A DNA stretch of 64,000 nucleotides from Rhodovarius crocodyli (GTDB lineage Bacteria; Pseudomonadota; Alphaproteobacteria; Acetobacterales; Acetobacteraceae). Where the stretch lies: the NCBI RefSeq assembly GCF_004005855.1, contig NZ_SACL01000001.1, forward strand, positions 930,001-994,000, given 5' to 3'. The position numbers were made by a program, and so were the translations under genes. The notes below the pieces were generated by a model. It worked only from the letters and a program-made list of their open reading frames with translations. It made no database searches and had not been told where the DNA came from. Position 1 is the first letter of the stretch; each line of letters opens with the position of its first letter. Positions 1-64,000 of the stretch are shown piece by piece.

Positions 1-1
1 C

Positions 2-352
2 TTCGGCGTGCCGGCCGACAGCTACACCATGGTTGTGCGCACCTATGGCAAGGATGGCGTGATGGCGGATTGGGAACCCATCAAGCAGATCACCAGCCAT
101 GAGCTGGGCTTCGTGATCGAGGTGGTGGCCCAGGACCAGGACACGGCCAACGCCGTGATCGCCATGGCCCGCACCAGCATGCTGCACGCGGACTTCCCCG
201 GCCGCCTATGCAAGGAAGGCAACATGGCCTTCCCCTTCTCGCCGTCCGACATCGAACTGGGCCCGATGTACCAGTTCAGCGTGTTCCACACCCTGGCGCC
301 GAAGGACCCGTGCGAGCTGTTCCCCATCGAATACGAAACCGTCAGGAACTGA
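2..352 (+). CDS. AtuA-like (DUF1446) protein, C-terminal part
   Basis: The frame is open from the left edge to a TGA at 350-352, so only the last ~116 codons are present and the true start lies outside the window. The fragment reads as the C-terminal region of the acyclic-terpene-utilisation AtuA/DUF1446 family (motifs TYGKDGVMADWEP and KEGNMAFPFSPSD). Members are soluble proteins linked to acyl-CoA or terpene catabolism; no reaction is firmly established. The next gene, 1 bp downstream, is DUF4387, the usual partner of this family, which supports the call. Family assignment is from memory of the motif pattern. Confidence 0.72.
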   Translation, partial: FGVPADSYTMVVRTYGKDGVMADWEPIKQITSHELGFVIEVVAQDQDTANAVIAMARTSMLHADFPGRLCKEGNMAFPFSPSDIELGPMYQFSVFHTLAPKDPCELFPIEYETVRN

Positions 353-353
353 G

Positions 354-671
354 ATGCCCAAGATCCGAGAGATCGCGCAGATCTGCAAAAGCAAGAATGC
401 CGGGCCCTTCCTGGTGACCATCGACATCCTGTTCGAGGACCCGGCCCGCTACCGCGCCGTGAAGGCGACCGGCGTGATCACCGAAGCCCTGTTCGCCAAG
501 CTGTACGGGGTGAAGGAAAGCGACGTGCTGCTGACACCCTACGACAGCGCGAACGCCTTCAAGGCCACGCTGCCGCGGCAGGTGCCGGCCGGGGGGATCG
601 GGGATACGGATGTGTATGGCGCCCAGCAGCACGCGCCGCTGCTGGATGTGGAGGTGCCGATTAATTTGTGA
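354..671 (+). CDS. DUF4387 family protein
   Basis: A 105-residue soluble protein starting MPKIREIAQICKSKNAGP, with no signal peptide or membrane segment. It matches the small DUF4387 family, typically encoded beside AtuA/DUF1446 proteins or fused to them. The conserved-looking blocks are the N-terminal KSKNAGPF, the central FEDPARY and a C-terminal GDTDVYGAQQHAPLLDVEVP. The ATG follows the upstream stop by one base, so the two are almost certainly translationally coupled and act together. The biochemical role of the pair is unknown; involvement in branched acid or terpenoid acyl-CoA breakdown is a family-level inference. Confidence 0.75.
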   Translation: MPKIREIAQICKSKNAGPFLVTIDILFEDPARYRAVKATGVITEALFAKLYGVKESDVLLTPYDSANAFKATLPRQVPAGGIGDTDVYGAQQHAPLLDVEVPINL

Positions 672-680
672 GGTGGATGC

Positions 681-933
681 GGGGGCCTTGCCCCCGGAGC
701 CCCCACCGAGGGGCGCTGCCCCTCGGCTCCCCGCCAGGAGATCATATCTCCTGGACCTGAAAGAAGTTTGGCGCCTTACCCGGGTGGGTATGGCGCCAAT
801 TTTTATATAAAAATCAATCAGAAACACGCTACCAAGCTGAAGTGCCAAACTCCCCGGGGTCCAGGGCCGCTACGGTCCTGGCAGGAGTCCAGGGGGCAGA
901 GCCCCCTGGTCGGGTCCGGGGCAAAGCCCCGGA
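681..933. repeat. GC-rich multi-hairpin element, type B copy 1 (convergent junction)
   Basis: This fills the gap between DUF4387 and the convergent glcB. It is a string of short hairpins: 681-695 (GGGGGCCTTGCCCCC), around 708-726 (GAGGGGCGCTGCCCCTC), 734-754 (CCAGGAGATCATATCTCCTGG), a GGCGCC stem with a T-run at 768-804, a 14-bp palindrome TTTTTATATAAAAA at 800-813, and further stems around 866-935. A second copy with the same order lies at 24160-24358. It contains no plausible gene. It probably ends transcription in both directions; wider distribution in the genome is expected but not testable here. Confidence 0.75.
768..804 (+). terminator. Intrinsic terminator inside the type B element
   Basis: TTGGCGCC (768-775) pairs with GGCGCCAA (792-799) and is followed by five T residues (800-804). 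The T-run continues into the palindrome TTTTTATATAAAAA, so the A-run supplies a U-tract for the opposite strand as well. It would end the AtuA/DUF4387 transcript and possibly that of glcB. Confidence 0.6.
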
Positions 934-3075
934 TCAGGCCGCCTTGGCCTGCCGGCGCCGCTCCGTCAGCACGAACTCCGTATAGCCGTTCGCCTGTTCC
1001 GCGCCCTTCAGCACCAGGTCCAGCGCGCCCAGATAGGCAGCCCCGTCGAAGCCCGGTGCCATCGGCTTGTAGGCCGCGTCACCGGCGTTCTGCACATCCA
1101 CCACGCCGGCCATGCGCTGCATGGTTTCGGTCACCTGCTCGACGCTCACCACGCCATGCTTCAGCCAGTTGGCGATGTGCTGGGCGGAGATGCGCAGCGT
1201 CGCGCGGTCTTCCATCAGGCCGACATTGTTGATGTCCGGCACCTTGGAGCAGCCGATGCCCTGGTCCACCCAGCGCACGACGTAACCCAGGATGCCCTGG
1301 GCGTTGTTGTCCAGCTCCTGCTGGATCGCGCTCGGTTCCCAGTTGGTGTCGAGGGCGACGGGCACGTTCAGCAGGTCTTCCAGCTTGCCGCGGCGGCCGC
1401 CGGCGGCGATCTCGGCCTGGCGCTCCTGCACGTTCACCTGGTGATAGTGCAGGGCGTGCAGGGTGGCGGCGGTGGGCGACGGCACCCAGGCGGTGTTGGC
1501 GCCGGCCTTGGGGTGGCCCACCTTCTGCTCCAGCATCGCGGCCATGGCGTCGGGCATGGCCCACATGCCCTTGCCGATCTGGGCCACGCCGCGCAGGCCG
1601 CACAGCAGGCCCACATCGACGTTCCACTCCTCATAGGACTTGATCCAGGCCGTGCCGCGCATGTCGTTCTTGCGGATCATGGCGCCGGCTTCCATCGAGG
1701 TATGGATCTCGTCGCCGGTGCGGTCCAGGAAGCCCGTGTTGATGAAAGCCACGCGGTGCTTCGCGGCCCGGATGCAGTTCTTGAGGTTGACGGTGGTGCG
1801 CCGCTCCTCGTCCATGATGCCCATCTTCAGCGTGTGGCGCTCAAGCCCGAAGGCGTCCTCCACGCGGGTGAACAGCTCCTCGGCCCAGGCCACCTCGTCC
1901 GGCCCGTGCATCTTGGGCTTCACGATATAGACGCTGCCGGTGCGGCTGTTCAGGCGCTTGCCCTTGATGTCATGAATCGCGATGGCAACCGTGCACAGCG
2001 CGTCGATGATGGTTTCCGGCACTTCCTTGCCGTCCATCGTCACCGCGTCGGTCATCATGTGGTGGCCGACATTGCGCACCAGCATCAGCGACCGGCCGAC
2101 GAGGGAAACGGCGCCCTGGCCGTCGGGCGCGGTGTATTCGCGGTCCGCGTTCAGGCGGCGGATCATGGTGCGGCCGGACTTCTCGAAGGACGCTTCCAGC
2201 GTGCCCTTCATCAGCCCCAGCCAGTTGCGATAGACGGCGACCTTGTCGGCCGCATCCACGGCCGCGACGCTGTCCTCGCAGTCCTGGATGGTGGTGATGG
2301 CGCTTTCCATCATCACATCGGCCACGCCGGCCTTGTCGTCCTTGCCGATCGGGTGATCGCGGTTGATCACGATCTCGGCGTGCAGGTTGTTGTGGCGCAG
2401 CAGGATGGTGTTGGGCGCCGAGGCATCGCCCAGATAGCCGGCCAGCGCGTCGGCCGCCTGCGGGCGCGTCACCACGCCGCCTTCCAGCGTCACGGCCAGG
2501 GCGCCGTCCAGGATGGCATAGCCGGTCGCCTGGGCATGGCTACCGGAGACCAGCGGCGCGATCTCATCCAGCACCGCGCGGGCGCGGGCGATGACGGCGG
2601 CGCCGCGCTCGGCGTCATAACCGGGCTTGCGCTCACCGGGGATGGCGTCGGTGCCGTACAGCGCGTCGTACAGGCTGCCCCAGCGGGCATTCGCGGCGTT
2701 CAGCGCGTAGCGGGCGTTGGAGACGGGCACCACCAGCTGCGGGCCGGCGATGCTGGAGATCTCGGGGTCCACCTTGGCGGTGTCCACGGCGAAATCCTCG
2801 CCCTCCGGCAGCAGATAGCCGATCTCACGCAGGAAGCGGGTGTAGGCCTCCGCGTCGATGGGCTTGGCCGGGAAGGTGCGGTGCCAGGCGTCGATCTTGG
2901 CCTGCAGCGCGTCACGCACGGCCAGCAGCTCCGCATTGCGCGGCGCCATCTCCTTCAGGATCGCGGCTGCCGCTGCCCAGAAGGCATCGGGCTCGATGCC
3001 CGTGCCGGGCAGAGCCTCATCGGCCATGAAACGGGCCAACTCATCGGCCACCTGAAGTCCGTGCATTTCGGGCAT
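934..3075 (-). CDS. glcB: Malate synthase G
   Basis: The 713-residue product matches the length of monomeric malate synthase G, which condenses glyoxylate with acetyl-CoA to malate in the cytoplasm (glyoxylate bypass and glycolate use). Recognisable blocks include [14 protein letters not shown] (about residue 265), the catalytic-region [52 protein letters not shown]-type segment, and the C-terminal [19 protein letters not shown]. The start at MPEMHGLQV is followed by MHGLQV, so the second Met two codons later is an alternative. No isocitrate lyase is in the window. The stop codon touches the repeat element at 681-933. acs at 27.8 kb would feed it acetyl-CoA. Confidence 0.96.
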
Positions 3076-3196
3076 ATCCAGCCTCCCCCGCTAACCGATC
3101 CGCCATACGGGCAAAGTGGCACGCGGCCAAGGGGTTCCCGTGGGGGTTGCTTGCCCGGCCGCGCGGGTGAAGCATGCGGGAAACGGAGAAACCGCC

Positions 3197-4702
3197 ATGC
3201 CCTATACCCCGCCCGAGCACACCATTCAGCATTGGCAGGTGCGCAAGCCCGCCGCCCGGGGCAAGGGTGGCATGGTCGCGAGCCAGAGCCGCGATGCGGC
3301 CGAGGTGGGCCAGCACATCCTGCGCGCCGGCGGCACGGCGGCCGATGCGGCGGTGGCCGCGGCCTTCGCGCTCGCCGTGGTGGAGCCCTGGAACAGCGGG
3401 TTGGGCGGCATCGGCTTCACCCAGGTGATGAAGCCCGGCGGCAAGCCGGAGACCTTCGATTTCGGCCCCGTCTCACCACGCGGCCTCGACCCCTCCGCCT
3501 ACAGGTTGACGGGCAGCGTGGCGTCCGACCTGTTCGGCTGGCCCGAGGTGGTGGGCGATGTGAACATCCATGGCGCGAAAAGCTTCGCCATTCCCTCGGC
3601 CGTCGCCGGCTACAGGCTGCTGCATGAGCGCCACGGCCGCATGCCGATCAAGGAGCTGCTGGAACCCGCCGTGGCGCTGGCGAAGCGCGGGCTTTCCAAG
3701 GACTGGTTCACCACCGTGAAGGTGGCCGCCAGCGCGCCCATCCTGAAGCTGTATGAGGAATCATCCCGCATTTACCTGCCGGGCGGCATGCCGGTGATCG
3801 GCCCCTATCAGGGCAAGCCCGGCTACTTCCGCCAGGGCCGCCTGGCCGACACGCTGGAACGCCTGCAGCACGCGGGGCTCGACGATTTCTACAAGGGCGA
3901 CGTGGCGCGCGCGATCGTGGCCGATGTGCAGGCGATGGAGGGTTTCCTCTCGGCCGAGGATCTGGCCCACTGCGAGGCCCGCGTGCTGCCGGCCATCCTG
4001 CGCGAATGGAAGGGGCGCACCCTGGCGCTGGCGAACGGCCTGACCGCCGCGCCCACCCTGCTGGAAGTGCTGCGCCAGATGGAGAAGGTGCCCTATGGCG
4101 CCGTGCCGGATGCCCAGTGGTACGCGGCCCTGGCGCGGGCCATGCGCGCCGCCTATGCCGACCGCCTGGCAGGCTTGGGCGATGCCGAGCCCGCGGCCGC
4201 CGAAAGCTGCACCACCCACCTGACCGTGGCGGACAAGGACGGGATGATGGTCTCCATGACCACCACCCTGCTGTCCAGCATGGGCAGCCGCACCGTGCTG
4301 CCGGGCACGGGCATCCTGATGAACAACGGCATCATGTGGTTCGACCCGCGCCCCGAGGCGAAGAACGCCATCGCCCCCAGCAAGCGCCCGCTGTGCAACA
4401 TGTGCCCGGTGATCGCGCTGAAGGACGGAGAGCCCGAGATCGCCGTCGGTGCCTCCGGCGGACGGCGCATCATGGCCGCGGTGTTCCAGATGTACTCCTA
4501 TGTCGCGGATTTCGGCCTGGACCCGGAAGCCGCCGCCCACCTGCCGCGCCTGGACGTCAGCAGCCCCGAAGGCGTGACCGCCGACCGCCGCCTGGGCCCC
4601 GATGTGCGGGGGGGCCGGGGCTTTGCCCCGGACCCCACCAAGGGGCTCCGCCCCCTGGGACCCCCGCCAGGAGCCAGTGGCCCCTGGACCCCCTCGAGTT
4701 AA
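3197..4702 (+). CDS. Gamma-glutamyltransferase family protein with element-derived C-terminus
   Basis: The ATG at 3197 follows GGAG with good spacing; the frame extends further upstream but without a ribosome site. The product (501 aa) has the N-terminal nucleophile fold of gamma-glutamyltransferases, which self-cleave before a Thr. The candidate is T339 in CTTHLTVADKDG, followed by NNGIMWFDPRP and the glycine loop ASGGRR. There is no signal peptide, so it belongs to the cytoplasmic-type branch. From about residue 473 the frame runs into the multi-hairpin element at 4615-4863 (GPDVRGGRGFAPDPTKG... proline-rich tail), so the usual last 30-40 residues are lost and replaced. It may be active or a decaying gene; activity is uncertain. 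Confidence 0.85.
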   Translation: MPYTPPEHTIQHWQVRKPAARGKGGMVASQSRDAAEVGQHILRAGGTAADAAVAAAFALAVVEPWNSGLGGIGFTQVMKPGGKPETFDFGPVSPRGLDPSAYRLTGSVASDLFGWPEVVGDVNIHGAKSFAIPSAVAGYRLLHERHGRMPIKELLEPAVALAKRGLSKDWFTTVKVAASAPILKLYEESSRIYLPGGMPVIGPYQGKPGYFRQGRLADTLERLQHAGLDDFYKGDVARAIVADVQAMEGFLSAEDLAHCEARVLPAILREWKGRTLALANGLTAAPTLLEVLRQMEKVPYGAVPDAQWYAALARAMRAAYADRLAGLGDAEPAAAESCTTHLTVADKDGMMVSMTTTLLSSMGSRTVLPGTGILMNNGIMWFDPRPEAKNAIAPSKRPLCNMCPVIALKDGEPEIAVGASGGRRIMAAVFQMYSYVADFGLDPEAAAHLPRLDVSSPEGVTADRRLGPDVRGGRGFAPDPTKGLRPLGPPPGASGPWTPSS

Positions 4703-4863
4703 CTGAAAGTGTGGGGAAGGGGCTGTGAAGGACCGGTGGGTCGGGGGGCGCTCTGTGCCCCTTCCCCACACTTTCAGCTCCCGGTTTCCAAAGGCCTTTC
4801 GGCCTTTGGTGGGGGTGCCGGGGGCAAAGCCCCTGGCTGGGGGTTCGGGGGCGACGCCCCCGG
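4615..4863. repeat. GC-rich multi-hairpin element, type A copy 1, with 21-bp inverted repeat
   Basis: Six or seven hairpins in a row: 4615-4631 (CCGGGGCTTTGCCCCGG), about 4639-4655, about 4666-4688 (CCAGGAGCC...), a perfect 21-bp inverted repeat with arms 4703-4723 and 4757-4777 separated by 33 nt, then CCAAAGGCCTTTCGGCCTTTGG (about 4788-4809), and two more G/C stems to 4863. It lies between convergent ggt and the Bug receptor gene and its first 88 bases are translated as the end of ggt. The copy at 9697-9939 has the same order of parts. Confidence 0.85.
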
Positions 4864-4871
4864 TCCAACCC

Positions 4872-5831
4872 TCAGTCCGGCAGCAGCCGTGCCCGTTCGA
4901 TCACCCCGGCCCAGCGTGTGGCGTCGGCGCGCAGGCGTTGGCCGAGGTATTCGGGCCCGGTGTCGGAGGGTTCGATGCCCAGGGCGTTCAGGTGGCCGGC
5001 CAGTTCTTCGTCGCGCAGGGCTTGGCGCAGGGCGGTGTTGATCTTGGCCACCAGTTCCTCGGGCGTGCCGCGCGGGGCGAACAGGCCGTGCCAGCCCACG
5101 GCGTCGGCGTTGTTCAGGCCGGCCTCGGCGAAGGTCGGCACATCCGGCAGGGCCTGGGTGCGGGCCGGCGAGGACACGACGACGCCCTTGAGGCGCCCGG
5201 CCTTCACGTGGTCGGTCACGGCGCCGATGTTGATCATGACGCCTTGCAGGGACCCGCCCATCAGGTCCTGCAGGGCCAGGGCGCCGCCGCGATAGGGGGC
5301 GTGGGTCCACTGCACCTCAGACGCATCCTGAAGCTGCTGTTGCAGCAGGTGGGACAGGCTGCCGTTGCCCGGCGTGCCCACGGCGACGGGGCGGCCCTTC
5401 GCCAGTTCCACAAATTGCGAAAGTGTATTGACCGGGCTGTTGGCCGCCACGACCAGGATCTGCGGCACGCGCGCGGCCTCGGCCACCGGGGTGATATCCT
5501 CCACCGGGTCGAAGTTCAGGCGGCGGAACAGACCCTTGTTGATGGAGAGGCTGTCGCTGCCCGCGCCCAGCACGTAGCCATCGGGGCGGGCGCGCACCAC
5601 GGCCTCATAGCCGATGTTGGAGCCCGCGCCGGGCAGGTTTTCCACCACCACGTTCTGGCCCAGCACCGGGCCCATGTGGCGGGCGAACAGCCGCGCCACG
5701 ATGTCCTGGCTGCCGCCCGGCGCCACGGGCACCAGCAGGCGGATGGGCTTTTCCGGCCAGGCCTGCGCGCGGGAGACGGCGGGCAGCGCCAGTACGGCGG
5801 CGGAGGCGGAGAGGAGGGCGCGGCGGAACAT
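4872..5831 (-). CDS. Bug/TctC family periplasmic tricarboxylate-type receptor
   Basis: A 319-residue exported protein. The N-terminus has Arg residues, a hydrophobic core and a cut site near SRA|QAWPEKP. The mature start WPEKPIRLLVPVAPGG, the ENLPGAGSNIG block and LPDVPTFAEAG are diagnostic of Bug receptors, the extracytoplasmic solute-binding proteins of tripartite tricarboxylate transporters, which bind carboxylates. No TctA or TctB membrane gene is nearby, so this is an orphan receptor, common in this group and in betaproteobacteria. It is transcribed alone, convergent with ggt and divergent from the peroxiredoxin gene. The ligand cannot be read from the sequence. Confidence 0.92.
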   Translation of the reverse strand: MFRRALLSASAAVLALPAVSRAQAWPEKPIRLLVPVAPGGSQDIVARLFARHMGPVLGQNVVVENLPGAGSNIGYEAVVRARPDGYVLGAGSDSLSINKGLFRRLNFDPVEDITPVAEAARVPQILVVAANSPVNTLSQFVELAKGRPVAVGTPGNGSLSHLLQQQLQDASEVQWTHAPYRGGALALQDLMGGSLQGVMINIGAVTDHVKAGRLKGVVVSSPARTQALPDVPTFAEAGLNNADAVGWHGLFAPRGTPEELVAKINTALRQALRDEELAGHLNALGIEPSDTGPEYLGQRLRADATRWAGVIERARLLPD

Positions 5832-5839
5832 GCGGTGTA

Positions 5840-5865
5840 ATTATCGCATTAAAACGCCTTGTCAA
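5840..5865 (-). promoter_or_regulatory. Candidate promoter of the Bug receptor gene
   Basis: On the minus strand an exact TTGACA lies at 5865-5860 and GATAAT at 5845-5840. The 14-nt spacer is short for a sigma-70-type promoter; TAATTA, two bases further on, gives 16 nt. Transcription would start almost at the ATG (5831), implying a very short or absent leader. The stretch is AT-rich against its surroundings. Confidence 0.35.
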
Positions 5866-5927
5866 CGTGATTTAGAAAAGGCACTCTCCAGACAGAGGAA
5901 AACCACTCACACGGCTTGGAGTTTTCG

Positions 5928-6557
5928 ATGTCCTTGCAGCTTGGCCAGATCGTGCCCGATTTCGAGGCCGAGACCACCCAGGGCCGTCTCCGCTTCCATG
6001 AATGGATCGGCGACAGCTGGGCGGTCCTGTTCAGTCATCCCAAGGACTTCACGCCCGTCTGCACCACCGAGCTGGGCGAGACCGCCCGGCTGAAGCCCGA
6101 GTTCGACCGCCGCAACACCAAGGTGATCGGCCTGTCGGTGGATACGCTGGACCGCCATGCCGGCTGGGAGGCCGACATCGCGGAAACCCAGGGCCACGCC
6201 GTGAATTTCCCGATGATCGCGGACCCGGAGCGCAAGGTCGCCACGCTCTACAACATGATCCACCCGGAGGCCGACCCGTCCGTGACGGTGCGCGCGGTCT
6301 ATGTGATCGACCCGAAGAAGAAGCTGCGCCTCAGCTTCCTGTATCCGCCCTCCACCGGGCGCAATTTCCAGGAAGTGCTGCGCGTGATCGACAGCCTGCA
6401 GCTGACCGACCGCGCGAAGCTGGCCACCCCGGTGAACTGGCAGCCCGGCCAGCGCGCGATCATCGTGCCCAGTGTTTCGGACGAGGACGCGAAGCAGCTG
6501 TTCCCGCAGGGGTGGGACGCGGTGAAGCCTTACCTGCGCTACGTCGAAACGGCTTAG
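5928..6557 (+). CDS. Peroxiredoxin, 1-Cys (Prx6-like) type
   Basis: The 209-residue protein reduces hydrogen peroxide and organic hydroperoxides in the cytoplasm. The start ATG at 5928 follows GGAG at 5917-5920. The peroxidatic cysteine is C45 in FTPVCTTELG, preceded by SHPKDFTPVC as in the Prx6 subfamily, and the C-terminal extension (KLATPVNWQPGQ... then FPQGWDAVKPYLRY) is typical of this class. No second resolving cysteine is evident, so reduction would depend on an outside thiol. Its stop codon overlaps that of the convergent rrf2-type gene by four bases, so the two transcripts must overlap. Confidence 0.93.
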   Translation: MSLQLGQIVPDFEAETTQGRLRFHEWIGDSWAVLFSHPKDFTPVCTTELGETARLKPEFDRRNTKVIGLSVDTLDRHAGWEADIAETQGHAVNFPMIADPERKVATLYNMIHPEADPSVTVRAVYVIDPKKKLRLSFLYPPSTGRNFQEVLRVIDSLQLTDRAKLATPVNWQPGQRAIIVPSVSDEDAKQLFPQGWDAVKPYLRYVETA

Positions 6558-6997
6558 ATCACGAAGCTGATCGGCTCGCTCGGCGCCGGCGTCAGGCCGG
6601 CGGTCGCGGCGCGCCGCACCAGCCTGTCCAGCGTGATGGCGTCGAAGCGCGCCAGCGTCTCCTCCTCCATCTCCGCCCAGAAGGGTGCGACGACCTGGGT
6701 GAACAGCGGGCTGCTCTCACCCTCGTCCGCTTCCTCCTTGCCGGCGATGACGGCGCGGATGATCTCACCCACCGAAATGCCCCGGCGCGGCCGCGCCAGG
6801 CGATAGCCACCCGAAGGGCCACGCGTGGAATTGAGCACCCCGGCACGCGACAGCGGTTGCAGGATGGGCTCCAGCCCGCGCCGGGCCAGGCCCAGCCGTT
6901 CCGCTATGTCGGCGGCGGAAACGGTGCCCCGCCCGCCGTGCAGCGCCACATCCACCACCACCGCGATCGCCAAAGCCGGCCTTCCTTGCAGCAGCAT
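6554..6997 (-). CDS. Rrf2 family transcriptional regulator without Fe-S cysteines
   Basis: A 147-residue protein with the Rrf2 winged helix: VSAADIAERLGLARRGLEPILQ (recognition region, about residues 26-47), then the wing STRGPSGGYRLARP. IscR and NsrR members carry three cysteines for an Fe-S cluster after the wing helix; this protein has no cysteine at all, which places it functionally nearer CymR-like members. It is divergent from cysK-cysK-cysE with 78 bp between start codons, so control of cysteine synthesis is the natural inference. An AGGGGG precedes the ATG at 6997. A dyad in the shared gap may be its operator. Confidence 0.85.
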   Translation of the reverse strand: MLLQGRPALAIAVVVDVALHGGRGTVSAADIAERLGLARRGLEPILQPLSRAGVLNSTRGPSGGYRLARPRRGISVGEIIRAVIAGKEEADEGESSPLFTQVVAPFWAEMEEETLARFDAITLDRLVRRAATAGLTPAPSEPISFVI

Positions 6998-7014
6998 TCC
7001 TGAACCCCCTCTGT

Positions 7015-7029
7015 GAAACGCGGTGTTTC
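7015..7029. promoter_or_regulatory. Dyad between rrf2-type gene and cysK, candidate operator
   Basis: GAAAC-GCGGT-GTTTC is a 5-bp inverted repeat with a 5-nt spacer in the 78-bp divergent gap. CATAAT at 7035-7040 could be a -10 box for cysK. The arms are short, so the assignment as the regulator's binding site rests mainly on position. Confidence 0.35.
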
Positions 7030-7075
7030 CCACCCATAATACACTCACTCGGTTCGTGATAAGGGAGAACCGCCG

Positions 7076-8086
7076 GTGGATACGCCCGTCGATACCAAAA
7101 AATCCCCGATCGCCGCAGGTCTGCTCGGCGCCATCGGCAACACCCCGTTGATCCGGCTGGAGCGCGCGAGTGCGGCCACCGGATGCGACATACTCGGCAA
7201 GGCCGAGTTCATGAACCCCGGGGGCAGCGTGAAGGACCGCGCGGGCCTCGCCATCATCCAGGACGCCATCGCCCGCGGCACGCTGGCGCCCGGCGGCACG
7301 GTGGTGGAAGGCACGGCCGGCAATACCGGCATCGGCATCACGCTGGTGGCCAACGCCCTTGGTATTCGCAGCGTGATCGTGATGCCGGAAACCCAGAGCC
7401 AGGAAAAGATCGACTTCCTGCGCATGATCGGCGCCGACCTGCGGCTGGTGCCGGCCAAGCCCTATAAGGACCAGGGCAACTACGTCCATGTCTCCCGCCG
7501 GCTGGCGGAGGAGAATGGCTGGACCTGGGCCAACCAGTTCGACAATTTGGCCAACCGCGAGGGCCACCGCCTGACCACGGGCCCCGAGATCTGGGAACAG
7601 GCGGGCGGGCGCATCGACGCCTTCACCACCAGTTGCGGCACGGGCGGCACGCTGGCCGGCGTGGCCATGGCGCTGAAGGAACGCGACCCCAACATCCGCG
7701 TGACGCTCGCGGACCCGATGGGCAGCGTGCTGTATTCCTGGAAGACCAACGGCACGCTGGAAATGTCCGGCGGGTCCGTCACCGAGGGCATCGGCCAGGG
7801 CCGCGTGCCGGAAAACCTGAACGGCGCGCCGATCGACGACGCGCTGCAGGTGACCGATGAGGAAGCCCTGGCGCAGGTGTTCGACCTGACGCAGCACGAA
7901 GGCATTTGCATCGGCGGCAGCGCCGGGATCAATGTGGCCGCTGCGATCAAGGTGGCGAAGCGCCTCGGGCCCGGGCACCGCGTGGTGACCATCCTGTGTG
8001 ACGGCGGCGCGCGCTATCAGTCGAAGCTGTTCAACCCGGAATTCCTCCGTTCCAAGAACCTGCCGGTGCCGCCATGGATGCTCTGA
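7076..8086 (+). CDS. Cysteine synthase family PLP enzyme (first paralogue)
   Basis: This 336-residue protein is a beta-family PLP enzyme of the O-acetylserine sulfhydrylase/cystathionine beta-synthase group, making cysteine from O-acetylserine and sulfide. K53 in GGSVKDRAG forms the internal aldimine, CGTGGT binds the phosphate, and the substrate loop reads EGTAGNTGIG in place of the usual EPTSGNTGI. The start is GTG 7076 behind GGGAG. It is less canonical than its downstream neighbour, with a longer C-terminus (GGARYQSKLFNPEF) and a changed substrate loop, so a different sulfur or amino acceptor is possible. It overlaps the next gene by 13 bp. Confidence 0.88.
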   Translation: MDTPVDTKKSPIAAGLLGAIGNTPLIRLERASAATGCDILGKAEFMNPGGSVKDRAGLAIIQDAIARGTLAPGGTVVEGTAGNTGIGITLVANALGIRSVIVMPETQSQEKIDFLRMIGADLRLVPAKPYKDQGNYVHVSRRLAEENGWTWANQFDNLANREGHRLTTGPEIWEQAGGRIDAFTTSCGTGGTLAGVAMALKERDPNIRVTLADPMGSVLYSWKTNGTLEMSGGSVTEGIGQGRVPENLNGAPIDDALQVTDEEALAQVFDLTQHEGICIGGSAGINVAAAIKVAKRLGPGHRVVTILCDGGARYQSKLFNPEFLRSKNLPVPPWML

Positions 8087-9048
8087 CCCCTTCACCCGCC
8101 ACCTTCCGCAACCGCATCTATGACAGCGTGCTGGACACGGTGGGCGCGACCCCGCTGGTGCGCCTGCCGCGCATCTCGGCCGAGGACGGGCTGAAGGCCG
8201 ACCTGCTGATGAAGCTGGAGTTCTTCAACCCGGCGGGGTCCGTGAAGGACCGCATCGCGCTGGCCATGGTGCGCGCCGCCGAGGCCGCGGGCACCATCAG
8301 GCCCGGCCATTCCGTCATCATCGAGCCGACCTCGGGCAATACCGGCATCGGGCTGGCCTTCGTCGGCGCCGCGCTGGGTTACCGGGTGATCGTGACGATG
8401 CCGGAAGGCGCCTCGATCGAGCGGCGGCGCATGATGCGGCTGATGGGCGCCGAGTTGGTGCTCACGCCCTCCGCCCAGGGCATGGGCGGCGCCATCGCCA
8501 AGGCCGAGGAGATCGCGGCCAAGACCCCCGGCGGCTGGATCGCGAAGCAGTTCGACAACCCCGCCAACCCCGACATCCACGCCGCTACCACGGCCGAGGA
8601 GATCTGGGCCGACACCGCCGGAGAGGTGGACATCATCATCGGCGGCATGGGCACCGGCGGCACCATGACGGGCATCGCCCGCGCGCTGAAGCCCCGCAAG
8701 GCAGGGCTGAAGGTGCTGGGCATCGAGCCCGCCGAGAGCGCCATCCTGCACGGCGACGACCCGGGGCCCCACGGCATCCAGGGCATCGGCCCCGGCTTCA
8801 AGCCCCGCGTGCTGGAACTGGATCTGCTGGACGGCGTGGAGACCGCCACCGAGCGCGACGCCATCGCCACCGCCCGCCGCGCCGCCCGCACCGAGGGGCT
8901 GGCCATCGGCATTTCCTCCGGCGCCTGCCTGGCGGTCGGGCTGCGCCTCGCGGCCCTGCCGGAAAACACCGGCAAGCGCATCGTCTGTATCACCCCCTCC
9001 TTCGCGGAACGCTACCTCTCGACGGCGCTATTCCAAGGATTGGAGTGA
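8074..9048 (+). CDS. cysK: Cysteine synthase A
   Basis: A canonical 324-residue O-acetylserine (thiol)-lyase: PLP lysine K58 in AGSVKDRIAL, asparagine loop EPTSGNTGIGLAF, phosphate loop GMGTGGTMTG and the C-terminal GISSGACLAVG. It converts O-acetylserine and sulfide to cysteine in the cytoplasm. It starts inside the end of the first paralogue and its TGA overlaps the ATG of cysE, so all three are translationally coupled. In many bacteria CysK and CysE form the cysteine synthase complex; the CysE C-terminal tail here does not end in Ile, so complex formation is not assured. Confidence 0.93.
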   Translation: MDALTPSPATFRNRIYDSVLDTVGATPLVRLPRISAEDGLKADLLMKLEFFNPAGSVKDRIALAMVRAAEAAGTIRPGHSVIIEPTSGNTGIGLAFVGAALGYRVIVTMPEGASIERRRMMRLMGAELVLTPSAQGMGGAIAKAEEIAAKTPGGWIAKQFDNPANPDIHAATTAEEIWADTAGEVDIIIGGMGTGGTMTGIARALKPRKAGLKVLGIEPAESAILHGDDPGPHGIQGIGPGFKPRVLELDLLDGVETATERDAIATARRAARTEGLAIGISSGACLAVGLRLAALPENTGKRIVCITPSFAERYLSTALFQGLE

Positions 9049-9689
9049 TGGAACTCATCGAACTCGGCCGATCGATACGGGACAGAGACCCCGCCCGGCC
9101 CACCTGGTTCGAAGTCATCTTCAGCTACCCCGGCGTGCATGCGGTGCTGTGGCACCGGCTGGCCCACCGCCTCTACGGCTGGGGCCTGCCCGGTGCCGGG
9201 CGCTTCATCTCCCACCTCTCCCGCTTCCTGACCGGCATCGAGATTCACCCGGCGGCCCGCGTCGGCCGGCGGCTGTTCATCGACCACGGCATGGGGGTGG
9301 TGATCGGCGGCACGGCGATACTGGGCGACGACGTCACGATCTATCAGGGCGTCACCCTCGGCGGCCTCAGCCTGAAACCCGGCAAACGCCACCCGGACGT
9401 GCTGGACGGCGCCGTGATCGGCGCCGGCGCCCATGTCCTCGGCCCCATCACCGTGGGCCGCAAGGCGCGCGTGGGCGCCAACGCCGTGGTGGTGGAAGAC
9501 GTGCCCGAAGGCGTGACGGTGGTGGGCATCCCGGCCCGCGCACCGGCGCAGAGCACGGGCGCCACCGTGGGCTACGGCATGCCACGCGACCGCGACATCG
9601 ACCCGCTGGGCGAGGAAATCGCCCAGATCCGCGCCGAGCTGGAAGCACTGAAGGCGCGGATGGAGACGAGGGTGGCTGCTGGGGGGTGA
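9048..9689 (+). CDS. cysE: Serine O-acetyltransferase
   Basis: The 213-residue protein transfers acetyl from acetyl-CoA to serine, giving the O-acetylserine used by CysK. The C-terminal half is a left-handed beta-helix of hexapeptide repeats (IEIHPAARVGRRLFIDHGMGVVIGGTAILGD region), with catalytic His residues in IDHGMGVVIG and GKRHPDVLDGAVIGAGAHVLG. The ATG at 9048 overlaps the cysK stop (TGATG). It is the short form, lacking the long N-terminal helical domain of E. coli CysE. The C-terminal end (MRTRVAAGG-like) lacks the terminal Ile that normally plugs the CysK active site, unlike the standard complex-forming enzyme. Confidence 0.93.
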   Translation: MELIELGRSIRDRDPARPTWFEVIFSYPGVHAVLWHRLAHRLYGWGLPGAGRFISHLSRFLTGIEIHPAARVGRRLFIDHGMGVVIGGTAILGDDVTIYQGVTLGGLSLKPGKRHPDVLDGAVIGAGAHVLGPITVGRKARVGANAVVVEDVPEGVTVVGIPARAPAQSTGATVGYGMPRDRDIDPLGEEIAQIRAELEALKARMETRVAAGG

Positions 9690-9696
9690 GGCGCAC

Positions 9697-9939
9697 CCGG
9701 GGGTTTCACCCCCGGACCCCGACCAGGGCTCTGCCCTGGACCCGCCAGGAGCCTGTGGCCCCTGGACCCCCATGAGTTATCCGAAAGGTTGAGGAGGGGG
9801 CAGCAAGCGGCCCCCTGGCCCAACACGCGCCACCCGCCCCCTCCTCAACCTTTCGGCTCCCGGTTTCCAAAGGCCCTTCGGCCTTTGGTGGGGTGCAGGG
9901 GCAAAGCCCTTGCCGGGGGTCAGGGGGCGGAGCCCCCTG
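9697..9939. repeat. GC-rich multi-hairpin element, type A copy 2, with 21-bp inverted repeat
   Basis: It has the same order of parts as 4615-4863: CCGGGGG/CCCCCGG stem (9697-9715), an AGGGC/GCCCT stem, CCAGGAGCC...CCTGG, then GAGTTA followed by a perfect 21-bp inverted repeat (arms 9781-9801 and 9836-9856, 34-nt spacer), the shared CCCGGTTTCCAAAGGCC...GGCCTTTGG hairpin, and two closing G/C stems to 9939. Its arms differ from the other copy at five positions, all compensated. It sits between convergent cysE and dinG, whose last codons and stop are inside the final hairpin. Confidence 0.85.
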
Positions 9940-12700
9940 TGCTCTCTTCCCGCAGAAACGCCTCCGTCTCCGCCACTGCTTCCTTCAGTGTCACCCGGCG
10001 CGGTTCGACCGGCAGGCCGGCCATCAGGCGGCTGGGCGCGCGGGGGTCCAGCAGGACGAACACGCCCTTGTCCTCGCCGCGCCGGATGAGGCGGCCGAAG
10101 CCCTGGCGCAGGCGGTGGCGCGCCTCGGCGTCGTCGTATCCCTTGGGGTAGCCGCCGGAGAGGTGGATGCGCCGTTCGCGGTGCAGGATGGTGGGGCGCG
10201 GCCAGGGCACGCGCTCATAGACCAGCAGCCGCAGGGAGCGGCCGGGCACGTCCACGCCATCTCGCATCGCGTCGGTGCCGAGCAGGCAGGAATCCTCCTC
10301 GGCGCGGAACACGTCCACCAGGGTGGAGTTGTCCATCGCATCCACATGCTGGGCGTAGAGGGGAATGCCCTCCGCCAGCAGGGGCGGGGCGATCAGGCGG
10401 GCCACTTCGCGCAGGCGGCGGATGGCGGTGAACAGCCCCAGGCCGCCACCGCCCGAGGCCAGGAACAGCGCGCGCATGGCGCTGGCCACCTGTTCGGTGC
10501 GGCTCTTGTCCACATCGGTCACGACGAAGGCGCGCGTCTGGGACTGGTAGTCGAAGGGGCTGGGCACCGCCGCGCGGATGGCGGGCATGGCCAGGTGGCC
10601 GGCGCCGGTGCGGGCTTCGGCGGCGCGCCAGGCGGCTTCCTCATCGGCGTTGGGGGCGCGGTCGCGCAGGGTGGCGCTGGTGATCAGCAACCCATGGGCC
10701 GGGCCGGCAAGGTCGGTCGCGAAGGGGATGGTCGGGTCCAGCCAGTGGCGGCGCATGCCGGCGTCGACGTCGCGCGCCTCGCGCCGGGTCAGTTCGAACC
10801 AATCCACCATGCGCGGGCGGGTGCCGGGCTCAGGCACCACGGTCATGCCCTTCAGCATGCCGCGCCAGGCCGCCAGCGGCATCAGCCCGCGCCGTTCCAG
10901 CCCGCGGATCGCGGTTTCCAGCTTGATCCGGTCGGAGGTCTCCAGTTCCTCCGGCGCGTGGTCGATGCGTGATTGCAGGGCCTGGCACAGCTTCTTCAGC
11001 GGGTCTTCCAGGGCCGACAGGGCCACATCCAGCAGGCGGCCGGTTTCCTCCACCTCCGGGTTCAGCGGGTGGACGTCGGCCTCCAGCCCGTATTGCCCGT
11101 CATCCTCGGGCGCGCGGGCCAGCACCTGGGCGCGCACGGCGGCCAGGAAGGCCTCGGTGGGGTTGCTGGCGCCGGTGCCCTCGGCCATGCGGGTCTGCCA
11201 GAAGGGCCCCGGCAGGCCCTGGGCGGCGTGCAGGGCGGCCAGCAGGGGGCCGGTCACGTCCTCGCCGGACTCCTCCACCAGATCCTCGATGCGGCGTTGC
11301 AGCCCCTTGGCGCGGCTGCGCCCGCCCTCGGCACCCAGCAGCCAGCGGCGCAGCTCGGCGGTCTCGAAGCCGGTGATGGCGGCGGAGAAGGCGCCGTCGG
11401 CGGCGTCGAAGATGTGGTGCCCCTCATCGAAGACGTATCGCAGCGGCTTGCCGTCCTCGCCGCCGCCGAGGGCCGCCTGCACCATCACCAGCGCGTGGTT
11501 CGCCACCACCAGCCGGGCATGGCGCGCGCGGCGGATCGAATGCTCGACGAAGCACTTCCGGTAATGCGTGCAGGCGGAGCGGATGCACTCGCCGCGCCGG
11601 TCCGGCAGGTGGCCGATCACGCCCACGCCGAACACCTCCGTCATCCAGCCGGGAAAGTCGCCGCCCAGGATGTCGCCCTCACGCGTGTGGGTGGTCCAGC
11701 GCGCTGCCAGCGCCAGGGGCAGCACGCTGTCCTTCAGCGTCATCTGGCCCTGCACTTCCTCCAGGTTCAGCAGGCACAGGTAGTTCTCGCGGCCCTTGCG
11801 CAGCACAACGCGGGCGCGGCGTTCCTCGGGGTCCGGGTAGAGGCGCGCCAGTTCCTGGTCCAGCTGCCGTTGCAGGTTGCGGGTATAGGTCGAGAGCCAG
11901 ACCGGCGCGCCGTTGCGCTCGGCCCACAGGCTGGCGGGCGCGATATAGCCCAGCGTCTTGCCGGTGCCGGTGCCGGCCTCGGCCAGCACCAGGCGGGGCT
12001 CGCCCTCCACCTCGCGCGGCTGGAAGGCCATGGCGGCGGCGGAGGCATAGTCGGCCTGGCTGGGGCGCTGCTCGGAGCCTTCGCCCAGGATCTCGGCCAG
12101 GCGCTGGCGGGTCTCGGTGGCGGTGATGCCGTGGCTGGCGGGCGGCGGCGGGGGCGCGTCGTCCTCCCATTCCGGCAGGCGGCGCCAGGGGCGGAAGGCG
12201 TTGCGGTCGGGCTTGGCGTCCGGCGTGCCCAGCGCGGCCAGCACGGAATCGGCCCAGGCCCAGTTGATGGTGGCCTTCAGCTGGGCGGCCATGGCGGCCG
12301 CATCGGCGCCCGCCGCGCTGTTGCGCGTTTCGGCCAGGGCGCGCAGCAGCTTGGTCGCGATCTCGGGCAGCAGGGCGGCGGCGTCCGCGTCCTCATGCGG
12401 GGGCGTCAGGCCCAGGGCGGCGGCCAGGCCGCGCGGCGTGGGGGCAGCCAGCCGCGCCGGCAGGGCGAAGGCGAACAGCTCCAGCAGGTCATAGCTGTCG
12501 AGGAAGGGCGGGATGTCCAGCCGCCGCGCGGTGGCTGGGGCGTGTACCAGGATCGGCGGCGGGTGCAGGGCCAGTTCGCGCTCGATCTCGGCCCCCTGCA
12601 GCACCATCAGCTCGCCATCCGGCGTCAGCAGGGTGGCGCGGCCGGGCCCGGCCACCAGGGCGGGCGAGTCAGGCAGCAGAAGGCGGGGGGCAACGGGCAC
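9920..12700 (-). CDS. dinG: DinG/XPD-like ATP-dependent DNA helicase
   Basis: A 926-residue superfamily 2 helicase of the DinG/YoaA type, which unwinds 5'-3' and resolves D-loops and R-loops. The Walker A motif is AEAGTGTGKTLGY (about residue 245) and the Walker B box is FDEGHHIFD (about 425). Between them the cysteines in ENYLC, RSAC and HYRKC fit the four-cysteine Fe-S domain of XPD/DinG proteins. The N-terminal ~190 residues are poorly conserved and Ala/Pro-rich. Helicase motif VI appears as RQGFGRLIRRGEDKG. The last residues (EESTGGSAP) are read from the hairpin element. It starts 18 bp after the EamA gene and may be co-transcribed with it. Confidence 0.9.
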   Translation of the reverse strand: MPVAPRLLLPDSPALVAGPGRATLLTPDGELMVLQGAEIERELALHPPPILVHAPATARRLDIPPFLDSYDLLELFAFALPARLAAPTPRGLAAALGLTPPHEDADAAALLPEIATKLLRALAETRNSAAGADAAAMAAQLKATINWAWADSVLAALGTPDAKPDRNAFRPWRRLPEWEDDAPPPPPASHGITATETRQRLAEILGEGSEQRPSQADYASAAAMAFQPREVEGEPRLVLAEAGTGTGKTLGYIAPASLWAERNGAPVWLSTYTRNLQRQLDQELARLYPDPEERRARVVLRKGRENYLCLLNLEEVQGQMTLKDSVLPLALAARWTTHTREGDILGGDFPGWMTEVFGVGVIGHLPDRRGECIRSACTHYRKCFVEHSIRRARHARLVVANHALVMVQAALGGGEDGKPLRYVFDEGHHIFDAADGAFSAAITGFETAELRRWLLGAEGGRSRAKGLQRRIEDLVEESGEDVTGPLLAALHAAQGLPGPFWQTRMAEGTGASNPTEAFLAAVRAQVLARAPEDDGQYGLEADVHPLNPEVEETGRLLDVALSALEDPLKKLCQALQSRIDHAPEELETSDRIKLETAIRGLERRGLMPLAAWRGMLKGMTVVPEPGTRPRMVDWFELTRREARDVDAGMRRHWLDPTIPFATDLAGPAHGLLITSATLRDRAPNADEEAAWRAAEARTGAGHLAMPAIRAAVPSPFDYQSQTRAFVVTDVDKSRTEQVASAMRALFLASGGGGLGLFTAIRRLREVARLIAPPLLAEGIPLYAQHVDAMDNSTLVDVFRAEEDSCLLGTDAMRDGVDVPGRSLRLLVYERVPWPRPTILHRERRIHLSGGYPKGYDDAEARHRLRQGFGRLIRRGEDKGVFVLLDPRAPSRLMAGLPVEPRRVTLKEAVAETEAFLREESTGGSAP

Positions 12701-12718
12701 CTGCAGTATATAGCGCGG

Positions 12719-13567
12719 CTAACGCTTCCCTGCACTGCGGGCCAGGTACAGGCTGGCCCCCAGCATCAGCGCGACACCCGCCGGCAGGCCCCAGCCCGGC
12801 ACCTCGCTGAACACCAGCCAGCCCCAGAAGGCGCCGGACGGGATCTGCACATATTCCATCGGGGCCAGCAGCCCGGCATCGGCCCGCCGCGCGGCTGCGG
12901 ACACCATGTAGTCACCGATCACCGAGGCCAGCGTGCCCACGACCAGCAGCGTCAGCGCGCCCAGGCTGGGCGTGACCCACAGCCAGGCCGTCAGCGGCGC
13001 CCAGAACACCACGCTGGCCACCGCATACCAGGCGATGACGCGCATGGGGGGCTCGGTCGGCGCCAGCTTCTTCACCGAGATCAGCACCAGCGCGCCCGAG
13101 ATGCCCGCCCCCACGGCGGCGGCCAACCCCCAGGAGATGTGCCCGCCCGGGTCCGCGATGACGATGACGCCCGCGAAGCCCACCAGGGCCGCCACCACGC
13201 GGTCACGCCTGAGCTTCTCGTTCAGCAGCACGGCGGCCAGGCAGATGGCCCAGATGGGGCGAGCCTGCCCGATGGCCACCGCATCGGCCAGCGGCAGCAG
13301 CAGCAGCGCCAGCATGGAGCACTGGAAGGCCACCAGCCCCGCGGCGCAGCGCCAGGTCATCAGCCAGGGCCGCCGCGTGGCCATGCCGGACACGCCCACC
13401 CGCAGCAGCCAGGGCAGGATGATGATGAGGGTGATCGCGCCACGCGCGAAAGGGGCCGCCGGTGTCGGCAGCCCCTCCTGCAAGGCGACGCGGTAGCACA
13501 TGCCCATGGCCGAAAAGAAAAGGGCGGCGCCGGCCATCAGCGCCATGCCCTGCAACGGTTTGGACAA
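12719..13567 (-). CDS. EamA/DMT family permease
   Basis: A 282-residue inner-membrane protein with about ten hydrophobic segments in two five-helix halves, as in the drug/metabolite transporter superfamily (EamA domains). Typical pieces are the first helix GMALMAGAALFFSAMGMCYR and the mid-protein VVAALVGFAGVIVIADPGG. The substrate cannot be predicted; relatives export amino acids or metabolites. The ATG lies 2 bp after the kpsD stop, so it is probably read from the capsule export transcript. A link to capsule function is possible but only from position. Confidence 0.88.
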   Translation of the reverse strand: MSKPLQGMALMAGAALFFSAMGMCYRVALQEGLPTPAAPFARGAITLIIILPWLLRVGVSGMATRRPWLMTWRCAAGLVAFQCSMLALLLLPLADAVAIGQARPIWAICLAAVLLNEKLRRDRVVAALVGFAGVIVIADPGGHISWGLAAAVGAGISGALVLISVKKLAPTEPPMRVIAWYAVASVVFWAPLTAWLWVTPSLGALTLLVVGTLASVIGDYMVSAAARRADAGLLAPMEYVQIPSGAFWGWLVFSEVPGWGLPAGVALMLGASLYLARSAGKR

Positions 13568-13569
13568 GG

Positions 13570-15261
13570 TCAGAAGTTCTGCAGCGACCTCGCGGCGTAG
13601 GCCAGCTGGAACACGATGGAGCTGAAATCCGTGAACAGCTGGATCACGCGCCGGTCGAGGTGCGGAAGCGCGATGAGCTCGTCACCCGGCCGCAGCGGCT
13701 GGGTGGCGTCCAGCACCAGCTCGCCGCTCGCGCGGCGGATCATCAGGGAAGAGGTGTTGCCGCGCGGCGAGAGGCCGCCCGCCTGGCGGATGTAGTCCGC
13801 CGGCACCAGGTTCTGCTGCCACAGGATGGCGCGCGGGGCATTCACCTCGCCCGAGACCAGGATGGTCTGGCTGCGCTCGGGGATGACGATCACGTCGCCG
13901 TCCTCAAGCCGCACGGGCGCGCAGTTTCCGGTCGAATCCATCACCACCACCAGCCCGTCGGGACGGGTGCGGCGGGCGCGCTGGATGTACTGGCCGACCA
14001 GATTGGCTTCGGCCGTGCGGATCTGCGACACGCCGGTGGTGGGAGAGGTGGCGAGGAACAGCTGGCGTTCCAGCCGGTCCAGCGTTTCCTCCATGGTGCG
14101 CTGCTGCTGGGCCGCCACGCGCTGGCGCAGCAGGAACACGCCCTGGGTGTTCGCGAGCGAGGGGTCCACCGCCACATAGTCGAGCAGGGTGCAGAGCTGC
14201 GTGTCCCGATCGGCCACCAGCACCGAGGGGCCGATGCGGCTGCCCTCGATCGTCACGCGGATGGTGCGCGCGGGCGCGTCGGTGATGAAGCTGACCGTGT
14301 CCTGGTCGCCCAGCTGGGCGGAGGAAAGCTCACCCAGCGTGACATAGCGGCTGAAGGGGCGGCCGCCGCGGCTGCCCTGGATCACGGCATTGGTGGCCGC
14401 CGGCAGCGGGCGGGAATATTCCACCAGCTCACGCCCGGTCATGGCGCGGCCCGGAACCTCGAACAGGAAGTTGTTGCGCACGGCGCCGTCCGCGCCCACC
14501 AGCGCGCGCTGGCGGCCGACGACGATCGTGTCGCCCTCCTGCAGGCGCAGGGCCGGCAGGCGGCCCTCGATCAGGAAGTTGTAGAGGTCGACGCTGGCGA
14601 CATTGGCCCCGTTCCGGCGCACCACGATATCCCGGTAGGACCCGCGAGAGGGGTCGACGCCGCCGGCGCGCACCAGGAAGTCGATGACGGAATCGGCGGC
14701 CGAGCCGCCGAAGCGCCCGGGCGTCTTGACGAAGCCGGTGACGAACACGCCGATGCGCTGCGTGGACAGCAGCACGGCATAGACGTTCACCTCCTGCGTG
14801 TAGATGCGGCGGACCTCGCCCTCGACCGTGCGCTGCAGGTCTCCGGCGCGGGTGCCGGCCAGGCGGACCGGGCCGATCTGCGGCAGGAACAGCATGCCCG
14901 CGCTGTCGACCTGGCCAGTCACCTCGGCCTCCGTCGCGCCCCAGACGCGGACGGACACGCGGTCACCGGGAGTGATGACGTAGTTGGGGTTCGGTGCGTC
15001 GGAGGTGGCCGTCGCGTTGTTGGTGAACAGCGCGGAGCCGAACACGGCGGTGGCCGGGCCCGGGTTGCGCTGCCCGGCGCCCAGCGGCAGCACGGCCTGC
15101 GCCCCGGCCTCGGCCTCGGTCGCGGAGCCCACGCGGTTGGTCTGGCGGGCCCCCGCCTCGGCGCGCCCGGGCGCCAGATCCTGCGCGGGCTGGGCGTGGA
15201 CGAGCGCGGGCAAAAGCGCGGCCGTCAGCGCGGCCGCCATCAGAAGCTTGTTACGCAGCAT
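13570..15261 (-). CDS. kpsD: Outer-membrane polysaccharide export protein, KpsD/OPX type
   Basis: The 563-residue protein has a cleaved signal peptide (MLRNKLLMAAALTAALLPALVHA) and forms the outer-membrane exit for capsular polysaccharide. The N-terminal polysaccharide export domain begins at NYVITPGDRVSVRVWG (about residue 91), and several SLBB-type domains follow (VFVTGFVKTPGRFGG; RALVGADGAVRNNF; LVSGEVNAPRAIL), ending with a hydrophobic tail. There is no lipobox cysteine, unlike Wza, which fits KpsD. It overlaps the kpsE stop by 11 bp in the kpsM-T-E-D order of ABC-dependent (group 2/3) capsule loci. Confidence 0.9.
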   Translation of the reverse strand: MLRNKLLMAAALTAALLPALVHAQPAQDLAPGRAEAGARQTNRVGSATEAEAGAQAVLPLGAGQRNPGPATAVFGSALFTNNATATSDAPNPNYVITPGDRVSVRVWGATEAEVTGQVDSAGMLFLPQIGPVRLAGTRAGDLQRTVEGEVRRIYTQEVNVYAVLLSTQRIGVFVTGFVKTPGRFGGSAADSVIDFLVRAGGVDPSRGSYRDIVVRRNGANVASVDLYNFLIEGRLPALRLQEGDTIVVGRQRALVGADGAVRNNFLFEVPGRAMTGRELVEYSRPLPAATNAVIQGSRGGRPFSRYVTLGELSSAQLGDQDTVSFITDAPARTIRVTIEGSRIGPSVLVADRDTQLCTLLDYVAVDPSLANTQGVFLLRQRVAAQQQRTMEETLDRLERQLFLATSPTTGVSQIRTAEANLVGQYIQRARRTRPDGLVVVMDSTGNCAPVRLEDGDVIVIPERSQTILVSGEVNAPRAILWQQNLVPADYIRQAGGLSPRGNTSSLMIRRASGELVLDATQPLRPGDELIALPHLDRRVIQLFTDFSSIVFQLAYAARSLQNF

Positions 15262-16501
15262 GTTCCTTGACCCCCGCGATCAGCAGCCAGCCCAGACCGT
15301 AGACAACGGAAAGGCCGATGAAAGTATAGAGAATGGAGAGAAAGCGCTTCGGATAGAGGCTATATTCCGCCAGGTTCGGCTCGACCACCCGCTGCAGGAA
15401 GATCTGCTGCCGCAGGGTGCTGTTCAGCGCCGATTCCAGGCTGGCGGTCGCGGTCGTCAGCTGCCGACCGGCGAATTCAAGCTCCAGCCGCAGCCGCTCA
15501 TAGGCCGCGACCTGGGCGGTGAAGCCGCGGTTGTCGCCGGCGGAGGTACGGCCGCGCTCTTCCTCGATCTGGGCTTCCAGCGCCTGGATTCGGTTCTGCA
15601 GCACCGCGATCTGCGGGTTGTTGGGCCGGGCATAGCCCTGGAGGGTCTGAAGCTGGCTGCGGGTCTCGGCCAGCGTGCCCTGCAGCCGGCCGATGGTCTC
15701 GACCGCGATGCCGGCGGAACGCGTGGGATCGAGCTGGCGCTCACGCTCCCGGAACTGGGAGATCGCTTCGGTCGCGTCGGCGACGCGCTGCTCGGCGCGC
15801 GCCACTTCCTGGCGGGCGCCCGTGATGGTGTCCTGCTGGATGCGGGAGTTCAGGCCGTTCACCAGGCCCTCGCTCATCTTCAGCAGCGCCTCGTTGATCT
15901 GCAGGCTGTCCGCCGGGCGGAAGCTGCGGACCTCCAGCGTCGCGATGCCGGAGGTGGTGTCGATCTGCGCCGTGACCATGCCGCGGTAGAAACGCAGCAG
16001 CCGCTCGGCCGGCGGCGTCTCATACCAGTGCCGGGACCAGAGATCAGATTCCGGACGGCGGAACATCGCCACCAGGTCCATCTGCTGGCGCAGCTGCTGG
16101 ACCGCATCATGGGAGGTGATGAAATCCTTCACCATCACCGCGTCCTCGGGCGCGGAGCGGAAGCCCGCGCTGTTCAACGCGTCCGTCAGGGCGGAAAGGC
16201 CCGAGCTCTGGGTGCGGGAACGAACGACGAAGCGGCTTTCGGAGACATACTGGTCGGCGGCGACCAGATAGAAATAGGCGGCGACGACCAGCGTCGGCAG
16301 CAGCACGAAGAACCAGTAGGGATGCCGCCGCACCCATCCGCGCAGTCGCTCCACCGGGCCGGCCGGCTGCACCTCAAGCGAGCCGAAGCCGCCGAGTACG
16401 AGCCCGTTTTCGGTCGATGGGCGCGAGGCGATCTTCCGGCCGCGACCGGAAGTGGCCTCAGAGCCTTTCGTAGATGGAGATAGCCTCGTCCAGATCTTCA
16501 T
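15251..16501 (-). CDS. kpsE: Capsule export inner-membrane/periplasmic adaptor, KpsE type
   Basis: A polysaccharide co-polymerase-3 family protein linking the KpsMT transporter to KpsD. It has a membrane segment near the N-terminus (HPYWFFVLLPTLVVAAYFYLV), a long periplasmic region with a coiled coil (REVARAEQRVADAT to IQALEAQIEEER) and a second membrane segment close to the C-terminus (FLSILYTFIGLSVVYGLGWL). I chose ATG 16501 (MKIWTRLSPS), which overlaps kpsT by 44 bp; an upstream Met would overlap more, and no good later start exists. The N-terminal ~40 residues before the first helix look unconserved, so the start is uncertain. Confidence 0.87.
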   Translation of the reverse strand: MKIWTRLSPSTKGSEATSGRGRKIASRPSTENGLVLGGFGSLEVQPAGPVERLRGWVRRHPYWFFVLLPTLVVAAYFYLVAADQYVSESRFVVRSRTQSSGLSALTDALNSAGFRSAPEDAVMVKDFITSHDAVQQLRQQMDLVAMFRRPESDLWSRHWYETPPAERLLRFYRGMVTAQIDTTSGIATLEVRSFRPADSLQINEALLKMSEGLVNGLNSRIQQDTITGARQEVARAEQRVADATEAISQFRERERQLDPTRSAGIAVETIGRLQGTLAETRSQLQTLQGYARPNNPQIAVLQNRIQALEAQIEEERGRTSAGDNRGFTAQVAAYERLRLELEFAGRQLTTATASLESALNSTLRQQIFLQRVVEPNLAEYSLYPKRFLSILYTFIGLSVVYGLGWLLIAGVKEHAA

Positions 16502-17111
16502 AAAAGGCGAGTTTTCCCTGCTGGAGAATGGCGGCGGAGGTACAGAGGTCACGGAGGATGCCGGCGGAGTGCGTCACCAGGATCATGGTGCTGCGGTCTC
16601 GCCGTTCCTCCATCGCGTTGCGGAAGCGGGACTGGAAACGGGCGTCACCCGCGGCGATCGCCTCATCGACCAGGTAGCAGTCGAAGTCGATGGCCATGGA
16701 CATGGCGAAGGCCAGGCGCCCGCGCATACCCGAGGAATAGGTATTCACCGGCTTGTACATGTGGCTGCCCAGCTCGGCGAAGGCCTCGACCTCCTGTTCC
16801 ATCTCATAGGGGTCGCGGCCATAGATGCGGGCGACGAAGCGCGCATTGTCCGCCCCGGTGATGGAGCCATGGATGGCGCCGGTGAACCCCAGCGGCCAGG
16901 AGATGCGGAAATCCGGATCATGGCGGAAGCTGCCGCTCTTGGGCTGAAGTCGGCCGCCCAGCACCTTGATCAGGGTGGATTTGCCGGCGCCGTTCCGCCC
17001 CAGGATGCCCACGGCGTCGCCCCGCCAGAAGGTGGCGTTGACCCCGCGCAGGACCATGTGCTCCCGCCCATGCACCTTGTACCCGGCCCAGACATCGCGC
17101 AGCTCCATCAT
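16458..17111 (-). CDS. kpsT: Capsule polysaccharide ABC transporter ATPase, KpsT type
   Basis: A 217-residue ABC ATPase that powers export of lipid-linked capsular polysaccharide with KpsM. Walker A is GRNGAGKST (about residue 38), the signature is YSSGMRGRLAFAMSM, and Walker B is CYLVDEAIAAGD, in which the usual glutamate-rich box is the KpsT-like DEAIAAGD. The short length without a C-terminal carbohydrate-binding domain fits KpsT rather than O-antigen Wzt. The ATG doublet at 17111/17108 leaves the start uncertain by one codon. It begins 13 bp after kpsM and runs into kpsE. Confidence 0.94.
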   Translation of the reverse strand: MMELRDVWAGYKVHGREHMVLRGVNATFWRGDAVGILGRNGAGKSTLIKVLGGRLQPKSGSFRHDPDFRISWPLGFTGAIHGSITGADNARFVARIYGRDPYEMEQEVEAFAELGSHMYKPVNTYSSGMRGRLAFAMSMAIDFDCYLVDEAIAAGDARFQSRFRNAMEERRDRSTMILVTHSAGILRDLCTSAAILQQGKLAFYEDLDEAISIYERL

Positions 17112-17124
17112 CGGCGTCTGTCGC

Positions 17125-17955
17125 TCAGACGTCGGCCAAGTAGGGGTATTTGTTGCCTGCGGCGCGCAGGCAGAACAGCCCGAAGAAGTTCGCGGCGATG
17201 ACCGAGCTCACCATGAAGGTCATGTCGTAGTGATAGGGCACCATCGGGCCGAAATGCCCTTCGCGGATATATTCGAACATGTTCATCGTCGGGTTCAGCA
17301 TCATGATGGCCTGCATGTCGGACGGGAACCACCAGATCATGCTGAAGGCGCCGACGAGCGGGATCATCAGATAGGTCATCGGGTGGGTCACGCGGTCCAC
17401 TTCCTCCGTGCCGATCACCGTCGCGGCCGTGATCGCCATGGAGACGCCGTGGCAGAACAGGCCGATCAGCAGCACACCCAGGGAAACCTGCGCGGGATTG
17501 TCCGGGAAGGTGCCGGTGAAGACGCCCACCAGATACAGCAGGAAGTTCTGCACGAACAGAACCGACAGGATTTCCAGCGCGTTGCGGGCGATGATCACGT
17601 CCAGGTAGGTGACCTGCTTGTGGAAGAACAGGGGCGCATTGCCCAACAGCGCGCTGCCCGAGCGGTTGATGATGCCGCGGAACAGGTAATAGGGGACGTA
17701 GCCCGTCAGGTAGAAGCTCGGGATGTCCATGTCGCCCGGCAGGTGATGGCCGAGCACCGTGTGCAGGCCGGCGATGCAGGCGGCGAGCAGCATCGGCTCG
17801 AAGAACATCCAGACATAGCCGCCGTGATGGCGCCCGAACCGGGTATGCAGTTCGCGGAGCAGCAGGGCGCCGATGACGCGCAGCTGCAGCTGGAGCGCGG
17901 CGTGGAAGCGCCGCAGGCCGGATGGCGCGGCGATGGGGCGCTCACCCGCCTGCAT
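17125..17955 (-). CDS. kpsM: Capsule polysaccharide ABC transporter permease, KpsM type
   Basis: A 276-residue ABC-2 type permease with about six membrane helices. The N-terminal cytoplasmic ALLLRELHTRFGRHHGGYVWMFFEP motif region is characteristic of KpsM/CtrC/BexB proteins. With KpsT it moves the complete, lipid-linked polysaccharide across the inner membrane. The C-terminus ends in hydrophilic AAGNKYPYLADV. It starts 2 bp after the upstream lipoprotein gene, so these are one transcript. No genes for making repeat units are in the window; they must lie elsewhere. Confidence 0.93.
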   Translation of the reverse strand: MQAGERPIAAPSGLRRFHAALQLQLRVIGALLLRELHTRFGRHHGGYVWMFFEPMLLAACIAGLHTVLGHHLPGDMDIPSFYLTGYVPYYLFRGIINRSGSALLGNAPLFFHKQVTYLDVIIARNALEILSVLFVQNFLLYLVGVFTGTFPDNPAQVSLGVLLIGLFCHGVSMAITAATVIGTEEVDRVTHPMTYLMIPLVGAFSMIWWFPSDMQAIMMLNPTMNMFEYIREGHFGPMVPYHYDMTFMVSSVIAANFFGLFCLRAAGNKYPYLADV

Positions 17956-17957
17956 GG

Positions 17958-18350
17958 TCAGATACCGCCGCCGCGCAGCAGCGGCGGCGTCAGGTGCGAG
18001 CCCTCGGGGCCCGCGCAGACCAGTTGCGTGCGCTCCTGCAGGCCGGAACCCAGGATCACCTCACGGCAGTTGCGACCGGAGGCGGCGGCGTATTGACGCT
18101 GCACGCGCGCCCGGACGGATGTGCCGTCGGCCAGGGTGACCATGCTCTCGGTGCCCGGGGTCGCGGCCAGCGCGAAGACGGCCAGCGGGTCGGTCGGCGG
18201 GGCGGGGGTGGCGATGGGGGCACCCAGGGGCGCGGGCACCGCCGCGGAGGTCAAGCCGGCGCCCACGCTGCTGAGGGTGTCGCAGCCGATCAGGGGCAGC
18301 ACGGCCAGCAGCAGAAAGCCGCGCGAAAGGCCAGTTCCGGTTCGCACCAT
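17958..18350 (-). CDS. Small lipoprotein at the head of the capsule export operon
   Basis: The ATG at 18350 gives a 130-residue protein whose first 23 residues form a lipoprotein signal (FLLLAVLPLIGC, lipobox LIGC). A Pro/Ala-rich linker (PAPLGAPIATPAPPTDP) is followed by a small C-terminal domain with two cysteines (GRNCREVI ... LVCAGPEG). The tail resembles the short C-terminal modules of 17-kDa surface-antigen-like lipoproteins, but I do not recognise a named family. It is the first gene of the kpsM-T-E-D run, so a role in assembling or tuning the exporter is a reasonable inference. A longer upstream frame exists but lacks signal-peptide character. Confidence 0.7.
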   Translation of the reverse strand: MVRTGTGLSRGFLLLAVLPLIGCDTLSSVGAGLTSAAVPAPLGAPIATPAPPTDPLAVFALAATPGTESMVTLADGTSVRARVQRQYAAASGRNCREVILGSGLQERTQLVCAGPEGSHLTPPLLRGGGI

Positions 18351-18450
18351 TCCGTAACACCTCATGTAACAGGGCGGCGATACAGCCCCGGGTTGCGCTG
18401 ACACGCAAATGCAGGTTGGCCATCGCCGCCGCGCCCTTATACAGGAAGCC

Positions 18451-19911
18451 GTGGAAAAGCACGACATATTGCACCGCCCACAAATTGGTGTGCCGGCGGC
18501 ACTGCTGCGGCGCTGGCCACATCTGCCGGGCTTTCTGCCCGACTATGCCGTGGTGCCGGGGGCCGGGCCGGGCCTGGTCGCGGGCGAGATCCTCGAGGAG
18601 CCCTGGACCGCCCCCGCCTTCGCCGGGGCGCAGCGGCCGGTGGCCCTCGTTTTTCCGGGCCTTCCCCGCACGGAAGCCACCCCCGACCCCGATCTGCTGG
18701 CCGCCATGCTGGGCTGCGACCCCGCGCCCCTGGCCGCCGCGCTGCCCTATACCCGCTTCGCCTGCCCCTTTACCGGCCGCCCCCTGGCGGCGGAGGAGGC
18801 GGTGGCCATCCTGGCGCTGTGGCGCGGCCGGGCGGCGGAAAACCATCGTGTGAAATTCCTGCTGCACATGCAGAAGTGGAAGCGGCGCGACATCGGCCAT
18901 GTGTTCGGCACCGGCGCCGGGCACCCGCCCTTCGCCGAAACTCCCGCCGAGGCGATGCGCCCGGGCGCCGTGGTCGCCGCCTGGGCCGCGCGCGTAACGG
19001 CGCAGGATGAGGCCCTGGCCGCCCGTCAGGGCACCGAGATCTGGCGGGTGGAGGACGGGTTCCTGCGCTCGGTGGGGCTCGGGGTGAATTTCGCCCCCGC
19101 TGCCTCGCTGGCGGTGGACCCGTTGGGCATTCATTACGATCCGTCCCGGCCATCCCTGCTGGAGACGATCCTGGCGCAGACCGACTTCACACCCGGCCTG
19201 CAGGCCCGCGCGGCGGCGCTGCGGGGGGCGATCGCGGCCCGCAACATCACCAAATACAATGTCGCGGGCCAGGCCGTGCCCCTGCCCCCCAGCCCCGGGC
19301 GCGCCCGGCTGCTGGTGGTGGGGCAGGTGGAGGATGATGCCTCCATCCGGCTGGGCGCGGCCGAGATACGCACCAACCTCGGCCTGCTGGCCGCCGTGCG
19401 CGCGGCCAACCCCGACGCGTTCATCGCCTTCAAGCCGCACCCGGATGTCGAGACCGGCTATCGCCGCGGCTACGTCCCTGACCGTGCGGCGCTGCGATAC
19501 GCCGACACCGTGACACGCGCCCCCATCGGCGGCCTGTTCGGCCAGGTGCAGGCGCTGCATTCCATCACCAGCCTGGCGGGGTTCGAGGCGCTGCTGCGCG
19601 GGCTTTCCGTCACCTGCTGGGGCCGGCCCTTTTATGCCGGCTGGGGGCTGACGACGGACATGGCGCCGCCCCCGCGACGGGGCCGCGCGCTGAGCCTGGA
19701 CGCGCTGGTGGCCGGCTGCCTCATCCTGTACCCGCGCTATCATGATCCGGTGACGCAACTGCCCTGCACGCCCGAGATCGTGCTGGCGCGCCTGGCTGAT
19801 CCCGCCGCCTGGCCCGCCCTGCCGGCCGGCAGGCGGGCGTATCTGCTGTGGTGGAAGTTCCAGGGCCGCCTGCTGAAGCTGGCGCGGCAGACGGGGGTGT
19901 GGCGGCGATGA
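18451..19911 (+). CDS. KpsC-like capsule glycosyltransferase, single module
   Basis: The protein (486 aa from GTG 18451, preceded by AGGA; an ATG at 18409 is the alternative) matches the C-terminal half of KpsC, a retaining beta-Kdo transferase that builds the poly-Kdo linker on the lipid anchor. Diagnostic blocks are VEDGFLRSVGLG, GIHYDPSRPS, the GQVEDDASIRLG segment, AFIAFKPHPDVETGYRRG and SLAGFEALLRGLSVTCWG followed by PFYAGWGLT. E. coli KpsC has two such modules; here there is one plus a divergent N-terminal ~130 residues. No KpsS gene is adjacent. It is divergent from the export operon and its stop overlaps the SDR start. Confidence 0.85.
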   Translation: MEKHDILHRPQIGVPAALLRRWPHLPGFLPDYAVVPGAGPGLVAGEILEEPWTAPAFAGAQRPVALVFPGLPRTEATPDPDLLAAMLGCDPAPLAAALPYTRFACPFTGRPLAAEEAVAILALWRGRAAENHRVKFLLHMQKWKRRDIGHVFGTGAGHPPFAETPAEAMRPGAVVAAWAARVTAQDEALAARQGTEIWRVEDGFLRSVGLGVNFAPAASLAVDPLGIHYDPSRPSLLETILAQTDFTPGLQARAAALRGAIAARNITKYNVAGQAVPLPPSPGRARLLVVGQVEDDASIRLGAAEIRTNLGLLAAVRAANPDAFIAFKPHPDVETGYRRGYVPDRAALRYADTVTRAPIGGLFGQVQALHSITSLAGFEALLRGLSVTCWGRPFYAGWGLTTDMAPPPRRGRALSLDALVAGCLILYPRYHDPVTQLPCTPEIVLARLADPAAWPALPAGRRAYLLWWKFQGRLLKLARQTGVWRR

Positions 19912-20678
19912 GCTCCATCGTGATCAGCGGTGCCTCTCGGGGGCTGGGGGCGGAGCTGGCGCGCGGCTGGGCCGGGCCAGGCGTGGCGCTGCACCTGATC
20001 GGGCGGGATGCCGTGGCGCTTGAAGGGGTGGCGGCGGACTGCCGCGCGCGCGGCGCCCTGGTGCACACCGCCCTGCTGGATGTGCGCGACGCCCCTGCCC
20101 TGTCGGCGCAGGTGCTGGCCTGGGACAATGCCTCGCCCTTCACACTGGTGGTCGCCAATGCCGGCGTGACCGGCGGCACCCGCCCGGACGGGTCGATGGA
20201 GGGCCATGACAGCACCCTGCGCGTGCTGGGCGTGAACCTGACCGGGGCGGTGAACCTGGTGGAGCCGCTGTTGCCTCGGCTGGTGGCGCGGGGCGCCGGG
20301 CGGCTGGTGCTGGTGTGCTCGGTCGCGGCATTCCGGGGCCTGCCGGACAGCCCGGCCTATTCCGCCAGCAAGGCCGGGCTCTGGGCCTATGGCGAGGCGC
20401 TGCGGGCGCTGCTGGCCCTGCGCGGCGTGGGGGTGACGATGGTGGCCCCGGGCTTCTTCCGCAGCGAGATGAGCGCGCGGTTCAAGGGCGGCCACCCGTT
20501 CGAGTATTCGGTGGAAGCGGCGGGGGCGAAGATCCGCCGCGCGGTGGCGCGCGGGGCGGGGCGCTGCGTGTTTCCCTGGGGGTTCGGGATGATGCTGCGG
20601 CTGCTGGAGCTGATGCCGGCGCCGGTGGCGGATAAGTTGACGAGGTTGTTCAGGTTCAGGGTTGATATCCAGCCCTGA
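19908..20678 (+). CDS. Short-chain dehydrogenase/reductase
   Basis: A 256-residue classical SDR. The NAD(P)-binding motif is SGASRGLG near the N-terminus, ANAG stabilises the sheet, and the catalytic Ser-Tyr-Lys set is CSVAAF...YSASK (Tyr about residue 150). The ATG overlaps the stop of the KpsC-like gene (ATGA), so the two are coupled. The C-terminus (FPWGFGMMLRLLELMP) is hydrophobic and could touch the membrane, as in some lipid- or polyketide-modifying SDRs. The pairing suggests a step in capsule or its lipid anchor, but substrate and cofactor preference are not evident. Confidence 0.88.
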   Translation: MSSIVISGASRGLGAELARGWAGPGVALHLIGRDAVALEGVAADCRARGALVHTALLDVRDAPALSAQVLAWDNASPFTLVVANAGVTGGTRPDGSMEGHDSTLRVLGVNLTGAVNLVEPLLPRLVARGAGRLVLVCSVAAFRGLPDSPAYSASKAGLWAYGEALRALLALRGVGVTMVAPGFFRSEMSARFKGGHPFEYSVEAAGAKIRRAVARGAGRCVFPWGFGMMLRLLELMPAPVADKLTRLFRFRVDIQP

Positions 20679-20680
20679 GG

Positions 20681-21049
20681 CTACAGCGCATAGCCGGCGA
20701 TGATGCGCGAGATCTCGGCCAGGTTGGTCTCGCCGGTGAACTCCAGCCTCACCGCGCCGAGACCGGAGAAATACATCTCAAGCTCGGAGTCCAGATCGAA
20801 GGTTCCCGCGGTTTCGACCGAAAAAACGACGATCTTGCTGTATGGCAGGGAAGTATAGTCGATCTTACGGCCGGTGATACCCTGCACATTGACCACGATG
20901 ATGCGCTTGTTGGTAAATACGACGCCATCGCGCATCGCCTTGAACGAGCTGATGACCTGCTCTCCATTGATAAGCAGATCGGTTACTCGCTTGGCGTAGT
21001 CATCGTTCTTCTTGAGCTTGAAGACCGATCCGTTCTTGAAATCAATCAT
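20681..21049 (-). CDS. Bacterial PH-domain protein
   Basis: The 122-residue soluble protein reads as a bacterial pleckstrin-homology domain (bPH_1, PF08000-like): KNDDYAKRVTDLLINGEQVI, then FTNKRIIVVNVQGITGRKIDY and LPYSKIVVFSVE. The pattern of an acidic start, the 'TNKRIIxxd.qGitGrki' core and a beta-rich finish is characteristic. Function is unknown; bPH domains form oligomeric rings. Codon use is visibly poorer in G/C-ending codons than in the flanking genes (for example AAA, GAT, ATA), suggesting acquisition. It stands alone, ending 2 bp from the convergent SDR and lying upstream of nothing on its strand. Confidence 0.82.
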   Translation of the reverse strand: MIDFKNGSVFKLKKNDDYAKRVTDLLINGEQVISSFKAMRDGVVFTNKRIIVVNVQGITGRKIDYTSLPYSKIVVFSVETAGTFDLDSELEMYFSGLGAVRLEFTGETNLAEISRIIAGYAL

Positions 21050-21072
21050 GGCGTCCCCTGGGTGACGGCGCT

Positions 21073-22254
21073 TCAGGCCGACGGAATCAGCTTCACCTTC
21101 CGCCCGTCCACGCCCAGCGCCAGCTTCCCGCCCTTCAGCGCCAGCGCGGCCTCACCGAACACCGTCCGCCGCCAGCCGGACAGCGCGGGGATATCCGGGT
21201 TTTCCTCGGTCGCCAGCCGGTCCAGGTCCTCGGAATTGGCCAGCAGCTTGGGGGCCACCTGGGCTTCCTCGCTTTTCGCGGCCAGCAGCACCTTCAGCAG
21301 CGCCACCAGCGCGGGGGATGCGCCCGGGCCACGCCGTTCTTCCTTCGGCACGGGCAGCGCGTCCTCGGGCAGCTTCTTCGCCTCGGCGATGGCGGCCAGC
21401 AGGCTGGCACCGGACTTGCCCTTGGCGAAACCTTCCGAGATGCCGCGCGCGCGGGCCAGCTCGGCCACATTGCCGGGGGTGGTGGCGGCGATCTCCAGCA
21501 GCGTCTCATCCTTCACCAGGCGCTGACGCGGAATGTTCACGCGCTGGGCCTCGCGCTCACGCCAGGCGGCGATGGCCTGCAGGATGCCCAGGAACTTGCG
21601 GTTGGTGGTGCGGGGGCGCAGGCGCTCCCACGCGCTGTCGGGGGCGGTGACATAGCCCGAGGGGTCCATCAGCGCGTCCATCTCGTCGGCCACCCATTCC
21701 AGGCGGTTCTCGCGCTTCAGCTGGGCGACCAGCCGTTCATAGATGACGCGCAGATGCGTCACGTCGGCGGCGGCGTAGTTGACCTGGGCGGGCGAGAGCG
21801 GCCGCGCCGACCAGTCGCTGAAGCGGTGCGCCTTGTCGATCTGCGCATTGGCCAGGCCGCGCGCCAGGCTGTCATAGCTCGCCTGGTCGCCATAGCCCGC
21901 GACCATCGCGGCCACCTGGGTGTCGAACATGGGGGTGGGCACGGCGCCAAAGCGCAGCAGGAAGATCTCCACATCCTGCCGCGCGGCGTGGAACACCTTC
22001 ATCACGGCGGGGTTGGCCAGCAGATGGCCCAGCGGCTGCAGATCCAGCCCCTCGGCCTGGGTGTCCACCACCGCGATATCGTTGGCGCCGCCCAGCTGGA
22101 CCACGCAGAGTTCGGGCCAGTAGGTCCGTTCCCGCATGAACTCCGTATCCACCGTCACGAAGGGTTCCTTCGCGAGCCTGTCGCACAGCTCCGCCAGCTC
22201 CATGCTGGTGGTGATGAACTGGGTGGGCGGGAATTCGGGGCGGCGAGGCTGCAT
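21073..22254 (-). CDS. rnd: Ribonuclease D
   Basis: A 393-residue 3'-5' exoribonuclease for tRNA and stable RNA maturation. The DEDD exonuclease domain shows [10 protein letters not shown] (Asp and Glu ligands), [11 protein letters not shown] and YAAADVTHL (Tyr and last Asp). An HRDC domain follows from about residue 210 and a second helical region finishes the protein. The ATG at 22254 ([12 protein letters not shown]) has GGGAAAA upstream; the frame runs further up but the extra residues do not look conserved. It is divergent from aspS with 110 bp between the starts. Confidence 0.93.
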
Positions 22255-22307
22255 GTTTTCCCGATTGGACCGAAGACGGGCGTGTTGCAAGACGTCACCG
22301 GGTTGAC

Positions 22308-22330
22308 AGAGGCGGCTCTCTGCCGCCTCT
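22308..22330 (+). promoter_or_regulatory. Stem-loop in the aspS leader
   Basis: AGAGGCGGC (22308-22316) pairs perfectly with GCCGCCTCT (22322-22330) around TCTCT. It directly overlaps the end of a TTGACA (22303-22308) that could be a -35 box, and lies 34 bp before the aspS ATG. No T-run follows, so it is not a standard terminator. It may act in the leader or be an operator for the divergent rnd/aspS pair. Confidence 0.35.
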
Positions 22331-22364
22331 AGGGCGCCTTCCGAGCAGTTCAGGGCCATCTCTT

Positions 22365-24152
22365 ATGCACGCCTATCGCACCCATACCTGTGGCGCCCTC
22401 CGCGCCGAGCAGGCCGGCAGCACCGTCCGCCTCTCCGGCTGGGTGCACCGCAAGCGTGACCACGGCGGCGTGCTGTTCATCGACCTGCGCGATCATTACG
22501 GCCTGACCCAGTGCGTGATCGCCAGCGGCTCTCCAGTGTTCGCGGCCGCCGAGGCGCTGCGCGTCGAGAGCGTGATCACCGTGACCGGCGAAGTGGTGCT
22601 GCGCGACGCGGGGCTGGTGAACGACAAGCTGCCCACCGGCGCCATCGAGCTGCGGGTGAAGGAGCTGGTGCTGCAATCCGCCGCCGACGTGCTGCCGTTC
22701 CAGGTGGCGCAGGAGCAGGAGGCGCCGGAAGACATGCGCCTGCGCTACCGCTTCCTGGACCTGCGGCGTGAGCGCCTGCAGCGGAACATGATCCTGCGCG
22801 CGCAGATCATCGACAGCATCCGCCGCCGCATGATCGCGACCCAGTTCAACGAGTTCCAGACGCCGATCCTGACGGTCAGCAGCCCCGAGGGCGCACGCGA
22901 CTTCCTGGTGCCGGCCCGCCTGCACCCGGGCAAGTTCTACGCCCTGCCGCAGGCCCCGCAGCAGTACAAGCAGCTGACCATGGTCGCGGGCTTCGACCGC
23001 TATTTCCAGATCGCCCCCTGCTTCCGCGACGAGGCCGGCCGCGCCGACCGCACGCTGATGTTCTATCAGCTGGACGTGGAGATGAGCTTCGTCACCCAGG
23101 AAGACGTCTTCACCACCATGGAACCCGTCATCCGCGGCGTGTTCGAGGAATTCGCCGAGGGCCGCCAGGTGGACGGGTCCGACGGCACCTCCTGGATCCG
23201 CATTCCCTATGCCGAGGCGCAGCTGAAATACGGCTCCGACAAGCCGGACCTGCGCAACCCGCTGGTGATCAGCGACGTGACCGAGCAGTTCAAGGGCTCG
23301 GGCTTCGGCCTGTTCGCCAAGATCGCGGCGAATGGCGGCGTGGTGCGTGCCATCCCCGCGCCGGGTGCGGGCGGCAACCCGCGCAGCTTCTTCGACAAGC
23401 TGAACGAATGGGCGCGCGAGAGCGGCGCCGGCGGCCTGGGCTACATCACGTTTGACGCCGAAGGCCCGAAGGGCCCGATCGCGAAGAACCTGGAAGCCGA
23501 CCGCGCCGAGGCGATCCGCCAGATCTGCGGGCTGAAGGCCGGTGACGCCGTGTTCTTCGCCGCCGGCAAGGAAGCCGACGCCGCCAAATTCGCCGGCCAG
23601 ACGCGCCTGCGCCTGGGCAATGAGCTGGGCCTGGTCGAGAAGAACGTGTTCCGCTTCTGCTGGATCACCGATTTCCCGTTCTATGAGCTGAACGAGGAAA
23701 ACGGCCAGGTGGACTTCAGCCACAACCCGTTCTCGATGCCGCAGGGCGAGATGGAGGCTTTGGAAACCAAGGACCCGCTGACCATCGGCGCCTATCAGTA
23801 CGACGTGGTGTGCAACGGCTACGAAATGGCCTCCGGCGCCATCCGCAACCACAAGGCGGAGATCATGGTGAAGGCCTTCGGCATCGCGGGCTACCCGCCT
23901 GAGACGGTCGAGGAGCGCTTCGGCGGCATGCTCAACGCCTTCCGCTACGGCGCCCCGCCGCACGGTGGCATGGCCGCCGGCATCGACCGCATCGTGATGC
24001 TGCTGGCCGATGAGCCGAACCTGCGCGAAGTGAACCTGTTCCCGATGAACCAGCAGGGCGAGGAGCTGATGATGGGCTCGCCGTCCGAGGTGGAGCCGAT
24101 CCGGCTGAAGGAACTGTCGATCGAAGTGAAGATGCCGCCGGCGAAGAAGTAG
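22365..24152 (+). CDS. aspS: Aspartyl-tRNA synthetase
   Basis: The 595-residue class II synthetase charges tRNA-Asp. An OB-fold anticodon-binding domain occupies about residues 1-110 ([23 protein letters not shown]), motif 2 is [12 protein letters not shown], the bacterial GAD insertion covers about 290-420, and motif 3 is [21 protein letters not shown]. Whether it also charges tRNA-Asn (non-discriminating form) depends on whether the genome has asnS or gatCAB, which is outside the window. The gene is monocistronic and ends at a multi-hairpin element. Confidence 0.97.
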
Positions 24153-24159
24153 GCGCTGC

Positions 24160-24358
24160 GGGGGCCTTGCCCCCGGAGCCCCCGCGCAGGGGCGCTGCCC
24201 CTGCACCCCGCCAGGAGATAATATCTCCTGGACCTGATAGGAGTTTGGCGCCTTCGCTGGATAAGCGGGGCGCCTTTTTTATTATTAAAATCAATCGGAA
24301 AAATCTTGGCAGGGTTGGGTGCCAAGTGCCTGGGGTCCAGGGGGCAGCGCCCCCTGGT
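24160..24358. repeat. GC-rich multi-hairpin element, type B copy 2 (convergent junction)
   Basis: This copy lies between aspS and the convergent Bug receptor gene. It repeats the part order of 681-933: GGGGGCCTTGCCCCC, then CAGGGGCGCTGCCCCTG (the outer pair is C-G here and G-C in the other copy), CCAGGAGATAATATCTCCTGG, a GTTTGGCGCC stem with T-run, a conserved AAAATCAATC, a GCCAAG block, and a closing CCAGGGGG/CCCCCTGG hairpin at 24338-24358. Confidence 0.78.
24247..24280 (+). terminator. Intrinsic terminator after aspS
   Basis: GGCGCC (24247-24252) pairs with GGCGCC (24269-24274), with CGCT/AGCG pairing inside the loop, followed by six T residues (24275-24280). This sits at the same place in the element as the terminator at 768-804. 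Confidence 0.75.
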
Positions 24359-24362
24359 CTGC

Positions 24363-25340
24363 CTACTCCGGCTTCACCCCTGACACCCTCACCGTCTCCG
24401 CCCACAGCGCATACAGCCGCGCGACCATGTCCTTGAACGGTTCCCCGCTCATCGGCTTGGCCTCGAAGCCCATGCCCGCCATGCGTTCCGCCAGCGCGGC
24501 GTCCGACATGGTGGCCTCCAGCGCCTGGGCGATCTTTGCCGTCACGGCAGGCGCCATGCCCGGCGGGCCGGCCACGCCGTACCAGCTATCCACCGCCAGC
24601 CTCGGAAAGCCCTGCTCGGCGAAGGTCGGCACGTCCGGGAACGCCGCCACGCGCGTGGCACTCGACACACCCAGCGGCCGCAGGGCGCCGCTGCGGATAT
24701 GCGGGGTGGCACTCGGCAGGCTGTCGCCCATGGCGGGCACCTCATTGGCCAGCACCGCCGTCAGCGCGGGGCCGGAGCCGCGGTAGGAGACATGGACGAT
24801 GTCGATCCCTGCCTCGATCTTCAGCAGCTCCACGAACATGTGCGGGGAGGAGCCGCTGCCGCTGGTGGCGTAGTTGATCTGCCCGGGGCGGCGTTTCGCC
24901 TCGGCGATGAAGCCCGCCAGGTCTCGCGCCGGGAAGGACGGGTTGATCAGCAGCGTGCCCCAGTACAGCCCCGCCAGGCCGATATGGGTGAAGCCCGCCA
25001 CGGGGTCGTATGGGGCGGCCTGCGGCGCCAGCGCCGGAAGGATGCCCTGCGAGGATCCGTTGGTCAGCAGCAGCGTGTAGCCATCCGGCGTGCCGCGCGA
25101 CACGGCGGCCGAGGCCAGCCCGCCCTGCGCGCCCGCGCGGTTCTCCACGATCACGCTCTGGCCCAGATGCTGCTGCAGCCCGGCCGCGACCAGTCGGCCC
25201 ACCACGTCGGTGGACCCGCCGGGCGGGAAGGGCACCACCAGCCGGATGGGGCGGTTCGGAAAGCCATCCTGCGCCAGGGCAGGCGTGGCCAAAGGGGCAA
25301 CCAGCGGCGCCAGCAGCACCGCGCGGCGGGTGGCCCTCAT
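24363..25340 (-). CDS. Bug/TctC family periplasmic receptor
   Basis: A 325-residue exported solute receptor. The N-terminus MRATRRAVLLAPLVAPLATPALA is a signal peptide, with an Arg pair; the mature protein starts QDGFPNRPIRLVVPFPPGGSTD. Typical Bug features are ENRAGAQGG, the TDVVGR block after the first loop, and FPDVPTFAEQGFP. It binds a carboxylate or amide-type ligand for an unlinked tripartite tricarboxylate transporter; no TctAB is nearby. Its ATG overlaps the stop of the cysteine hydrolase gene, so the ligand is probably the substrate or product of that enzyme. Confidence 0.92.
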   Translation of the reverse strand: MRATRRAVLLAPLVAPLATPALAQDGFPNRPIRLVVPFPPGGSTDVVGRLVAAGLQQHLGQSVIVENRAGAQGGLASAAVSRGTPDGYTLLLTNGSSQGILPALAPQAAPYDPVAGFTHIGLAGLYWGTLLINPSFPARDLAGFIAEAKRRPGQINYATSGSGSSPHMFVELLKIEAGIDIVHVSYRGSGPALTAVLANEVPAMGDSLPSATPHIRSGALRPLGVSSATRVAAFPDVPTFAEQGFPRLAVDSWYGVAGPPGMAPAVTAKIAQALEATMSDAALAERMAGMGFEAKPMSGEPFKDMVARLYALWAETVRVSGVKPE

Positions 25341-26029
25341 TCGGCGGCGGCCTTGCGGCCATAGCGGGCCTTCAGCTCGGCCAGGACGTAATCCAGGCTC
25401 TCCACGTCGCAGAACTTCATGTCCATGTCGAACATGTTGGCCTTATGGGCGCTTGGGCTGCGGTCGCCGCAGGCCTCATCCACCAGGATGGGGCGGAAGT
25501 TGTGCGAGAACGCGTCCACCGCCCCCGCGCGCACGCAGCCGCTGGTGGAGATGCCGCAGATCACCAGCGTATCCACCTCGTCATAGCGCAGGAAGGTATC
25601 CAGCGGCGTCTGGAAGAAGCAGCTGGGCTTGTTCTTCAGGATCACGCGGTCCTGCTTGCGCGGGGCATAGGCTTCCGGCCACTGATCCGCGCGCGGGTCC
25701 GAGGTGTACTGGTACTCGCCCGAGGTGCCGAGCTTCTCGTTCCACAGGCCCCGGTAGGTGGGGTGGGAGCGGTCGTCGCGGCGCGAGTAGTAGATGGGCA
25801 GGTCCAGCGCGCGGAATGCCTCGGTCAGCCGCGTCAGGTCATCCATCATCTGCGGCATGTCGCGGCCGCACATGGCGAAGGCCGGGTCCACGAACATCCA
25901 GGTCGTGTCGATGTTCAGCAGCGCGGCCTTGCGGCCGAAGCCGATGCGCCGGGCGAAGCCGCCCTTGCGATAGGTCTCCAGCTCCTCATCCGGCACATAG
26001 CCGCGCCATTTCTCCAGCTTGTCGGTCAT
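25337..26029 (-). CDS. Isochorismatase-family cysteine hydrolase
   Basis: A 230-residue cytoplasmic hydrolase of the isochorismatase/nicotinamidase fold. The catalytic Asp is in ALLNIDTTWMFVDP, the Lys in RVILKNKPSCFF and the nucleophilic Cys in GISTSGCVRAGAVDA; the cis-peptide region precedes it. Members cleave amides such as carbamoyl derivatives, nicotinamide or biuret. The ATG at 26029 follows GGAGG at good spacing. It is co-transcribed with a Bug receptor and divergent from a GntR/UTRA regulator, a layout of an inducible uptake-and-hydrolysis unit. The substrate is not evident. Confidence 0.88.
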   Translation of the reverse strand: MTDKLEKWRGYVPDEELETYRKGGFARRIGFGRKAALLNIDTTWMFVDPAFAMCGRDMPQMMDDLTRLTEAFRALDLPIYYSRRDDRSHPTYRGLWNEKLGTSGEYQYTSDPRADQWPEAYAPRKQDRVILKNKPSCFFQTPLDTFLRYDEVDTLVICGISTSGCVRAGAVDAFSHNFRPILVDEACGDRSPSAHKANMFDMDMKFCDVESLDYVLAELKARYGRKAAAE

Positions 26030-26072
26030 ACTCGCCTCCGTTACGTCGCTGTGGCGAGTGTGAGACAGCGCA

Positions 26073-26087
26073 AATGATATATCAATT
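26073..26087. promoter_or_regulatory. Candidate GntR/HutC-type operator
   Basis: TGATATATCA (26075-26084) is an exact 10-bp palindrome, extended by one imperfect step to AATGATATATCAATT. It lies in the 73-bp gap between the divergent cysteine hydrolase and GntR/UTRA genes, an AT-rich island in GC-rich sequence. HutC-type regulators bind TA-centred palindromes of this kind, so binding by the adjacent regulator is likely. Confidence 0.6.
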
Positions 26088-26102
26088 GGAAACCGCACGG
26101 CG

Positions 26103-26897
26103 ATGAGCCAGGCCAGCCGTTCCGGTGCTGCCGGGTTGGGCGCCGGCTTGGGTATTGTGCTGCGCCCAGAGCATCCGCTGCCGCTGCATGCGCAGATCCA
26201 CCGCGCGCTGCGCCGGCGCATCCTGGACGGGCGCTGCCCGGAGGGCTCGCTCCTGCCCTCGGAGAACGAGATGGGAGAGGCGCTGGGCGTCTCGCGCATC
26301 ACCATGCGCCGCGCCTTCGATGATCTGGCCGCCGCCGGGCTGGTGCGCCGCAGCCGCGGGCGCGGCACCGAGGTGCTGCGCCGGCCGGAGCAGCGCCCCG
26401 TGCTGGCCCATATCGACGGGCTGGTGGAAGCCAGCCTGGTGATGGGCCGCGACACGGCGGTGGAGCTGCTGGACTTCGCCTATATCCCCGCCACGGCCGA
26501 CATCGCGGCGGCGCTGGACATCGCGCCGGGCGCGCCCGTGCAGCACGCCGTCCGCATCCGGCGGGAGGGCGGCGACATCTTCTCCCTGGCGCGCAGCTGG
26601 GTGCCGGAGGCCCTGGGCCGCAGCTTCAGCCGCGAGGACATGATGCACACCCCCCTGGTGCAGCTGCTGGAACGCGCCGGGGCGGAGTTCGGATCGGCCG
26701 AGCAGGTGCTGGGCGCCGAGGCCGCGACGCCCGAGGCCGCGCGGGCCCTGGGCGTGGCGCCGGGCTCGGCGCTGCTGCGGGTGCGCCGGTTGAGCCGCGA
26801 CCCGCGCGGCGTGCCGATCGAGCGCATGGAAGTGCTCTACATCCCGGAACGCTATGAGTATCGGATGCAGTTCGGCCCCGTGAAATCAATGGGTTAG
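26103..26897 (+). CDS. GntR family regulator, HutC/UTRA type
   Basis: A 264-residue repressor. The N-terminal winged helix is clear: PLHAQIHRALRRRILDGRCPEGSLLPSENEM, LGVSRITMRRAFDDLAAAGLV and the wing RSRGRGTEV. The rest is a UTRA effector domain (ATADIAAALDIAPGAPV, LLRVRRLSRDPRGVPIERMEV, then YIPERYEYR). It is divergent from the cysteine hydrolase/Bug operon and very probably controls it in response to the imported compound, through the palindrome at 26073-26087. Confidence 0.92.
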   Translation: MSQASRSGAAGLGAGLGIVLRPEHPLPLHAQIHRALRRRILDGRCPEGSLLPSENEMGEALGVSRITMRRAFDDLAAAGLVRRSRGRGTEVLRRPEQRPVLAHIDGLVEASLVMGRDTAVELLDFAYIPATADIAAALDIAPGAPVQHAVRIRREGGDIFSLARSWVPEALGRSFSREDMMHTPLVQLLERAGAEFGSAEQVLGAEAATPEAARALGVAPGSALLRVRRLSRDPRGVPIERMEVLYIPERYEYRMQFGPVKSMG

Positions 26898-27054
26898 CCT
26901 TCGGGTGTAACGGCGGCGTTTCCCGAATGCGGCGCGGCGCCACACTCGCCACCAAAAGGCCGCGCCTGCCATCACATCACCCCGGCAGCGCCTAATCCGT
27001 GCCCCTGGCCGTGGCGAATATCCTCCTCGCACCCCAAGCTCATAGGAGGAAACG

Positions 27055-27426
27055 GTGCTTAAGACCTTCTCTCGCTACTCTCTCGCCACCGCGCTGCTGA
27101 TGGGTACGGCCCTTCCGGCCTTCGCCCAGGGCGGGGTCTCCAGCGGGAGCACCCAGCAGGTTCCGGCCCAGCGCCCCGCGGTGACCAGCCAGGCCCCTGC
27201 CTCGCCCAACGCCGCCACCCCGGCGGTGCCCGCGACGCCCGCGACCCAGGCCCAGCGCCCGGCCACGCCCGCCACCCCGGCGGTGCCGTCCAGCCAGGCG
27301 GCCCGGCCCGCCACCCCGGCCCAGCCCGGTGGCGCGGTGAGCGGCCATGCGACCACCCGCCCGGCGCACGCCGCGCCGACGCAGGCGGCCCGCCCGGCCC
27401 ATCCCGCGGCGCCCCGGACCAACTGA
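27055..27426 (+). CDS. Secreted Ala/Pro/Thr-rich repeat protein
   Basis: The GTG at 27055 follows a strong AGGAGG. The 123-residue product has a signal peptide (MLKTFSRYSLATALLMGTALPAFA, cut before QGG) and a mature part made of short degenerate repeats such as ATPAVPATPAT, RPATPATPAVP and QAARPATPAQP, finishing in a basic, His- and Pro-rich tail. Such sequence is intrinsically disordered and resembles cell-wall or periplasm-spanning linkers. I recognise no family. The strong ribosome site suggests good expression. The composition makes any homology search unreliable. Confidence 0.7.
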   Translation: MLKTFSRYSLATALLMGTALPAFAQGGVSSGSTQQVPAQRPAVTSQAPASPNAATPAVPATPATQAQRPATPATPAVPSSQAARPATPAQPGGAVSGHATTRPAHAAPTQAARPAHPAAPRTN

Positions 27427-27439
27427 TCCGGTGAACAGT

Positions 27440-27702
27440 TTCCCCCGCCGGCCGTGGCATCCGGCACCGGCGGGGGAAGGCGACCGGCGCGCCTCTTCAG
27501 GCCCTCACCTGGGGCGCGCCGGAACGATCGCCTGAACCACCGATGCCCCTCCGGGCCGCGAACGGCCCACCAGATCCCCACCCGGACCTCGATCCCCGGG
27601 CGGGTACTACCGGCCTTCAGCCCTCACCATCGGGCGGTTGGCCGCTTTCTCCCGGACTGACGAAACTTGGCCCCGCGGAACCATTCCGCGGGGTAATTTT
27701 TT
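27440..27702 (+). ncRNA. Candidate structured RNA between the repeat protein and acs
   Basis: The 27427-27771 gap has no credible gene but four strong folds in a row: TTCCCCCGCCGG/CCGGCGGGGGAA (27440-27451 with 27467-27478), CCGGCGCGCC/GGCGCGCCGG (27484-27493 with 27513-27522, enclosing a CAGG/CCTG stem), GGGCCG/CGGCCC around CGAA (27553-27568), and an intrinsic terminator at 27671-27702. This could be a small RNA, or just a long structured 3' end of the upstream transcript. I recognise no known RNA family; 6S RNA cannot be judged by eye. Confidence 0.4.
27671..27702 (+). terminator. Strong intrinsic terminator upstream of acs
   Basis: CCCCGCGGAA (27671-27680) and TTCCGCGGGG (27684-27693) pair perfectly around CCA and are followed by TAATTTTTT. 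It isolates the acs promoter from whatever is transcribed upstream. Confidence 0.88.
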
Positions 27703-27707
27703 GCCTG

Positions 27708-27737
27708 TTGACGCAATGCCGCACGGGCCGAGATAAC
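27708..27737 (+). promoter_or_regulatory. Candidate acs promoter
   Basis: TTGACG (27708-27713), an 18-nt spacer and GATAAC (27732-27737) lie just after the terminator and 34 bp before the acs ATG. The boxes match the sigma-70 consensus at five and four of six positions. Confidence 0.5.
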
Positions 27738-27771
27738 CAGAGCAAGAAAGTCACACAGGGAGTTGCTGTCC

Positions 27772-29727
<1,956 letters not shown>

Positions 29728-29819
29728 GCGGGCGCACCAACAACAAAGTGTTACATGTATTACAGGTAATTCTAGGGCAAGGCGGCCGATGACAAAGTCC
29801 GCCCATAGCGTGAATGAGT

Positions 29820-29848
29820 GATGCGCCGGGGTTTTGACTTGGCGCATC
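29820..29848 (+). terminator. Stem-loop downstream of acs, possible terminator
   Basis: GATGCGCC (29820-29827) pairs with GGCGCATC (29841-29848) around 13 nt; ATAAAACAATG follows rather than a T-run. It is the likely end of the acs transcript or a processing signal. The 239-bp gap to the next gene also contains AT-richer sequence (about 29740-29775). Confidence 0.4.
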
Positions 29849-29875
29849 ATAAAACAATGCTGAAGAAAGTTTCCC

Positions 29876-29905
29876 GGATGCAAGCCCCCCCGGGGGTGTG
29901 CATCC
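29876..29905. other. Stable hairpin upstream of the acetyltransferase gene
   Basis: GGATGCA (29876-29882) pairs with TGCATCC (29899-29905), enclosing a CCCCC/GGGGG inner stem. It lies 62 bp before the likely start of the next gene, so it could be a leader structure or a second terminator. Confidence 0.4.
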
Positions 29906-29966
29906 TGATCGAAGGCCCGGTATCATTGCGTATGGAAAAATCCTTCCAGCGCGGTGGGCGGGCCCT

Positions 29967-30746
29967 GTGATTCAGGACTTCGCTTCCACCATCTGGTCCG
30001 TGCCGGGCGCACCGCCTGATCTGCGCGCCCTTGAGCAAGCCTGCCTCAACGCCGTTCCGGCGCCCTATCAGGCCTTCGACGGGCCATTGCTGTTCCGCGC
30101 CTTCCTGGGCGGCACCGGGCGCGCCAATTCCATCGTTTCCCTGAGCCCGGAGAGCGATGCCGGGCTGCAGCCGCGCATCGCGCGGATGGAGGCGCGCTCG
30201 GCCGCGCGCGGCATCACCTGCCGCTTCCGCTCCACCCCGCTGGACCCGCCAGGGCTGGAGGCCCTGCTGCGCGCCCGTGGCTATACCGACCATGACGAGA
30301 CGCTGGTGCTGCTGGGCCCGCTGGGCGGCATGGTGCGGCCCGATACGGCGGTGCGCGCGCTTTCCGGCCCCGACCCCGCCTGGATGGAGGTGGTGGGCAC
30401 CGCCGAATACCAGGTGGACGCCCGCCGCGCGGAGAAGGCCCGCATGCCGGAGCTTCTGGCCGTGCCCGCCGCCTGGCTGGTGCTGGAGGAAGACGGCATG
30501 GCCATCGCCAGCCTGTTCGTCGTGGCCGACGGCACGCTGTGCGGCATGTTCGACCTGGCGGTGCGGCCCGAATTCCGCCGCCGCGGCATCGCGGCCCGCA
30601 TCATGGGCGCGGGTGCCGCCTGGGCCGCCCAGCGCGGCGCGATCTGGAAATGGAGCCAGGTCTCGGCCAGCAACACCGCCTCCCTCGCGCTCAATGCGCG
30701 GATGGGCATGGGTGAGATGTACCGCTACCGCTATTTCAAGCGGTAG
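29967..30746 (+). CDS. GNAT family N-acetyltransferase
   Basis: The protein is 259 residues from GTG 29967 (IQDFASTIWSVPG); the start is uncertain because no strong ribosome site is visible and the frame stays open to 29898. The C-terminal half is a GNAT fold with the acetyl-CoA motif VRPEFRRRGIAARIMGAGAAWA and the closing SNTASLALNARMGMGE. The N-terminal half looks like a degenerate second GNAT domain, as in two-domain acetyltransferases. Substrate unknown. It stands alone, convergent with the TRAP receptor gene 19 bp away, and follows a hairpin-rich gap. Confidence 0.82.
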   Translation: MIQDFASTIWSVPGAPPDLRALEQACLNAVPAPYQAFDGPLLFRAFLGGTGRANSIVSLSPESDAGLQPRIARMEARSAARGITCRFRSTPLDPPGLEALLRARGYTDHDETLVLLGPLGGMVRPDTAVRALSGPDPAWMEVVGTAEYQVDARRAEKARMPELLAVPAAWLVLEEDGMAIASLFVVADGTLCGMFDLAVRPEFRRRGIAARIMGAGAAWAAQRGAIWKWSQVSASNTASLALNARMGMGEMYRYRYFKR

Positions 30747-30765
30747 TGCCGGCGGGCAGCCGGGT

Positions 30766-31755
30766 TCAGCCCGCCGCCTTCGCCGCCTCGATCTCGGCCA
30801 GCACCTGGCGGCCGTTCGGCGCGCTGTTGAGGATGTTGTCGTAGGCGAGATGCGCGGCCGCCTTGAAGGCCCCGACATCGGGCTCGATGATCTCGATGCC
30901 GCGCCGACGCAGCTCCGCGAAGCTGTCCTCCCGGAAGCGCTGGTAATAGGTCAGCCCCATCGTGATCGCCTCCGGCACGCTGGCGCGGATGATCTCCTGC
31001 ACTTCCTCCGGCAGGGTGTTGAAGCGGGAACGCGAGGCGATGAGCACAGCCGGCAGCTGGTGGGTGCGCGTCAGCACATAATACCGGACCGCTTCCACGA
31101 AACGGTCCGCGATCACCTGGTCCGGCGCGAGTTCCGCCGCGTCCACCCGGCCGGTCTGCAGCGCGCGCAGCAGGTCGGCATAGGCGGTGGGCGTGGGCAC
31201 CATCCCGATCGCGCGATAGGATTCGACATAGCCCGGCGACTGGATGACCCGGATGCGCAGGCCCCGCGCCTCCGCCGGGGTGGAAAAGCGGCGGTTGGTC
31301 AGCACCGAACGCTCGAACAGGTTGAACCAGGACAGGCCGATCAGCCCGATGCCGTCCAGCGGGTGCAGCAGCCGCCGGCCGACCGGGCCCTGCAGCACGC
31401 GGTTCGCCTGCTCATGGCTGTCCCACAGCCAGGGCAGGGACAGCACGCCATAGTCGCGCAGCGTGTTCTCCAGCGAGGGCTGGGAGTTGAACATCAGGTC
31501 CACCGCGCCGTTGCGCGCGGACTGGATCAGCCGCAATTCCCCGCCCAGCGCGGAATTGGCGAAGACCGCGATGCGCACCCGCCCGCCCGAATGCCCATCC
31601 ACCAGCCGCGCCAGCTTGGTGGCCGCGATGTGATAGGAGGACTGCTCCGACAGCACATGGCCGAGCTTGAGCTCGATCAGCGCCTCCGCCGCGCCGGGGC
31701 GGATGGCGGGCGCGGCCAGCACCGCCAGGCCGAGCAGGCGACGGCCCGTGATCAT
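30766..31755 (-). CDS. TRAP transporter DctP-type receptor (orphan)
   Basis: A 329-residue periplasmic receptor with a Tat-like or Sec N-terminus (GRRLLGLAVLAAPAIRPGAA). The mature part fits the DctP family: LGHVLSEQSSYHIAATKLA near the start, GGELRLIQSARNGAVDLMF, then NLFERSVLTNRRFSTPAEARGLRIRV with the Arg that binds the ligand carboxylate. No DctQM membrane genes are in this operon; the complete set lies 3.6 kb away on the same strand. It is co-transcribed with NIPSNAP and cupin genes under a GntR/FCD regulator, so the ligand is probably an organic acid processed by that cluster. Confidence 0.9.
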   Translation of the reverse strand: MITGRRLLGLAVLAAPAIRPGAAEALIELKLGHVLSEQSSYHIAATKLARLVDGHSGGRVRIAVFANSALGGELRLIQSARNGAVDLMFNSQPSLENTLRDYGVLSLPWLWDSHEQANRVLQGPVGRRLLHPLDGIGLIGLSWFNLFERSVLTNRRFSTPAEARGLRIRVIQSPGYVESYRAIGMVPTPTAYADLLRALQTGRVDAAELAPDQVIADRFVEAVRYYVLTRTHQLPAVLIASRSRFNTLPEEVQEIIRASVPEAITMGLTYYQRFREDSFAELRRRGIEIIEPDVGAFKAAAHLAYDNILNSAPNGRQVLAEIEAAKAAG

Positions 31756-32066
31756 TTGATGGGAGAGAAGCCGGCGGGCAGCAGGATCCGGCTGTTCTGG
31801 GTGTCGACCAGATCGGTCACCATGGACAGGTAGGCGGTCCAGGCCGGGTCGGCCAGCATGGCGCCGCGGCGGCGCAGCCGGTCGTCCAGCCCCTCATACC
31901 CCCACCAGGCGACGACGTGGTTCAGCTCCCCGATCTCGGTGGTGAAATAGCCCAGGAAGCGGTCCAGGTAGTGCTTCTGCAGCGGCAGCCCGTGTTCCTC
32001 ATAGGTCGACACGAACTGGCCCAGCTTCCCGGGCCTGATGCGATAGTCGCGTTCCTCGACCAGCAT
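31752..32066 (-). CDS. NIPSNAP family protein
   Basis: A 104-residue dimeric alpha-beta barrel protein of the NIPSNAP group: VEERDYRIRPGKLGQFVSTYEEHGLPLQ at the start, LGYFTTEIGELNHVVAWWGYEGLDDRL in the middle, then the DPAWTAYL block. Members are small ferredoxin-like proteins found in catabolic operons; enzymatic role is not established. Its stop overlaps the start of the TRAP receptor gene by four bases and it follows the cupin gene by 3 bp, so it is part of one transcript. Confidence 0.87.
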   Translation of the reverse strand: MLVEERDYRIRPGKLGQFVSTYEEHGLPLQKHYLDRFLGYFTTEIGELNHVVAWWGYEGLDDRLRRRGAMLADPAWTAYLSMVTDLVDTQNSRILLPAGFSPIK

Positions 32067-32069
32067 GGG

Positions 32070-32561
32070 TCAGGCCTTTCCGGGCAGCGAGGCGAAAACG
32101 GTCTCGGCCTCGATCTTCAACACATCCTCAGGTCGTGGAAAGGGGGATGGGGTTGTATCTCCGGGAAACTTCTCGCGACCGATGCGGGAGAAGAAGGTCT
32201 CCAGCCCGCCCGGCATCATCAGCCACATGAAGGTCAGCGGCCCGTCCTCGGCCGCCTGGAAGCGGTGGGTCTGGCCGCGGCCGAAGAAGAAGCAGGCGCC
32301 CTTTTCCATCGGGTGCGTCTCGGTGCCGTTGATCAGGGCCTGTCCGCTGCCCTCCAGCACGAAGATGATCTCCTCATTGTCCGGGTGGACGTGTTCGCGC
32401 ACGAAGCAGCCGGCCGCCACCGTCTGGGTGCCCATGGCGAAGGGCGTCTCGCCCCCGAAATCCTTCGAGGCCAGGATGCAGCGCACGAAGCCGTTGGCGG
32501 GAACGGGCTGCCAGAAGCTCTGCCCGCCCTCGGGCGGGACGATCACGAGGGGTGTGGTCAT
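32070..32561 (-). CDS. Cupin domain protein
   Basis: A 163-residue single-domain cupin. The metal-binding motif 1 is EHVHPDNEEIIFVLEGSG, with two His and Glu ligands, and motif 2 is ACFFFGRGQTHRFQA, carrying the third His. Cupins of this size are often dioxygenases, isomerases or ligand sensors; no specific reaction is assignable. The ATG at 32561 overlaps the stop of the GntR/FCD gene (ATGA), so the regulator is the first gene of the unit, followed by cupin, NIPSNAP and TRAP receptor. Confidence 0.88.
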   Translation of the reverse strand: MTTPLVIVPPEGGQSFWQPVPANGFVRCILASKDFGGETPFAMGTQTVAAGCFVREHVHPDNEEIIFVLEGSGQALINGTETHPMEKGACFFFGRGQTHRFQAAEDGPLTFMWLMMPGGLETFFSRIGREKFPGDTTPSPFPRPEDVLKIEAETVFASLPGKA

Positions 32562-33229
32562 TTGGGCCTTCCCTGTCTGAAACGCGGCGTGGGTGAGAGA
32601 AGCGTGGTCAGTGCCTGCATGCGGCGCGTGATGTGGCCGTTCAGGATCTCCGCCCCACGCGCCGCGTCGCGCGCCGAGAGGGCATCCAGCAGCAGGTCGT
32701 GCTCGTCGAAGTTCAGCTCGGGCTTGGGCCCGGTGGTGTAGGCCCAGCGGATATAGGTGGTGCGGGCGTTCACGTCGGCCAGCGCGCGCAGGATTTCCCC
32801 GTTGCCGCACAGGGCCGCCATGGCCTCGTGAAAGGCCACGTCCTCCGCCACCATGGTCGCGCGGTCCTCGCTGCGCTTCAGGGCGCGCCTGCCGGTGGCC
32901 CAGGCGCGCGAGAGGCGCTGCAGCTGGGCGGGTGTCGCGCGCTCACAGGCCAGGCGGAAGGCCGTGACCTCCAGCGCCTCCCGCAGCTCATACAGGTCCC
33001 GTGCCTCGGCCAGGTCGGGGTCGCGCACGAAGAACCCCTGGCCCTGGCGCACTTCCAGCAGGCGCTCGGCCACCAGGCGGTTCAGGGCCTCACGCAGGGG
33101 CGTGCGGGACAGGCCCAGATGGTCCGCCAGCTGGACCTCGTTCAGGCGTTCGCCCGGCCGCAGCTCGAAGGAGAGAAGCATGGCGCGCAGGGCGTCATAG
33201 GCGGCATCGGCGGCGGTAATGGCAGGCAT
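32558..33229 (-). CDS. GntR family regulator, FCD type
   Basis: A 223-residue repressor starting at ATG 33229 (MPAITAADAAYDALRAML). The winged helix has ELRPGERLNEVQLADHLGLSRTPLREALNRLVAERLL and the wing RQGQGFFV; the C-terminal FCD domain starts at DLYELREALEVTAFRLA and contains FHEAMAALCGN with metal-coordinating His residues. FCD members respond to organic acids. It heads the operon with cupin, NIPSNAP and DctP genes and probably represses itself through the perfect 14-bp palindrome 22 bp upstream. Confidence 0.92.
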   Translation of the reverse strand: MPAITAADAAYDALRAMLLSFELRPGERLNEVQLADHLGLSRTPLREALNRLVAERLLEVRQGQGFFVRDPDLAEARDLYELREALEVTAFRLACERATPAQLQRLSRAWATGRRALKRSEDRATMVAEDVAFHEAMAALCGNGEILRALADVNARTTYIRWAYTTGPKPELNFDEHDLLLDALSARDAARGAEILNGHITRRMQALTTLLSPTPRFRQGRPK

Positions 33230-33250
33230 CGCATCGGGATGCTTATGCAC

Positions 33251-33264
33251 CCCTGTATACAGGG
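33251..33264. promoter_or_regulatory. Operator-like palindrome upstream of the GntR/FCD gene
   Basis: CCCTGTATACAGGG is an exact 14-bp palindrome. Its TGTATACA core fits the T-GT-N-AC-A pattern recognised by FadR-subfamily GntR proteins. It lies 22-35 bp upstream of the regulator's ATG on its strand, as expected for autoregulation. Confidence 0.7.
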
Positions 33265-33355
33265 CAAGGCCGAAAATACGCGGTGTGCTGAGGGGTGGGA
33301 ATGGTTCCGCCCGTTTCCTGTGCAACCGGCCTGCTACCCGGCGGCGCTCTTGGCG

Positions 33356-33485
33356 CTAGAGCAGCCTTCGATCCGACGGATCACGCCGTGATCCGCCCGA
33401 TCAAAGATAAGCTGCTCTAGAAGCTACGTTTTCTAGAGAAAGAAATCCGGTGGGATTGATTCAATCCGACCGGATATTGCTCTAG
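33356..33485. repeat. Tandem palindromic intergenic repeat bounded by CTAGAGCA ends
   Basis: Two palindromic units lie between the GntR/FCD gene and the metallo-hydrolase. The first has CTAGAGCAGC (33356-33365) and GCTGCTCTAG (33411-33420) as ends with a perfect CGGATCACG/CGTGATCCG stem at 33377-33395. The second has a 13-bp stem with one mismatch at 33445-33475 and ends in GCTCTAG (33479-33485). This looks like a dispersed REP/BIME-type repeat; such CTAGAGC-bounded units are common in alphaproteobacterial gaps. Confidence 0.6.
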
Positions 33486-33520
33486 CTTGGCGGCATCAAC
33501 GACAAACACGGAAACGCCCG

Positions 33521-34327
33521 ATGAGCCTGCCGACCTACGAAATCCACGCCATCCGCTATGCCACGCAGGATTTGCGGGATGAGAGCCACATGTTCCTGGG
33601 CGGCCAGCACGGGAAGATGGTGCAGGGGCTGGACTTCTTCACCTATGCGCTGAAGGGCGGCGGCCGGAACTGGATCGTGGACACCGGCATGACGGCCGCG
33701 AGTTCGAAGCGCATGGGCCGCGCCTATGACTTCATCTGCCGCCCGTCCGAGGCGCTGGCCCAGATCGGCATCGACGCCGCCTCCGAGCCCGACGTGATCC
33801 TGACCCACGCCCATTTCGACCATGTCGGCACGCTGGAGGACTATCCGAAGGCGCGCTTCCATATCCAGGACGAGGAGATGATCCACGTCACCGGCCGCGA
33901 CATGACGATCAGGCCGTTCCGCGCCGCCTATCACCCCGATGACGTGAAGCAGCTGATCGACCTGCTCTATGCCGACCGGATGGTGTTCCACAAAGGCGAT
34001 GTCGAGATCGCGCCGGGCATCGAGTTCATCCTGGTGGGCGGGCATTCGCGGGGCCAGGCGGTGCTGCGGGTACATACGCAGCGCGGCTGGGTCGTGCTCG
34101 CCTCGGATGCCGTGCATGTCTATGACGAGACCGACTTCGAGCGGCCCTTCGCGATCTTCCACGACCTGCAGGCGATGATCGAAGGCTATCGCCGGCTGAA
34201 CCGGCTGGCCGGGCACCGGGACCTGCTGATCGCGGGGCATGATGCGCGGGTGACGAAGGCGTTTCCGGCCTCGGCACCCGGGCTGGAAGGCCGGGTCATG
34301 CGGCTGGACCTGCCGCCGGCCTGGTAA
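33521..34327 (+). CDS. Metallo-beta-lactamase-fold hydrolase, lactonase-like
   Basis: The 268-residue protein has the metal-binding HAHFDH motif (His96, His98, Asp100, His101), a third His in the GGHSRGQAVLRV loop (about residue 176), Asp in LASDAVH and a final His in LIAGHDAR. This order and the length match the AHL-lactonase-like branch of the superfamily, which opens lactone rings using two zinc ions. True acyl-homoserine lactone activity cannot be claimed; many relatives act on other lactones or esters. No signal peptide. The gene is monocistronic, bounded by the palindromic repeat upstream and a strong hairpin downstream. Confidence 0.85.
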   Translation: MSLPTYEIHAIRYATQDLRDESHMFLGGQHGKMVQGLDFFTYALKGGGRNWIVDTGMTAASSKRMGRAYDFICRPSEALAQIGIDAASEPDVILTHAHFDHVGTLEDYPKARFHIQDEEMIHVTGRDMTIRPFRAAYHPDDVKQLIDLLYADRMVFHKGDVEIAPGIEFILVGGHSRGQAVLRVHTQRGWVVLASDAVHVYDETDFERPFAIFHDLQAMIEGYRRLNRLAGHRDLLIAGHDARVTKAFPASAPGLEGRVMRLDLPPAW

Positions 34328-34337
34328 GGATGACAGG

Positions 34338-34366
34338 TTCAGGGGCTTCGCGGCGAAGCCCCTGAA
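34338..34366. terminator. Bidirectional hairpin between convergent genes
   Basis: TTCAGGGGCTTCG (34338-34350) and CGAAGCCCCTGAA (34354-34366) form a perfect 13-bp stem. It lies between the convergent hydrolase and dctM genes. There is no long T-run on either side, so it may be a weak terminator or an mRNA end stabiliser. Confidence 0.6.
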
Positions 34367-34372
34367 GATCGC

Positions 34373-35677
34373 TCAGCGCGACAGCAGCCAGTCCGGCAGC
34401 CCCGTCACCAGCGTGACCGGGAAGATGGTGATCAGCGCCACCGTCACCACCAGCATCAGGAAGAACGGCATGGAGGCCCAGGCCACCTCCGTCTGTTCCT
34501 TGCCTGTCATGGTCTGCATCACGAACAGGTTGAAGCCGAGCGGCGGGGTGATCTCCGCGATTTCCACCAGCAGCACGATGAAGATGCCGAACCACACCAG
34601 GTCGAAGCCCGCATGCTGCACGATGGGCACCACGACCGAGGTGGTCAGCACGATCATCGACACGCCGTCCAGCGCGGCACCCAGCACTACATAGACCAGC
34701 GTCAGGATCGCGATGATCGAATAGGGGCCGAGGCCGGCCTCGGCCACCAGCTGCGCCAGGGCCGCCGGAATGCCGGTCAGCGCCATCGCCTTGGTCAGGA
34801 AGGCGGCACCGGCCAGGATGAACAGGATCATGCAGGACAGGCGCGTGGCGGCGGCCAGGCTCTCGAAGAAGCTGGACCAGGACAGCGTGCGCGTGACGGC
34901 GGCCAGCACCAGGCTGCCCAGCACGCCGAAGGCCGCGGCCTCCGTCGCCGTCGCCCAGCCCACGAACATGGAACCGATGACGACGATGATGAGGATCGCG
35001 CAGGGGATCAGCTGCGCGGACTGGCGCATTTTCTCCATGAAGGAGATCTTGGGGTCGAGCGGGGGCTGCTTTTCCGGGTTCAGCTTGGCCCAGATGGCGA
35101 TGTAGCCGCTGAACAGGATCATCACGAGCAGGCCGGGCAGGCAGCCCGCGATGAAGACGCGCACGATCGAGACCTCGGCCGCGACCGCGTACACCACCAT
35201 GATGATGGAGGGCGGGATCATGATGCCGAGCGTGCCGGCGGTGGCCAGGCTGCCGATGGCCACGCTCTCGTCATAGCCGCGCTTGCGCAGCTCCGGCAGG
35301 GCGATGCGGCTGACGGTGGCGCAGGTGGCCGCCGAGGAACCCGACACCGAGCCGAAGATGCCGCAGGCCAGGATGTTCACATGCAGCAGCCGGCCGGGGA
35401 TGCGGCGCACCCAGGGGGCCAGGCCGTTGAACAGTTCCTCGGACAGCTTCGTGCGGAACAGGATCTCACCCATCCAGACGAACATCGGCAGGGCGGCGAG
35501 CGTCCAGGAGCCCGTGGCCTCCCAATAGGCGCTGGCCAGGAACAGGCCCGGGTTGGGGTTCACCAGCGTCATGGCCAGCCAGCCGGCGCCGGCCAGCGAG
35601 AGCGCGATCCAGAGGCCGCTGCCGAGCAGAAGACACAGCACGAACAGCAGCAGAAGGGACATCGTGATGAGGTCCAT
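34373..35677 (-). CDS. dctM: TRAP transporter large membrane subunit, DctM type
   Basis: A 434-residue inner-membrane protein with about 12 hydrophobic segments, the sodium-coupled transport subunit of a TRAP carboxylate transporter. Typical DctM blocks are GIFGSVSGSSAATCATVSRIALPEL, LATAGTLGIMIPPSIIMVVYA and the C-terminal EIAEITPPLGFNLFVMQ. The ATG at 35677 lies 4 bp after the dctQ stop; the frame is open further upstream but would overlap dctQ. Together with dctQ and the receptor gene it makes a full transporter. Confidence 0.94.
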   Translation of the reverse strand: MDLITMSLLLLFVLCLLLGSGLWIALSLAGAGWLAMTLVNPNPGLFLASAYWEATGSWTLAALPMFVWMGEILFRTKLSEELFNGLAPWVRRIPGRLLHVNILACGIFGSVSGSSAATCATVSRIALPELRKRGYDESVAIGSLATAGTLGIMIPPSIIMVVYAVAAEVSIVRVFIAGCLPGLLVMILFSGYIAIWAKLNPEKQPPLDPKISFMEKMRQSAQLIPCAILIIVVIGSMFVGWATATEAAAFGVLGSLVLAAVTRTLSWSSFFESLAAATRLSCMILFILAGAAFLTKAMALTGIPAALAQLVAEAGLGPYSIIAILTLVYVVLGAALDGVSMIVLTTSVVVPIVQHAGFDLVWFGIFIVLLVEIAEITPPLGFNLFVMQTMTGKEQTEVAWASMPFFLMLVVTVALITIFPVTLVTGLPDWLLSR

Positions 35678-35681
35678 GGTC

Positions 35682-36221
35682 TCAGACCTCCGCCGAGAAA
35701 TCGCCGCGCGCGGCACGGTCTTCCGCTGCGACCTGGTAGCTGGGTTTCAGCCCGCGCGCGACGCGCACGAACTCGTCGATGATGGCGATGAGCAGGATGC
35801 CGGCGCCGAGCGGCATGGCCAGCTTCGGGATCCAGAGCTTGAAGGCGACAGAGCCCTGGGCCATGTCGTCGATCTCGTAGCTGAACAGCACGTCGTTCAG
35901 GCACCAGTAGGTGATGTAGCCGGTGAGGACGGCGGCCAGCAGCAGCACGCCGCCCTCCGTCCACTGGCGTGCCTGCGGGGAGAGCTTCTCGATGAAAAGC
36001 CCCACCCGGATGAGTTCACCGCGGCGGAACGTATAGGCCAGCGCGAAGAAAGCGCTGGCGACACACAGGAATGCCGTGACGTCGTCCGCCCCCATGAGGG
36101 GGATGTTGAACTGCCGCAGCACCATCTGCGCGATCATGATGACGAAGATACCGAACAGGCTCAGCGCGGCGAGCGCCGCGCTGCACCAGTACAGGGCGTC
36201 GAGCGCCCGCCGCAGTGCCAT
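35682..36221 (-). CDS. dctQ: TRAP transporter small membrane subunit, DctQ type
   Basis: A 179-residue protein with four predicted membrane helices (LYWCSAALAALSLFGIFVIM; DVTAFLCVASAFFALAYTF; VLLLAAVLTGYITYWCL; MPLGAGILLIAIIDEFV). It is the accessory subunit of the TRAP transporter, pairing with DctM. The VLRQFNIP and ADDVTAFLCV segments are typical of the family. It starts 3 bp after the receptor gene and stops 4 bp before dctM, so the order receptor-dctQ-dctM forms one operon. Confidence 0.93.
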   Translation of the reverse strand: MALRRALDALYWCSAALAALSLFGIFVIMIAQMVLRQFNIPLMGADDVTAFLCVASAFFALAYTFRRGELIRVGLFIEKLSPQARQWTEGGVLLLAAVLTGYITYWCLNDVLFSYEIDDMAQGSVAFKLWIPKLAMPLGAGILLIAIIDEFVRVARGLKPSYQVAAEDRAARGDFSAEV

Positions 36222-36224
36222 GGG

Positions 36225-37217
36225 TCAGGTCCGGGCGCGATAGGCGTTGATGACCCGGGTGCCTTCCTCGCCGGCCTTGGCCAGCCATTCGGTCACCATG
36301 GTCGCGCTCACGCGGTCCATCTCGGCCAGCATCGCGGGGGTGGGCTGGGCCACCGTCATGCCGCGCTGGCCCAGGATGGCCTCCTGGCTGGTCTGGGCGT
36401 CGGCGGCCGCGGCCCAGCCGCGCGTCTCGGCGGCGGCGGCGGCGGTGCGCACCGCGGCCTGGTCGGCGGCGGACAGCGCCTGGAAGGCGCGGCGATTCAC
36501 GAAGATCGCGTTCTTCGTGTAGGTGAAGCCGATGGGCGTGAAGATGCGCGCATAGTCCCAGGCGCTGCTGTCCACGCCCGTGGTGGCGCTGGTCACCATC
36601 GCGTTCACCACGCCGGTGGCGAAGGCCTGCGGCACTTCGGCCGCCTGCACCAGGGTGGGCACCGCGCCGATCAGGGTGGCGAAGCGGTTGGTCATCGCGT
36701 TGTAGGTGCGCAGGCGCGAACCGCGCAGGCCCTCAAGGCTGGTCAGCGGCGTGTTGGTGTAGAAGCCCGACGGCGGCCAGGGCGCGAGGTACAGCAGGGA
36801 CAGGCCCTGGCGGTTGAAACGCTCCTCGATGAAGGGGCGGGTCAGCGTCATCAGGCGCTTGGCGTCGTCGAAGCTGCGGGCCAGCTGCGGGATGCCGTCC
36901 AGCTCGAAGAACGGGTCCTCGTTGCCATAGGCGCTCAGCAGGATCTCACCGATCTGCACCTGGCCCTGCTGCACGCCGCGCTTGATCTGCGGCATGGGCA
37001 GCAGGCTGCCGTTGGTGTGCAGCTGGAAGGCCAGGCGGCCATTGGTCGCGGCCTCGATGTCGGTGGCCATCTGGCGCAGCGTGCGGGTGAAGTAGTTGTT
37101 GTCCGGATAGGCGCAGGCGATCTGCCAGCGGGTCTGCGCCGATGCGGGGGCGGCAGCAGCGCCGGCAACGGCAACGGAGGCACCAGCGGCAAGCGCGGCG
37201 CGGCGGGTCATGTCCAT
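36225..37217 (-). CDS. dctP: TRAP transporter periplasmic receptor, DctP type
   Basis: A 330-residue receptor. The ATG at 37217 follows AGGGAG; the signal peptide MDMTRRAALAAGASVAVAGAAAAPASA has an RR pair and could use Tat or Sec. The mature protein begins QTRWQIACAYPDNNYFTRTL and contains PMPQIKRGVQQGQVQIGEI, the conserved LEGLRGSRLRTYNAMTN ligand-binding segment and NAIFVNRRAF. It feeds DctQM, encoded directly downstream. The ligand, probably an organic acid, cannot be read from sequence. The start is uncertain by two codons (MTRR is an alternative). Confidence 0.92.
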   Translation of the reverse strand: MDMTRRAALAAGASVAVAGAAAAPASAQTRWQIACAYPDNNYFTRTLRQMATDIEAATNGRLAFQLHTNGSLLPMPQIKRGVQQGQVQIGEILLSAYGNEDPFFELDGIPQLARSFDDAKRLMTLTRPFIEERFNRQGLSLLYLAPWPPSGFYTNTPLTSLEGLRGSRLRTYNAMTNRFATLIGAVPTLVQAAEVPQAFATGVVNAMVTSATTGVDSSAWDYARIFTPIGFTYTKNAIFVNRRAFQALSAADQAAVRTAAAAAETRGWAAAADAQTSQEAILGQRGMTVAQPTPAMLAEMDRVSATMVTEWLAKAGEEGTRVINAYRART

Positions 37218-37366
37218 GAAACTGCTCCCTGCAGGAATTGGCAGGGAGGATCGTTTGCTTCGCGGTGCGATGGCAAGCCCGGCCGTGAGGCCGCCCGCCG
37301 GGGTCGGGCACGGCGGTCTGGCGCTGAATCGGGCACAACGCCCAGTGCCTGCCCAAGTCACGCAGC

Positions 37367-37394
37367 AAAAAAGGCCGGCGCGGAGGCCGGCCTT
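37367..37394 (-). terminator. Intrinsic terminator downstream of the CBS gene
   Basis: On the minus strand GCCGG CCTT-type arms (37394-37386 with 37379-37371) form a 9-bp stem, AAGGCCGGC against GCCGGCCTT, followed by a T-run read from the A-run at 37367-37372. It lies about 34 bp after the CBS gene stop. The flanking AGCAA/TTGCT extend the stem. Confidence 0.8.
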
Positions 37395-37427
37395 CTTGCT
37401 GATTTTTAATAATGATGCAGCGCGGTG

Positions 37428-37862
37428 TCAGCCTGCCGTGCTGACATAGGCCTTCAGATCTTCGGCCTCACGCTCCGCATCGGCGATGCGGGCCTTCACC
37501 AGGTCCCCGATCGAGACCATGCCGGCCAGCTTTCCGTCGTGGTCCAGCACGGGCAGGTGGCGGATGCGGCGGTCGGTCATCACCCGCAGGGCCTCCTGCA
37601 CGGTGGTGTCGGGCGTCACGGTGTGCAGCACCCGCGTCATCAGCTGCCCTGCCGTCATGTTCAGGGTGGCTTCGCCGCCGCCGGCCAGGGCCCGGACGAT
37701 GTCGCGCTCGCTGACGATGCCCGCCACGCTGCGGTCGCGCTCCAGCACGAGCACGGCGCCGATGCGGTGCTGGGCCAGGGTGCGGGTGATGGAGGCCACT
37801 TGGTCACAGGGCGCGACCGCGACGACCTGCGCGCCCTTCTGCCTCAGGATGGAACCGATCAT
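37428..37862 (-). CDS. CBS-domain pair protein
   Basis: A 143-residue cytoplasmic protein made of two CBS domains, a Bateman module: MIGSILRQKGAQVVAVAPCD, LEVLERDRSVAGIVSERDIVRALA-like first domain, and TVQEALRVMTDRRIRHLPVLDHDGKLAGMVSIGDLVKA as the second. Such stand-alone modules bind adenosyl nucleotides and sense energy state or act as partners of enzymes; the partner is unknown. The ATG at 37862 follows GGAGGGG. It is monocistronic with a clear terminator. Confidence 0.92.
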   Translation of the reverse strand: MIGSILRQKGAQVVAVAPCDQVASITRTLAQHRIGAVLVLERDRSVAGIVSERDIVRALAGGGEATLNMTAGQLMTRVLHTVTPDTTVQEALRVMTDRRIRHLPVLDHDGKLAGMVSIGDLVKARIADAEREAEDLKAYVSTAG

Positions 37863-37998
37863 GGAAAACCCCTCCTTCTCGCGTTGAGCCAGCTGCATGC
37901 TGGTCGCCGCGCCAAGGAGGGGTCAAGGAATGGCCGTGCTGCGCCGCGTCATAGCTGTGCGGCGCAGCATCACCGCCGCGCGAGGTTACTGCACGCGG

Positions 37999-38586
37999 TT
38001 ACTGGGCGGGCGCCGGCGGCGGGGGCGCGTCAGGCCCGCCGCGGCGGTGGTGGTGGTGGCCACGGGGCGGATGGCGCGGCAGCTCATCCGGCGTGATGGC
38101 GCCGTCGCTGTTCGCATCCATCGCGCGGAACCGGGCCTCGGCACCCGGGCGCAGCTCCTCCAGCGTCACACGGCCGTCGCGGTTGGCGTCGGCGGCGCGG
38201 AAGCGGGCCTCCACCATGCGCTGGAAGTGCTCGGGCATCGGGCGGCGCTCACCCTCAGCGCGGGGTTCGCCACGCGGCGGGCGCGGCGGACGGGCCGGGC
38301 GCATCGCGCGGAATTCCTCGGGCGTCAGGTAGCCGTCGTGGTTCGCGTCGGCCTGGCTGAAGCGGGCCTGGACGCCTGCCCAGGTCTCCTCGAAGGTGAC
38401 GCGGCCATCGCGGTTGGTGTCCAGCGCCTCGAACATCCGCATCGCGGGGTTCGGGCGCGCCGGGGCACCGGGGGCCGCCGCCGGGGGGGCCGGCGGGGGT
38501 GCGGCGGGGGCCTGCGCGAAGGCCGGCACCGCCATCATCATCGCGGCCAGGGCCAGCGGGTATCGGAGAGTGGATCGGTAGGTCAT
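37999..38586 (-). CDS. Exported EF-hand protein
   Basis: A 195-residue protein with signal peptide (TLRYPLALAAMMMAVPAFA) and four canonical EF-hand loops: DTNRDGRVTFEE, DANHDGYLTPEE, DANRDGRVTLEE and DANSDGAITPDE. Each has the Asp/Asn/Glu ligands for calcium. An acidic pair architecture is separated by Pro/Arg-rich linkers (PARPPRPPRGEPRAEGERR), and the C-terminus has a GHHHHRRGG cluster that could bind other metals. It is probably a periplasmic calcium-binding sensor or buffer. It stands alone, divergent from the methyltransferase gene. Confidence 0.9.
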   Translation of the reverse strand: MTYRSTLRYPLALAAMMMAVPAFAQAPAAPPPAPPAAAPGAPARPNPAMRMFEALDTNRDGRVTFEETWAGVQARFSQADANHDGYLTPEEFRAMRPARPPRPPRGEPRAEGERRPMPEHFQRMVEARFRAADANRDGRVTLEELRPGAEARFRAMDANSDGAITPDELPRHPPRGHHHHRRGGPDAPPPPAPAQ

Positions 38587-38670
38587 TTGGCGAGACTCCC
38601 TTGGGGTTTTGCTCACGGGATAATACTGGGTGTTGCCTGTTACAGAGGCGCGCCGGAACCGTGAGGAATT

Positions 38671-39429
38671 GTGACTGACAATCGGGCGGAATCATGGACG
38701 GAAGACACGCTGCTGGGCGGCCGGGTGCGGCTGCTGCAGCCGGCGGGCGGGCTGAGGGCCGCGATCGACGCGGTTCTGCTGGCCGCCGCCGTGCCCGCGC
38801 GCGCGGGCCAGGCGGTGCTGGAACTGGGCTGCGGCACCGGCCCGGCCTTCCTGTGCCTGGCCGCGCGGGTGCCGGGCCTGACCATCCAGGCCGTGGAGGC
38901 CGACCCCGCCCTGGTGCCGCTGGCCCGCCATAACGCCGAGGCAGCCGGGCTGGCCGCCACCATTTCGCAGGCCGACATCCGCGATGCGCTGGAGCCGCGC
39001 TTCGACCAGGCCTTCGCCAACCCGCCCTACTGGTCGCGCGGCACGGCATCCCCGCACGCGCTGCGCCGTTCCGCCGCGCATGAGGGCGAGGCCACGCTGG
39101 CCGATTGGGCGGATGCCCTGGCGCGCGGGCTGCGCCACCGGGGCGGGGCCACGCTGGTGCTGCCGGCCCAGCGCGTGGCGGAAGCCATGGCCGCGCTGAA
39201 GGCCGCGCGCTTCGGCACGGTGCGACTGCTGCCGCTGTGGCCGCGCGCGGGGGTGCAGGCCAAGCGCGTCATCCTGCACGCCATCAAGGGCGGGCGCGGG
39301 CCCGACGCGGTGCTGCCGGGGCTGGTGCTGCACCAGGGCACGGGCTTCACGCCGGAGGCGGAGGCGATCCTGCGCCATGCGGCGGCCCTGCCTTACGGAA
39401 GCCCTGAATCCGGCCCATCTTCCGCCTGA
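38671..39429 (+). CDS. TrmN6-like tRNA1(Val) adenine methyltransferase
   Basis: A 252-residue class I SAM methyltransferase: VLELGCGTGPAFL is the SAM glycine motif, VEADPALVPLARHNA motif II, and FANPPYWSRG the NPPY catalytic motif of adenine N6 methylases. The start pattern DTLLGGRVRLLQPAGGLRAAIDAVLLAA is typical of TrmN6/YfiC, which methylates A37 of tRNA1(Val). The GTG at 38671 has GAGGA in front. Target assignment is by family resemblance only; 50S or other RNA targets are not excluded. Confidence 0.83.
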   Translation: MTDNRAESWTEDTLLGGRVRLLQPAGGLRAAIDAVLLAAAVPARAGQAVLELGCGTGPAFLCLAARVPGLTIQAVEADPALVPLARHNAEAAGLAATISQADIRDALEPRFDQAFANPPYWSRGTASPHALRRSAAHEGEATLADWADALARGLRHRGGATLVLPAQRVAEAMAALKAARFGTVRLLPLWPRAGVQAKRVILHAIKGGRGPDAVLPGLVLHQGTGFTPEAEAILRHAAALPYGSPESGPSSA

Positions 39430-39480
39430 CGGAGCGGCCGGGTTATGGCTTGACCCGGGCGGCTGCCGGAAGGAATTGCA

Positions 39481-41880
39481 TTGTCCATGAAGCTCGTGAT
39501 TTCGCTGCTGTGCCTGATGCTGGGCGCTGCCCCGGCCCTCGCGCAGGGCCAACCCGCGCGCGGCCATGCGGCGCCCGCCGCCCAACCCGCCGCAACCCAG
39601 CCCGCCGCGGCGCCGCCACCCGCCGCCGCCGCCACCGGCGGCCCCAGCAATGCCGACATCGCGGCCGCCGTGACGGCCCTGCGCGACGACGCGAAGCGGG
39701 CAGAGCTGATCCGCATGCTGGAGGCGCTGGCCGCCGCCCGGGGCCAGCCCCTGCCGCCCGCGGCCCCGGCCGCCGCCGCACCCGCGGCCGCCCCCACGCC
39801 GGCCACCGCTGCGCCTGCTGCCGCGCCTGCTGCCGCGCCTGCTGCCGCCGCCGGAACCCCGGCCACCCCGGGCGCCACCGTCCCGGCCGAGGCCTCGGAC
39901 CCGTTGAATTTCCTCTCCGCCCGGATCGGAGAGGCGGTGAACCGCATCATCGACACCATCAAGATCGCGGCGGACCTGCCCGCCGTGCTGCAATGGTTCA
40001 GCGATGCCCTGACCGACGACCTGACGCGCGCGCGCATCCTGGGCCTGGCCTGGAAGCTGCTGCTGGTGTTCGGCGCCGGCATCGCGGCCGAGATGCTGGC
40101 CACCCGCCTGCTGCGGCGCTGGACGGAGCGCCTGGACGCCGCCACCCCGCCCGAGGACGTGCGCCACGCCTTCCTCCGGCGCCTGCCCTATATCGCCGTG
40201 CGGCTGCTGCTGGACCTGATCCCGGTCGTGGCCTTCGGCGTGGTGGCCAAGGTCGCCATCTCCCTGCTGCCGGGCTGGCCTTCCCAGCGCTTCATCATGT
40301 GGACGGTGGCGCGGGCCTATCTGTATGCGCGCGGCTTCATGGTGATCGTGCGGCTGGTGTTCAGCCCCGCCTCCAACCACCTGCGCCTGCTGCCCTGCGC
40401 GGATGAGACGGCGGCCTATGCCACGGTCTGGCTGCGGCGCATCGCGCTCGTCATCGTCATCGCCTATGCCAGCAGCGAATTCGCCCTGCTGCTGGGCCTG
40501 CCGCGCGGCGTGCAGTCGGGGCTGTTCCGCACCGGGCTGCTCATCGCCTCGATCTTCTTCGTGATCGTGGTGCTGCAGAACAAGCTGGGCGTGGCGCAGT
40601 TCCTGGCCGCGCCGAACCTGAAGCCGACCGACCACCCGGACCGCGCGCGGCGGCTGCTGCGGCTGGTGCGCGACCGGCTGGCCGATATCTGGCACATCCT
40701 GGCCATCCTCTGGATCGTCGCGCTGTGGGGCGGCTGGGCGCTGAACATCGACCATGGGTTCGAGCGGCTGCTGCGCGCCAGCTTCTTCACGCTGATCGTG
40801 CTCTCCATCGCGAAGGCGATGGACGAGGGCGCGCGGCGCCTCATCAAGCGCGCCTTCCGCATCAGCCCCGACCTGGCCCGCCGCTATCCGGGGCTGGAGG
40901 CGCGGGCCAACCGCTATCTGCCTGCCCTGCGCGGCACGGTGGGCGGCGCCATCGCCCTCGCCACGCTGATCGTGCTGCTGGAGATCTGGGGCCTCGGCGC
41001 CTTCTCCTGGTTCGGGGAAGGCAAGATCGGGTCCCGTGTGCTGTCCTCGGTGGTGTCGGTGCTGCTGACGCTGGCGGTGTCGCTGACCGTGTGGGAGGCG
41101 GCGAATTCCGCCATCCAGCGGCACCTGGCCAAGCTGTCGGCCGACGCCGCCACCGCGCGTTCCGCCCGCGTGCGCACGCTGCTGCCCATGCTGCGCACGG
41201 CCTTCGCCGTCGTCGTGCTGGTCACGGCGGGGCTGACCATCCTGTCGGAAATCGGGGTGAACGTCGCACCGCTGCTGGCCGGTGCCGGTGTCATCGGTCT
41301 GGCCGTCGGTTTCGGTTCACAGACACTGGTGCGCGACGTCATCACCGGCATCTTCCTGCTGTTCGAGGATGCGGTGGCGGTGGGCGATACCGTGACGCTG
41401 GGCGGGCTGTCCGGCACGGTGGAACAGCTGTCCATCCGCTCCATCCGGCTGCGGGCGCTGGACGGTTCCATCCACATCGTGCCCTTCAGCGCCGTGACCA
41501 CCGTGACCAACCAGACCCGCGACTACGGCTATGCCGTGCTGGACCTGGGCGTGGACTACGGCGAGGACGTGGAGCGCGTCTCCGAGGCGCTGAAGCAGGT
41601 CAGCAACGACCTGCGGCAGGACGAGAAGTTCGGCAGCTTCATCCTGGCGCCGATCGAGATCATGGGCGTGGACAAGCTGGTGGATGCCGGCGTGATCCTG
41701 CGCTCGCGCCTCAAGACCGAGCCCGCCAAGCGCTGGGCCGTGCTGCGGGAGCTGAACCTGCGCGTGAAGCGGTACTGCGAGGAGCGGGGCATCGGGCTGA
41801 TGGTGGCGCCGAAGCCCGCGGCACCCGTGCAGTTCGTGATGGCGCCGAACACCGAGGCGGACCCGTTCAAGCCGGCCTGA
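39481..41880 (+). CDS. Large MscS-type mechanosensitive channel
   Basis: The product (799 aa from TTG 39481, behind AAGGA with 6-nt spacing; ATG 39487 is the alternative) is an inner-membrane osmotic release channel. It has a signal peptide ending near AQG, a long Ala/Pro-rich periplasmic linker with a 12-bp tandem repeat, about nine to eleven membrane helices and a C-terminal MscS core: VNVAPLLAGAGVIGLAVGFG, SQTLVRDVITGIFLLFEDAVAVGD and the beta domain RALDGSIHIVPFSAVTTVTN. It resembles the larger YbiO/MscM-like members. The last 40 residues are cytoplasmic and polar. Operon partner: none clear. Confidence 0.92.
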   Translation: MSMKLVISLLCLMLGAAPALAQGQPARGHAAPAAQPAATQPAAAPPPAAAATGGPSNADIAAAVTALRDDAKRAELIRMLEALAAARGQPLPPAAPAAAAPAAAPTPATAAPAAAPAAAPAAAAGTPATPGATVPAEASDPLNFLSARIGEAVNRIIDTIKIAADLPAVLQWFSDALTDDLTRARILGLAWKLLLVFGAGIAAEMLATRLLRRWTERLDAATPPEDVRHAFLRRLPYIAVRLLLDLIPVVAFGVVAKVAISLLPGWPSQRFIMWTVARAYLYARGFMVIVRLVFSPASNHLRLLPCADETAAYATVWLRRIALVIVIAYASSEFALLLGLPRGVQSGLFRTGLLIASIFFVIVVLQNKLGVAQFLAAPNLKPTDHPDRARRLLRLVRDRLADIWHILAILWIVALWGGWALNIDHGFERLLRASFFTLIVLSIAKAMDEGARRLIKRAFRISPDLARRYPGLEARANRYLPALRGTVGGAIALATLIVLLEIWGLGAFSWFGEGKIGSRVLSSVVSVLLTLAVSLTVWEAANSAIQRHLAKLSADAATARSARVRTLLPMLRTAFAVVVLVTAGLTILSEIGVNVAPLLAGAGVIGLAVGFGSQTLVRDVITGIFLLFEDAVAVGDTVTLGGLSGTVEQLSIRSIRLRALDGSIHIVPFSAVTTVTNQTRDYGYAVLDLGVDYGEDVERVSEALKQVSNDLRQDEKFGSFILAPIEIMGVDKLVDAGVILRSRLKTEPAKRWAVLRELNLRVKRYCEERGIGLMVAPKPAAPVQFVMAPNTEADPFKPA
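39811..39846 (+). repeat. Three 12-bp tandem repeats in the MscS-like gene
   Basis: GCGCCTGCTGCC is repeated exactly three times (39811-39822, 39823-39834, 39835-39846), encoding Ala-Pro-Ala-Ala units in the linker. The unit is a multiple of three, so copy-number slippage would change linker length without shifting the frame. Confidence 0.85.
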
Positions 41881-41932
41881 CGACGCCGGATTCCGCTTCC
41901 CCGGCACGCCGGGGCGCTTCTAGGCTCAGGCC

Positions 41933-43315
41933 ATGAAGCTCGATTGGAACCGGCTGCTGCGCGGCCGCACCCGCCCCGCCGACGGGGACACGGTGGTGCT
42001 GGAAGGGGAGGTGTTCCCCGGCAGCGCCATGCCCGGCCGCCTGCTGCTGGTGCCGGAGGCCGCCTGCTGCCTGGGCTGCGTGCCCGCGCCCGAGAGCACG
42101 GTGGAGGTGCGCTTCGACACCCCTGCCACCACCTTGGCCGCCCGCGCCTTGCGCGTGACGGGCATCTGGCGCGATGCCCCCGGCGCCCCCTGGCCCTGGC
42201 GCATCGAGGCCACGCGCCTGGCCGCCCATGCGGCGAACGGGCCATGGTCCGGCCGCCGCGCGCTGCTGGCGGCATCGCCCCTGCTGTGTGCCGCCCCCCG
42301 CCAGGCCGGGGCGCAGCCCGCCCCCGGCGCGGGGCGCGCGCTGCTGGCCGCCCAGCCGGGCATGGACCTGCACACCCATGCCGGGCGCGTCATCCTGGCC
42401 CCCGCCCAGCCGGACCGGCCCTTCATCCCGGTCGCGGCGCCGATGCGGGAGGGCGGGATGGGGCTGATCGCGCTGGCCATCGTGCCCGACAGCCCGGCGA
42501 CCCGCGTGGTCGATCGCTACATCACCCCCTATCGCACGCCGGACCCCGGAGAGCTGTGGGCCCACGGCCAGCGCGCCTTCGCGCGGCTGCAGCGGCTGGT
42601 GGCGCAGGAAGGCCTGGCCGTGGTGACGGACCGCGCCGGGCTGGAACGCGCCCGCCGCCCCGGGGGCACGCCCGCCGTCGTGGTTTCCTCCGAGGGCGGG
42701 GATTTCATGGAGGGGCAGATCGAGCGCCTCGACTGGGCCTTCCGCGAGCAGCGCCTGCGGCACCTGCAGCTGACGCATTACCGGGTGAACGAGCTGGGCG
42801 ACATCCAGACCGTGAACGCCGTCCACAACGGCCTGACCGCCTTCGGCGAACAGGTCGTGCGCCGCTGCAACCAGCTGGGCATCGTGGTGGATGTGGCCCA
42901 CGCCACCCTGGCCATGGTGCGCCGCGTGGCGGAGGTGAGCGGCAAGCCCATCGTGCTGTCCCACACCGCGCTGTCCAGCCAGCCCCGCCCCTACAGCCGG
43001 CTGATCTCGGCCGAGCATGCGCGGGTGGTGGCCGCCACCGGCGGGGTGGTCGGCATCTGGCCGCTGGTGAACGGCGACCCCACCCCCCGCCGCTATGCCG
43101 AGAGCATGGCCCGCATGGTGGATGCGGTGGGCATCGACCATGTGGGCATCGGCAGCGACATGCGCGGCCTGCTGGGGCGCGGCGCGCTGGAGAACTACGA
43201 CGCCGCGCCGGAGCTGGCCCAGGCGCTGCTGGAGACCGGCATGGACGCGGCGGGCGTGGCCAAGCTGATGGGCGGCAACCAGGCGCGCGTGCTGGCGGCC
43301 GTGCTGCCCGGCTGA
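41933..43315 (+). CDS. M19-type dipeptidase with an extra N-terminal domain
   Basis: A 460-residue protein. Residues about 135-460 match membrane dipeptidase (peptidase M19), a zinc enzyme that cleaves dipeptides: DLHTHAGR, SSEGGDFMEG, QLTHYRVNELGD, VVDVAHATLAM, IVLSHTAL and VGIGSDM supply the metal and substrate ligands. In front lies a ~105-residue domain with a Cys pair (EAACCLGCVPAPE) resembling the DUF3299-like OB proteins. Between them is SGRRALLAASPLLCAAPRQAGAQ, which reads like a signal peptide. The frame is open across the join and no better internal start is evident, so I treat it as one gene. Confidence 0.85.
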   Translation: MKLDWNRLLRGRTRPADGDTVVLEGEVFPGSAMPGRLLLVPEAACCLGCVPAPESTVEVRFDTPATTLAARALRVTGIWRDAPGAPWPWRIEATRLAAHAANGPWSGRRALLAASPLLCAAPRQAGAQPAPGAGRALLAAQPGMDLHTHAGRVILAPAQPDRPFIPVAAPMREGGMGLIALAIVPDSPATRVVDRYITPYRTPDPGELWAHGQRAFARLQRLVAQEGLAVVTDRAGLERARRPGGTPAVVVSSEGGDFMEGQIERLDWAFREQRLRHLQLTHYRVNELGDIQTVNAVHNGLTAFGEQVVRRCNQLGIVVDVAHATLAMVRRVAEVSGKPIVLSHTALSSQPRPYSRLISAEHARVVAATGGVVGIWPLVNGDPTPRRYAESMARMVDAVGIDHVGIGSDMRGLLGRGALENYDAAPELAQALLETGMDAAGVAKLMGGNQARVLAAVLPG

Positions 43316-43324
43316 ACCCTCGCC

Positions 43325-44440
43325 TCAGCCCAGCGCGGGCAGGGGCGCGGTGATGGACTTGTCCAGCGTCAGCGCGCCGAAGGCGAGCCAGCCGCGCTCA
43401 TACTGCGGCGCCACGCCGATGCGATCGAGGCAGCCCAGCGTGGCCGCCGCGCGCAGCGGCCAGTACGGGTCGCGCATCGAGGCCTTGGCGATCAGCACCA
43501 TGTCCGCCCGGCCGGCGCCGACGATGTCGTTGGCCTGCCCGGCCTCCGTGATCATGCCGACAGTGGCCACCGCGATGCCCGAGCCCTGGCGCACCGCCTC
43601 GCCCCCCGGCACCTGATAGCCGGGGCCCATCGGGATCTTCTGCTCGGGCGACAGGCCTCCGGAGGAGACATCGAACAGGTCCACCCCCACCGCCTTGCAG
43701 TCCTGGCCGAGGCGCACCGTCTCCTCCGTGGTCCAGCCGCCTTCCACCCAATCCGTGTGGGAGACGCGCAGCGCCAGCACATGGTCGTCCGGCATGGCGG
43801 CGCGGGCGGCGCGCATGGCGTCCAGCACGATGCGGCTGCGGTTCTCATAGCTGCCGCCCCAGGTATCGGTGCGCCTGTTGGACAGCGGCGACAGGAACTG
43901 GTGCAGCAGATAGCCATGGGCCGCGTGCAGCTCGATCACGCGATACCCGGCGGCGACGGCGCGGGCGGTGGCGGCGGCGATGTCGGCCAGCACCTTGGCG
44001 ATGTCGGCCTCCGTCATCGCCTGGGGCGCGTCATAGTCGCCGAAGGCCACGGCGCTGGGGGCCAGCGTGGTCCAGCCCGGCGTCAGCGGCGGCGCCTGCC
44101 ACTGCGGCGGGCGGGAACCCTTGCGGCCGCAATGGCCCAGCTGCACGCCCGGCACCGCGCCGGCCGCCGCGATGGCCGAGGCCAGCCGCGCATGCGCCGG
44201 GATCTGCGCGTCCTCCCACAGGCCGATGTCGCCGTTGCCGCTGCGGCCCTCGGGGCTGATGGCGGTGGCCTCCACGAAGACCAGCCCGGCGCCGCCCAGG
44301 GCGCGCGGCAGCAGGTTGCCCAGGTGCCAGTCGGTGGGCCGGCCGTCCTCGGCCGCGCAGTACTGCTGCATGGGAGAGATGCCGACGCGGTTGCGCAGCG
44401 TGACGCCGCGCAGCGTCAGGGGATCGAACAGATGGGGCAT
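43325..44440 (-). CDS. Old Yellow Enzyme family NADH:flavin oxidoreductase (YqjM/NamA-like)
   Basis: A 371-residue FMN-dependent ene-reductase. The start MPHLFDPLTLRGVTLRNRVGISPMQQYCA, the GHCGRKGS segment, the substrate-binding His pair in VIELHAAHGYLLHQFLSPLSN, WGGSYENRSR, and the FMN-binding C-terminus VGMITEAGQANDIVGAGRADMV are diagnostic of the YqjM class. It reduces activated C=C bonds with NADPH or NADH. The ATG at 44440 follows CAGGAG. It is convergent with the dipeptidase gene (9 bp gap). Confidence 0.93.
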   Translation of the reverse strand: MPHLFDPLTLRGVTLRNRVGISPMQQYCAAEDGRPTDWHLGNLLPRALGGAGLVFVEATAISPEGRSGNGDIGLWEDAQIPAHARLASAIAAAGAVPGVQLGHCGRKGSRPPQWQAPPLTPGWTTLAPSAVAFGDYDAPQAMTEADIAKVLADIAAATARAVAAGYRVIELHAAHGYLLHQFLSPLSNRRTDTWGGSYENRSRIVLDAMRAARAAMPDDHVLALRVSHTDWVEGGWTTEETVRLGQDCKAVGVDLFDVSSGGLSPEQKIPMGPGYQVPGGEAVRQGSGIAVATVGMITEAGQANDIVGAGRADMVLIAKASMRDPYWPLRAAATLGCLDRIGVAPQYERGWLAFGALTLDKSITAPLPALG

Positions 44441-44496
44441 CGGGGCGGGCTCCTGCGGGGAATGGCGGTGGTGTGCCGGGATAGCGATCGACGGGG

Positions 44497-44520
44497 CGGC
44501 ACCCGGCCTGGTGGGTGCCG
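44497..44520. other. Hairpin in the OYE/ftsE divergent gap
   Basis: CGGCACCC (44497-44504) pairs with GGGTGCCG (44513-44520) in the 187-bp space between the divergent OYE and ftsE genes. It lacks a T-run and its role is unclear. I see no other structure in that gap beyond the AGGGGG before ftsE. Confidence 0.3.
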
Positions 44521-44627
44521 CCGCGGCCTCCACCGCGTCGGGCGCATTATCGGGCGGGAAGCGGCGCGGGTCGACCCATGCCCTCGCACGGCTTGGCGAG
44601 CACGGCCCCCGGCTGGCACAAGGGGGT

Positions 44628-45290
44628 ATGGTACGGCTTGAGGACATCACGCTCAGCTACCGCCGCGGGGAGAACCCCGCCCTGGCCGGGCTGAGCTTCG
44701 CGCTGGAGGCAGGCAGCTTCACCTGGCTGATGGGGGCCTCGGGGGCGGGGAAATCCTCGCTGCTGAAGCTGTTGCAGCTGTCGGTGCGGCCCACGGCCGG
44801 GCGGCTGACGGTGCTGGGCACGGCCGTGCACACCGCGCGCCGGCGCGCCCTGCCGGGGCTGCGGCGGCGCATCGGCATCGTGTTCCAGGATTTCCGCCTG
44901 CTGCCGCACCTGTCCGTGCTGGAGAATGTGGCCCTGCCGCTGCGCATCGCCGGCAGGCGCGAAGTGCAGCTGCGCGCGGATGCCGAGGAGATGCTGCGCT
45001 GGGTGGGCCTGGGCCACCGCATGGAGGACCGGCCCGAGGCGCTGTCGGGCGGGGAGCAGCAGCGCGTGGCCCTGGCCCGCGCCGTGGTCGCCCGCCCCGC
45101 TCTGCTGCTGGCCGATGAGCCCACCAGCCACCTGGACGAACCCCAGGCACGGCGCGTGGTGTCCCTGCTGCAGGAGATGCAGCGGCTGGGCACCACGGTG
45201 GTGGTGGCCACCCACAGCCCGAACCTGATCCAGGATTTCCCGGCGCCCATTCTGCAGCTGCACCAGGGAAGGCTGCTGTCCCATGGCTAA
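44628..45290 (+). CDS. ftsE: Cell division ATP-binding protein FtsE
   Basis: A 220-residue ABC ATPase that with FtsX activates peptidoglycan hydrolases at the division septum. Walker A is GASGAGKSSLL, the Q-loop is IVFQDFRLLPHLSVLENVALPL, the signature is LSGGEQQRVALARA and Walker B is ALLLADEPTSHLD. The ATG at 44628 follows AGGGGG; ftsX starts inside its 3' end. The overall pattern and the adjacent FtsX make FtsE more likely than another ABC ATPase. Confidence 0.93.
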   Translation: MVRLEDITLSYRRGENPALAGLSFALEAGSFTWLMGASGAGKSSLLKLLQLSVRPTAGRLTVLGTAVHTARRRALPGLRRRIGIVFQDFRLLPHLSVLENVALPLRIAGRREVQLRADAEEMLRWVGLGHRMEDRPEALSGGEQQRVALARAVVARPALLLADEPTSHLDEPQARRVVSLLQEMQRLGTTVVVATHSPNLIQDFPAPILQLHQGRLLSHG

Positions 45291-46119
45291 GCCCGCGCGC
45301 GTCCGCGATCCGCTGGGCCTTCGCCGGGCCGTCTCGGGCTGGCTGCTGCCGGCGCTGGTGGCGGCCATGGCGCTGCTGGCCGCCATCGCGCTCGGCGGTG
45401 CCGAGGCCGCGGAGGCGCTGGCCCGCCGCTGGGAAGGCGGGGCGGCGGCGGCCATGCTGGTGCAGCTGCAACCCGGGCTGGATCCGGTGCCGGCCGCAGA
45501 ACAGGTCGCCACCCTGCCCGGCGTGGCCGAGGCGATCGCGATGGACCGGGAGCGGCTTTCGGCCCTGCTGCACCCGTGGCTGGGCGATGCCTCCGGCCTG
45601 CCGCTGCCGCCGATGATCGAGGTGCGGCTGACCCATGTGCGGGAGGCCGACATCGTGGCCCAGGGCATCGCGGAAATGCTGCCCGGTGCGCAGGTGGAAC
45701 AGCATGGCGTGTGGGTGGCGCGGCTGTCCGCCCTGGCGCGCAGCCTGCAGGCCATGGCCTGGATGACGCTGGCGCTGGTGGGCGGGCTGGCCACGGCCAT
45801 CCTGGCGGTGGCCACGCGCGCGGGCATCGCCGCCCGGCGGGACACCATCACCATCCTGCATGAGCTGGGCGCGACCGACGGCACCATCGCGCGGCATTTC
45901 GCCAAGCGCGTGGCCTGGCTGGCCGCCTGCGGGGCCTCGATCGGCGTGGCGGAGGCGCTGCCCCTGCTGTTCGCCCTGGGGCGCATGGCATCGCCCCTGC
46001 TGGGTGACGGGCTGGAGATGCCCTGGCTGGCGCTGCTGGCGCTGATCCCGGCGGCGGCGCTGATCGCCTGGTTCACGGCACTGAGCGCCGTGCGGATGTG
46101 GTTGAAAAGGCTGCCCTGA
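45283..46119 (+). CDS. ftsX: Cell division permease FtsX
   Basis: A 278-residue membrane protein with a short cytoplasmic N-terminus, one helix (LLPALVAAMALLAAIALGG), a periplasmic domain of about 130 residues and three more helices, as in FtsX. Late parts ATRAGIAARRDTITILHELGATDGTIARHF match the FtsX/ABC3 coupling segment. It overlaps ftsE by 8 bp and is followed directly by plsC (ATG immediately after its TGA). With FtsE it transmits ATP hydrolysis to periplasmic amidase activators. Confidence 0.92.
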   Translation: MAKPARVRDPLGLRRAVSGWLLPALVAAMALLAAIALGGAEAAEALARRWEGGAAAAMLVQLQPGLDPVPAAEQVATLPGVAEAIAMDRERLSALLHPWLGDASGLPLPPMIEVRLTHVREADIVAQGIAEMLPGAQVEQHGVWVARLSALARSLQAMAWMTLALVGGLATAILAVATRAGIAARRDTITILHELGATDGTIARHFAKRVAWLAACGASIGVAEALPLLFALGRMASPLLGDGLEMPWLALLALIPAAALIAWFTALSAVRMWLKRLP

Positions 46120-46830
46120 ATGCTGCGTTCCATCCTGTTCAACATCGCCTTCTTCGGCGCGACCACGGTGCTGTGCCTGGTGTCGCTGCCGCTGATGCTG
46201 CTGCCGCGCGGGGCCTTCATGGCCATGCTGGCCTTCTATGCCCGGCTGGTGGAGGGGATGCTGGCCGTGATCTGCGGCCTGCGCGTGCGGGTCGAGGGCA
46301 TGGAGAACCTGCCGGCGGGGCCCGTGCTGATCGCCAGCAAGCACCAGTCGGCCTTCGACACCGTGTTCTGGCTCAGCCGCCTGCCCGACCCCTGCTACGT
46401 GCTGAAGGCGGAGCTGATGAAGATCCCGGTCTGGGGGTGGCTGGCGCGGCATTCGAAGATGGTGGCGGTGGACCGCAGCGGCGGCGCCAGCGCCCTGAAG
46501 CAGATGGTGCGCGATGCCGAGGCCGCGCTGGCCGACAACCGCCAGATCGTGATCTTCCCCGAGGGCACCCGCACCGCCCCCGGAGAGCGCGTGGCCTATC
46601 AGCCCGGCGTGGCCGCCCTGGCCAGCGCGCTGAAGGTGGCGGTGGTGCCGGTGGCCACCGACAGCGGCCTGTTCTGGGGCAGGAACGCCTTCGCCAAGCG
46701 CGGCGGCACGCTGACCGTTTCAGTGCTGCCGCCGATCCCGGCGGGCACCCCCCGCGCGGCCCTGATGCGCGGGCTGGAGGAAGCGATCGAGGCCGAGACC
46801 GCGCGGCTGCTGGCCCGGCCCACCGCCTGA
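46120..46830 (+). CDS. plsC: 1-acyl-glycerol-3-phosphate acyltransferase
   Basis: A 236-residue membrane-bound enzyme that makes phosphatidic acid from lysophosphatidic acid. The N-terminal region is hydrophobic (LFNIAFFGATTVLCLVSLPL); the catalytic HX4D box is HQSAFD (about residue 74), the substrate motif is VDRSG near 120 and the third motif is IFPEGTRTAPGE. The start is immediately after the ftsX stop, so it is co-transcribed with ftsEX, linking division with membrane lipid synthesis. Confidence 0.93.
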   Translation: MLRSILFNIAFFGATTVLCLVSLPLMLLPRGAFMAMLAFYARLVEGMLAVICGLRVRVEGMENLPAGPVLIASKHQSAFDTVFWLSRLPDPCYVLKAELMKIPVWGWLARHSKMVAVDRSGGASALKQMVRDAEAALADNRQIVIFPEGTRTAPGERVAYQPGVAALASALKVAVVPVATDSGLFWGRNAFAKRGGTLTVSVLPPIPAGTPRAALMRGLEEAIEAETARLLARPTA

Positions 46831-46833
46831 GCG

Positions 46834-48519
46834 TCAGGCCGCCAGCGCGGCCCGGAAACGCTGCACGATGCCCGCCATGCTGCGGGTATCCTGCTGAAGC
46901 GCGCTCGCGGCGTTCAGCACCTCTCCGGCATTGCCTTCCGTCGTGCCGGTGGTCTCGCGCAGGGACAGGACCTGGCCGCTGACCTGGCTGGTGCCTTCGG
47001 CCGCGGCGGCGGCGGCGCGGGCGATCTCGGCCGTCGCCTCGCGCTGCTGGTCCACCGCATCGGCGATGCCCTGGCTGATGCTGCCCAGCTCCGCGATGGT
47101 GTGGCTGATGCCCTGGATGGCCTGGACGGCGGCACCCGTCGCGTCGCGCATGGTGGTGATCTGGTTGCCGATCTCCTCCGTCGCGCGGGCGGTCTGGGCG
47201 GCGAGCGCCTTCACCTCTCCGGCGACCACCGCGAAGCCCTTGCCGGCCTCTCCGGCGCGGGCGGCCTCGATGGTGGCGTTCAGCGCCAGCAGGTTGGTCT
47301 GGGCGGCGATGCTCTCGATCAGGCGCACCACCTCACCCACCTTGTCCGCGCCCTCGGCCAGGGCGCGCACGGTGCCGTCGCTGGTCTCGGCGGCGCGGCT
47401 GGCCTCTCGGGCGGCGGCGGCGACGGAACCGGCCTGGCGCGCGATCTCCTGGATGCTGGCGGTCAGTTCCTCGGCGGCGGAGGCGACGGTGCCGACCTCC
47501 TGTGCGGCGCCGTCAGCCGCGCGGCTCATGCCAGCGCCGGCCTCGCTGCCGCTGCGCGCCGCACCGGTCAGGGAGGCAGCGAGCCCTTCCAGCGTGCCGG
47601 CCTGGGCCTGCAGCCGGTCCATCGCGCCGCCGATGTCGCCCTCGAAGGCGGTCATCGCGGCTTCGCGTGCCGCGCGGCGGCGCTCGGCCTCCGCCTGGCG
47701 GGCCTGGGCGGCCTGTTCCTCGCGGCGCACTTCCGCCAGGCGGGCGCGCAGGGCCTCGGCGGCGGATTGCAGCTGGCCGACCTCATCCTCGCGCCGGGGG
47801 GGCTGGGCGCGCTCGGCCAGGTCGCCGGCGGCGATGGCGCGGATATGGGTGGTGACGGTGGCCAGCGGGGCCGCCACGCGCCGGCGCAGCACCGCCAGCG
47901 CCAGGGCGAACAGGCCGAGCGCCAGCACCGTGACCGTGCCGGGCAGCAGCACGCGCGTCAGCGCCGCGCGCTGCGTCACGGCGGCCAGGGCGGCCGCGCC
48001 GTCGCTGTCGATGCGGGTGAGCGCCGCCTCCAGCGCCGCGTTCAGCGCCTGGCGGTTGGCGCGGTTCAGGTCGTTGTTGCCCATGCGGTCGGCGGCGGCG
48101 GCACCTTCGCGCCGGGCGGCGTCCAGCACCTCCATCCGAAAGCGCCGGAACTCCGCGATGGCGCGGCCGAGCGGGGCCAGCGCCTCGCGCTCCGCCGGAA
48201 GGGCCAGGGCCGCCAGGTCCCGGGCATGGTGGTCCAGCCGGTCCAGCTGGCCGGTCAGACCACGGCCGAAGCGCTCGATCTCGGGCGCGGAGCGGGCCAT
48301 GTACAGCCCGCGGCTTTCGGCCACCACGGCGAACACCGCGCCGTTCACCGCCTGGATGTGCTGGCCCATGGAGGAGGCGCGGCGCTGTTCGGACAGATCC
48401 TCGGCCAGCTCGCCGACCTGCACCCAGGCGGCGACGGCGCTGCCGAGGCTGACCAGGACCATGAGACCGAGCAAGGCCCCGATCTGGCGGGACAGGGAAT
48501 GGGAGAACCAGGCGGGCAT
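46834..48519 (-). CDS. Methyl-accepting chemotaxis protein
   Basis: A 561-residue chemoreceptor. Two membrane segments (about residues 12-32 and 185-210) flank a periplasmic four-helix ligand domain with Arg-rich helices; a HAMP domain follows ([27 protein letters not shown]) and then the signalling coiled coil with the conserved hairpin [23 protein letters not shown]. There is no CheR-binding pentapeptide at the end. It is a single gene convergent with plsC; no che genes are in the window, so the flagellar cluster is elsewhere. The ligand is unknown. Confidence 0.94.
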
Positions 48520-48617
48520 GCGTACCTCCGTTGAATGAGGCAGCAGATGGCGCAGGCATCACTAACGAATGGTGAGCAGGCTGATGAACTGCGCTTAAAC
48601 CCTTGAACAGGAAAGGA

Positions 48618-48941
48618 TCAGCGCGGGCGTTCCTGCGCCTGGCCGCTGGCGCGCAGGATCTCTCCGGTGGTGGCGTTCACCTCCACCTTGTAGGGGCGGC
48701 CGGTGGGGGGCTGCACCTTGATCTCGTACTGCCAGATGCCGTCCTCGCGCTCCAGCTCGGCCTCGATCACGCGGCCGAGGTAGCGTTCCTCGACGGTGGT
48801 CAGGATTTCCGCGAGGGAGCGGATCTCGCCGGCCTCGAAGGCGCGGCGGGCGCGTTCATGGTCGTCGGCGGCAGGTGCCAGATGAGTGGCGCCGAGGAGG
48901 AGCAGCGTGCCCATCCCCGCGATCGTCAGCATCCTTCTCAT
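48618..48941 (-). CDS. Exported PepSY-domain protein
   Basis: A 107-residue protein with signal peptide (MLTIAGMGTLLLLGATHLAPA) and a single PepSY domain: GEIRSLAEILTTVEERYLGRVIEAEL, then WQYEIKVQPPTGRPYKVEVNATTGEIL. Such proteins are periplasmic and are often found with two-component systems or as peptidase inhibitors. No sensor kinase is adjacent. It is transcribed in the same direction as ychF, 33 bp upstream, but is the last gene of that block. Confidence 0.9.
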   Translation of the reverse strand: MRRMLTIAGMGTLLLLGATHLAPAADDHERARRAFEAGEIRSLAEILTTVEERYLGRVIEAELEREDGIWQYEIKVQPPTGRPYKVEVNATTGEILRASGQAQERPR

Positions 48942-48974
48942 CCGCCGATCCTCCCCTGAGACAACGTGCGATGT

Positions 48975-50069
48975 CTACACGTTGAAGCGGAAAAGCATGA
49001 CGTCGCCATCCTTCACGACGTATTCCTTGCCTTCCACCTTGGCCTTTCCGGCCTCCTTCGCGCCCTGCTCGCCGCCCAGCGCGACGTAGTCGGCATAGCC
49101 GATGGTCTCGGCCGCGATGAAGCCGCGCTCGAAATCGCCATGGATCACGCCGGCCGCCTGGGGGGCCTTCATGCCCTTGATGATGGTCCAGGCGCGGGCC
49201 TCCTTCGGGCCCACGGTGAAGTAGGTGATGAGGCCCAGCAGGTCGTGGCCGGCGCGGATGATGCGGTCCAGGCCGCTGTCCTCCAGGCCGAGCGAGGACA
49301 GGAACTCGGCCCGGTCCTCATGCGGCATCTGGCTGATCTCGGCCTCGATGGCGGCGGAGACGATGATGGCGCGGCCGCCTTCGGCCTTGGCCTTCTCCAT
49401 CACGCGGGCGCTGTGGGCGTTGCCGGTCGCGGCCGAGGCTTCCTCGACATTGCACACATACAGCACGGGCTTGGTGGTCAGCAGCTGCAGGCGGGCGGCG
49501 GCCTCCTCCTCACCCTTCGGCACGGCCACGCGGGCGGGCAGCCCCTCGGACAGCGCCTTGGTCAGCGGCTCGATCAGCGCCATCTGGGCCTGGGCTTCCT
49601 TGTCGCCGCCGCGGGCGCGCTTCACCAGGCCCTGGGCCCGGCGCTCCAGGCTGTCGAGGTCGGCCAGCATCAGCTCGGTCTCGACGGTGGCGGCGTCGCG
49701 GATCGGGTCCACGCTGCCCTCGACATGGGTGATGTCCCCGTCCTCGAAGCAGCGCAGGACGTGGATGATCGCGTCCGTCTCACGGATGTTGGCCAGGAAC
49801 TGGTTGCCCAGGCCCTCGCCCTTGCTGGCACCGCGCACCAGGCCCGCGATGTCCACGAATTCCAGGCTGGTGGGGACGATCTTCTGGCTCTTGCCGATGC
49901 GCGCCAGCTCATTCAGGCGCGGGTCGGGCACCGCCACGCGGCCGACATTCGGCTCGATGGTGCAGAAGGGGTAGTTGGCCGCCTGCGCCGCCGCCGTTTC
50001 CGTCAGCGCGTTGAACAGGGTGGACTTGCCCACATTGGGAAGCCCGACGATGCCGCAGTTGAAACCCAT
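48975..50069 (-). CDS. ychF: Ribosome-binding ATPase YchF
   Basis: A 364-residue Obg-family P-loop protein that binds ATP rather than GTP. The G1 motif is [34 protein letters not shown] is the G3 region, and NVEEASA replaces the NKxD base-specificity motif, as in YchF. A TGS domain ends the protein ([32 protein letters not shown]). It modulates translation and oxidative-stress response. It follows the small hypothetical protein and pth, the usual pth-ychF neighbourhood. Confidence 0.97.
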
Positions 50070-50075
50070 GGAAAA

Positions 50076-50513
50076 TCAGCCTTGAGGAGAGAGGGCGGTG
50101 CCGAGTTCGTCGGCGATGAGGGCGGCCGCGATGCGGGCCGAGCCGTCATCGGTGGGAAGGGCGAGGGCCGCCGCGCGGATGGGCGGCACCAGCAGGGCGG
50201 GGCCGAGGCCCACGCGGCTCGCTGCCTTGTGCAGCCGCGCCGGCAGGTCGGAGGGCAGTTCCGCGATGGCGGACGCGGCCTCCAGCAGCAGGGAAGCGAG
50301 GAGTGCGGCCTCGGATGCGGCCTCGGCCACGCAGCGGGCGCGGCGCACATCGCTGATCGGGCCGCCATCGGTGGGGCCGGGCAGGCAGGCGCGCAAGGAA
50401 CCGGCGGCCTGGGCAAGCGTCGCGGCCTCTCGCCGCAGGGCGGAGGAAAGGGCGGCAGCCGCGTTGGCGCGATCCTCAGGGCCGGGGCCGCCGAAACCGA
50501 AATCCTCTTCCAT
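50076..50513 (-). CDS. Conserved-looking protein between pth and ychF
   Basis: A 145-residue, Ala/Leu-rich, probably all-helical soluble protein with no signal peptide. The first part has EDRANAAAALSSALRREAATLAQ; mid-protein EAASEAALLASLLLEAASAIAEL; and the C-terminal SARIAAALIADELGTAL. I do not recognise a family. The ATG follows the pth stop directly (no gap) and ychF begins 6 bp after its stop, so it is inside the pth-ychF transcription unit and is likely real. A role with translation factors or tRNA turnover is only a positional guess. Confidence 0.65.
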   Translation of the reverse strand: MEEDFGFGGPGPEDRANAAAALSSALRREAATLAQAAGSLRACLPGPTDGGPISDVRRARCVAEAASEAALLASLLLEAASAIAELPSDLPARLHKAASRVGLGPALLVPPIRAAALALPTDDGSARIAAALIADELGTALSPQG

Positions 50514-51086
50514 TCACCGCTCCTGTGTCAGCAACGCCACGCGCGTCATGAATTCCTCGGGCTTGCCCTCGGCGAGCAGCGTGGCGGCATCGGCGGTGGC
50601 TTCCAGCACCGGCGCCAGCCAGGTCTCGTCCTTGGCGAAGTTGCCCAGAACATGCCCCGTTACACGGCTTTTGTCGCCCGGGTGGCCGATGCCCATGCGC
50701 ACACGCCAGAAATCGGCGCTGCCCATGGCGCGCTGCATGTCGCGCAGGCCGTTGTGGCCGGCCGTGCCGCCGCCGCGTTTCACGCGCAGCTTGCCCGGTG
50801 CCAGGTCCAGCTCATCATGGAAGGCCCAGATGGCGTCGGGACGGATCTTGTGGAAGGAGGCCGCGGCCTGAACGGCGTCGCCGGACAGATTCATGTAGGT
50901 CTGGGGCTTCAGCAGCAGCACGCGCTGGGTGCCGATCTGGCCGAGGGTGGCCTCGCCCTTGAACTGCCGCCGCCACGCCGGAAAGCGATAGCGGCCGGCC
51001 AGTTCGTCCAGCGCCATGAACCCGATGTTATGGCGCTGGCGTGCATGCTCCGGGCCGGGATTACCCAGCCCGACCCAAAGCATCAT
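50514..51086 (-). CDS. pth: Peptidyl-tRNA hydrolase
   Basis: A 190-residue enzyme that cleaves peptidyl-tRNA released from stalled ribosomes. GLGNPGPEHARQRHNIGF carries the active-site Asn and His (His20 in E. coli numbering), and FHDELDLAPGKLRVKRGGG has the catalytic Asp; NGLRDM binds the substrate. The start has an ATG doublet (51086 and 51083). It is 12 bp after rplY and directly abuts the hypothetical gene, in an rplY-pth-hypothetical-ychF unit. Confidence 0.97.
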   Translation of the reverse strand: MMLWVGLGNPGPEHARQRHNIGFMALDELAGRYRFPAWRRQFKGEATLGQIGTQRVLLLKPQTYMNLSGDAVQAAASFHKIRPDAIWAFHDELDLAPGKLRVKRGGGTAGHNGLRDMQRAMGSADFWRVRMGIGHPGDKSRVTGHVLGNFAKDETWLAPVLEATADAATLLAEGKPEEFMTRVALLTQER

Positions 51087-51098
51087 GGGGGGAACCCC

Positions 51099-51728
51099 TT
51101 ACTTCTTGCCCTTGCCCTTGCCCTTGGCGGGGGCGGCGGCCTGCGGGGCCACGATCTCTTCCACGACCGGCGCGGCGATGGTCGCCACCACGAAGTCGCG
51201 GTTGATCGTCGCCTTGGTGCCGGCCTGGTCCTTCACGGCGGACCAGCGCAGGGTGGCGCCGATCTCGGCCTCGGCCAGGTCGATCTCGAAGTGCTCGGGC
51301 ACGCTCGCGGGCGCGGCCATCACCTCGATCGCGCGGCGCACGACGTTCAGCGTGCCGCCCTGCTTGATGCCGGGGCAGGTGTCTTCGTTGAGGAAGACGA
51401 CCGGCACGCGGATCTTCAGGCGGGCGCCGGCGGACAGGCGCTGGAAGTCGATGTGGATCGGGCGATCCGTCACCGGGTGGAACTGGATATCGCGCATCAG
51501 CACGGTTTCCGTCTCACCGCCCTCGACAACCACCTCATACAGGTGGGACTGCCAGGAGCCCTTGTGCATTTCCTTCATGATGACGCGGGGATCCAGCTGG
51601 ATCAGCGCCGCATCCTTCTTGGCGCCATAGATGACACCGGGCACAAAGCCCTCACGCCGGGTCGCACGCGCTGCCCCCTTACCAGCATTCGCGCGCGCCG
51701 CAGCTTCGATCCGAACGGTTTGGACCAT
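51099..51728 (-). CDS. rplY: Ribosomal protein L25, Ctc type
   Basis: The 209-residue protein is the long L25/general-stress (Ctc) form. The N-terminal L25 domain (EAAARANAGKGAARATRREG to HPVTDRPIHIDFQRL) binds 5S rRNA and the C-terminal TL5-like domain (VRVPVVFLNED to ATINRDFVVATI) follows; the end is Ala/Lys-rich (PAKGKGKGKK). It is in the same transcription unit as pth and ychF. The 292-bp gap upstream holds a long palindromic element but no obvious gene. Confidence 0.95.
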   Translation of the reverse strand: MVQTVRIEAAARANAGKGAARATRREGFVPGVIYGAKKDAALIQLDPRVIMKEMHKGSWQSHLYEVVVEGGETETVLMRDIQFHPVTDRPIHIDFQRLSAGARLKIRVPVVFLNEDTCPGIKQGGTLNVVRRAIEVMAAPASVPEHFEIDLAEAEIGATLRWSAVKDQAGTKATINRDFVVATIAAPVVEEIVAPQAAAPAKGKGKGKK

Positions 51729-51900
51729 TGCGGTTGCTCCTCAAATACGAATGAAACCGCCCTGCCTCGCGAGCATGGGCGATCGCGCCGGCCTCCAGGG
51801 GTGCCAGCGCGGGGGCGGTGTAGCGGGGGAAAAGCCCAGGCGCAACCTGGGATCGCGCATGGGTGGGGTGATGGGACGGGATGAGGCCCGATAGAATAGC

Positions 51901-52018
51901 CTTCTTTTTCTGAAGAAAAAGAAGCAAAAAGACTTTTCGAGTTTAGTGCATCCTGCCTTTGGTCAGGAACTCCATTAAACCCTCAAAAGTTTTTTGGTTC
52001 TTTTTTCCAAAAAAGAAC
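51901..52018. repeat. 118-bp MITE-like palindromic element
   Basis: The left end (hairpin CTTCTTTTT/AAAAAGAAG at 51901-51924 followed by CAAAAAGACTTTT) and right end (AAAAGTTTTTTG followed by hairpin GTTCTTTTTT/AAAAAAGAAC at 51997-52018) are imperfect inverted repeats of ~35 bp. The interior (GAGTTTAGTG...CCTG against CAGG...CATTAAACCCTC) also pairs, so the whole element folds back on itself. It carries no ORF. On the minus strand it may also terminate the MFS gene, which stops 3 bp away. Confidence 0.7.
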
Positions 52019-52020
52019 AG

Positions 52021-53247
52021 CTATTTTCCCCGCACCAGCGCCAGCACACTCACCAGCACCCCGATGCCGCAGGCACCGATGATCAGGCCCATGGGCCAGG
52101 GCGTGCCGTCCGCGCACCAGCCGATCAGCGCGGTGGTGACCATGCCCGAGCCATAATGCAGCGCGCCCACCAGCGCCGAGACCGCCCCCGCCCGCTGCGG
52201 AAACCCCGCCAGCGCGCCGGCCAGGGAGTTGGCGACGATGAAGCCCAGCATGGCGATGTGGAAGAACACCGGCACGATCAGCCCCCAGATGCCGCCGAAG
52301 CCGGTGTAGCTGGTGATGATCATGACCACGCCCGCCATGCCCGCGATGACGGCGCCCGCCCGCAGCACCCCATCCGTGCCGAAGCGCGGCACCAGGCGGG
52401 TGTTCAGCCAGTTGGCCAGCATCATGCCCATGATGTTGATGCCGAACAGCAGGCCATAGGCGCGCTCGCTGATGCCGTAGAACTCGATATAGGCGAAGGG
52501 CGAGCCGGCCAGGAAGGTATAGACGCCCGCATAGAGGAAGCCGCCGGCGACGGCATAGCCCAGCACGCGGCGGTCCCGCAGCAGCAGGATGTAGGTGACG
52601 ATGACGGCGGCCGGGCGCTCCATCAGGCGGCGCTCCGGCGGCAGGGTTTCCCGCAGTGAGCCCACGCCGAACAGCACCGCCACGCCGAGCACGGCCAGCA
52701 GCCAGAAAATGCCCTGCCAGGACCAGAAATGGACGATCTGCCCGCCGACGATGGGGCCCAGCAGGGGGGCCACGCTCATCACCAGCATCAGGGTGGACAG
52801 CATCTGGGCCGAGCGCTCGCGGGCATAGAGGTCCCGCACCATGGCGCGGGCCAGCACCGGGCCGCAGCAGGCGCCCAGCGCCTGGACCACGCGCCAGGCG
52901 ATCATCTCGGCGGCGGAACCCGACAGCGCGCAGCCGATGGAGCCCAGGCAGAACAAGGCCAGCCCGATCATGACGGGCACGCGCCGGCCGAAACGGTCGC
53001 CCACCGGCCCCCAGAACAGCTGGCCCAGGCTGAAGCCGATCAGGAAGCCCGAAAGGGTCAGCTGGATCTGGCCCGGGGTGGCGTTGAGTTCGACCGCCAG
53101 CGTCGGCAGCGCGGGCAGGTAGATGTCGGTGGAGATGGAAGCGAAGGCCATCAGCGCCGCCAGAACCAGCATGAAGCGCAGGTCTGAGTTTCCGCGCCGG
53201 CGGGAAGTGGCGCCGGCCAGGGCGTCGGACGTAATGGCTGACGGCAT
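52021..53247 (-). CDS. MFS drug-resistance transporter, Bcr/CflA type
   Basis: A 408-residue, 12-helix inner-membrane permease. The start MPSAITSDALAGATS at 53247 follows GGAG. Bcr/CflA features are FASISTDIYLPALPTLAVEL in the first helices, IQLTLSGFLIGFSLGQLFWGPVGDRFGRRVP (MFS motif A) and RVVQALGACCGPVLARAMVRDLY. Exported compounds of this family include bicyclomycin, sulfonamides and chloramphenicol; the actual substrate is unknown. It is single; the ubiB-like gene stops 171 bp upstream on the same strand. Confidence 0.92.
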   Translation of the reverse strand: MPSAITSDALAGATSRRRGNSDLRFMLVLAALMAFASISTDIYLPALPTLAVELNATPGQIQLTLSGFLIGFSLGQLFWGPVGDRFGRRVPVMIGLALFCLGSIGCALSGSAAEMIAWRVVQALGACCGPVLARAMVRDLYARERSAQMLSTLMLVMSVAPLLGPIVGGQIVHFWSWQGIFWLLAVLGVAVLFGVGSLRETLPPERRLMERPAAVIVTYILLLRDRRVLGYAVAGGFLYAGVYTFLAGSPFAYIEFYGISERAYGLLFGINIMGMMLANWLNTRLVPRFGTDGVLRAGAVIAGMAGVVMIITSYTGFGGIWGLIVPVFFHIAMLGFIVANSLAGALAGFPQRAGAVSALVGALHYGSGMVTTALIGWCADGTPWPMGLIIGACGIGVLVSVLALVRGK

Positions 53248-53383
53248 GAATGCTCCAAGGACAAACGCTGGCACGCCACGGCGACCAAGCCGGGCGGGAC
53301 GTTCCCTCGTTGCGGTGCAGCATAAACATGGTGGGCCGGTAACCGTTAGCCCGAATGCTGTGCAATTTGCGCAGGACTGGGTG

Positions 53384-53410
53384 CGGGGCGCCGGATGGCT
53401 GGGCGCCCCG
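53384..53410 (-). terminator. Stem-loop downstream of the UbiB-family gene
   Basis: CGGGGCGCC (53384-53392) pairs with GGCGCCCCG (53402-53410), 8 bp after the stop codon of the kinase gene on the minus strand. No T-run follows, so this is a possible rather than certain terminator. The remaining gap to the MFS start shows nothing further. Confidence 0.4.
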
Positions 53411-53418
53411 CCCAATAA

Positions 53419-54792
53419 TCAGGCGGGTTCCAGCCCCGCCTCGACCAGGGCGGCGGCCTGGCGGTCGGCCAGCGCCTGCTCATCGAACCCGTCGATCAGC
53501 TCCATGAACAGCCGGTGCCAGTTCTGTTCGGTCTTGAGCCGCATGAAGGCGGAGCCGACCCCCACCGCCGCGCGGTCCATGAAGGGAAACTCGCGCGGCA
53601 CCTTCACGGGCTTGCCGGTGCGCGCGGCCTCGGCCTTCAGCCCGGCGTGCACGGCCTGGGCCACGCTGCGCCCGTAATTCGGGTCGTCCGATTTCTGGAT
53701 CGGGCGCACCCGGTCCTCGATCAGCGGGTCGTAGAGGAACTCGGCCCAGGATTTCAGCAGGCGCAGGGTTTCCTGGGACAGGCCGGTGAAGCCCCAATCC
53801 TCCAGCGCCTCATAGGCGCGGGCGTCATGGCCGTCGCGGATCGCCTCGAACAGCCGCACCACCCCGCCGACGAAGCGCGGCGGAAACACGCGGATGGTGC
53901 CGAAATCCAGCAGGCTGATGCCGCCGGGGCCCATGTCGTCAGGCTGGCGCACCAGGTAGTTGCCCAGATGCGGGTCGCCGTGGATCACGCCGCAGACATA
54001 CAGCGGCTTGTACCAGGCCTCGAACAGGGCGCGGGCATAGACGCCGCGCTCCTCGGCGGAGGGGTCTTCCTCCAGCCGCTTCAGCAGCGGGCGGCCGGGC
54101 AGCCAGGACATGGTCAGCAGGCGCTGGGTGGTCAGATCCTCGACCGGCTGGGGCACGCGCACCTGTGTGGAGCCGCGCAGCATGATGCCGTACAGCTTCT
54201 GGTGCTTGGCCTCACGCGTGTAGTCCAGCTCCTCCCGCAGGCGGTCCGACAGTTCCTGGAAGACCTCGCTGTTCTCCAGCGTGGAGTCCATGCGCTGATA
54301 CAGGCCGAGCGCCATGCGCAGCTGCCTGAGATCGGCATCCACCACATTGGGCATGTCGGGGTATTGCAGCTTGCAGGCCACCGGCGTGCCGTCGGGCAGC
54401 ATGGCGCGGTGCACCTGGCCCAGAGAGGCGGCCGCGGCCGCATCCTGGCCGAATTCCTTGAACTTCGACTGCCAGTGCGGACCGAGCTCCGCCGTCATGC
54501 GGCGCTTCACGAAGGCCCAGCCCATGGGCGGGGCGTTGGACTGAAGCTCGGCCAGTTCCTGCGCGTATTCCTCGGGCAGCGCGTCGGGCACGGTGGACAG
54601 GAACTGCGCGACCTTCATCAGCGGGCCCTTCAGCCCGCCGAGCACGGCCTTCAGGTCCGCCGCATGGGCGGCCTTGTCGGTCTTGATGCCGAGAAAGCGT
54701 TCGCCCGCCACGCGCGCCGCGATGCCGGTGACGGCGCCGGAGGTGCGGACGAAGCGCCGCACTTCTCCGAACAGCTGCTTTTCCTCAGCCAT
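53419..54792 (-). CDS. ABC1/AarF (UbiB family) atypical kinase
   Basis: A 457-residue protein of the ABC1 atypical kinase family, whose members act in ubiquinone biosynthesis or lipid homeostasis. The KxGQ-like N-terminal extension reads LKGPLMKVAQFLSTVPDALP (the usual KxGQ is here KVAQ), the Ala-rich nucleotide loop is AAAAASLGQVHRA, the lysine is in ACKLQYPD, and the metal-binding Asp is in LLDFGTIRVF. No membrane helix is seen at the C-terminus, so it is the non-UbiB branch. The gene overlaps pepF by 8 bp. Confidence 0.9.
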   Translation of the reverse strand: MAEEKQLFGEVRRFVRTSGAVTGIAARVAGERFLGIKTDKAAHAADLKAVLGGLKGPLMKVAQFLSTVPDALPEEYAQELAELQSNAPPMGWAFVKRRMTAELGPHWQSKFKEFGQDAAAAASLGQVHRAMLPDGTPVACKLQYPDMPNVVDADLRQLRMALGLYQRMDSTLENSEVFQELSDRLREELDYTREAKHQKLYGIMLRGSTQVRVPQPVEDLTTQRLLTMSWLPGRPLLKRLEEDPSAEERGVYARALFEAWYKPLYVCGVIHGDPHLGNYLVRQPDDMGPGGISLLDFGTIRVFPPRFVGGVVRLFEAIRDGHDARAYEALEDWGFTGLSQETLRLLKSWAEFLYDPLIEDRVRPIQKSDDPNYGRSVAQAVHAGLKAEAARTGKPVKVPREFPFMDRAAVGVGSAFMRLKTEQNWHRLFMELIDGFDEQALADRQAAALVEAGLEPA

Positions 54793-56611
54793 CGGCGGCT
54801 TCGAGCTGGTCGATGAAGCCCGAGATCACATCGAGGCCGCGCTTCCAGAACTCCGGATCGGCCGCCGAAAGCCCGAAGGGGGCCAGCAGCTCCTGATGGC
54901 GCAGCGTGCCGCCGGCGGCCAGCATGTCCAGGTATTTCTGTTCGAAATCAGCCACCTGGCCGTCCTTGTAGACGCCGTAGAGCGCGTTCACCAAGCAATC
55001 CCCGAAGGCATAGGCATAGACGTAGAAGGGCGTGTGGATGAAGTGCGGGATGTACGCCCAATAGACGTTGTAGTCCTCGGTGAAGTCGAAGGCGGGGCCG
55101 AGGCTCTCGGTCTGGATGCTCATCCAGATCTTGCCGATATCCTCGGGCGAAAGCTCGCCGTTGCGGCGCGCCGCGTGCAGGCGGGTTTCGAACTGGTAGA
55201 ACGCGATCTGGCGGACCACCGTGTTCAGCATGTCCTCGACCTTGCCGGCCAGCAGGATGCGCTTCTTCGCCGGGTCGGTTTCCGCCGCCAGCATGGCCTG
55301 GAACGTCAGCATCTCCCCGAACACGCTGGCGGTTTCGGCGAGCGTCAGCGGGGTGGAGGACATCAGGTAGCCCTGGTCCGCCGCCAGGCGCTGGTGGACG
55401 CCATGGCCCAGCTCATGCGCCAGCGTCATCACGTCCCGCGCCTTGCCGTGGTAGTTCAGCAGCAGATACGGGTGCGCCGAGGGCACGGTGGGGTGCGCGA
55501 AGGCGCCGGACGCCTTGCCCGGGCGCAGGGCGGCGTCGATCCAGTTCTTCTCGAAGAAGGGTGCCGCGACCTCGGCCAGCCTGGGCGAAAACGCGTGGTA
55601 GGCCGCGCGCACCTGCTTGACCGCATCGGGCCAGGCGATGGTGGTGTCGGCATCGGAAGGCAGGGGCGCGTTGCGGTCCCAGTGCTGCATCTTCTCCATG
55701 CCCAGCCACTTCGCCTTCATGGCGTAGTAGCGGTGCGAGAGCTTGGGCAGATACGCCCAGACGGAGGAGACCAGCGCCTCCACCACCTCGTCCTCGACCA
55801 TGTTCGCGCGGTTGCGGTAGGAGGCGGGGGTGGGATAGCGGCGCCACTTGTCCATCACCTCCTTGTCCTTGGCGAGCGTGTTGGTGATGAAGCTGAACAG
55901 CTTGATCCGCTGCGCGAAGGCGGCCGAGACGCCCTCGGCCGCGGCGCGGCGCTTCTCACGGTCACGGTCCGAGAGCTGGTTCAGCGCGGCGCTGACCGAA
56001 ACCTCCTTGCCGGAGACGGTGACGGTCATGTTGGCCATCGTCTCGTCGAACAGGCGCGACCACGCCGACCGGCCGGAGATGTCCTTCTCGTGCAGCAGGC
56101 GCTCCAGCTCATCCGACAGCTGGTGGTCGCGGAACAGGCGCAGGTCACGGATCCAGGGGGCCCAGCCGGCGAGATCCGGGCTGGCTTCCTGCCAGGTTTC
56201 CAGCAGCGCCTCGTCCAGCAGGTTCACCTCCAGGGTGAAGAACACCAGGTTGGAGGAGACCTCCGTCACCTTTTCCTGCACCGACTGGTAGAACTGGCCG
56301 TTGGCGGTGTTCTGCGCGTCACCGGCATAGATCAGGCTGGCGAAGCTCATGGCCCGGCCCAGCACTTCCTCGATCGCCTCATATTCCGCGATGGCGGCGG
56401 CCAGGGCGTCACCGCCGAGGCCCGCCAGCCTGCCCGACAGCCGCGCCTTGAACTGCGCCGCGTCCTGGTTTGCCTTCTCCAGGTCAGCCTTCAGCCTGGG
56501 GTCGTCCTGGCCGGCATACAGGTCGGAAAGGTCCCAGACCGGCAATGCCTCGCCGCCGCCGGCGGAAGCATCCAGGGGGGCATGGGGCAGGGGGCGAAAA
56601 GCTTGGGACAT
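54785..56611 (-). CDS. pepF: M3 family oligoendopeptidase
   Basis: The 608-residue cytoplasmic zinc peptidase degrades short peptides. The active site is TLAHELGHGVHQ (HELGH, about residue 395), with the third ligand Glu in the following helix SVFGEMLTFQAML. The lengthy helical N-terminal domain (EAAIAEYEAIEEVLGRAMSFASLIY) closes the channel. I chose ATG 56611 (MSQAFRPLPH) with GGAAG nine bases upstream; an ATG two codons earlier is possible. It is divergent from the acyl-CoA ligase gene and overlaps the UbiB-family gene downstream. Confidence 0.94.
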   Translation of the reverse strand: MSQAFRPLPHAPLDASAGGGEALPVWDLSDLYAGQDDPRLKADLEKANQDAAQFKARLSGRLAGLGGDALAAAIAEYEAIEEVLGRAMSFASLIYAGDAQNTANGQFYQSVQEKVTEVSSNLVFFTLEVNLLDEALLETWQEASPDLAGWAPWIRDLRLFRDHQLSDELERLLHEKDISGRSAWSRLFDETMANMTVTVSGKEVSVSAALNQLSDRDREKRRAAAEGVSAAFAQRIKLFSFITNTLAKDKEVMDKWRRYPTPASYRNRANMVEDEVVEALVSSVWAYLPKLSHRYYAMKAKWLGMEKMQHWDRNAPLPSDADTTIAWPDAVKQVRAAYHAFSPRLAEVAAPFFEKNWIDAALRPGKASGAFAHPTVPSAHPYLLLNYHGKARDVMTLAHELGHGVHQRLAADQGYLMSSTPLTLAETASVFGEMLTFQAMLAAETDPAKKRILLAGKVEDMLNTVVRQIAFYQFETRLHAARRNGELSPEDIGKIWMSIQTESLGPAFDFTEDYNVYWAYIPHFIHTPFYVYAYAFGDCLVNALYGVYKDGQVADFEQKYLDMLAAGGTLRHQELLAPFGLSAADPEFWKRGLDVISGFIDQLEAADG

Positions 56612-56672
56612 CTGCATAAGCTTCCATATATGCCCGAAAGGGCCACGGCCAAGCGGGGGATACGGCAAGTCT

Positions 56673-58418
56673 ATGTCAGAACGAGCGGCACAGGAATTCG
56701 CCCCCACGGGCGCCACCACCCTGCACGGCATGATGCTGGCCCTGGCGGAGCGCGAGGCCGGCACGACCTATGTGCGCCACTGGCGCGACGGCGCCTGGAA
56801 CAGCATGAGCTGGGGCGAATTCGGCGCCGCCATCCGCCGCGCCGCCGCCGGCCTGCATGCCATGGGCGTGCAGCCCGGGCAGCGCGTGCTGCTGGTCAGC
56901 GCCAGCCGGCCGGAATTCCTGATCGCGGACAATGCCGTCATGGCGCTGGGCGCCATCACGGTGCCCACCTATGTGGCCAATACCGTCAGCCACCACGCGC
57001 ATGTGATCGGGGATTGCACGCCTTCCCTGGCCATCACGGACACCCACGCCAACGGCCTGAAGCTGAAGGAAGCGGCGGCGCAGGCCGGCGTGACGCTGCC
57101 GGTGGTGCTGATGGAAAAGGCGGGGATGGAGAATTTCTCCGCCTGGGACGAGGTGATGAGCTTCGGCGACCAGCCGCCGCCCATGGCCACCGACGGCGAG
57201 GCCACGGCCTGCATCATCTATACCTCGGGCACCGGGGGCGCGCCGCGCGGGGCCATGCTGCCGCACCGCGCCATGCTGTCCAACACCCAGGGCGTGCGGC
57301 TGGCCGGGCGCGGCATTCCCTTCAAGGGCGGGCGCTACCTGTCCTTCCTGCCGATGTCGCACAGCTATGAGCATACGGTGGGCGGCTTCATCCTGCCGGC
57401 GCTGGGGATGGAGCTGGTGCTGTCACGCGGGGCGGAGCACCTGGTGCGCGAATTCGCCGAGCACCGCCCCACCCTGATCACCACCGTGCCCCGCCTGTTC
57501 GAGGTACTGAAGACCCGCATCCTGTCCCAGGTGGAGGGCGGCGGCGTGAAGCGCTGGCTGTTCGACCGCGCGCTGTCGCAGGGGCTGCGCCGGCTGGACG
57601 GTCCGCCGCTGAACCCGTTGGAACGCCTGCTGGACCCCGTGCTGGACCGGCTGGTGCGCGCCAAGGTGCGCGCGCGCTTCGGCGGGGAACTGGTGGCGAT
57701 GATCTCGGGCGGAGCGCGGCTGGACCCGGAACTGTCCGGCTTCTTCCTGGCCATGGGGCTGACCGTGCTGCAGGGCTATGGCCAGACCGAGGCCGGGCCC
57801 GTGGTCTCCGTCAACCTTCCCTGGAGCAACGACCGCCACACCGTGGGCAAGCCGCTGCCGGGGGTGGAGGCGCGCATCGCCGAGGACGGGGAGCTGCTGG
57901 TATGCGGCGAGCTGGAGATGCAGGGCTATTGGAACGCGCCGGAAGCCACGGCCGAGGCCCTGCGCCCGGATGCCGGCGGGAAAACCTGGCTGCATACCGG
58001 CGATATCGGCGTGCTGGACGAGGCGGGGCGCATCCGCATCACGGACCGCAAGAAGGACTTCATCAAGCTGGTGGGCGGCATGATGGTGGCCCCCGCCCGC
58101 GTGGAAGCCCTGCTGACGGCCGAACCCGCCATCGCGCAGGCCGTGGTGGCCGGTGAGGGAGAGGCGGCGCTGGTGGCGCTGCTGGTTCCGGCAGAGGGCC
58201 GCGCCGATGAGCTGGAAGCCGCCGTCAGCCGCGTGAACAAGCGCCTGGCGGGCCATGAGCGCATCCGCCGCTGGGCGAAGCTGGATGAGGCCTTCAGCAT
58301 CGAGAACGGGTTGCTGACCCCCAGCATGAAAACCAGGCGCAAGCAGGTGCTGGAACACCATTCGGCGCTGATCCGGGCCTTGCAGAGCGGCACGGCCCAT
58401 GCTGCGCTGGCCGGATAA
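56673..58418 (+). CDS. Long-chain acyl-CoA ligase (AMP-forming), FadD15-like
   Basis: A 581-residue adenylate-forming enzyme that activates fatty acids to acyl-CoA. The nucleotide P-loop is IIYTSGTGGAPRGAM, in which the usual TGxPKG is GGAPRG; the second motif is LQGYGQTEAGPVVSVN, the ATP motif HTGDIGVLDEAGRIRITDRKKDFIKL is standard and the C-terminal lysine region reads LTPSMKTRRKQV. The ATG at 56673 is the first plausible one. It starts 14 bp before a class III aminotransferase gene, so the product may be an acyl donor for an amine-containing metabolite, or the link may be coincidental. Confidence 0.9.
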   Translation: MSERAAQEFAPTGATTLHGMMLALAEREAGTTYVRHWRDGAWNSMSWGEFGAAIRRAAAGLHAMGVQPGQRVLLVSASRPEFLIADNAVMALGAITVPTYVANTVSHHAHVIGDCTPSLAITDTHANGLKLKEAAAQAGVTLPVVLMEKAGMENFSAWDEVMSFGDQPPPMATDGEATACIIYTSGTGGAPRGAMLPHRAMLSNTQGVRLAGRGIPFKGGRYLSFLPMSHSYEHTVGGFILPALGMELVLSRGAEHLVREFAEHRPTLITTVPRLFEVLKTRILSQVEGGGVKRWLFDRALSQGLRRLDGPPLNPLERLLDPVLDRLVRAKVRARFGGELVAMISGGARLDPELSGFFLAMGLTVLQGYGQTEAGPVVSVNLPWSNDRHTVGKPLPGVEARIAEDGELLVCGELEMQGYWNAPEATAEALRPDAGGKTWLHTGDIGVLDEAGRIRITDRKKDFIKLVGGMMVAPARVEALLTAEPAIAQAVVAGEGEAALVALLVPAEGRADELEAAVSRVNKRLAGHERIRRWAKLDEAFSIENGLLTPSMKTRRKQVLEHHSALIRALQSGTAHAALAG

Positions 58419-58432
58419 GGAGTGCCTTGCCG

Positions 58433-59812
58433 ATGCCCGATACCAACCTGTCCAACAGCGCCATCATCAACGCCTATATGGCGGCCACCCCGGGCAGTGC
58501 CGCGCTGCACAGCAAGGCTCTCGGCGCCTTCCCCAGCGGCATCACGCATGACAGCCGCTGGCTGAAGCCCTATCCGCTGTCCTGCGAGCGCGGCAAGGGC
58601 GCCATCAAGTGGGATGTGGACGGCAACCGCTATGTCGACCTGTTCGGCGGCCATGGCTCCCACCTGCTGGGGCACTGCCCGGATGCGGTGGTGGAAGCCA
58701 CCATCGAGCAGATGCGCAAGGGCAGCCAGTTCGGCGCCAGCCACGCGCTGGAAATCGAATGGGCCAACCTGATCCAGGAAATGGTGCCGGCGGCGGAGCG
58801 CGTTCGCTTCACCTCCTCGGGCACCGAGGCCACGCATATGGCCGTGCGCCTGGCGCGCGCGCACACGGGCCGGCGCAAGATCGCCCGCTTCCACCGCCAC
58901 TTCCACGGCTGGCACGATGCCATGGCCTTCGGCGTGGACGGGCATTTCGACGGCACCCCCACCCCGGGCGTGACGGAGGCCGTGGCGGACGGCGTGGTGC
59001 TGCTGCCGCCCAATGACATCGACGCCGTGCGCGCCCTGTTCGAGCGTGACAACGACATCGCCGCCGTCATCATCGAGCCGATCGGCGCCAACACCGGCAA
59101 TGTGCCCATCCCCGGCAGCTTCCTGAAGGCGCTGCGCGCCGTGACGCAGGAATACGGCGTGCTGCTCATCATGGACGAGGTGGTGACCGGCTTCCGCCTG
59201 GCACCCGGCGGCGCGCAGGAAGCGCGCGGCGTCACGCCCGACCTGTGCACCCTGGCCAAGATCGTGGCCGGCGGCATGCCGGGTGGTGCCGTGGCCGGCC
59301 GCAAGGAATTGCTGGACGAGCTGGATTTCGACGTCTCGGCCGCCAAGGGCCGCGAGAAGATCAAGCACCCCGGCACCTACAACGCCAACCCGGTCTCGGC
59401 CGCGGCCGGCATCGTCACGCTGAAGGCCATCCGCGACACCGACGCCTGCGCGCGGGCCAATGCCGCCGCGGAGGCGGTGCGCCGGAACCTGCGCAAGGTG
59501 CTGGCCGAGGAGAATGTGCCCTGGGGCATCTATGGCGAGTTCAGCTTCTTCTTCATCTACATGAACGGCGCCAAGCTCGACATCGACCCGATGACCTTCG
59601 ACGGGTTCAGCGTGCCGTCCAGCACCTTCGTGCCGGATACGCGCAAGACGCTGACGCAGAAGCTGCACCTGGGGATGATCACCAACGGGGTGGACCCGAT
59701 GGGCTTCCGGGGCGGCATCCTGTCGGCCGAGCACGGCGAGGCGGAGGTGGCGGCCATCACCGACGCCTTCCGGAACACGCTGAAGGCGCTGAAGGTTGAG
59801 GGGGAGATCTGA
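58433..59812 (+). CDS. Class III aminotransferase, glutamate-1-semialdehyde aminomutase-like
   Basis: A 459-residue PLP enzyme. VRFTSSGTEATHMAVRLARAHTGR forms the phosphate pocket, LLIMDEVVTGFRLAPGG holds the PLP ring Asp, and the lysine is in TLAKIVAGGMPGGAVAG (about residue 277). The family includes HemL and several omega-aminotransferases. It is not an ideal hemL: the length (459) exceeds the ~430 usual, and the first ~45 residues (LSNSAIINAYMAATPGSAAL) are additional. I chose ATG 58433, 10 bases after AAGGAG; a TTG six bases earlier is possible. The stop overlaps the convergent SUOX gene by none but lies 3 bp away. Confidence 0.88.
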   Translation: MPDTNLSNSAIINAYMAATPGSAALHSKALGAFPSGITHDSRWLKPYPLSCERGKGAIKWDVDGNRYVDLFGGHGSHLLGHCPDAVVEATIEQMRKGSQFGASHALEIEWANLIQEMVPAAERVRFTSSGTEATHMAVRLARAHTGRRKIARFHRHFHGWHDAMAFGVDGHFDGTPTPGVTEAVADGVVLLPPNDIDAVRALFERDNDIAAVIIEPIGANTGNVPIPGSFLKALRAVTQEYGVLLIMDEVVTGFRLAPGGAQEARGVTPDLCTLAKIVAGGMPGGAVAGRKELLDELDFDVSAAKGREKIKHPGTYNANPVSAAAGIVTLKAIRDTDACARANAAAEAVRRNLRKVLAEENVPWGIYGEFSFFFIYMNGAKLDIDPMTFDGFSVPSSTFVPDTRKTLTQKLHLGMITNGVDPMGFRGGILSAEHGEAEVAAITDAFRNTLKALKVEGEI

Positions 59813-59815
59813 GCT

Positions 59816-60871
59816 TCAGATCCCCACCGCCACCACCGCATTGTTGAGATAACCACGCGGGTTCCAGGGCGGCGCCATCGGCTGGCTGTTGCCCTGGGAG
59901 TCCGTAGCCCGGGCCATCAGCGTGCCGCCCAGGGGCACCAGCCCCCGGAAGCGCCGCCACGCCCAAGGCCCCTCGCCCGGTTCCAGCACCGCCGGCGCCC
60001 AGCTGGCCCCGCCATCGCCCGACACCACGACCGACGCCACGGGCACATGCCCGGACCAGGCGAAACCGCGCAGCGCCACCTGGTCGCCCTGCCGGGCGTG
60101 GTGGGTGATCAGCGACTTCACCGGCATGTCCGTGATCACGCGGAAATCGGCGGGGTCCATCGCCTCGCCAGGGGCATAGGGGCGGGTGGGCATGCGGTAG
60201 TCGGTGCCGGTCATCTTGGCGCCGTCATGCTCGCAGTCGCGCACCCACAGCCGGTTCAGCCATTTCTGCCAGGCGCTGCCCGGATAGCCGGGCACGACCA
60301 CCCGCAGCGGCGCGCCATGCAGGCGGGGCAGGGGCTCTCCGTTCATCTCGAAGGCCAGCAGGGTCTCGGGGGCCAGCGCCTTGTCCAGCGGGATCCCGCG
60401 CGACAGGGCGGGCCTGTCCGGCTTGCCGATCGCGTGGTCGGGGCTTTCATGGGCGATGTACAGGGCGCCGGGCAGCAGGCCCGCCGCGCGCAGCACATCG
60501 GCCATCCGCACGCCGCGCCAGCGCGCGCAGCCCACGGCACCCGGGCCCCAGGCCAGGCCGTCCGTGGGCGGGGTGAAGGTGGCGCGGCCGTTGCCCGCGC
60601 ATTCCAGCACGGCCACGACCTCATGCACGGGAAAGCCGGTGCGCAGCTGGTCCACCGTCAGGCGCAGGGGGCGGCGCACCGCGCCCTCCACATTCAGCAT
60701 CCAGTCGCCGGGCACTTCCTCGGGCACGGTGCCGTTGTTGCGCAGGAAAAACAGCTCGTTGGGGGTCAAAGCCGTGTCCAGCAGGGGCGCCGGGGTTTCG
60801 GCGTTGAGGGCGGGATCGTCCAGCAGGATCAGGGATCGCTTACCGGGGATGTGAGTCGGGCGGTCCAGCAT
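59816..60871 (-). CDS. Sulfite-oxidase-like molybdopterin-dependent oxidoreductase
   Basis: A 351-residue protein with the sulfite oxidase fold. The Mo ligand Cys is in VAVLECAGNGRATF (about residue 91), GAVGCARWRGVRMADVL binds the cofactor, and the C-terminal dimerisation (Mo-co) domain ends with MAPPWNPRGYLNN. Typical SorA or SuoX features include the LTPNELFFLRNN start. No Tat signal or cytochrome partner gene is visible. Initiation at ATG 60871 (MLDRPTHIPG) is the most plausible. It might oxidise sulfite, including that released from sulfur compounds, but related proteins have other substrates. Confidence 0.88.
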   Translation of the reverse strand: MLDRPTHIPGKRSLILLDDPALNAETPAPLLDTALTPNELFFLRNNGTVPEEVPGDWMLNVEGAVRRPLRLTVDQLRTGFPVHEVVAVLECAGNGRATFTPPTDGLAWGPGAVGCARWRGVRMADVLRAAGLLPGALYIAHESPDHAIGKPDRPALSRGIPLDKALAPETLLAFEMNGEPLPRLHGAPLRVVVPGYPGSAWQKWLNRLWVRDCEHDGAKMTGTDYRMPTRPYAPGEAMDPADFRVITDMPVKSLITHHARQGDQVALRGFAWSGHVPVASVVVSGDGGASWAPAVLEPGEGPWAWRRFRGLVPLGGTLMARATDSQGNSQPMAPPWNPRGYLNNAVVAVGI

Positions 60872-61001
60872 CGCCTTCAGACATGGCCATGCCGGGCCGA
60901 TAAGTCCAGCGTGGCGTGCGGCCCTGCCCTGCGCCACGAACGCCCTTCCCTTTCGCGGCGTATCCCGTAGAACCCCCCGCTCCATCACTGCGCCGGACAC
61001 T

Positions 61002-61946
61002 ATGCCCCGCCATTTCCGCAAGAAGCCCAAGGGCCGGCCGATCGACGGCTGGCTGATCGTGGACAAGCCCTCCGGCATCGGGTCGACCGATGTCGTGAAC
61101 AAGGTGAAGCGCGCCTTCGACGCGCAGAAGGCGGGCCATGGCGGCACGCTGGACCCGCTGGCGACCGGCCTGCTGCCCGTGGCCTTCGGCGCGGCCACCA
61201 AGACCGTCCCTTACGTGATGGACGGGGCCAAGACCTATCGCTTCACCCTGCGCTTCGGCATCGCCACCGATTCCGACGACGCGGACGGCCAGGTGATCGA
61301 GACGACGGACGCCCGCCCGACCGACGACGCCATCCGCGCTGCCCTGCCGCAGTTCATCGGCGACATCATGCAGGTGCCGCCGATCTATTCCGCCATCAAG
61401 GTGAACGGCGAACGCGCCTATGACCTGGCCCGCGACGGCCAGGAAGTGGTGCTGGAGGCCCGCCCCGCCCGCGTGGACCGCTTCGAGCTGGTCGAGCGCC
61501 CCGACGCCGACACCGCCACCTTCGAGGTGGAGAGCGGCAAGGGCGTCTATATGCGCAGCCTGGCGCGCGACATCGCGAAGGCGGTGGGCTCGCTCGGCCA
61601 TATCATCGTGCTGCGGCGGCTTTCCGTGGGCCCGTTCAAGGAAGCCCATGCGGTTTCGCTGGACAAGCTGCTCGAAAGCGCCGATACGCCCCCGTCCCTG
61701 GACCTTCTGCTTCCGCTCGCGACCGCGCTGGACGACATCCCGGCACTGGCCGTTACGGAACAGGAGGCCACGAGGCTCATGCAAGGCCAGGCCCTCAGCC
61801 TGGTGGACTTCATGGGCCGCGTTCCTGACGCCGCCGACCCCATGGGGGGCCTGGTGCGCGTGATGGCAGGGGACCGGTTCGTCGGCCTGTGCCGGCTCGA
61901 GGAGGGCATGCTCGTCCCCGAGCGGTTGATGGCGGTGCCGGAATAA
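61002..61946 (+). CDS. truB: tRNA pseudouridine(55) synthase
   Basis: A 314-residue enzyme that makes pseudouridine 55 in the T-arm of tRNAs. [21 protein letters not shown] begins the catalytic domain, the nucleophilic Asp is D51 in [16 protein letters not shown], and [40 protein letters not shown] and [17 protein letters not shown] are classical. The C-terminal tail contains a small TruB_C-type segment. It precedes rpsO with the usual truB-rpsO order and is followed by a leader stem-loop. Confidence 0.97.
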
Positions 61947-61956
61947 CACCAACAAA

Positions 61957-61974
61957 GGACGCTTTCGGGCGTCC
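61957..61974 (+). promoter_or_regulatory. Stem-loop in the rpsO leader
   Basis: GGACGC (61957-61962) pairs with GCGTCC (61969-61974) around TTTCGG, in the 50-bp space between truB and rpsO, just upstream of the AAGGA before rpsO. S15 regulates its own mRNA through leader structures in several bacteria; this hairpin is a candidate, though an ordinary structure is possible. Confidence 0.45.
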
Positions 61975-61996
61975 GCACCCTGAAGGATCTGGCACG

Positions 61997-62266
61997 ATGT
62001 CGATCACAGCCGAGCGCCGTACCGCGCTCATCGCCGAATACGCGACCAAGCCCGGTGACACCGGCAGCCCCGAAGTGCAGGTCGCCCTGCTGACGGAGCG
62101 GATCAGCAACCTGACCGAGCACCTGAAGACCCACGCGAAGGACTTCCATTCGCGCCGCGGCCTGCTGGTGCTGGTCGGTCAGCGCCGTGGCCTGCTGGAC
62201 TATGTGAAGCGCAAGGAAATGGCTCGCTACCAGAGCCTGATCCAGCGCCTGGGCCTGCGCCGCTAA
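61997..62266 (+). CDS. rpsO: Ribosomal protein S15
   Basis: The 89-residue protein binds 16S rRNA early in 30S assembly. The sequence ([20 protein letters not shown], then [19 protein letters not shown] and [20 protein letters not shown]) is fully typical, including the loop H-D-x-H-S-R-R at the rRNA contact. AAGGA lies upstream of the ATG at 61997. The gene follows truB and is ended by a clear intrinsic terminator. Confidence 0.98.
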
Positions 62267-62286
62267 TATCGGCAACGGTAACGAAG

Positions 62287-62319
62287 AACCCGCCCGGCGA
62301 GAGCCTGGGCGGGTTTTTT
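62287..62319 (+). terminator. Intrinsic terminator of the truB-rpsO transcript
   Basis: AACCCGCCC (62287-62295) pairs with GGGCGGGTT (62307-62315), followed by a T-run (62314-62319) then TTTTC. It lies 21 bp after the rpsO stop. Confidence 0.93.
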
Positions 62320-62336
62320 GTTTTCGCTCTCAGGAT

Positions 62337-62490
62337 GAGTATCATTCATTTTAATGATATCGACACTCAAGAGAAGAAAAGTCGTTACTGTTTATATTAA
62401 TATTATTTAATATATTAATTTTTCCTTTAATATCAATGAAATACTATATTATTCGTCACTGTTTTACATATCAATTATCATTGATCATCT
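62337..62490. other. Strongly AT-rich intergenic segment with dyads
   Basis: About 150 bp are mostly A/T in a GC-rich neighbourhood. It has three short perfect dyads: TATCATT/AATGATA (62340-62346 and 62353-62359), ATTAATAT/ATATTAAT (62396-62403 and 62412-62419) and ATCAAT/ATTGAT (62470-62475 and 62480-62485). No gene fits here. It is the presumed promoter and control region of the lipoprotein gene that follows, or acquired DNA. Confidence 0.75.
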
Positions 62491-62536
62491 TAGCGTGACC
62501 ATCGCAATGTATCTCCTCCGCAAAAGGAAGGGGATT

Positions 62537-63952
62537 ATGCTAAAATACGTCACGCTTGGGATTTCAGCATCTCTCTTACTTGGCTGTGTATCACCACCAG
62601 ATCTGAATGTGCGAGATCAATGGGGGCGAGCCTTAACCCCGCTCGGCATACAGGCCGTCTACCCGATGCGGGAAAGCTTCTATCCGGGAGACATCCTGCT
62701 CTACACGCCAAATTCCTGCGGTGAGAACGTTTCCCGGTCCCCGGAGACCGCCAGGTTGGGTTCCGTACCGCTACCACTGCTGCGGCAGGCTTTGCTGGGC
62801 GCATACGGTACACAGCCGCAATTCGCGCCGAGTTTTACCGCAGCCCGAACATCCGCACCCGCTCCCAACAGGCCGGATGCAACGACGCAGGCCTTGCCCA
62901 TCTTCTCGCAGCCCGTGCTCGACGGTTCCGTGGCGCAAACCTTCCTGCCTGATGACGCCACGCCACGCACCGTGCTGCGCGGCAGGCTGGCTGCCTTCCC
63001 GGGTGTCGAGGTGGCAAGCTTCCAGCGCGCTACCCTGACGGGAACCTTGGGCGGCGGAGGAGGCCTCGGAAGCTTTCTGGGCCTGAGCGGCGAAAGGCAG
63101 CAACGCACCTCCATTACCGTCTCGCAGGTGGAGGAACTGGAAATACCTGGGCCCATCATGCTGAACATGATCGCCCAGTACCTGAACAGACCCGAGGCAC
63201 TGGAAACCTTCAACCCCGAGCGCATTCGTGAGATGGAAAGTGCGATGCGGCTGCAGGGCGCCGCTGTTCCCTGTAGAGAAGGCCAGTACCCGCCTTCGAC
63301 GGTCGTTTTCGTCAACCGCGTCTTCTATGCCCGGGCCATCGATTATGATTTCGGCCAGCGCACCGCTCTCGTCGCGGAGGCCGCGGTCGCTTTGTCGCAG
63401 AGAGCGATCAGAAACCGGATCTCGGTCGCGGCGACGCCGAGCGCCGCCAATGGCCTTGTGCAAAGCCTGGAAACCGATGCCAATGAGATTCTCACGGCGC
63501 TCACGACACTGTCCTCGGGCACTGTCCCCGGTGTCAGTTCCACGATAGCGGTGGGGACTTCCGGATCGCTCGTGCTGCGGCAGGCATTCGATCGCCCACT
63601 GGCATTCGGCGTGCACGTCTCCTACCGCTACGGCCTTGACCAGCTATGGAACAGACTGGCCGACGCTCTCGAAGCCCGGCAAACGCCTCAGCCTAAAGAG
63701 GTGGCGGAGATAATCACCATCAGCGCCGATCCGCCAACCCTGACACCAGCCAACCGCTTGTCGGCCAGCTGGCAATGCGATCCGCCTCGCACCGACATCG
63801 AGCGACTTCGTTGCGCCGCACGTGATGAACTTCAGCGTGGCGGAGGGCATACGGGACCATTGGGACCGTTGGGAGGAGGGGGGCCTCTCCGCACTACGCC
63901 GGAAACCATGATGTTGCAGCAGCGCCTGGGTCGCGGGGCTATCTCTCCCTGA
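62537..63952 (+). CDS. Unidentified lipoprotein
   Basis: A 471-residue protein with a lipobox (MLKYVTLGISASLLLGC, cut before Cys17). The ATG at 62537 follows AAGGGG. There are no further membrane segments. Features include an early FYPGDILLYTPNSC with a probable disulfide to a later Cys, a Gly-rich stretch LTGTLGGGGGLGSFLGL, a long helical middle and a Cys pair near the end (WQCDPPR, LRCAARD) before a Gly/Pro tail. Codon choice is less G/C-biased than in neighbours, and the upstream DNA is AT-rich, suggesting later acquisition. I recognise no family and do not assign a function. Confidence 0.72.
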   Translation: MLKYVTLGISASLLLGCVSPPDLNVRDQWGRALTPLGIQAVYPMRESFYPGDILLYTPNSCGENVSRSPETARLGSVPLPLLRQALLGAYGTQPQFAPSFTAARTSAPAPNRPDATTQALPIFSQPVLDGSVAQTFLPDDATPRTVLRGRLAAFPGVEVASFQRATLTGTLGGGGGLGSFLGLSGERQQRTSITVSQVEELEIPGPIMLNMIAQYLNRPEALETFNPERIREMESAMRLQGAAVPCREGQYPPSTVVFVNRVFYARAIDYDFGQRTALVAEAAVALSQRAIRNRISVAATPSAANGLVQSLETDANEILTALTTLSSGTVPGVSSTIAVGTSGSLVLRQAFDRPLAFGVHVSYRYGLDQLWNRLADALEARQTPQPKEVAEIITISADPPTLTPANRLSASWQCDPPRTDIERLRCAARDELQRGGGHTGPLGPLGGGGPLRTTPETMMLQQRLGRGAISP

Positions 63953-64000
63953 CGCGGACGGCTGCAGTTCTGACCGCGATCACATCCTCGGTGCGCGCCC

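Follow-up and report, generated by a model that had tools for sequence, protein, structure and literature searches.

The window, a 64,000-nucleotide stretch of the Rhodovarius crocodyli genome, contains two copies of an intergenic array of hairpins. Copy 1 (4615–4862) begins beside a truncated ggt gene, wherein homology to ggt ends near position 4605, about 10 bases upstream of small hairpin H1 (4615–4631), which was placed by its sequence and by this breakpoint. There follow H2 (4638–4658), H3 (4667–4687), a GAGTTA motif (4696–4701) overlapped by the TAA stop codon (4700–4702) of the truncated ggt frame, the central long hairpin (4703–4777), H4 (4788–4809; CCAAAGGCCTTTCGGCCTTTGG), H5 (4817–4837), and H6 (4846–4862), next to which a minus-strand TctC-family gene has its stop codon (4872–4874). 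Copy 2 (9697–9939) starts 7 nt after the stop codon (9687–9689) of a plus-strand hexapeptide transferase gene and comprises H1 (9697–9715), H2 (9723–9739), H3 (9745–9765), a GAGTTA motif (9774–9779), the central long hairpin (9781–9856), H4 (9867–9888), H5 (9895–9913), and H6 (9921–9939), the last of which overlaps the final codons of a minus-strand helicase-family gene (stop codon 9920–9922). None of these features is assigned to a strand. Both central hairpins are of class I and were defined by family alignment and covariation in copy 1 and by alignment in copy 2, and all other features were delineated from the sequence.

A preliminary description of these loci had reported a perfect 21-bp inverted repeat. 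Indeed, the arms of copy 1 (4703–4723 and 4757–4777) and of copy 2 (9781–9801 and 9836–9856) are 100% complementary, with spacers of 33 and 34 nt, respectively. As also stated there, arm positions 2, 8, 9, 12, and 16 distinguish the two copies, and all five differences are matched in the opposite arm. The unit is larger than the repeat first noted, which is the center of an array of small hairpins. The flanks that had been called conserved, GAGTTA before and CTCCCGGTTTCCAAAGGCC after, are present in both window copies, and the latter 19-mer, with up to three mismatches allowed, occurs at 2 sites in the window versus 0 in 100 shuffles, but GAGTTA varies in the wider family (GAGTCT, CAGTTA, GAGATA, and others). 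Likewise, spacers described as unrelated share 13 of 33 aligned bases in the window pair, but those of the family as a whole are similar (mean identity of 0.54 versus 0.28 when shuffled, for 595 pairs of 35 copies).

Two related arrays, likewise without strand assignment, lie between convergent genes. One (672–933), recognized by reading, has similar outer hairpins and a different center. The other (24153–24362) has a center unlike class I that resembles the center at 672–933, and it carries one terminator-like site per strand.

A repeat family with covarying arms

The genome-wide flank search, copy alignment, and covariation test proposed in the preliminary description revealed many copies whose pairing is kept far beyond that of shuffles. 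Searching the R. crocodyli genome for GCTCCCGGTTTCCAAAGGCC with up to three mismatches yielded 47 sites, versus 0 for the reversed control, and the central hairpin is present at 42 of these (L026, L042, L043, L045, and L047 were dropped). At least 44 copies of the long-hairpin element, window pair included, reside in this genome. In an alignment of 35 copies, pairing holds for 97.8% of 731 cells, with double changes at 11 of 21 stem pairs. None of 500 shuffles matched the observed covariation on any of five measures, and slid versions of the alignment reached at most 61.6% paired. Some copies are recent duplicates, but these controls, together with arms in other species that differ and still pair, make it extremely improbable that the covariation reflects chance or the mere relatedness of copies.

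Uncompensated arm differences, which had been named at the outset as evidence against maintained pairing, do occur in part. Stems are perfect in 25 of the 42 copies, at least one non-Watson–Crick pair is found in 17, and recent duplicates differ nearly always by unmatched changes. The 22 non-Watson–Crick cells in the 42 copies, counted with L024 and L044 read in a 20-bp register, include G·T (6) and A·C (5) at similar frequencies, as expected if both strands matter. Action as RNA of one strand only is disfavored, given that G·T is not commoner than A·C.

The idea that pairing and not the bases is kept is not supported, the inner stem being conserved too, with its 5′ side being G-rich in 42 of 42 R. 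crocodyli copies. A wider count of 95 G-rich 5′ arms out of 95 is not independent because 53 of these stems, all from relatives, had been retrieved by a like-shaped model and filtered for GGGG in the 5′ arm. A G-rich 5′ arm is not a universal rule, as the long hairpin at locus L171, in a different genus, lacks one. Thus, the suggestion that selection or a copying mechanism maintains the pairing holds insofar as pairing is kept across copies and species, with both causes admissible, but bases are also kept.

Copies of different ages bear on these causes. In 13 pairs with spacer divergence below 0.2, of which 10 derive from a single five-copy cluster, 2 pair differences are compensated and 25 are uncompensated, whereas about 59 to 67% are compensated in the more diverged spacer bins. 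Because recent copies differ by unmatched changes, matching arises later. Arms and spacers of the five-copy young cluster change at roughly equal rates (0.050 versus 0.067 changes per site), yet perfect stems are frequent in the family, and 18 of 50 double-changed cells could not have passed via G·U. All of this would fit restoration at the DNA level, in which one arm serves as template for the other during replication by switching at an imperfect palindrome, without RNA selection. Such a process has been proposed for RNA genes (PMC8794818), where near-perfect stems with matched changes are likewise found; there it was inferred for RNA genes, whereas the hairpins described here have a long loop and the process is putative. 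Counting against it are the origin of most young pairs in one cluster, the conservation of a G-rich inner stem and the post-stop position, neither of which it predicts, and the mismatches at arm position 9, which include T·C and G·A and also fit stepwise change. We consider arm-to-arm restoration without RNA selection possible but doubtful. It is compatible with the reading favored below.

The Rfam database returned no match above the gathering score for the window and only sub-threshold microRNA-family matches for five loci, and thus no known RNA family was found for these sequences. A literature search, confined to papers available without subscription, found no description of this element.

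Position at gene ends and terminator-like properties

The usual array order is three small hairpins, the long hairpin, and three small hairpins, filling the gap between two stop codons. The 42 copies comprise 35 between convergent genes, three in ++ context, three in −− context, and one without an upstream gene in reach. Convergent placement of 35 of 41 classifiable copies compares with 17 of 177 gaps of at least 60 nt in a 464-kb sample (binomial p = 6e-30). In 26 of the 35 convergent copies, the stop codons are 90 to 102 and 84 to 104 nt away from the long hairpin. Called genes contain no long hairpin, and in each of the window copies small hairpins do extend into the end of a gene. The 400 kb to the left of the window include 13 convergent gaps 60 nt or longer; viewed only in their first and last 60 nt, none of these had more than one array hairpin by pattern. 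In the 464-kb census, where arrays were detected automatically by a crude pattern, two (338445 and 379452) of six non-convergent sites with two or more pattern matches were judged real by reading. The small right-hand hairpin has a neighboring stem of at least 15/18 at only 14 of 143 distinct sites (L048–L178).

Convergent placement would also be expected if the element were a DNA site at which gyrase or another protein relieves positive supercoils between convergent genes. Gyrase action is linked with convergent genes. Of 35 class I copies, 32 have a spacing of 33 or 34 nt, which points in the same direction, and gyrase targets Escherichia coli REPs according to PMC3733652. However, outer arm sequences are wholly different between species and copies, and a second type of center, class II, has a 3-nt loop where class I has the spacer. 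We therefore regard a protein or gyrase site as unlikely.

A scan for U-tract terminators found no sites in the two window class I copies. Each strand of copy 2 folds better than all 200 of its shuffles. The sole class II copy scanned (L008) has one terminator-like site per strand, or two sites versus a shuffle mean of 0.5 (SD 0.6). In Bacillus cereus, intrinsic terminators, some of them bidirectional, show compensatory stem evolution (PMC5381666), and the arrays resemble them in that a hairpin follows convergent stops, stem changes are compensated, and class II centers have A- and T-tracts. They differ in that class I lacks a U-tract and has a long spacer, in that G·U is not the main intermediate, and in forming a repeat family that evolves in concert. 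Placement between convergent stops, as in bidirectional terminators, predominates in R. crocodyli but holds for only 21 of 49 sites in relatives, where the other sites are 12 −−, nine ++, one −+, and six incomplete. In Neoroseomonas marina, all six copies with two called neighbors are co-directional.

Center exchange and probable movement

In relatives, the G-rich inner stem is kept, and the outer stem is entirely different but mostly still paired. At five of six aligned orthologous sites, Rhodovarius lipocyclicus has a class II center where R. crocodyli has class I, and in the L221/L016 pair the center is exchanged within similar outer left hairpins. Among long-spacer orthologous sites, own-genome copies are closer than the orthologue at four of five, and at those four, 13 or 14 of 14 and 35 or 36 of 36 paralogues beat the orthologue. 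The R. lipocyclicus gap orthologous to copy 2 is occupied by a different hairpin, also long and perfect, and the gene beyond it appears different, so copy 2 allows no direct comparison. An array without a class I or II center begins directly after a stop codon in R. lipocyclicus (L224) and is absent at the R. crocodyli orthologue (L197). MITEs are marked by terminal inverted repeats with target-site duplications; in the arrays, CCCGCCA…TGGCGGG-like ends were noted by reading, with the L224/L197 pair read on one side only. Clusters have H3, center, and H4 in common and differ in their outer hairpins, although L006 and L017 share a center without a common H3. Together, the within-genome homogenization, the ggt breakpoint, and the present/absent site support copying and movement.

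These features raise the prospect of a selfish REP-like repeat, whose insertions would survive in convergent gaps and whose perfect hairpins would promote its own copying rather than benefit the host. Copy 1 adjoins a truncated gene, copies are species-specific with near-identical centers at different loci, and the distribution is patchy. Convergent gaps could merely be where such a repeat does least harm. However, a search for RAYT transposases (Y1_Tnp, PF01797) gave no matches in the R. crocodyli genome, with positive controls in 5 of 14 genomes, and hence a RAYT-driven REP was set aside. In addition, most copies lie at an almost fixed distance from each of the two stops, and the outer left hairpins around the exchanged L221/L016 center are similar. 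A selfish repeat is thus a tentative alternative that we do not prefer, and it too is compatible with the favored reading.

Known repeats and a proposed two-way 3′-end hairpin

The array resembles known REP/BIME-type repeats. As described in PMC3733652, REPs (GTAG/CGTC) and BIMEs are many-copy intergenic palindromes that form inverted dimers with structured spacers, have subfamilies with alternative complementary stem residues, and lie mostly between convergent or unidirectional genes. The array shares these features, its 42 copies likewise being groups of small palindromes in inverted orientation that recur between genes. It is distinguished by a roughly 21-bp central stem whose spacer measures 33 to 34 nt, by usually six small hairpins per site, by the lack of a G·T pairing excess, and by the RAYT result. 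Only exact tetranucleotides were counted as REP tags: neither GTAG nor CGTC occurs in the 45-nt segment with H4 in any of 42 copies, and the 50 nt with H3 contain GTAG in three, CGTC in one, and GACG in one of 42. Because CGTC REPs have no dedicated transposase (PMC3733652), the absence of a RAYT is not decisive. REPINs (PMC3116915) are also similar in that a variable middle flanked by two inverted palindromes resembles a copied unit, whereas here a long hairpin forms that middle, no RAYT was found, there are extra outer hairpins, and the unit ends vary.

We favor, with some reservation, a dispersed modular REP/BIME-like array that is copied between sites and serves as a two-way 3′-end hairpin. 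Small GC hairpins, usually three per side in inverted orientation, flank one long hairpin in a unit positioned just 3′ of stop codons, in R. crocodyli mostly between convergent genes. The array would spread, or be overwritten, through copying, probably by recombination between arrays rather than by a dedicated transposase. Transcribed from either strand, the long hairpin would most likely act as an RNA hairpin that ends or stabilizes the transcripts of both neighbors, and its pairing would probably be kept by hairpin selection, perhaps aided by repair in which one arm templates the other. The covariation, the stop-proximal convergent position, and the terminator-like class II stand-in support this reading. 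We count against it the lack of a U-tract in the window copies, the patchy spread, the mixed contexts in relatives, and the small right-hand hairpins that often occur without a long hairpin.

A bolder conjecture, which we hold with little confidence, is that the slot between convergent genes is part of a cassette system, into which different long hairpins would be copied repeatedly inside one genome without a known transposase and in species-wise concert, with pairing restored arm-to-arm in DNA and not by stepwise RNA selection. Dozens of differently aged copies in one genome constitute a natural experiment on the evolution of near-perfect stems, which addresses whether mismatches are removed by RNA selection or by arm-to-arm copying of DNA. 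Likewise, the exchange of centers at orthologous sites asks how gene-end signals homogenize across a chromosome without a recognized transposase.

Distribution and gene context of the hairpin arrays

The two inverted repeats of the preliminary description were confirmed at 4703-4777 (copy 1) and 9781-9856 (copy 2), where each is perfect across 21 bp and all five arm differences between the copies are matched in the opposite arm. Conservation of the sequence after the repeats was likewise borne out, with a 19-mer from this region matching the window 2 times versus 0 in 100 shuffles. We then considered the entire genome (5.27 Mb, 48 contigs), which carries 47 sites within three mismatches of the 20-mer that starts at the last base of the right arm, and no sites for a reversed control. 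All 47 were inspected, and five (L026, L042, L043, L045, and L047) were excluded because the right-hand motif there is not accompanied by a long hairpin, leaving 42 copies. Two additional copies with another right flank were recovered with a covariance model, one between ++ genes (L314) and one between convergent genes (L315). Contig C11 is unevenly populated, with none of the 47 sites from 55.4 kb to 934.7 kb and eight beyond; a shorter pattern has two sites (211.7 and 274.2 kb) inside that stretch.

By reading, the usual copy comprises three small GC hairpins on each side of the long central hairpin (H1-H3 left, H4-H6 right), and those on the right are reverse-complement relatives of those on the left. 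The central hairpin is of two classes. Class I (35 of 42 copies) has arms of 20-21 bp and a spacer of 33 or 34 nt in 32 of the 35 (31, 32, or 35 nt in the other three), and class II (7 of 42) has a loop of 3 nt and longer A and T tracts.

According to gene calls from a home-made codon model rather than a standard caller, 35 of the 42 copies lie between convergent genes, three are in ++ and three in -- context, and for one no upstream gene is within reach. A 464-kb sample contains 177 gaps that reach 60 nt or more, and 17 of these are convergent, giving a p value of 6e-30 for the convergent excess of the copies. The convergent gaps measure 169-384 nt for 29 class I copies (255-269 nt in 23) and 203-257 nt for six class II copies, and in 26 of the 35 convergent copies the stops are located 90-102 nt to the left and 84-104 nt to the right of the hairpin. 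The window has four convergent gaps that reach 60 nt; each contains an array, and in two the centre is of a different type. Inspection of the first and last 60 nt of the 13 such gaps in the 400 kb left of the window revealed none with more than one pattern hit. This second type of centre (TTTGGCGCC... with an A/T-rich middle) is present in convergent gaps at 672-933 and 24153-24362, and also at L195:18445-18838 and L197:19452-19726 in the neighbouring 400 kb, one a -- gap and one a ++ gap. A separate AT-rich gene-end repeat family (GTTCTTTTTT...AAAAAAGAAC and CTTCTTTTTC...GAAAAAGAAG) occurs among L179-L198 (C11:530001-930000) and at window 51645-52020, in several convergent gaps and one -- gap.

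Pairing and the order of changes in the long hairpin

Among the 42 copies, 25 stems have no non-Watson-Crick position, 12 have one, and five have two, with L024 and L044 scored in a 20-bp register. In an alignment of the 35 class I sequences, pairing is preserved in 97.8% of 731 cells, double changes occur at 11 of 21 pairs, and none of 500 shuffles scored as high on any of five covariation measures. The 50 double-changed cells, which are cells rather than events, divide into 32 of the transition and 18 of the transversion type. In Bacillus terminators, a published analysis reports that switches between A-U and G-C passed through G.U in 68 of 76 resolved cases (PMC5381666). In contrast to this dominance of the G.U intermediate, the hairpins examined here have no G.U excess, as their 22 non-Watson-Crick cells consist of six G.T, five A.C, and 11 others. 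This is as expected if both strands matter or if the pairing molecule is DNA.

Pairs of copies with spacer divergence below 0.2 (13 of 595) exhibit two compensated versus 25 uncompensated pair differences, and both compensated differences fall in L022/L039. These young pairs represent few independent events because ten of the 13 belong to a single cluster (L001, L003, L018, L027, and L029), in which divergence per site is 0.050 in the arms, 0.067 in the spacers, and 0.039 in the right flank. The four higher divergence bins have compensated-to-uncompensated ratios of 218:153, 369:221, 562:294, and 202:99. Therefore, unmatched changes come early and matching comes later. Selection that acts slowly, copying of one arm from the other, or renewal from copies that pair well could each account for this order.

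Relatives and orthologous sites

The right-hand small hairpin (at most one mismatch) was found in 17 of 200 family genomes, this one counted, and a shorter form in seven of nine genus genomes. It is often solitary, as a long stem, scored as at least 15 of 18, adjoins it at only 14 of 143 distinct sites (L048-L178, a set that takes in a few sites from this genome and from G072, a genome of the same genus inferred to be R. lipocyclicus). In other genera (L149 and L171), the slot beside the CCAAAGGCC hairpin is occupied by long perfect hairpins of unrelated sequence. The covariance model has matches in eight of nine genus genomes at E 0.001 and, under stricter filters, in 14 of 150 family genomes at E 1e-8, this genome counted in each. 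A stem is visible within the inspected stretch at 25 of 30 loci (L227-L256), and 53 of 61 loci pass a filter admitting only loops of 25-44 nt and 5′ arms with GGGG (L257-L317, wherein L264/L272 and L260/L276 are each the same site). The relatives' hairpins have a common inner stem like GGGAGGGGGC and its complement, and an outer stem that varies among species and copies while remaining paired with 0-2 mismatches, two being the limit of the tool. Gene context at 49 sites outside this genome is +- at 21, -- at 12, ++ at nine, -+ at one, and incomplete at six; in the genome inferred to be Neoroseomonas marina, neighbours are co-directional at all six copies with two called neighbours.

Sixteen G072 sites were read, of which three have a class I centre, ten a class II centre, and three neither (L217, L220, and L224). 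Six shared sites could be aligned, and at five of these G072 has class II whereas our genome has class I; the sixth (L222/L020) is class I on both sides. The two species have closely similar outer left hairpins at L221/L016 but differ there in H3 and the centre, which suggests in-place replacement of the inner part of the array. The long hairpin is absent from both genomes at a seventh shared site (L220/L045). Four more sites are shared (L252/L031, L300/L017, L305/L011, and L306/L010), the orthology of the last two being supported by a single flanking gene each. Five sites have a long spacer in both species. At four of them, orthologue identity is 0.63-0.66, and 13 or 14 of 14 paralogues in G072 and 35 or 36 of 36 in our genome are closer than the orthologue. 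The exception is L222/L020, with an orthologue identity of 0.78 and closer paralogues numbering one of 14 and 25 of 36, respectively. Such within-genome likeness above orthologue likeness constitutes concerted evolution. Another long perfect hairpin, at L200 in R. lipocyclicus, just follows a gene ending at 2148 and occupies the gap 3′ of the orthologue of the gene at window 9045-9689.

Array entry, copying route, and candidate function

The gene to the left of copy 1 (3167-4702) matches gamma-glutamyltranspeptidase (ggt) but has a shortened 3′ end. The segment that begins at a conserved RLDVS-type motif and runs to the stop is 71 residues long in six relatives and 51 in this genome, where its final 31 residues are translated from the hairpin array. 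Nucleotide homology to G072 in this region stops near 4605, about 10 bases ahead of H1. Together, this break and the hairpin-encoded tail indicate that an array entered ggt or became joined to ggt with loss of its end. The missing 51-residue tail was not found in a search of the genome performed without a positive control. The best relative here of the G072 gene next to ggt lies elsewhere, at 51%. The absence of this neighbour gene carries little weight because G141 and G188 have no close relative of it either, yet retain the ggt tail. At a separate site, G072 has an array behind a stop codon, and the orthologous site in our genome has none. Unit ends differ among recent copies (L006 and L017 have the centre in common but not H3), a pattern that fits copying by recombination between arrays better than copying by a transposon with fixed ends.

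Stems with alternative complementary residues, dimers in inverted orientation whose spacers are structured, and placement at convergent genes have been described for REP families (PMC3733652), and the arrays would function in a fashion similar to BIMEs. Neither the GTAG/CGTC tag of the REP superfamilies in the arrays nor a gene for RAYT, the transposase tied to REP elements, in the genome was found, and for this reason we regard the array as a variant outside these superfamilies rather than a member.

No U-tract terminator was found in either window copy. Terminator-like sites are present on each strand in one class II copy and in the array at 24153-24362, which has the other type of centre. 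For either strand of copy 2, the RNA fold is better than that of any of 200 shuffles (z = -6.1 and -6.6, values that include a contribution from the small hairpins). The occupation of the same slot by different centres suggests that these share one job, the simplest of which would be that of a two-way 3′-end hairpin.
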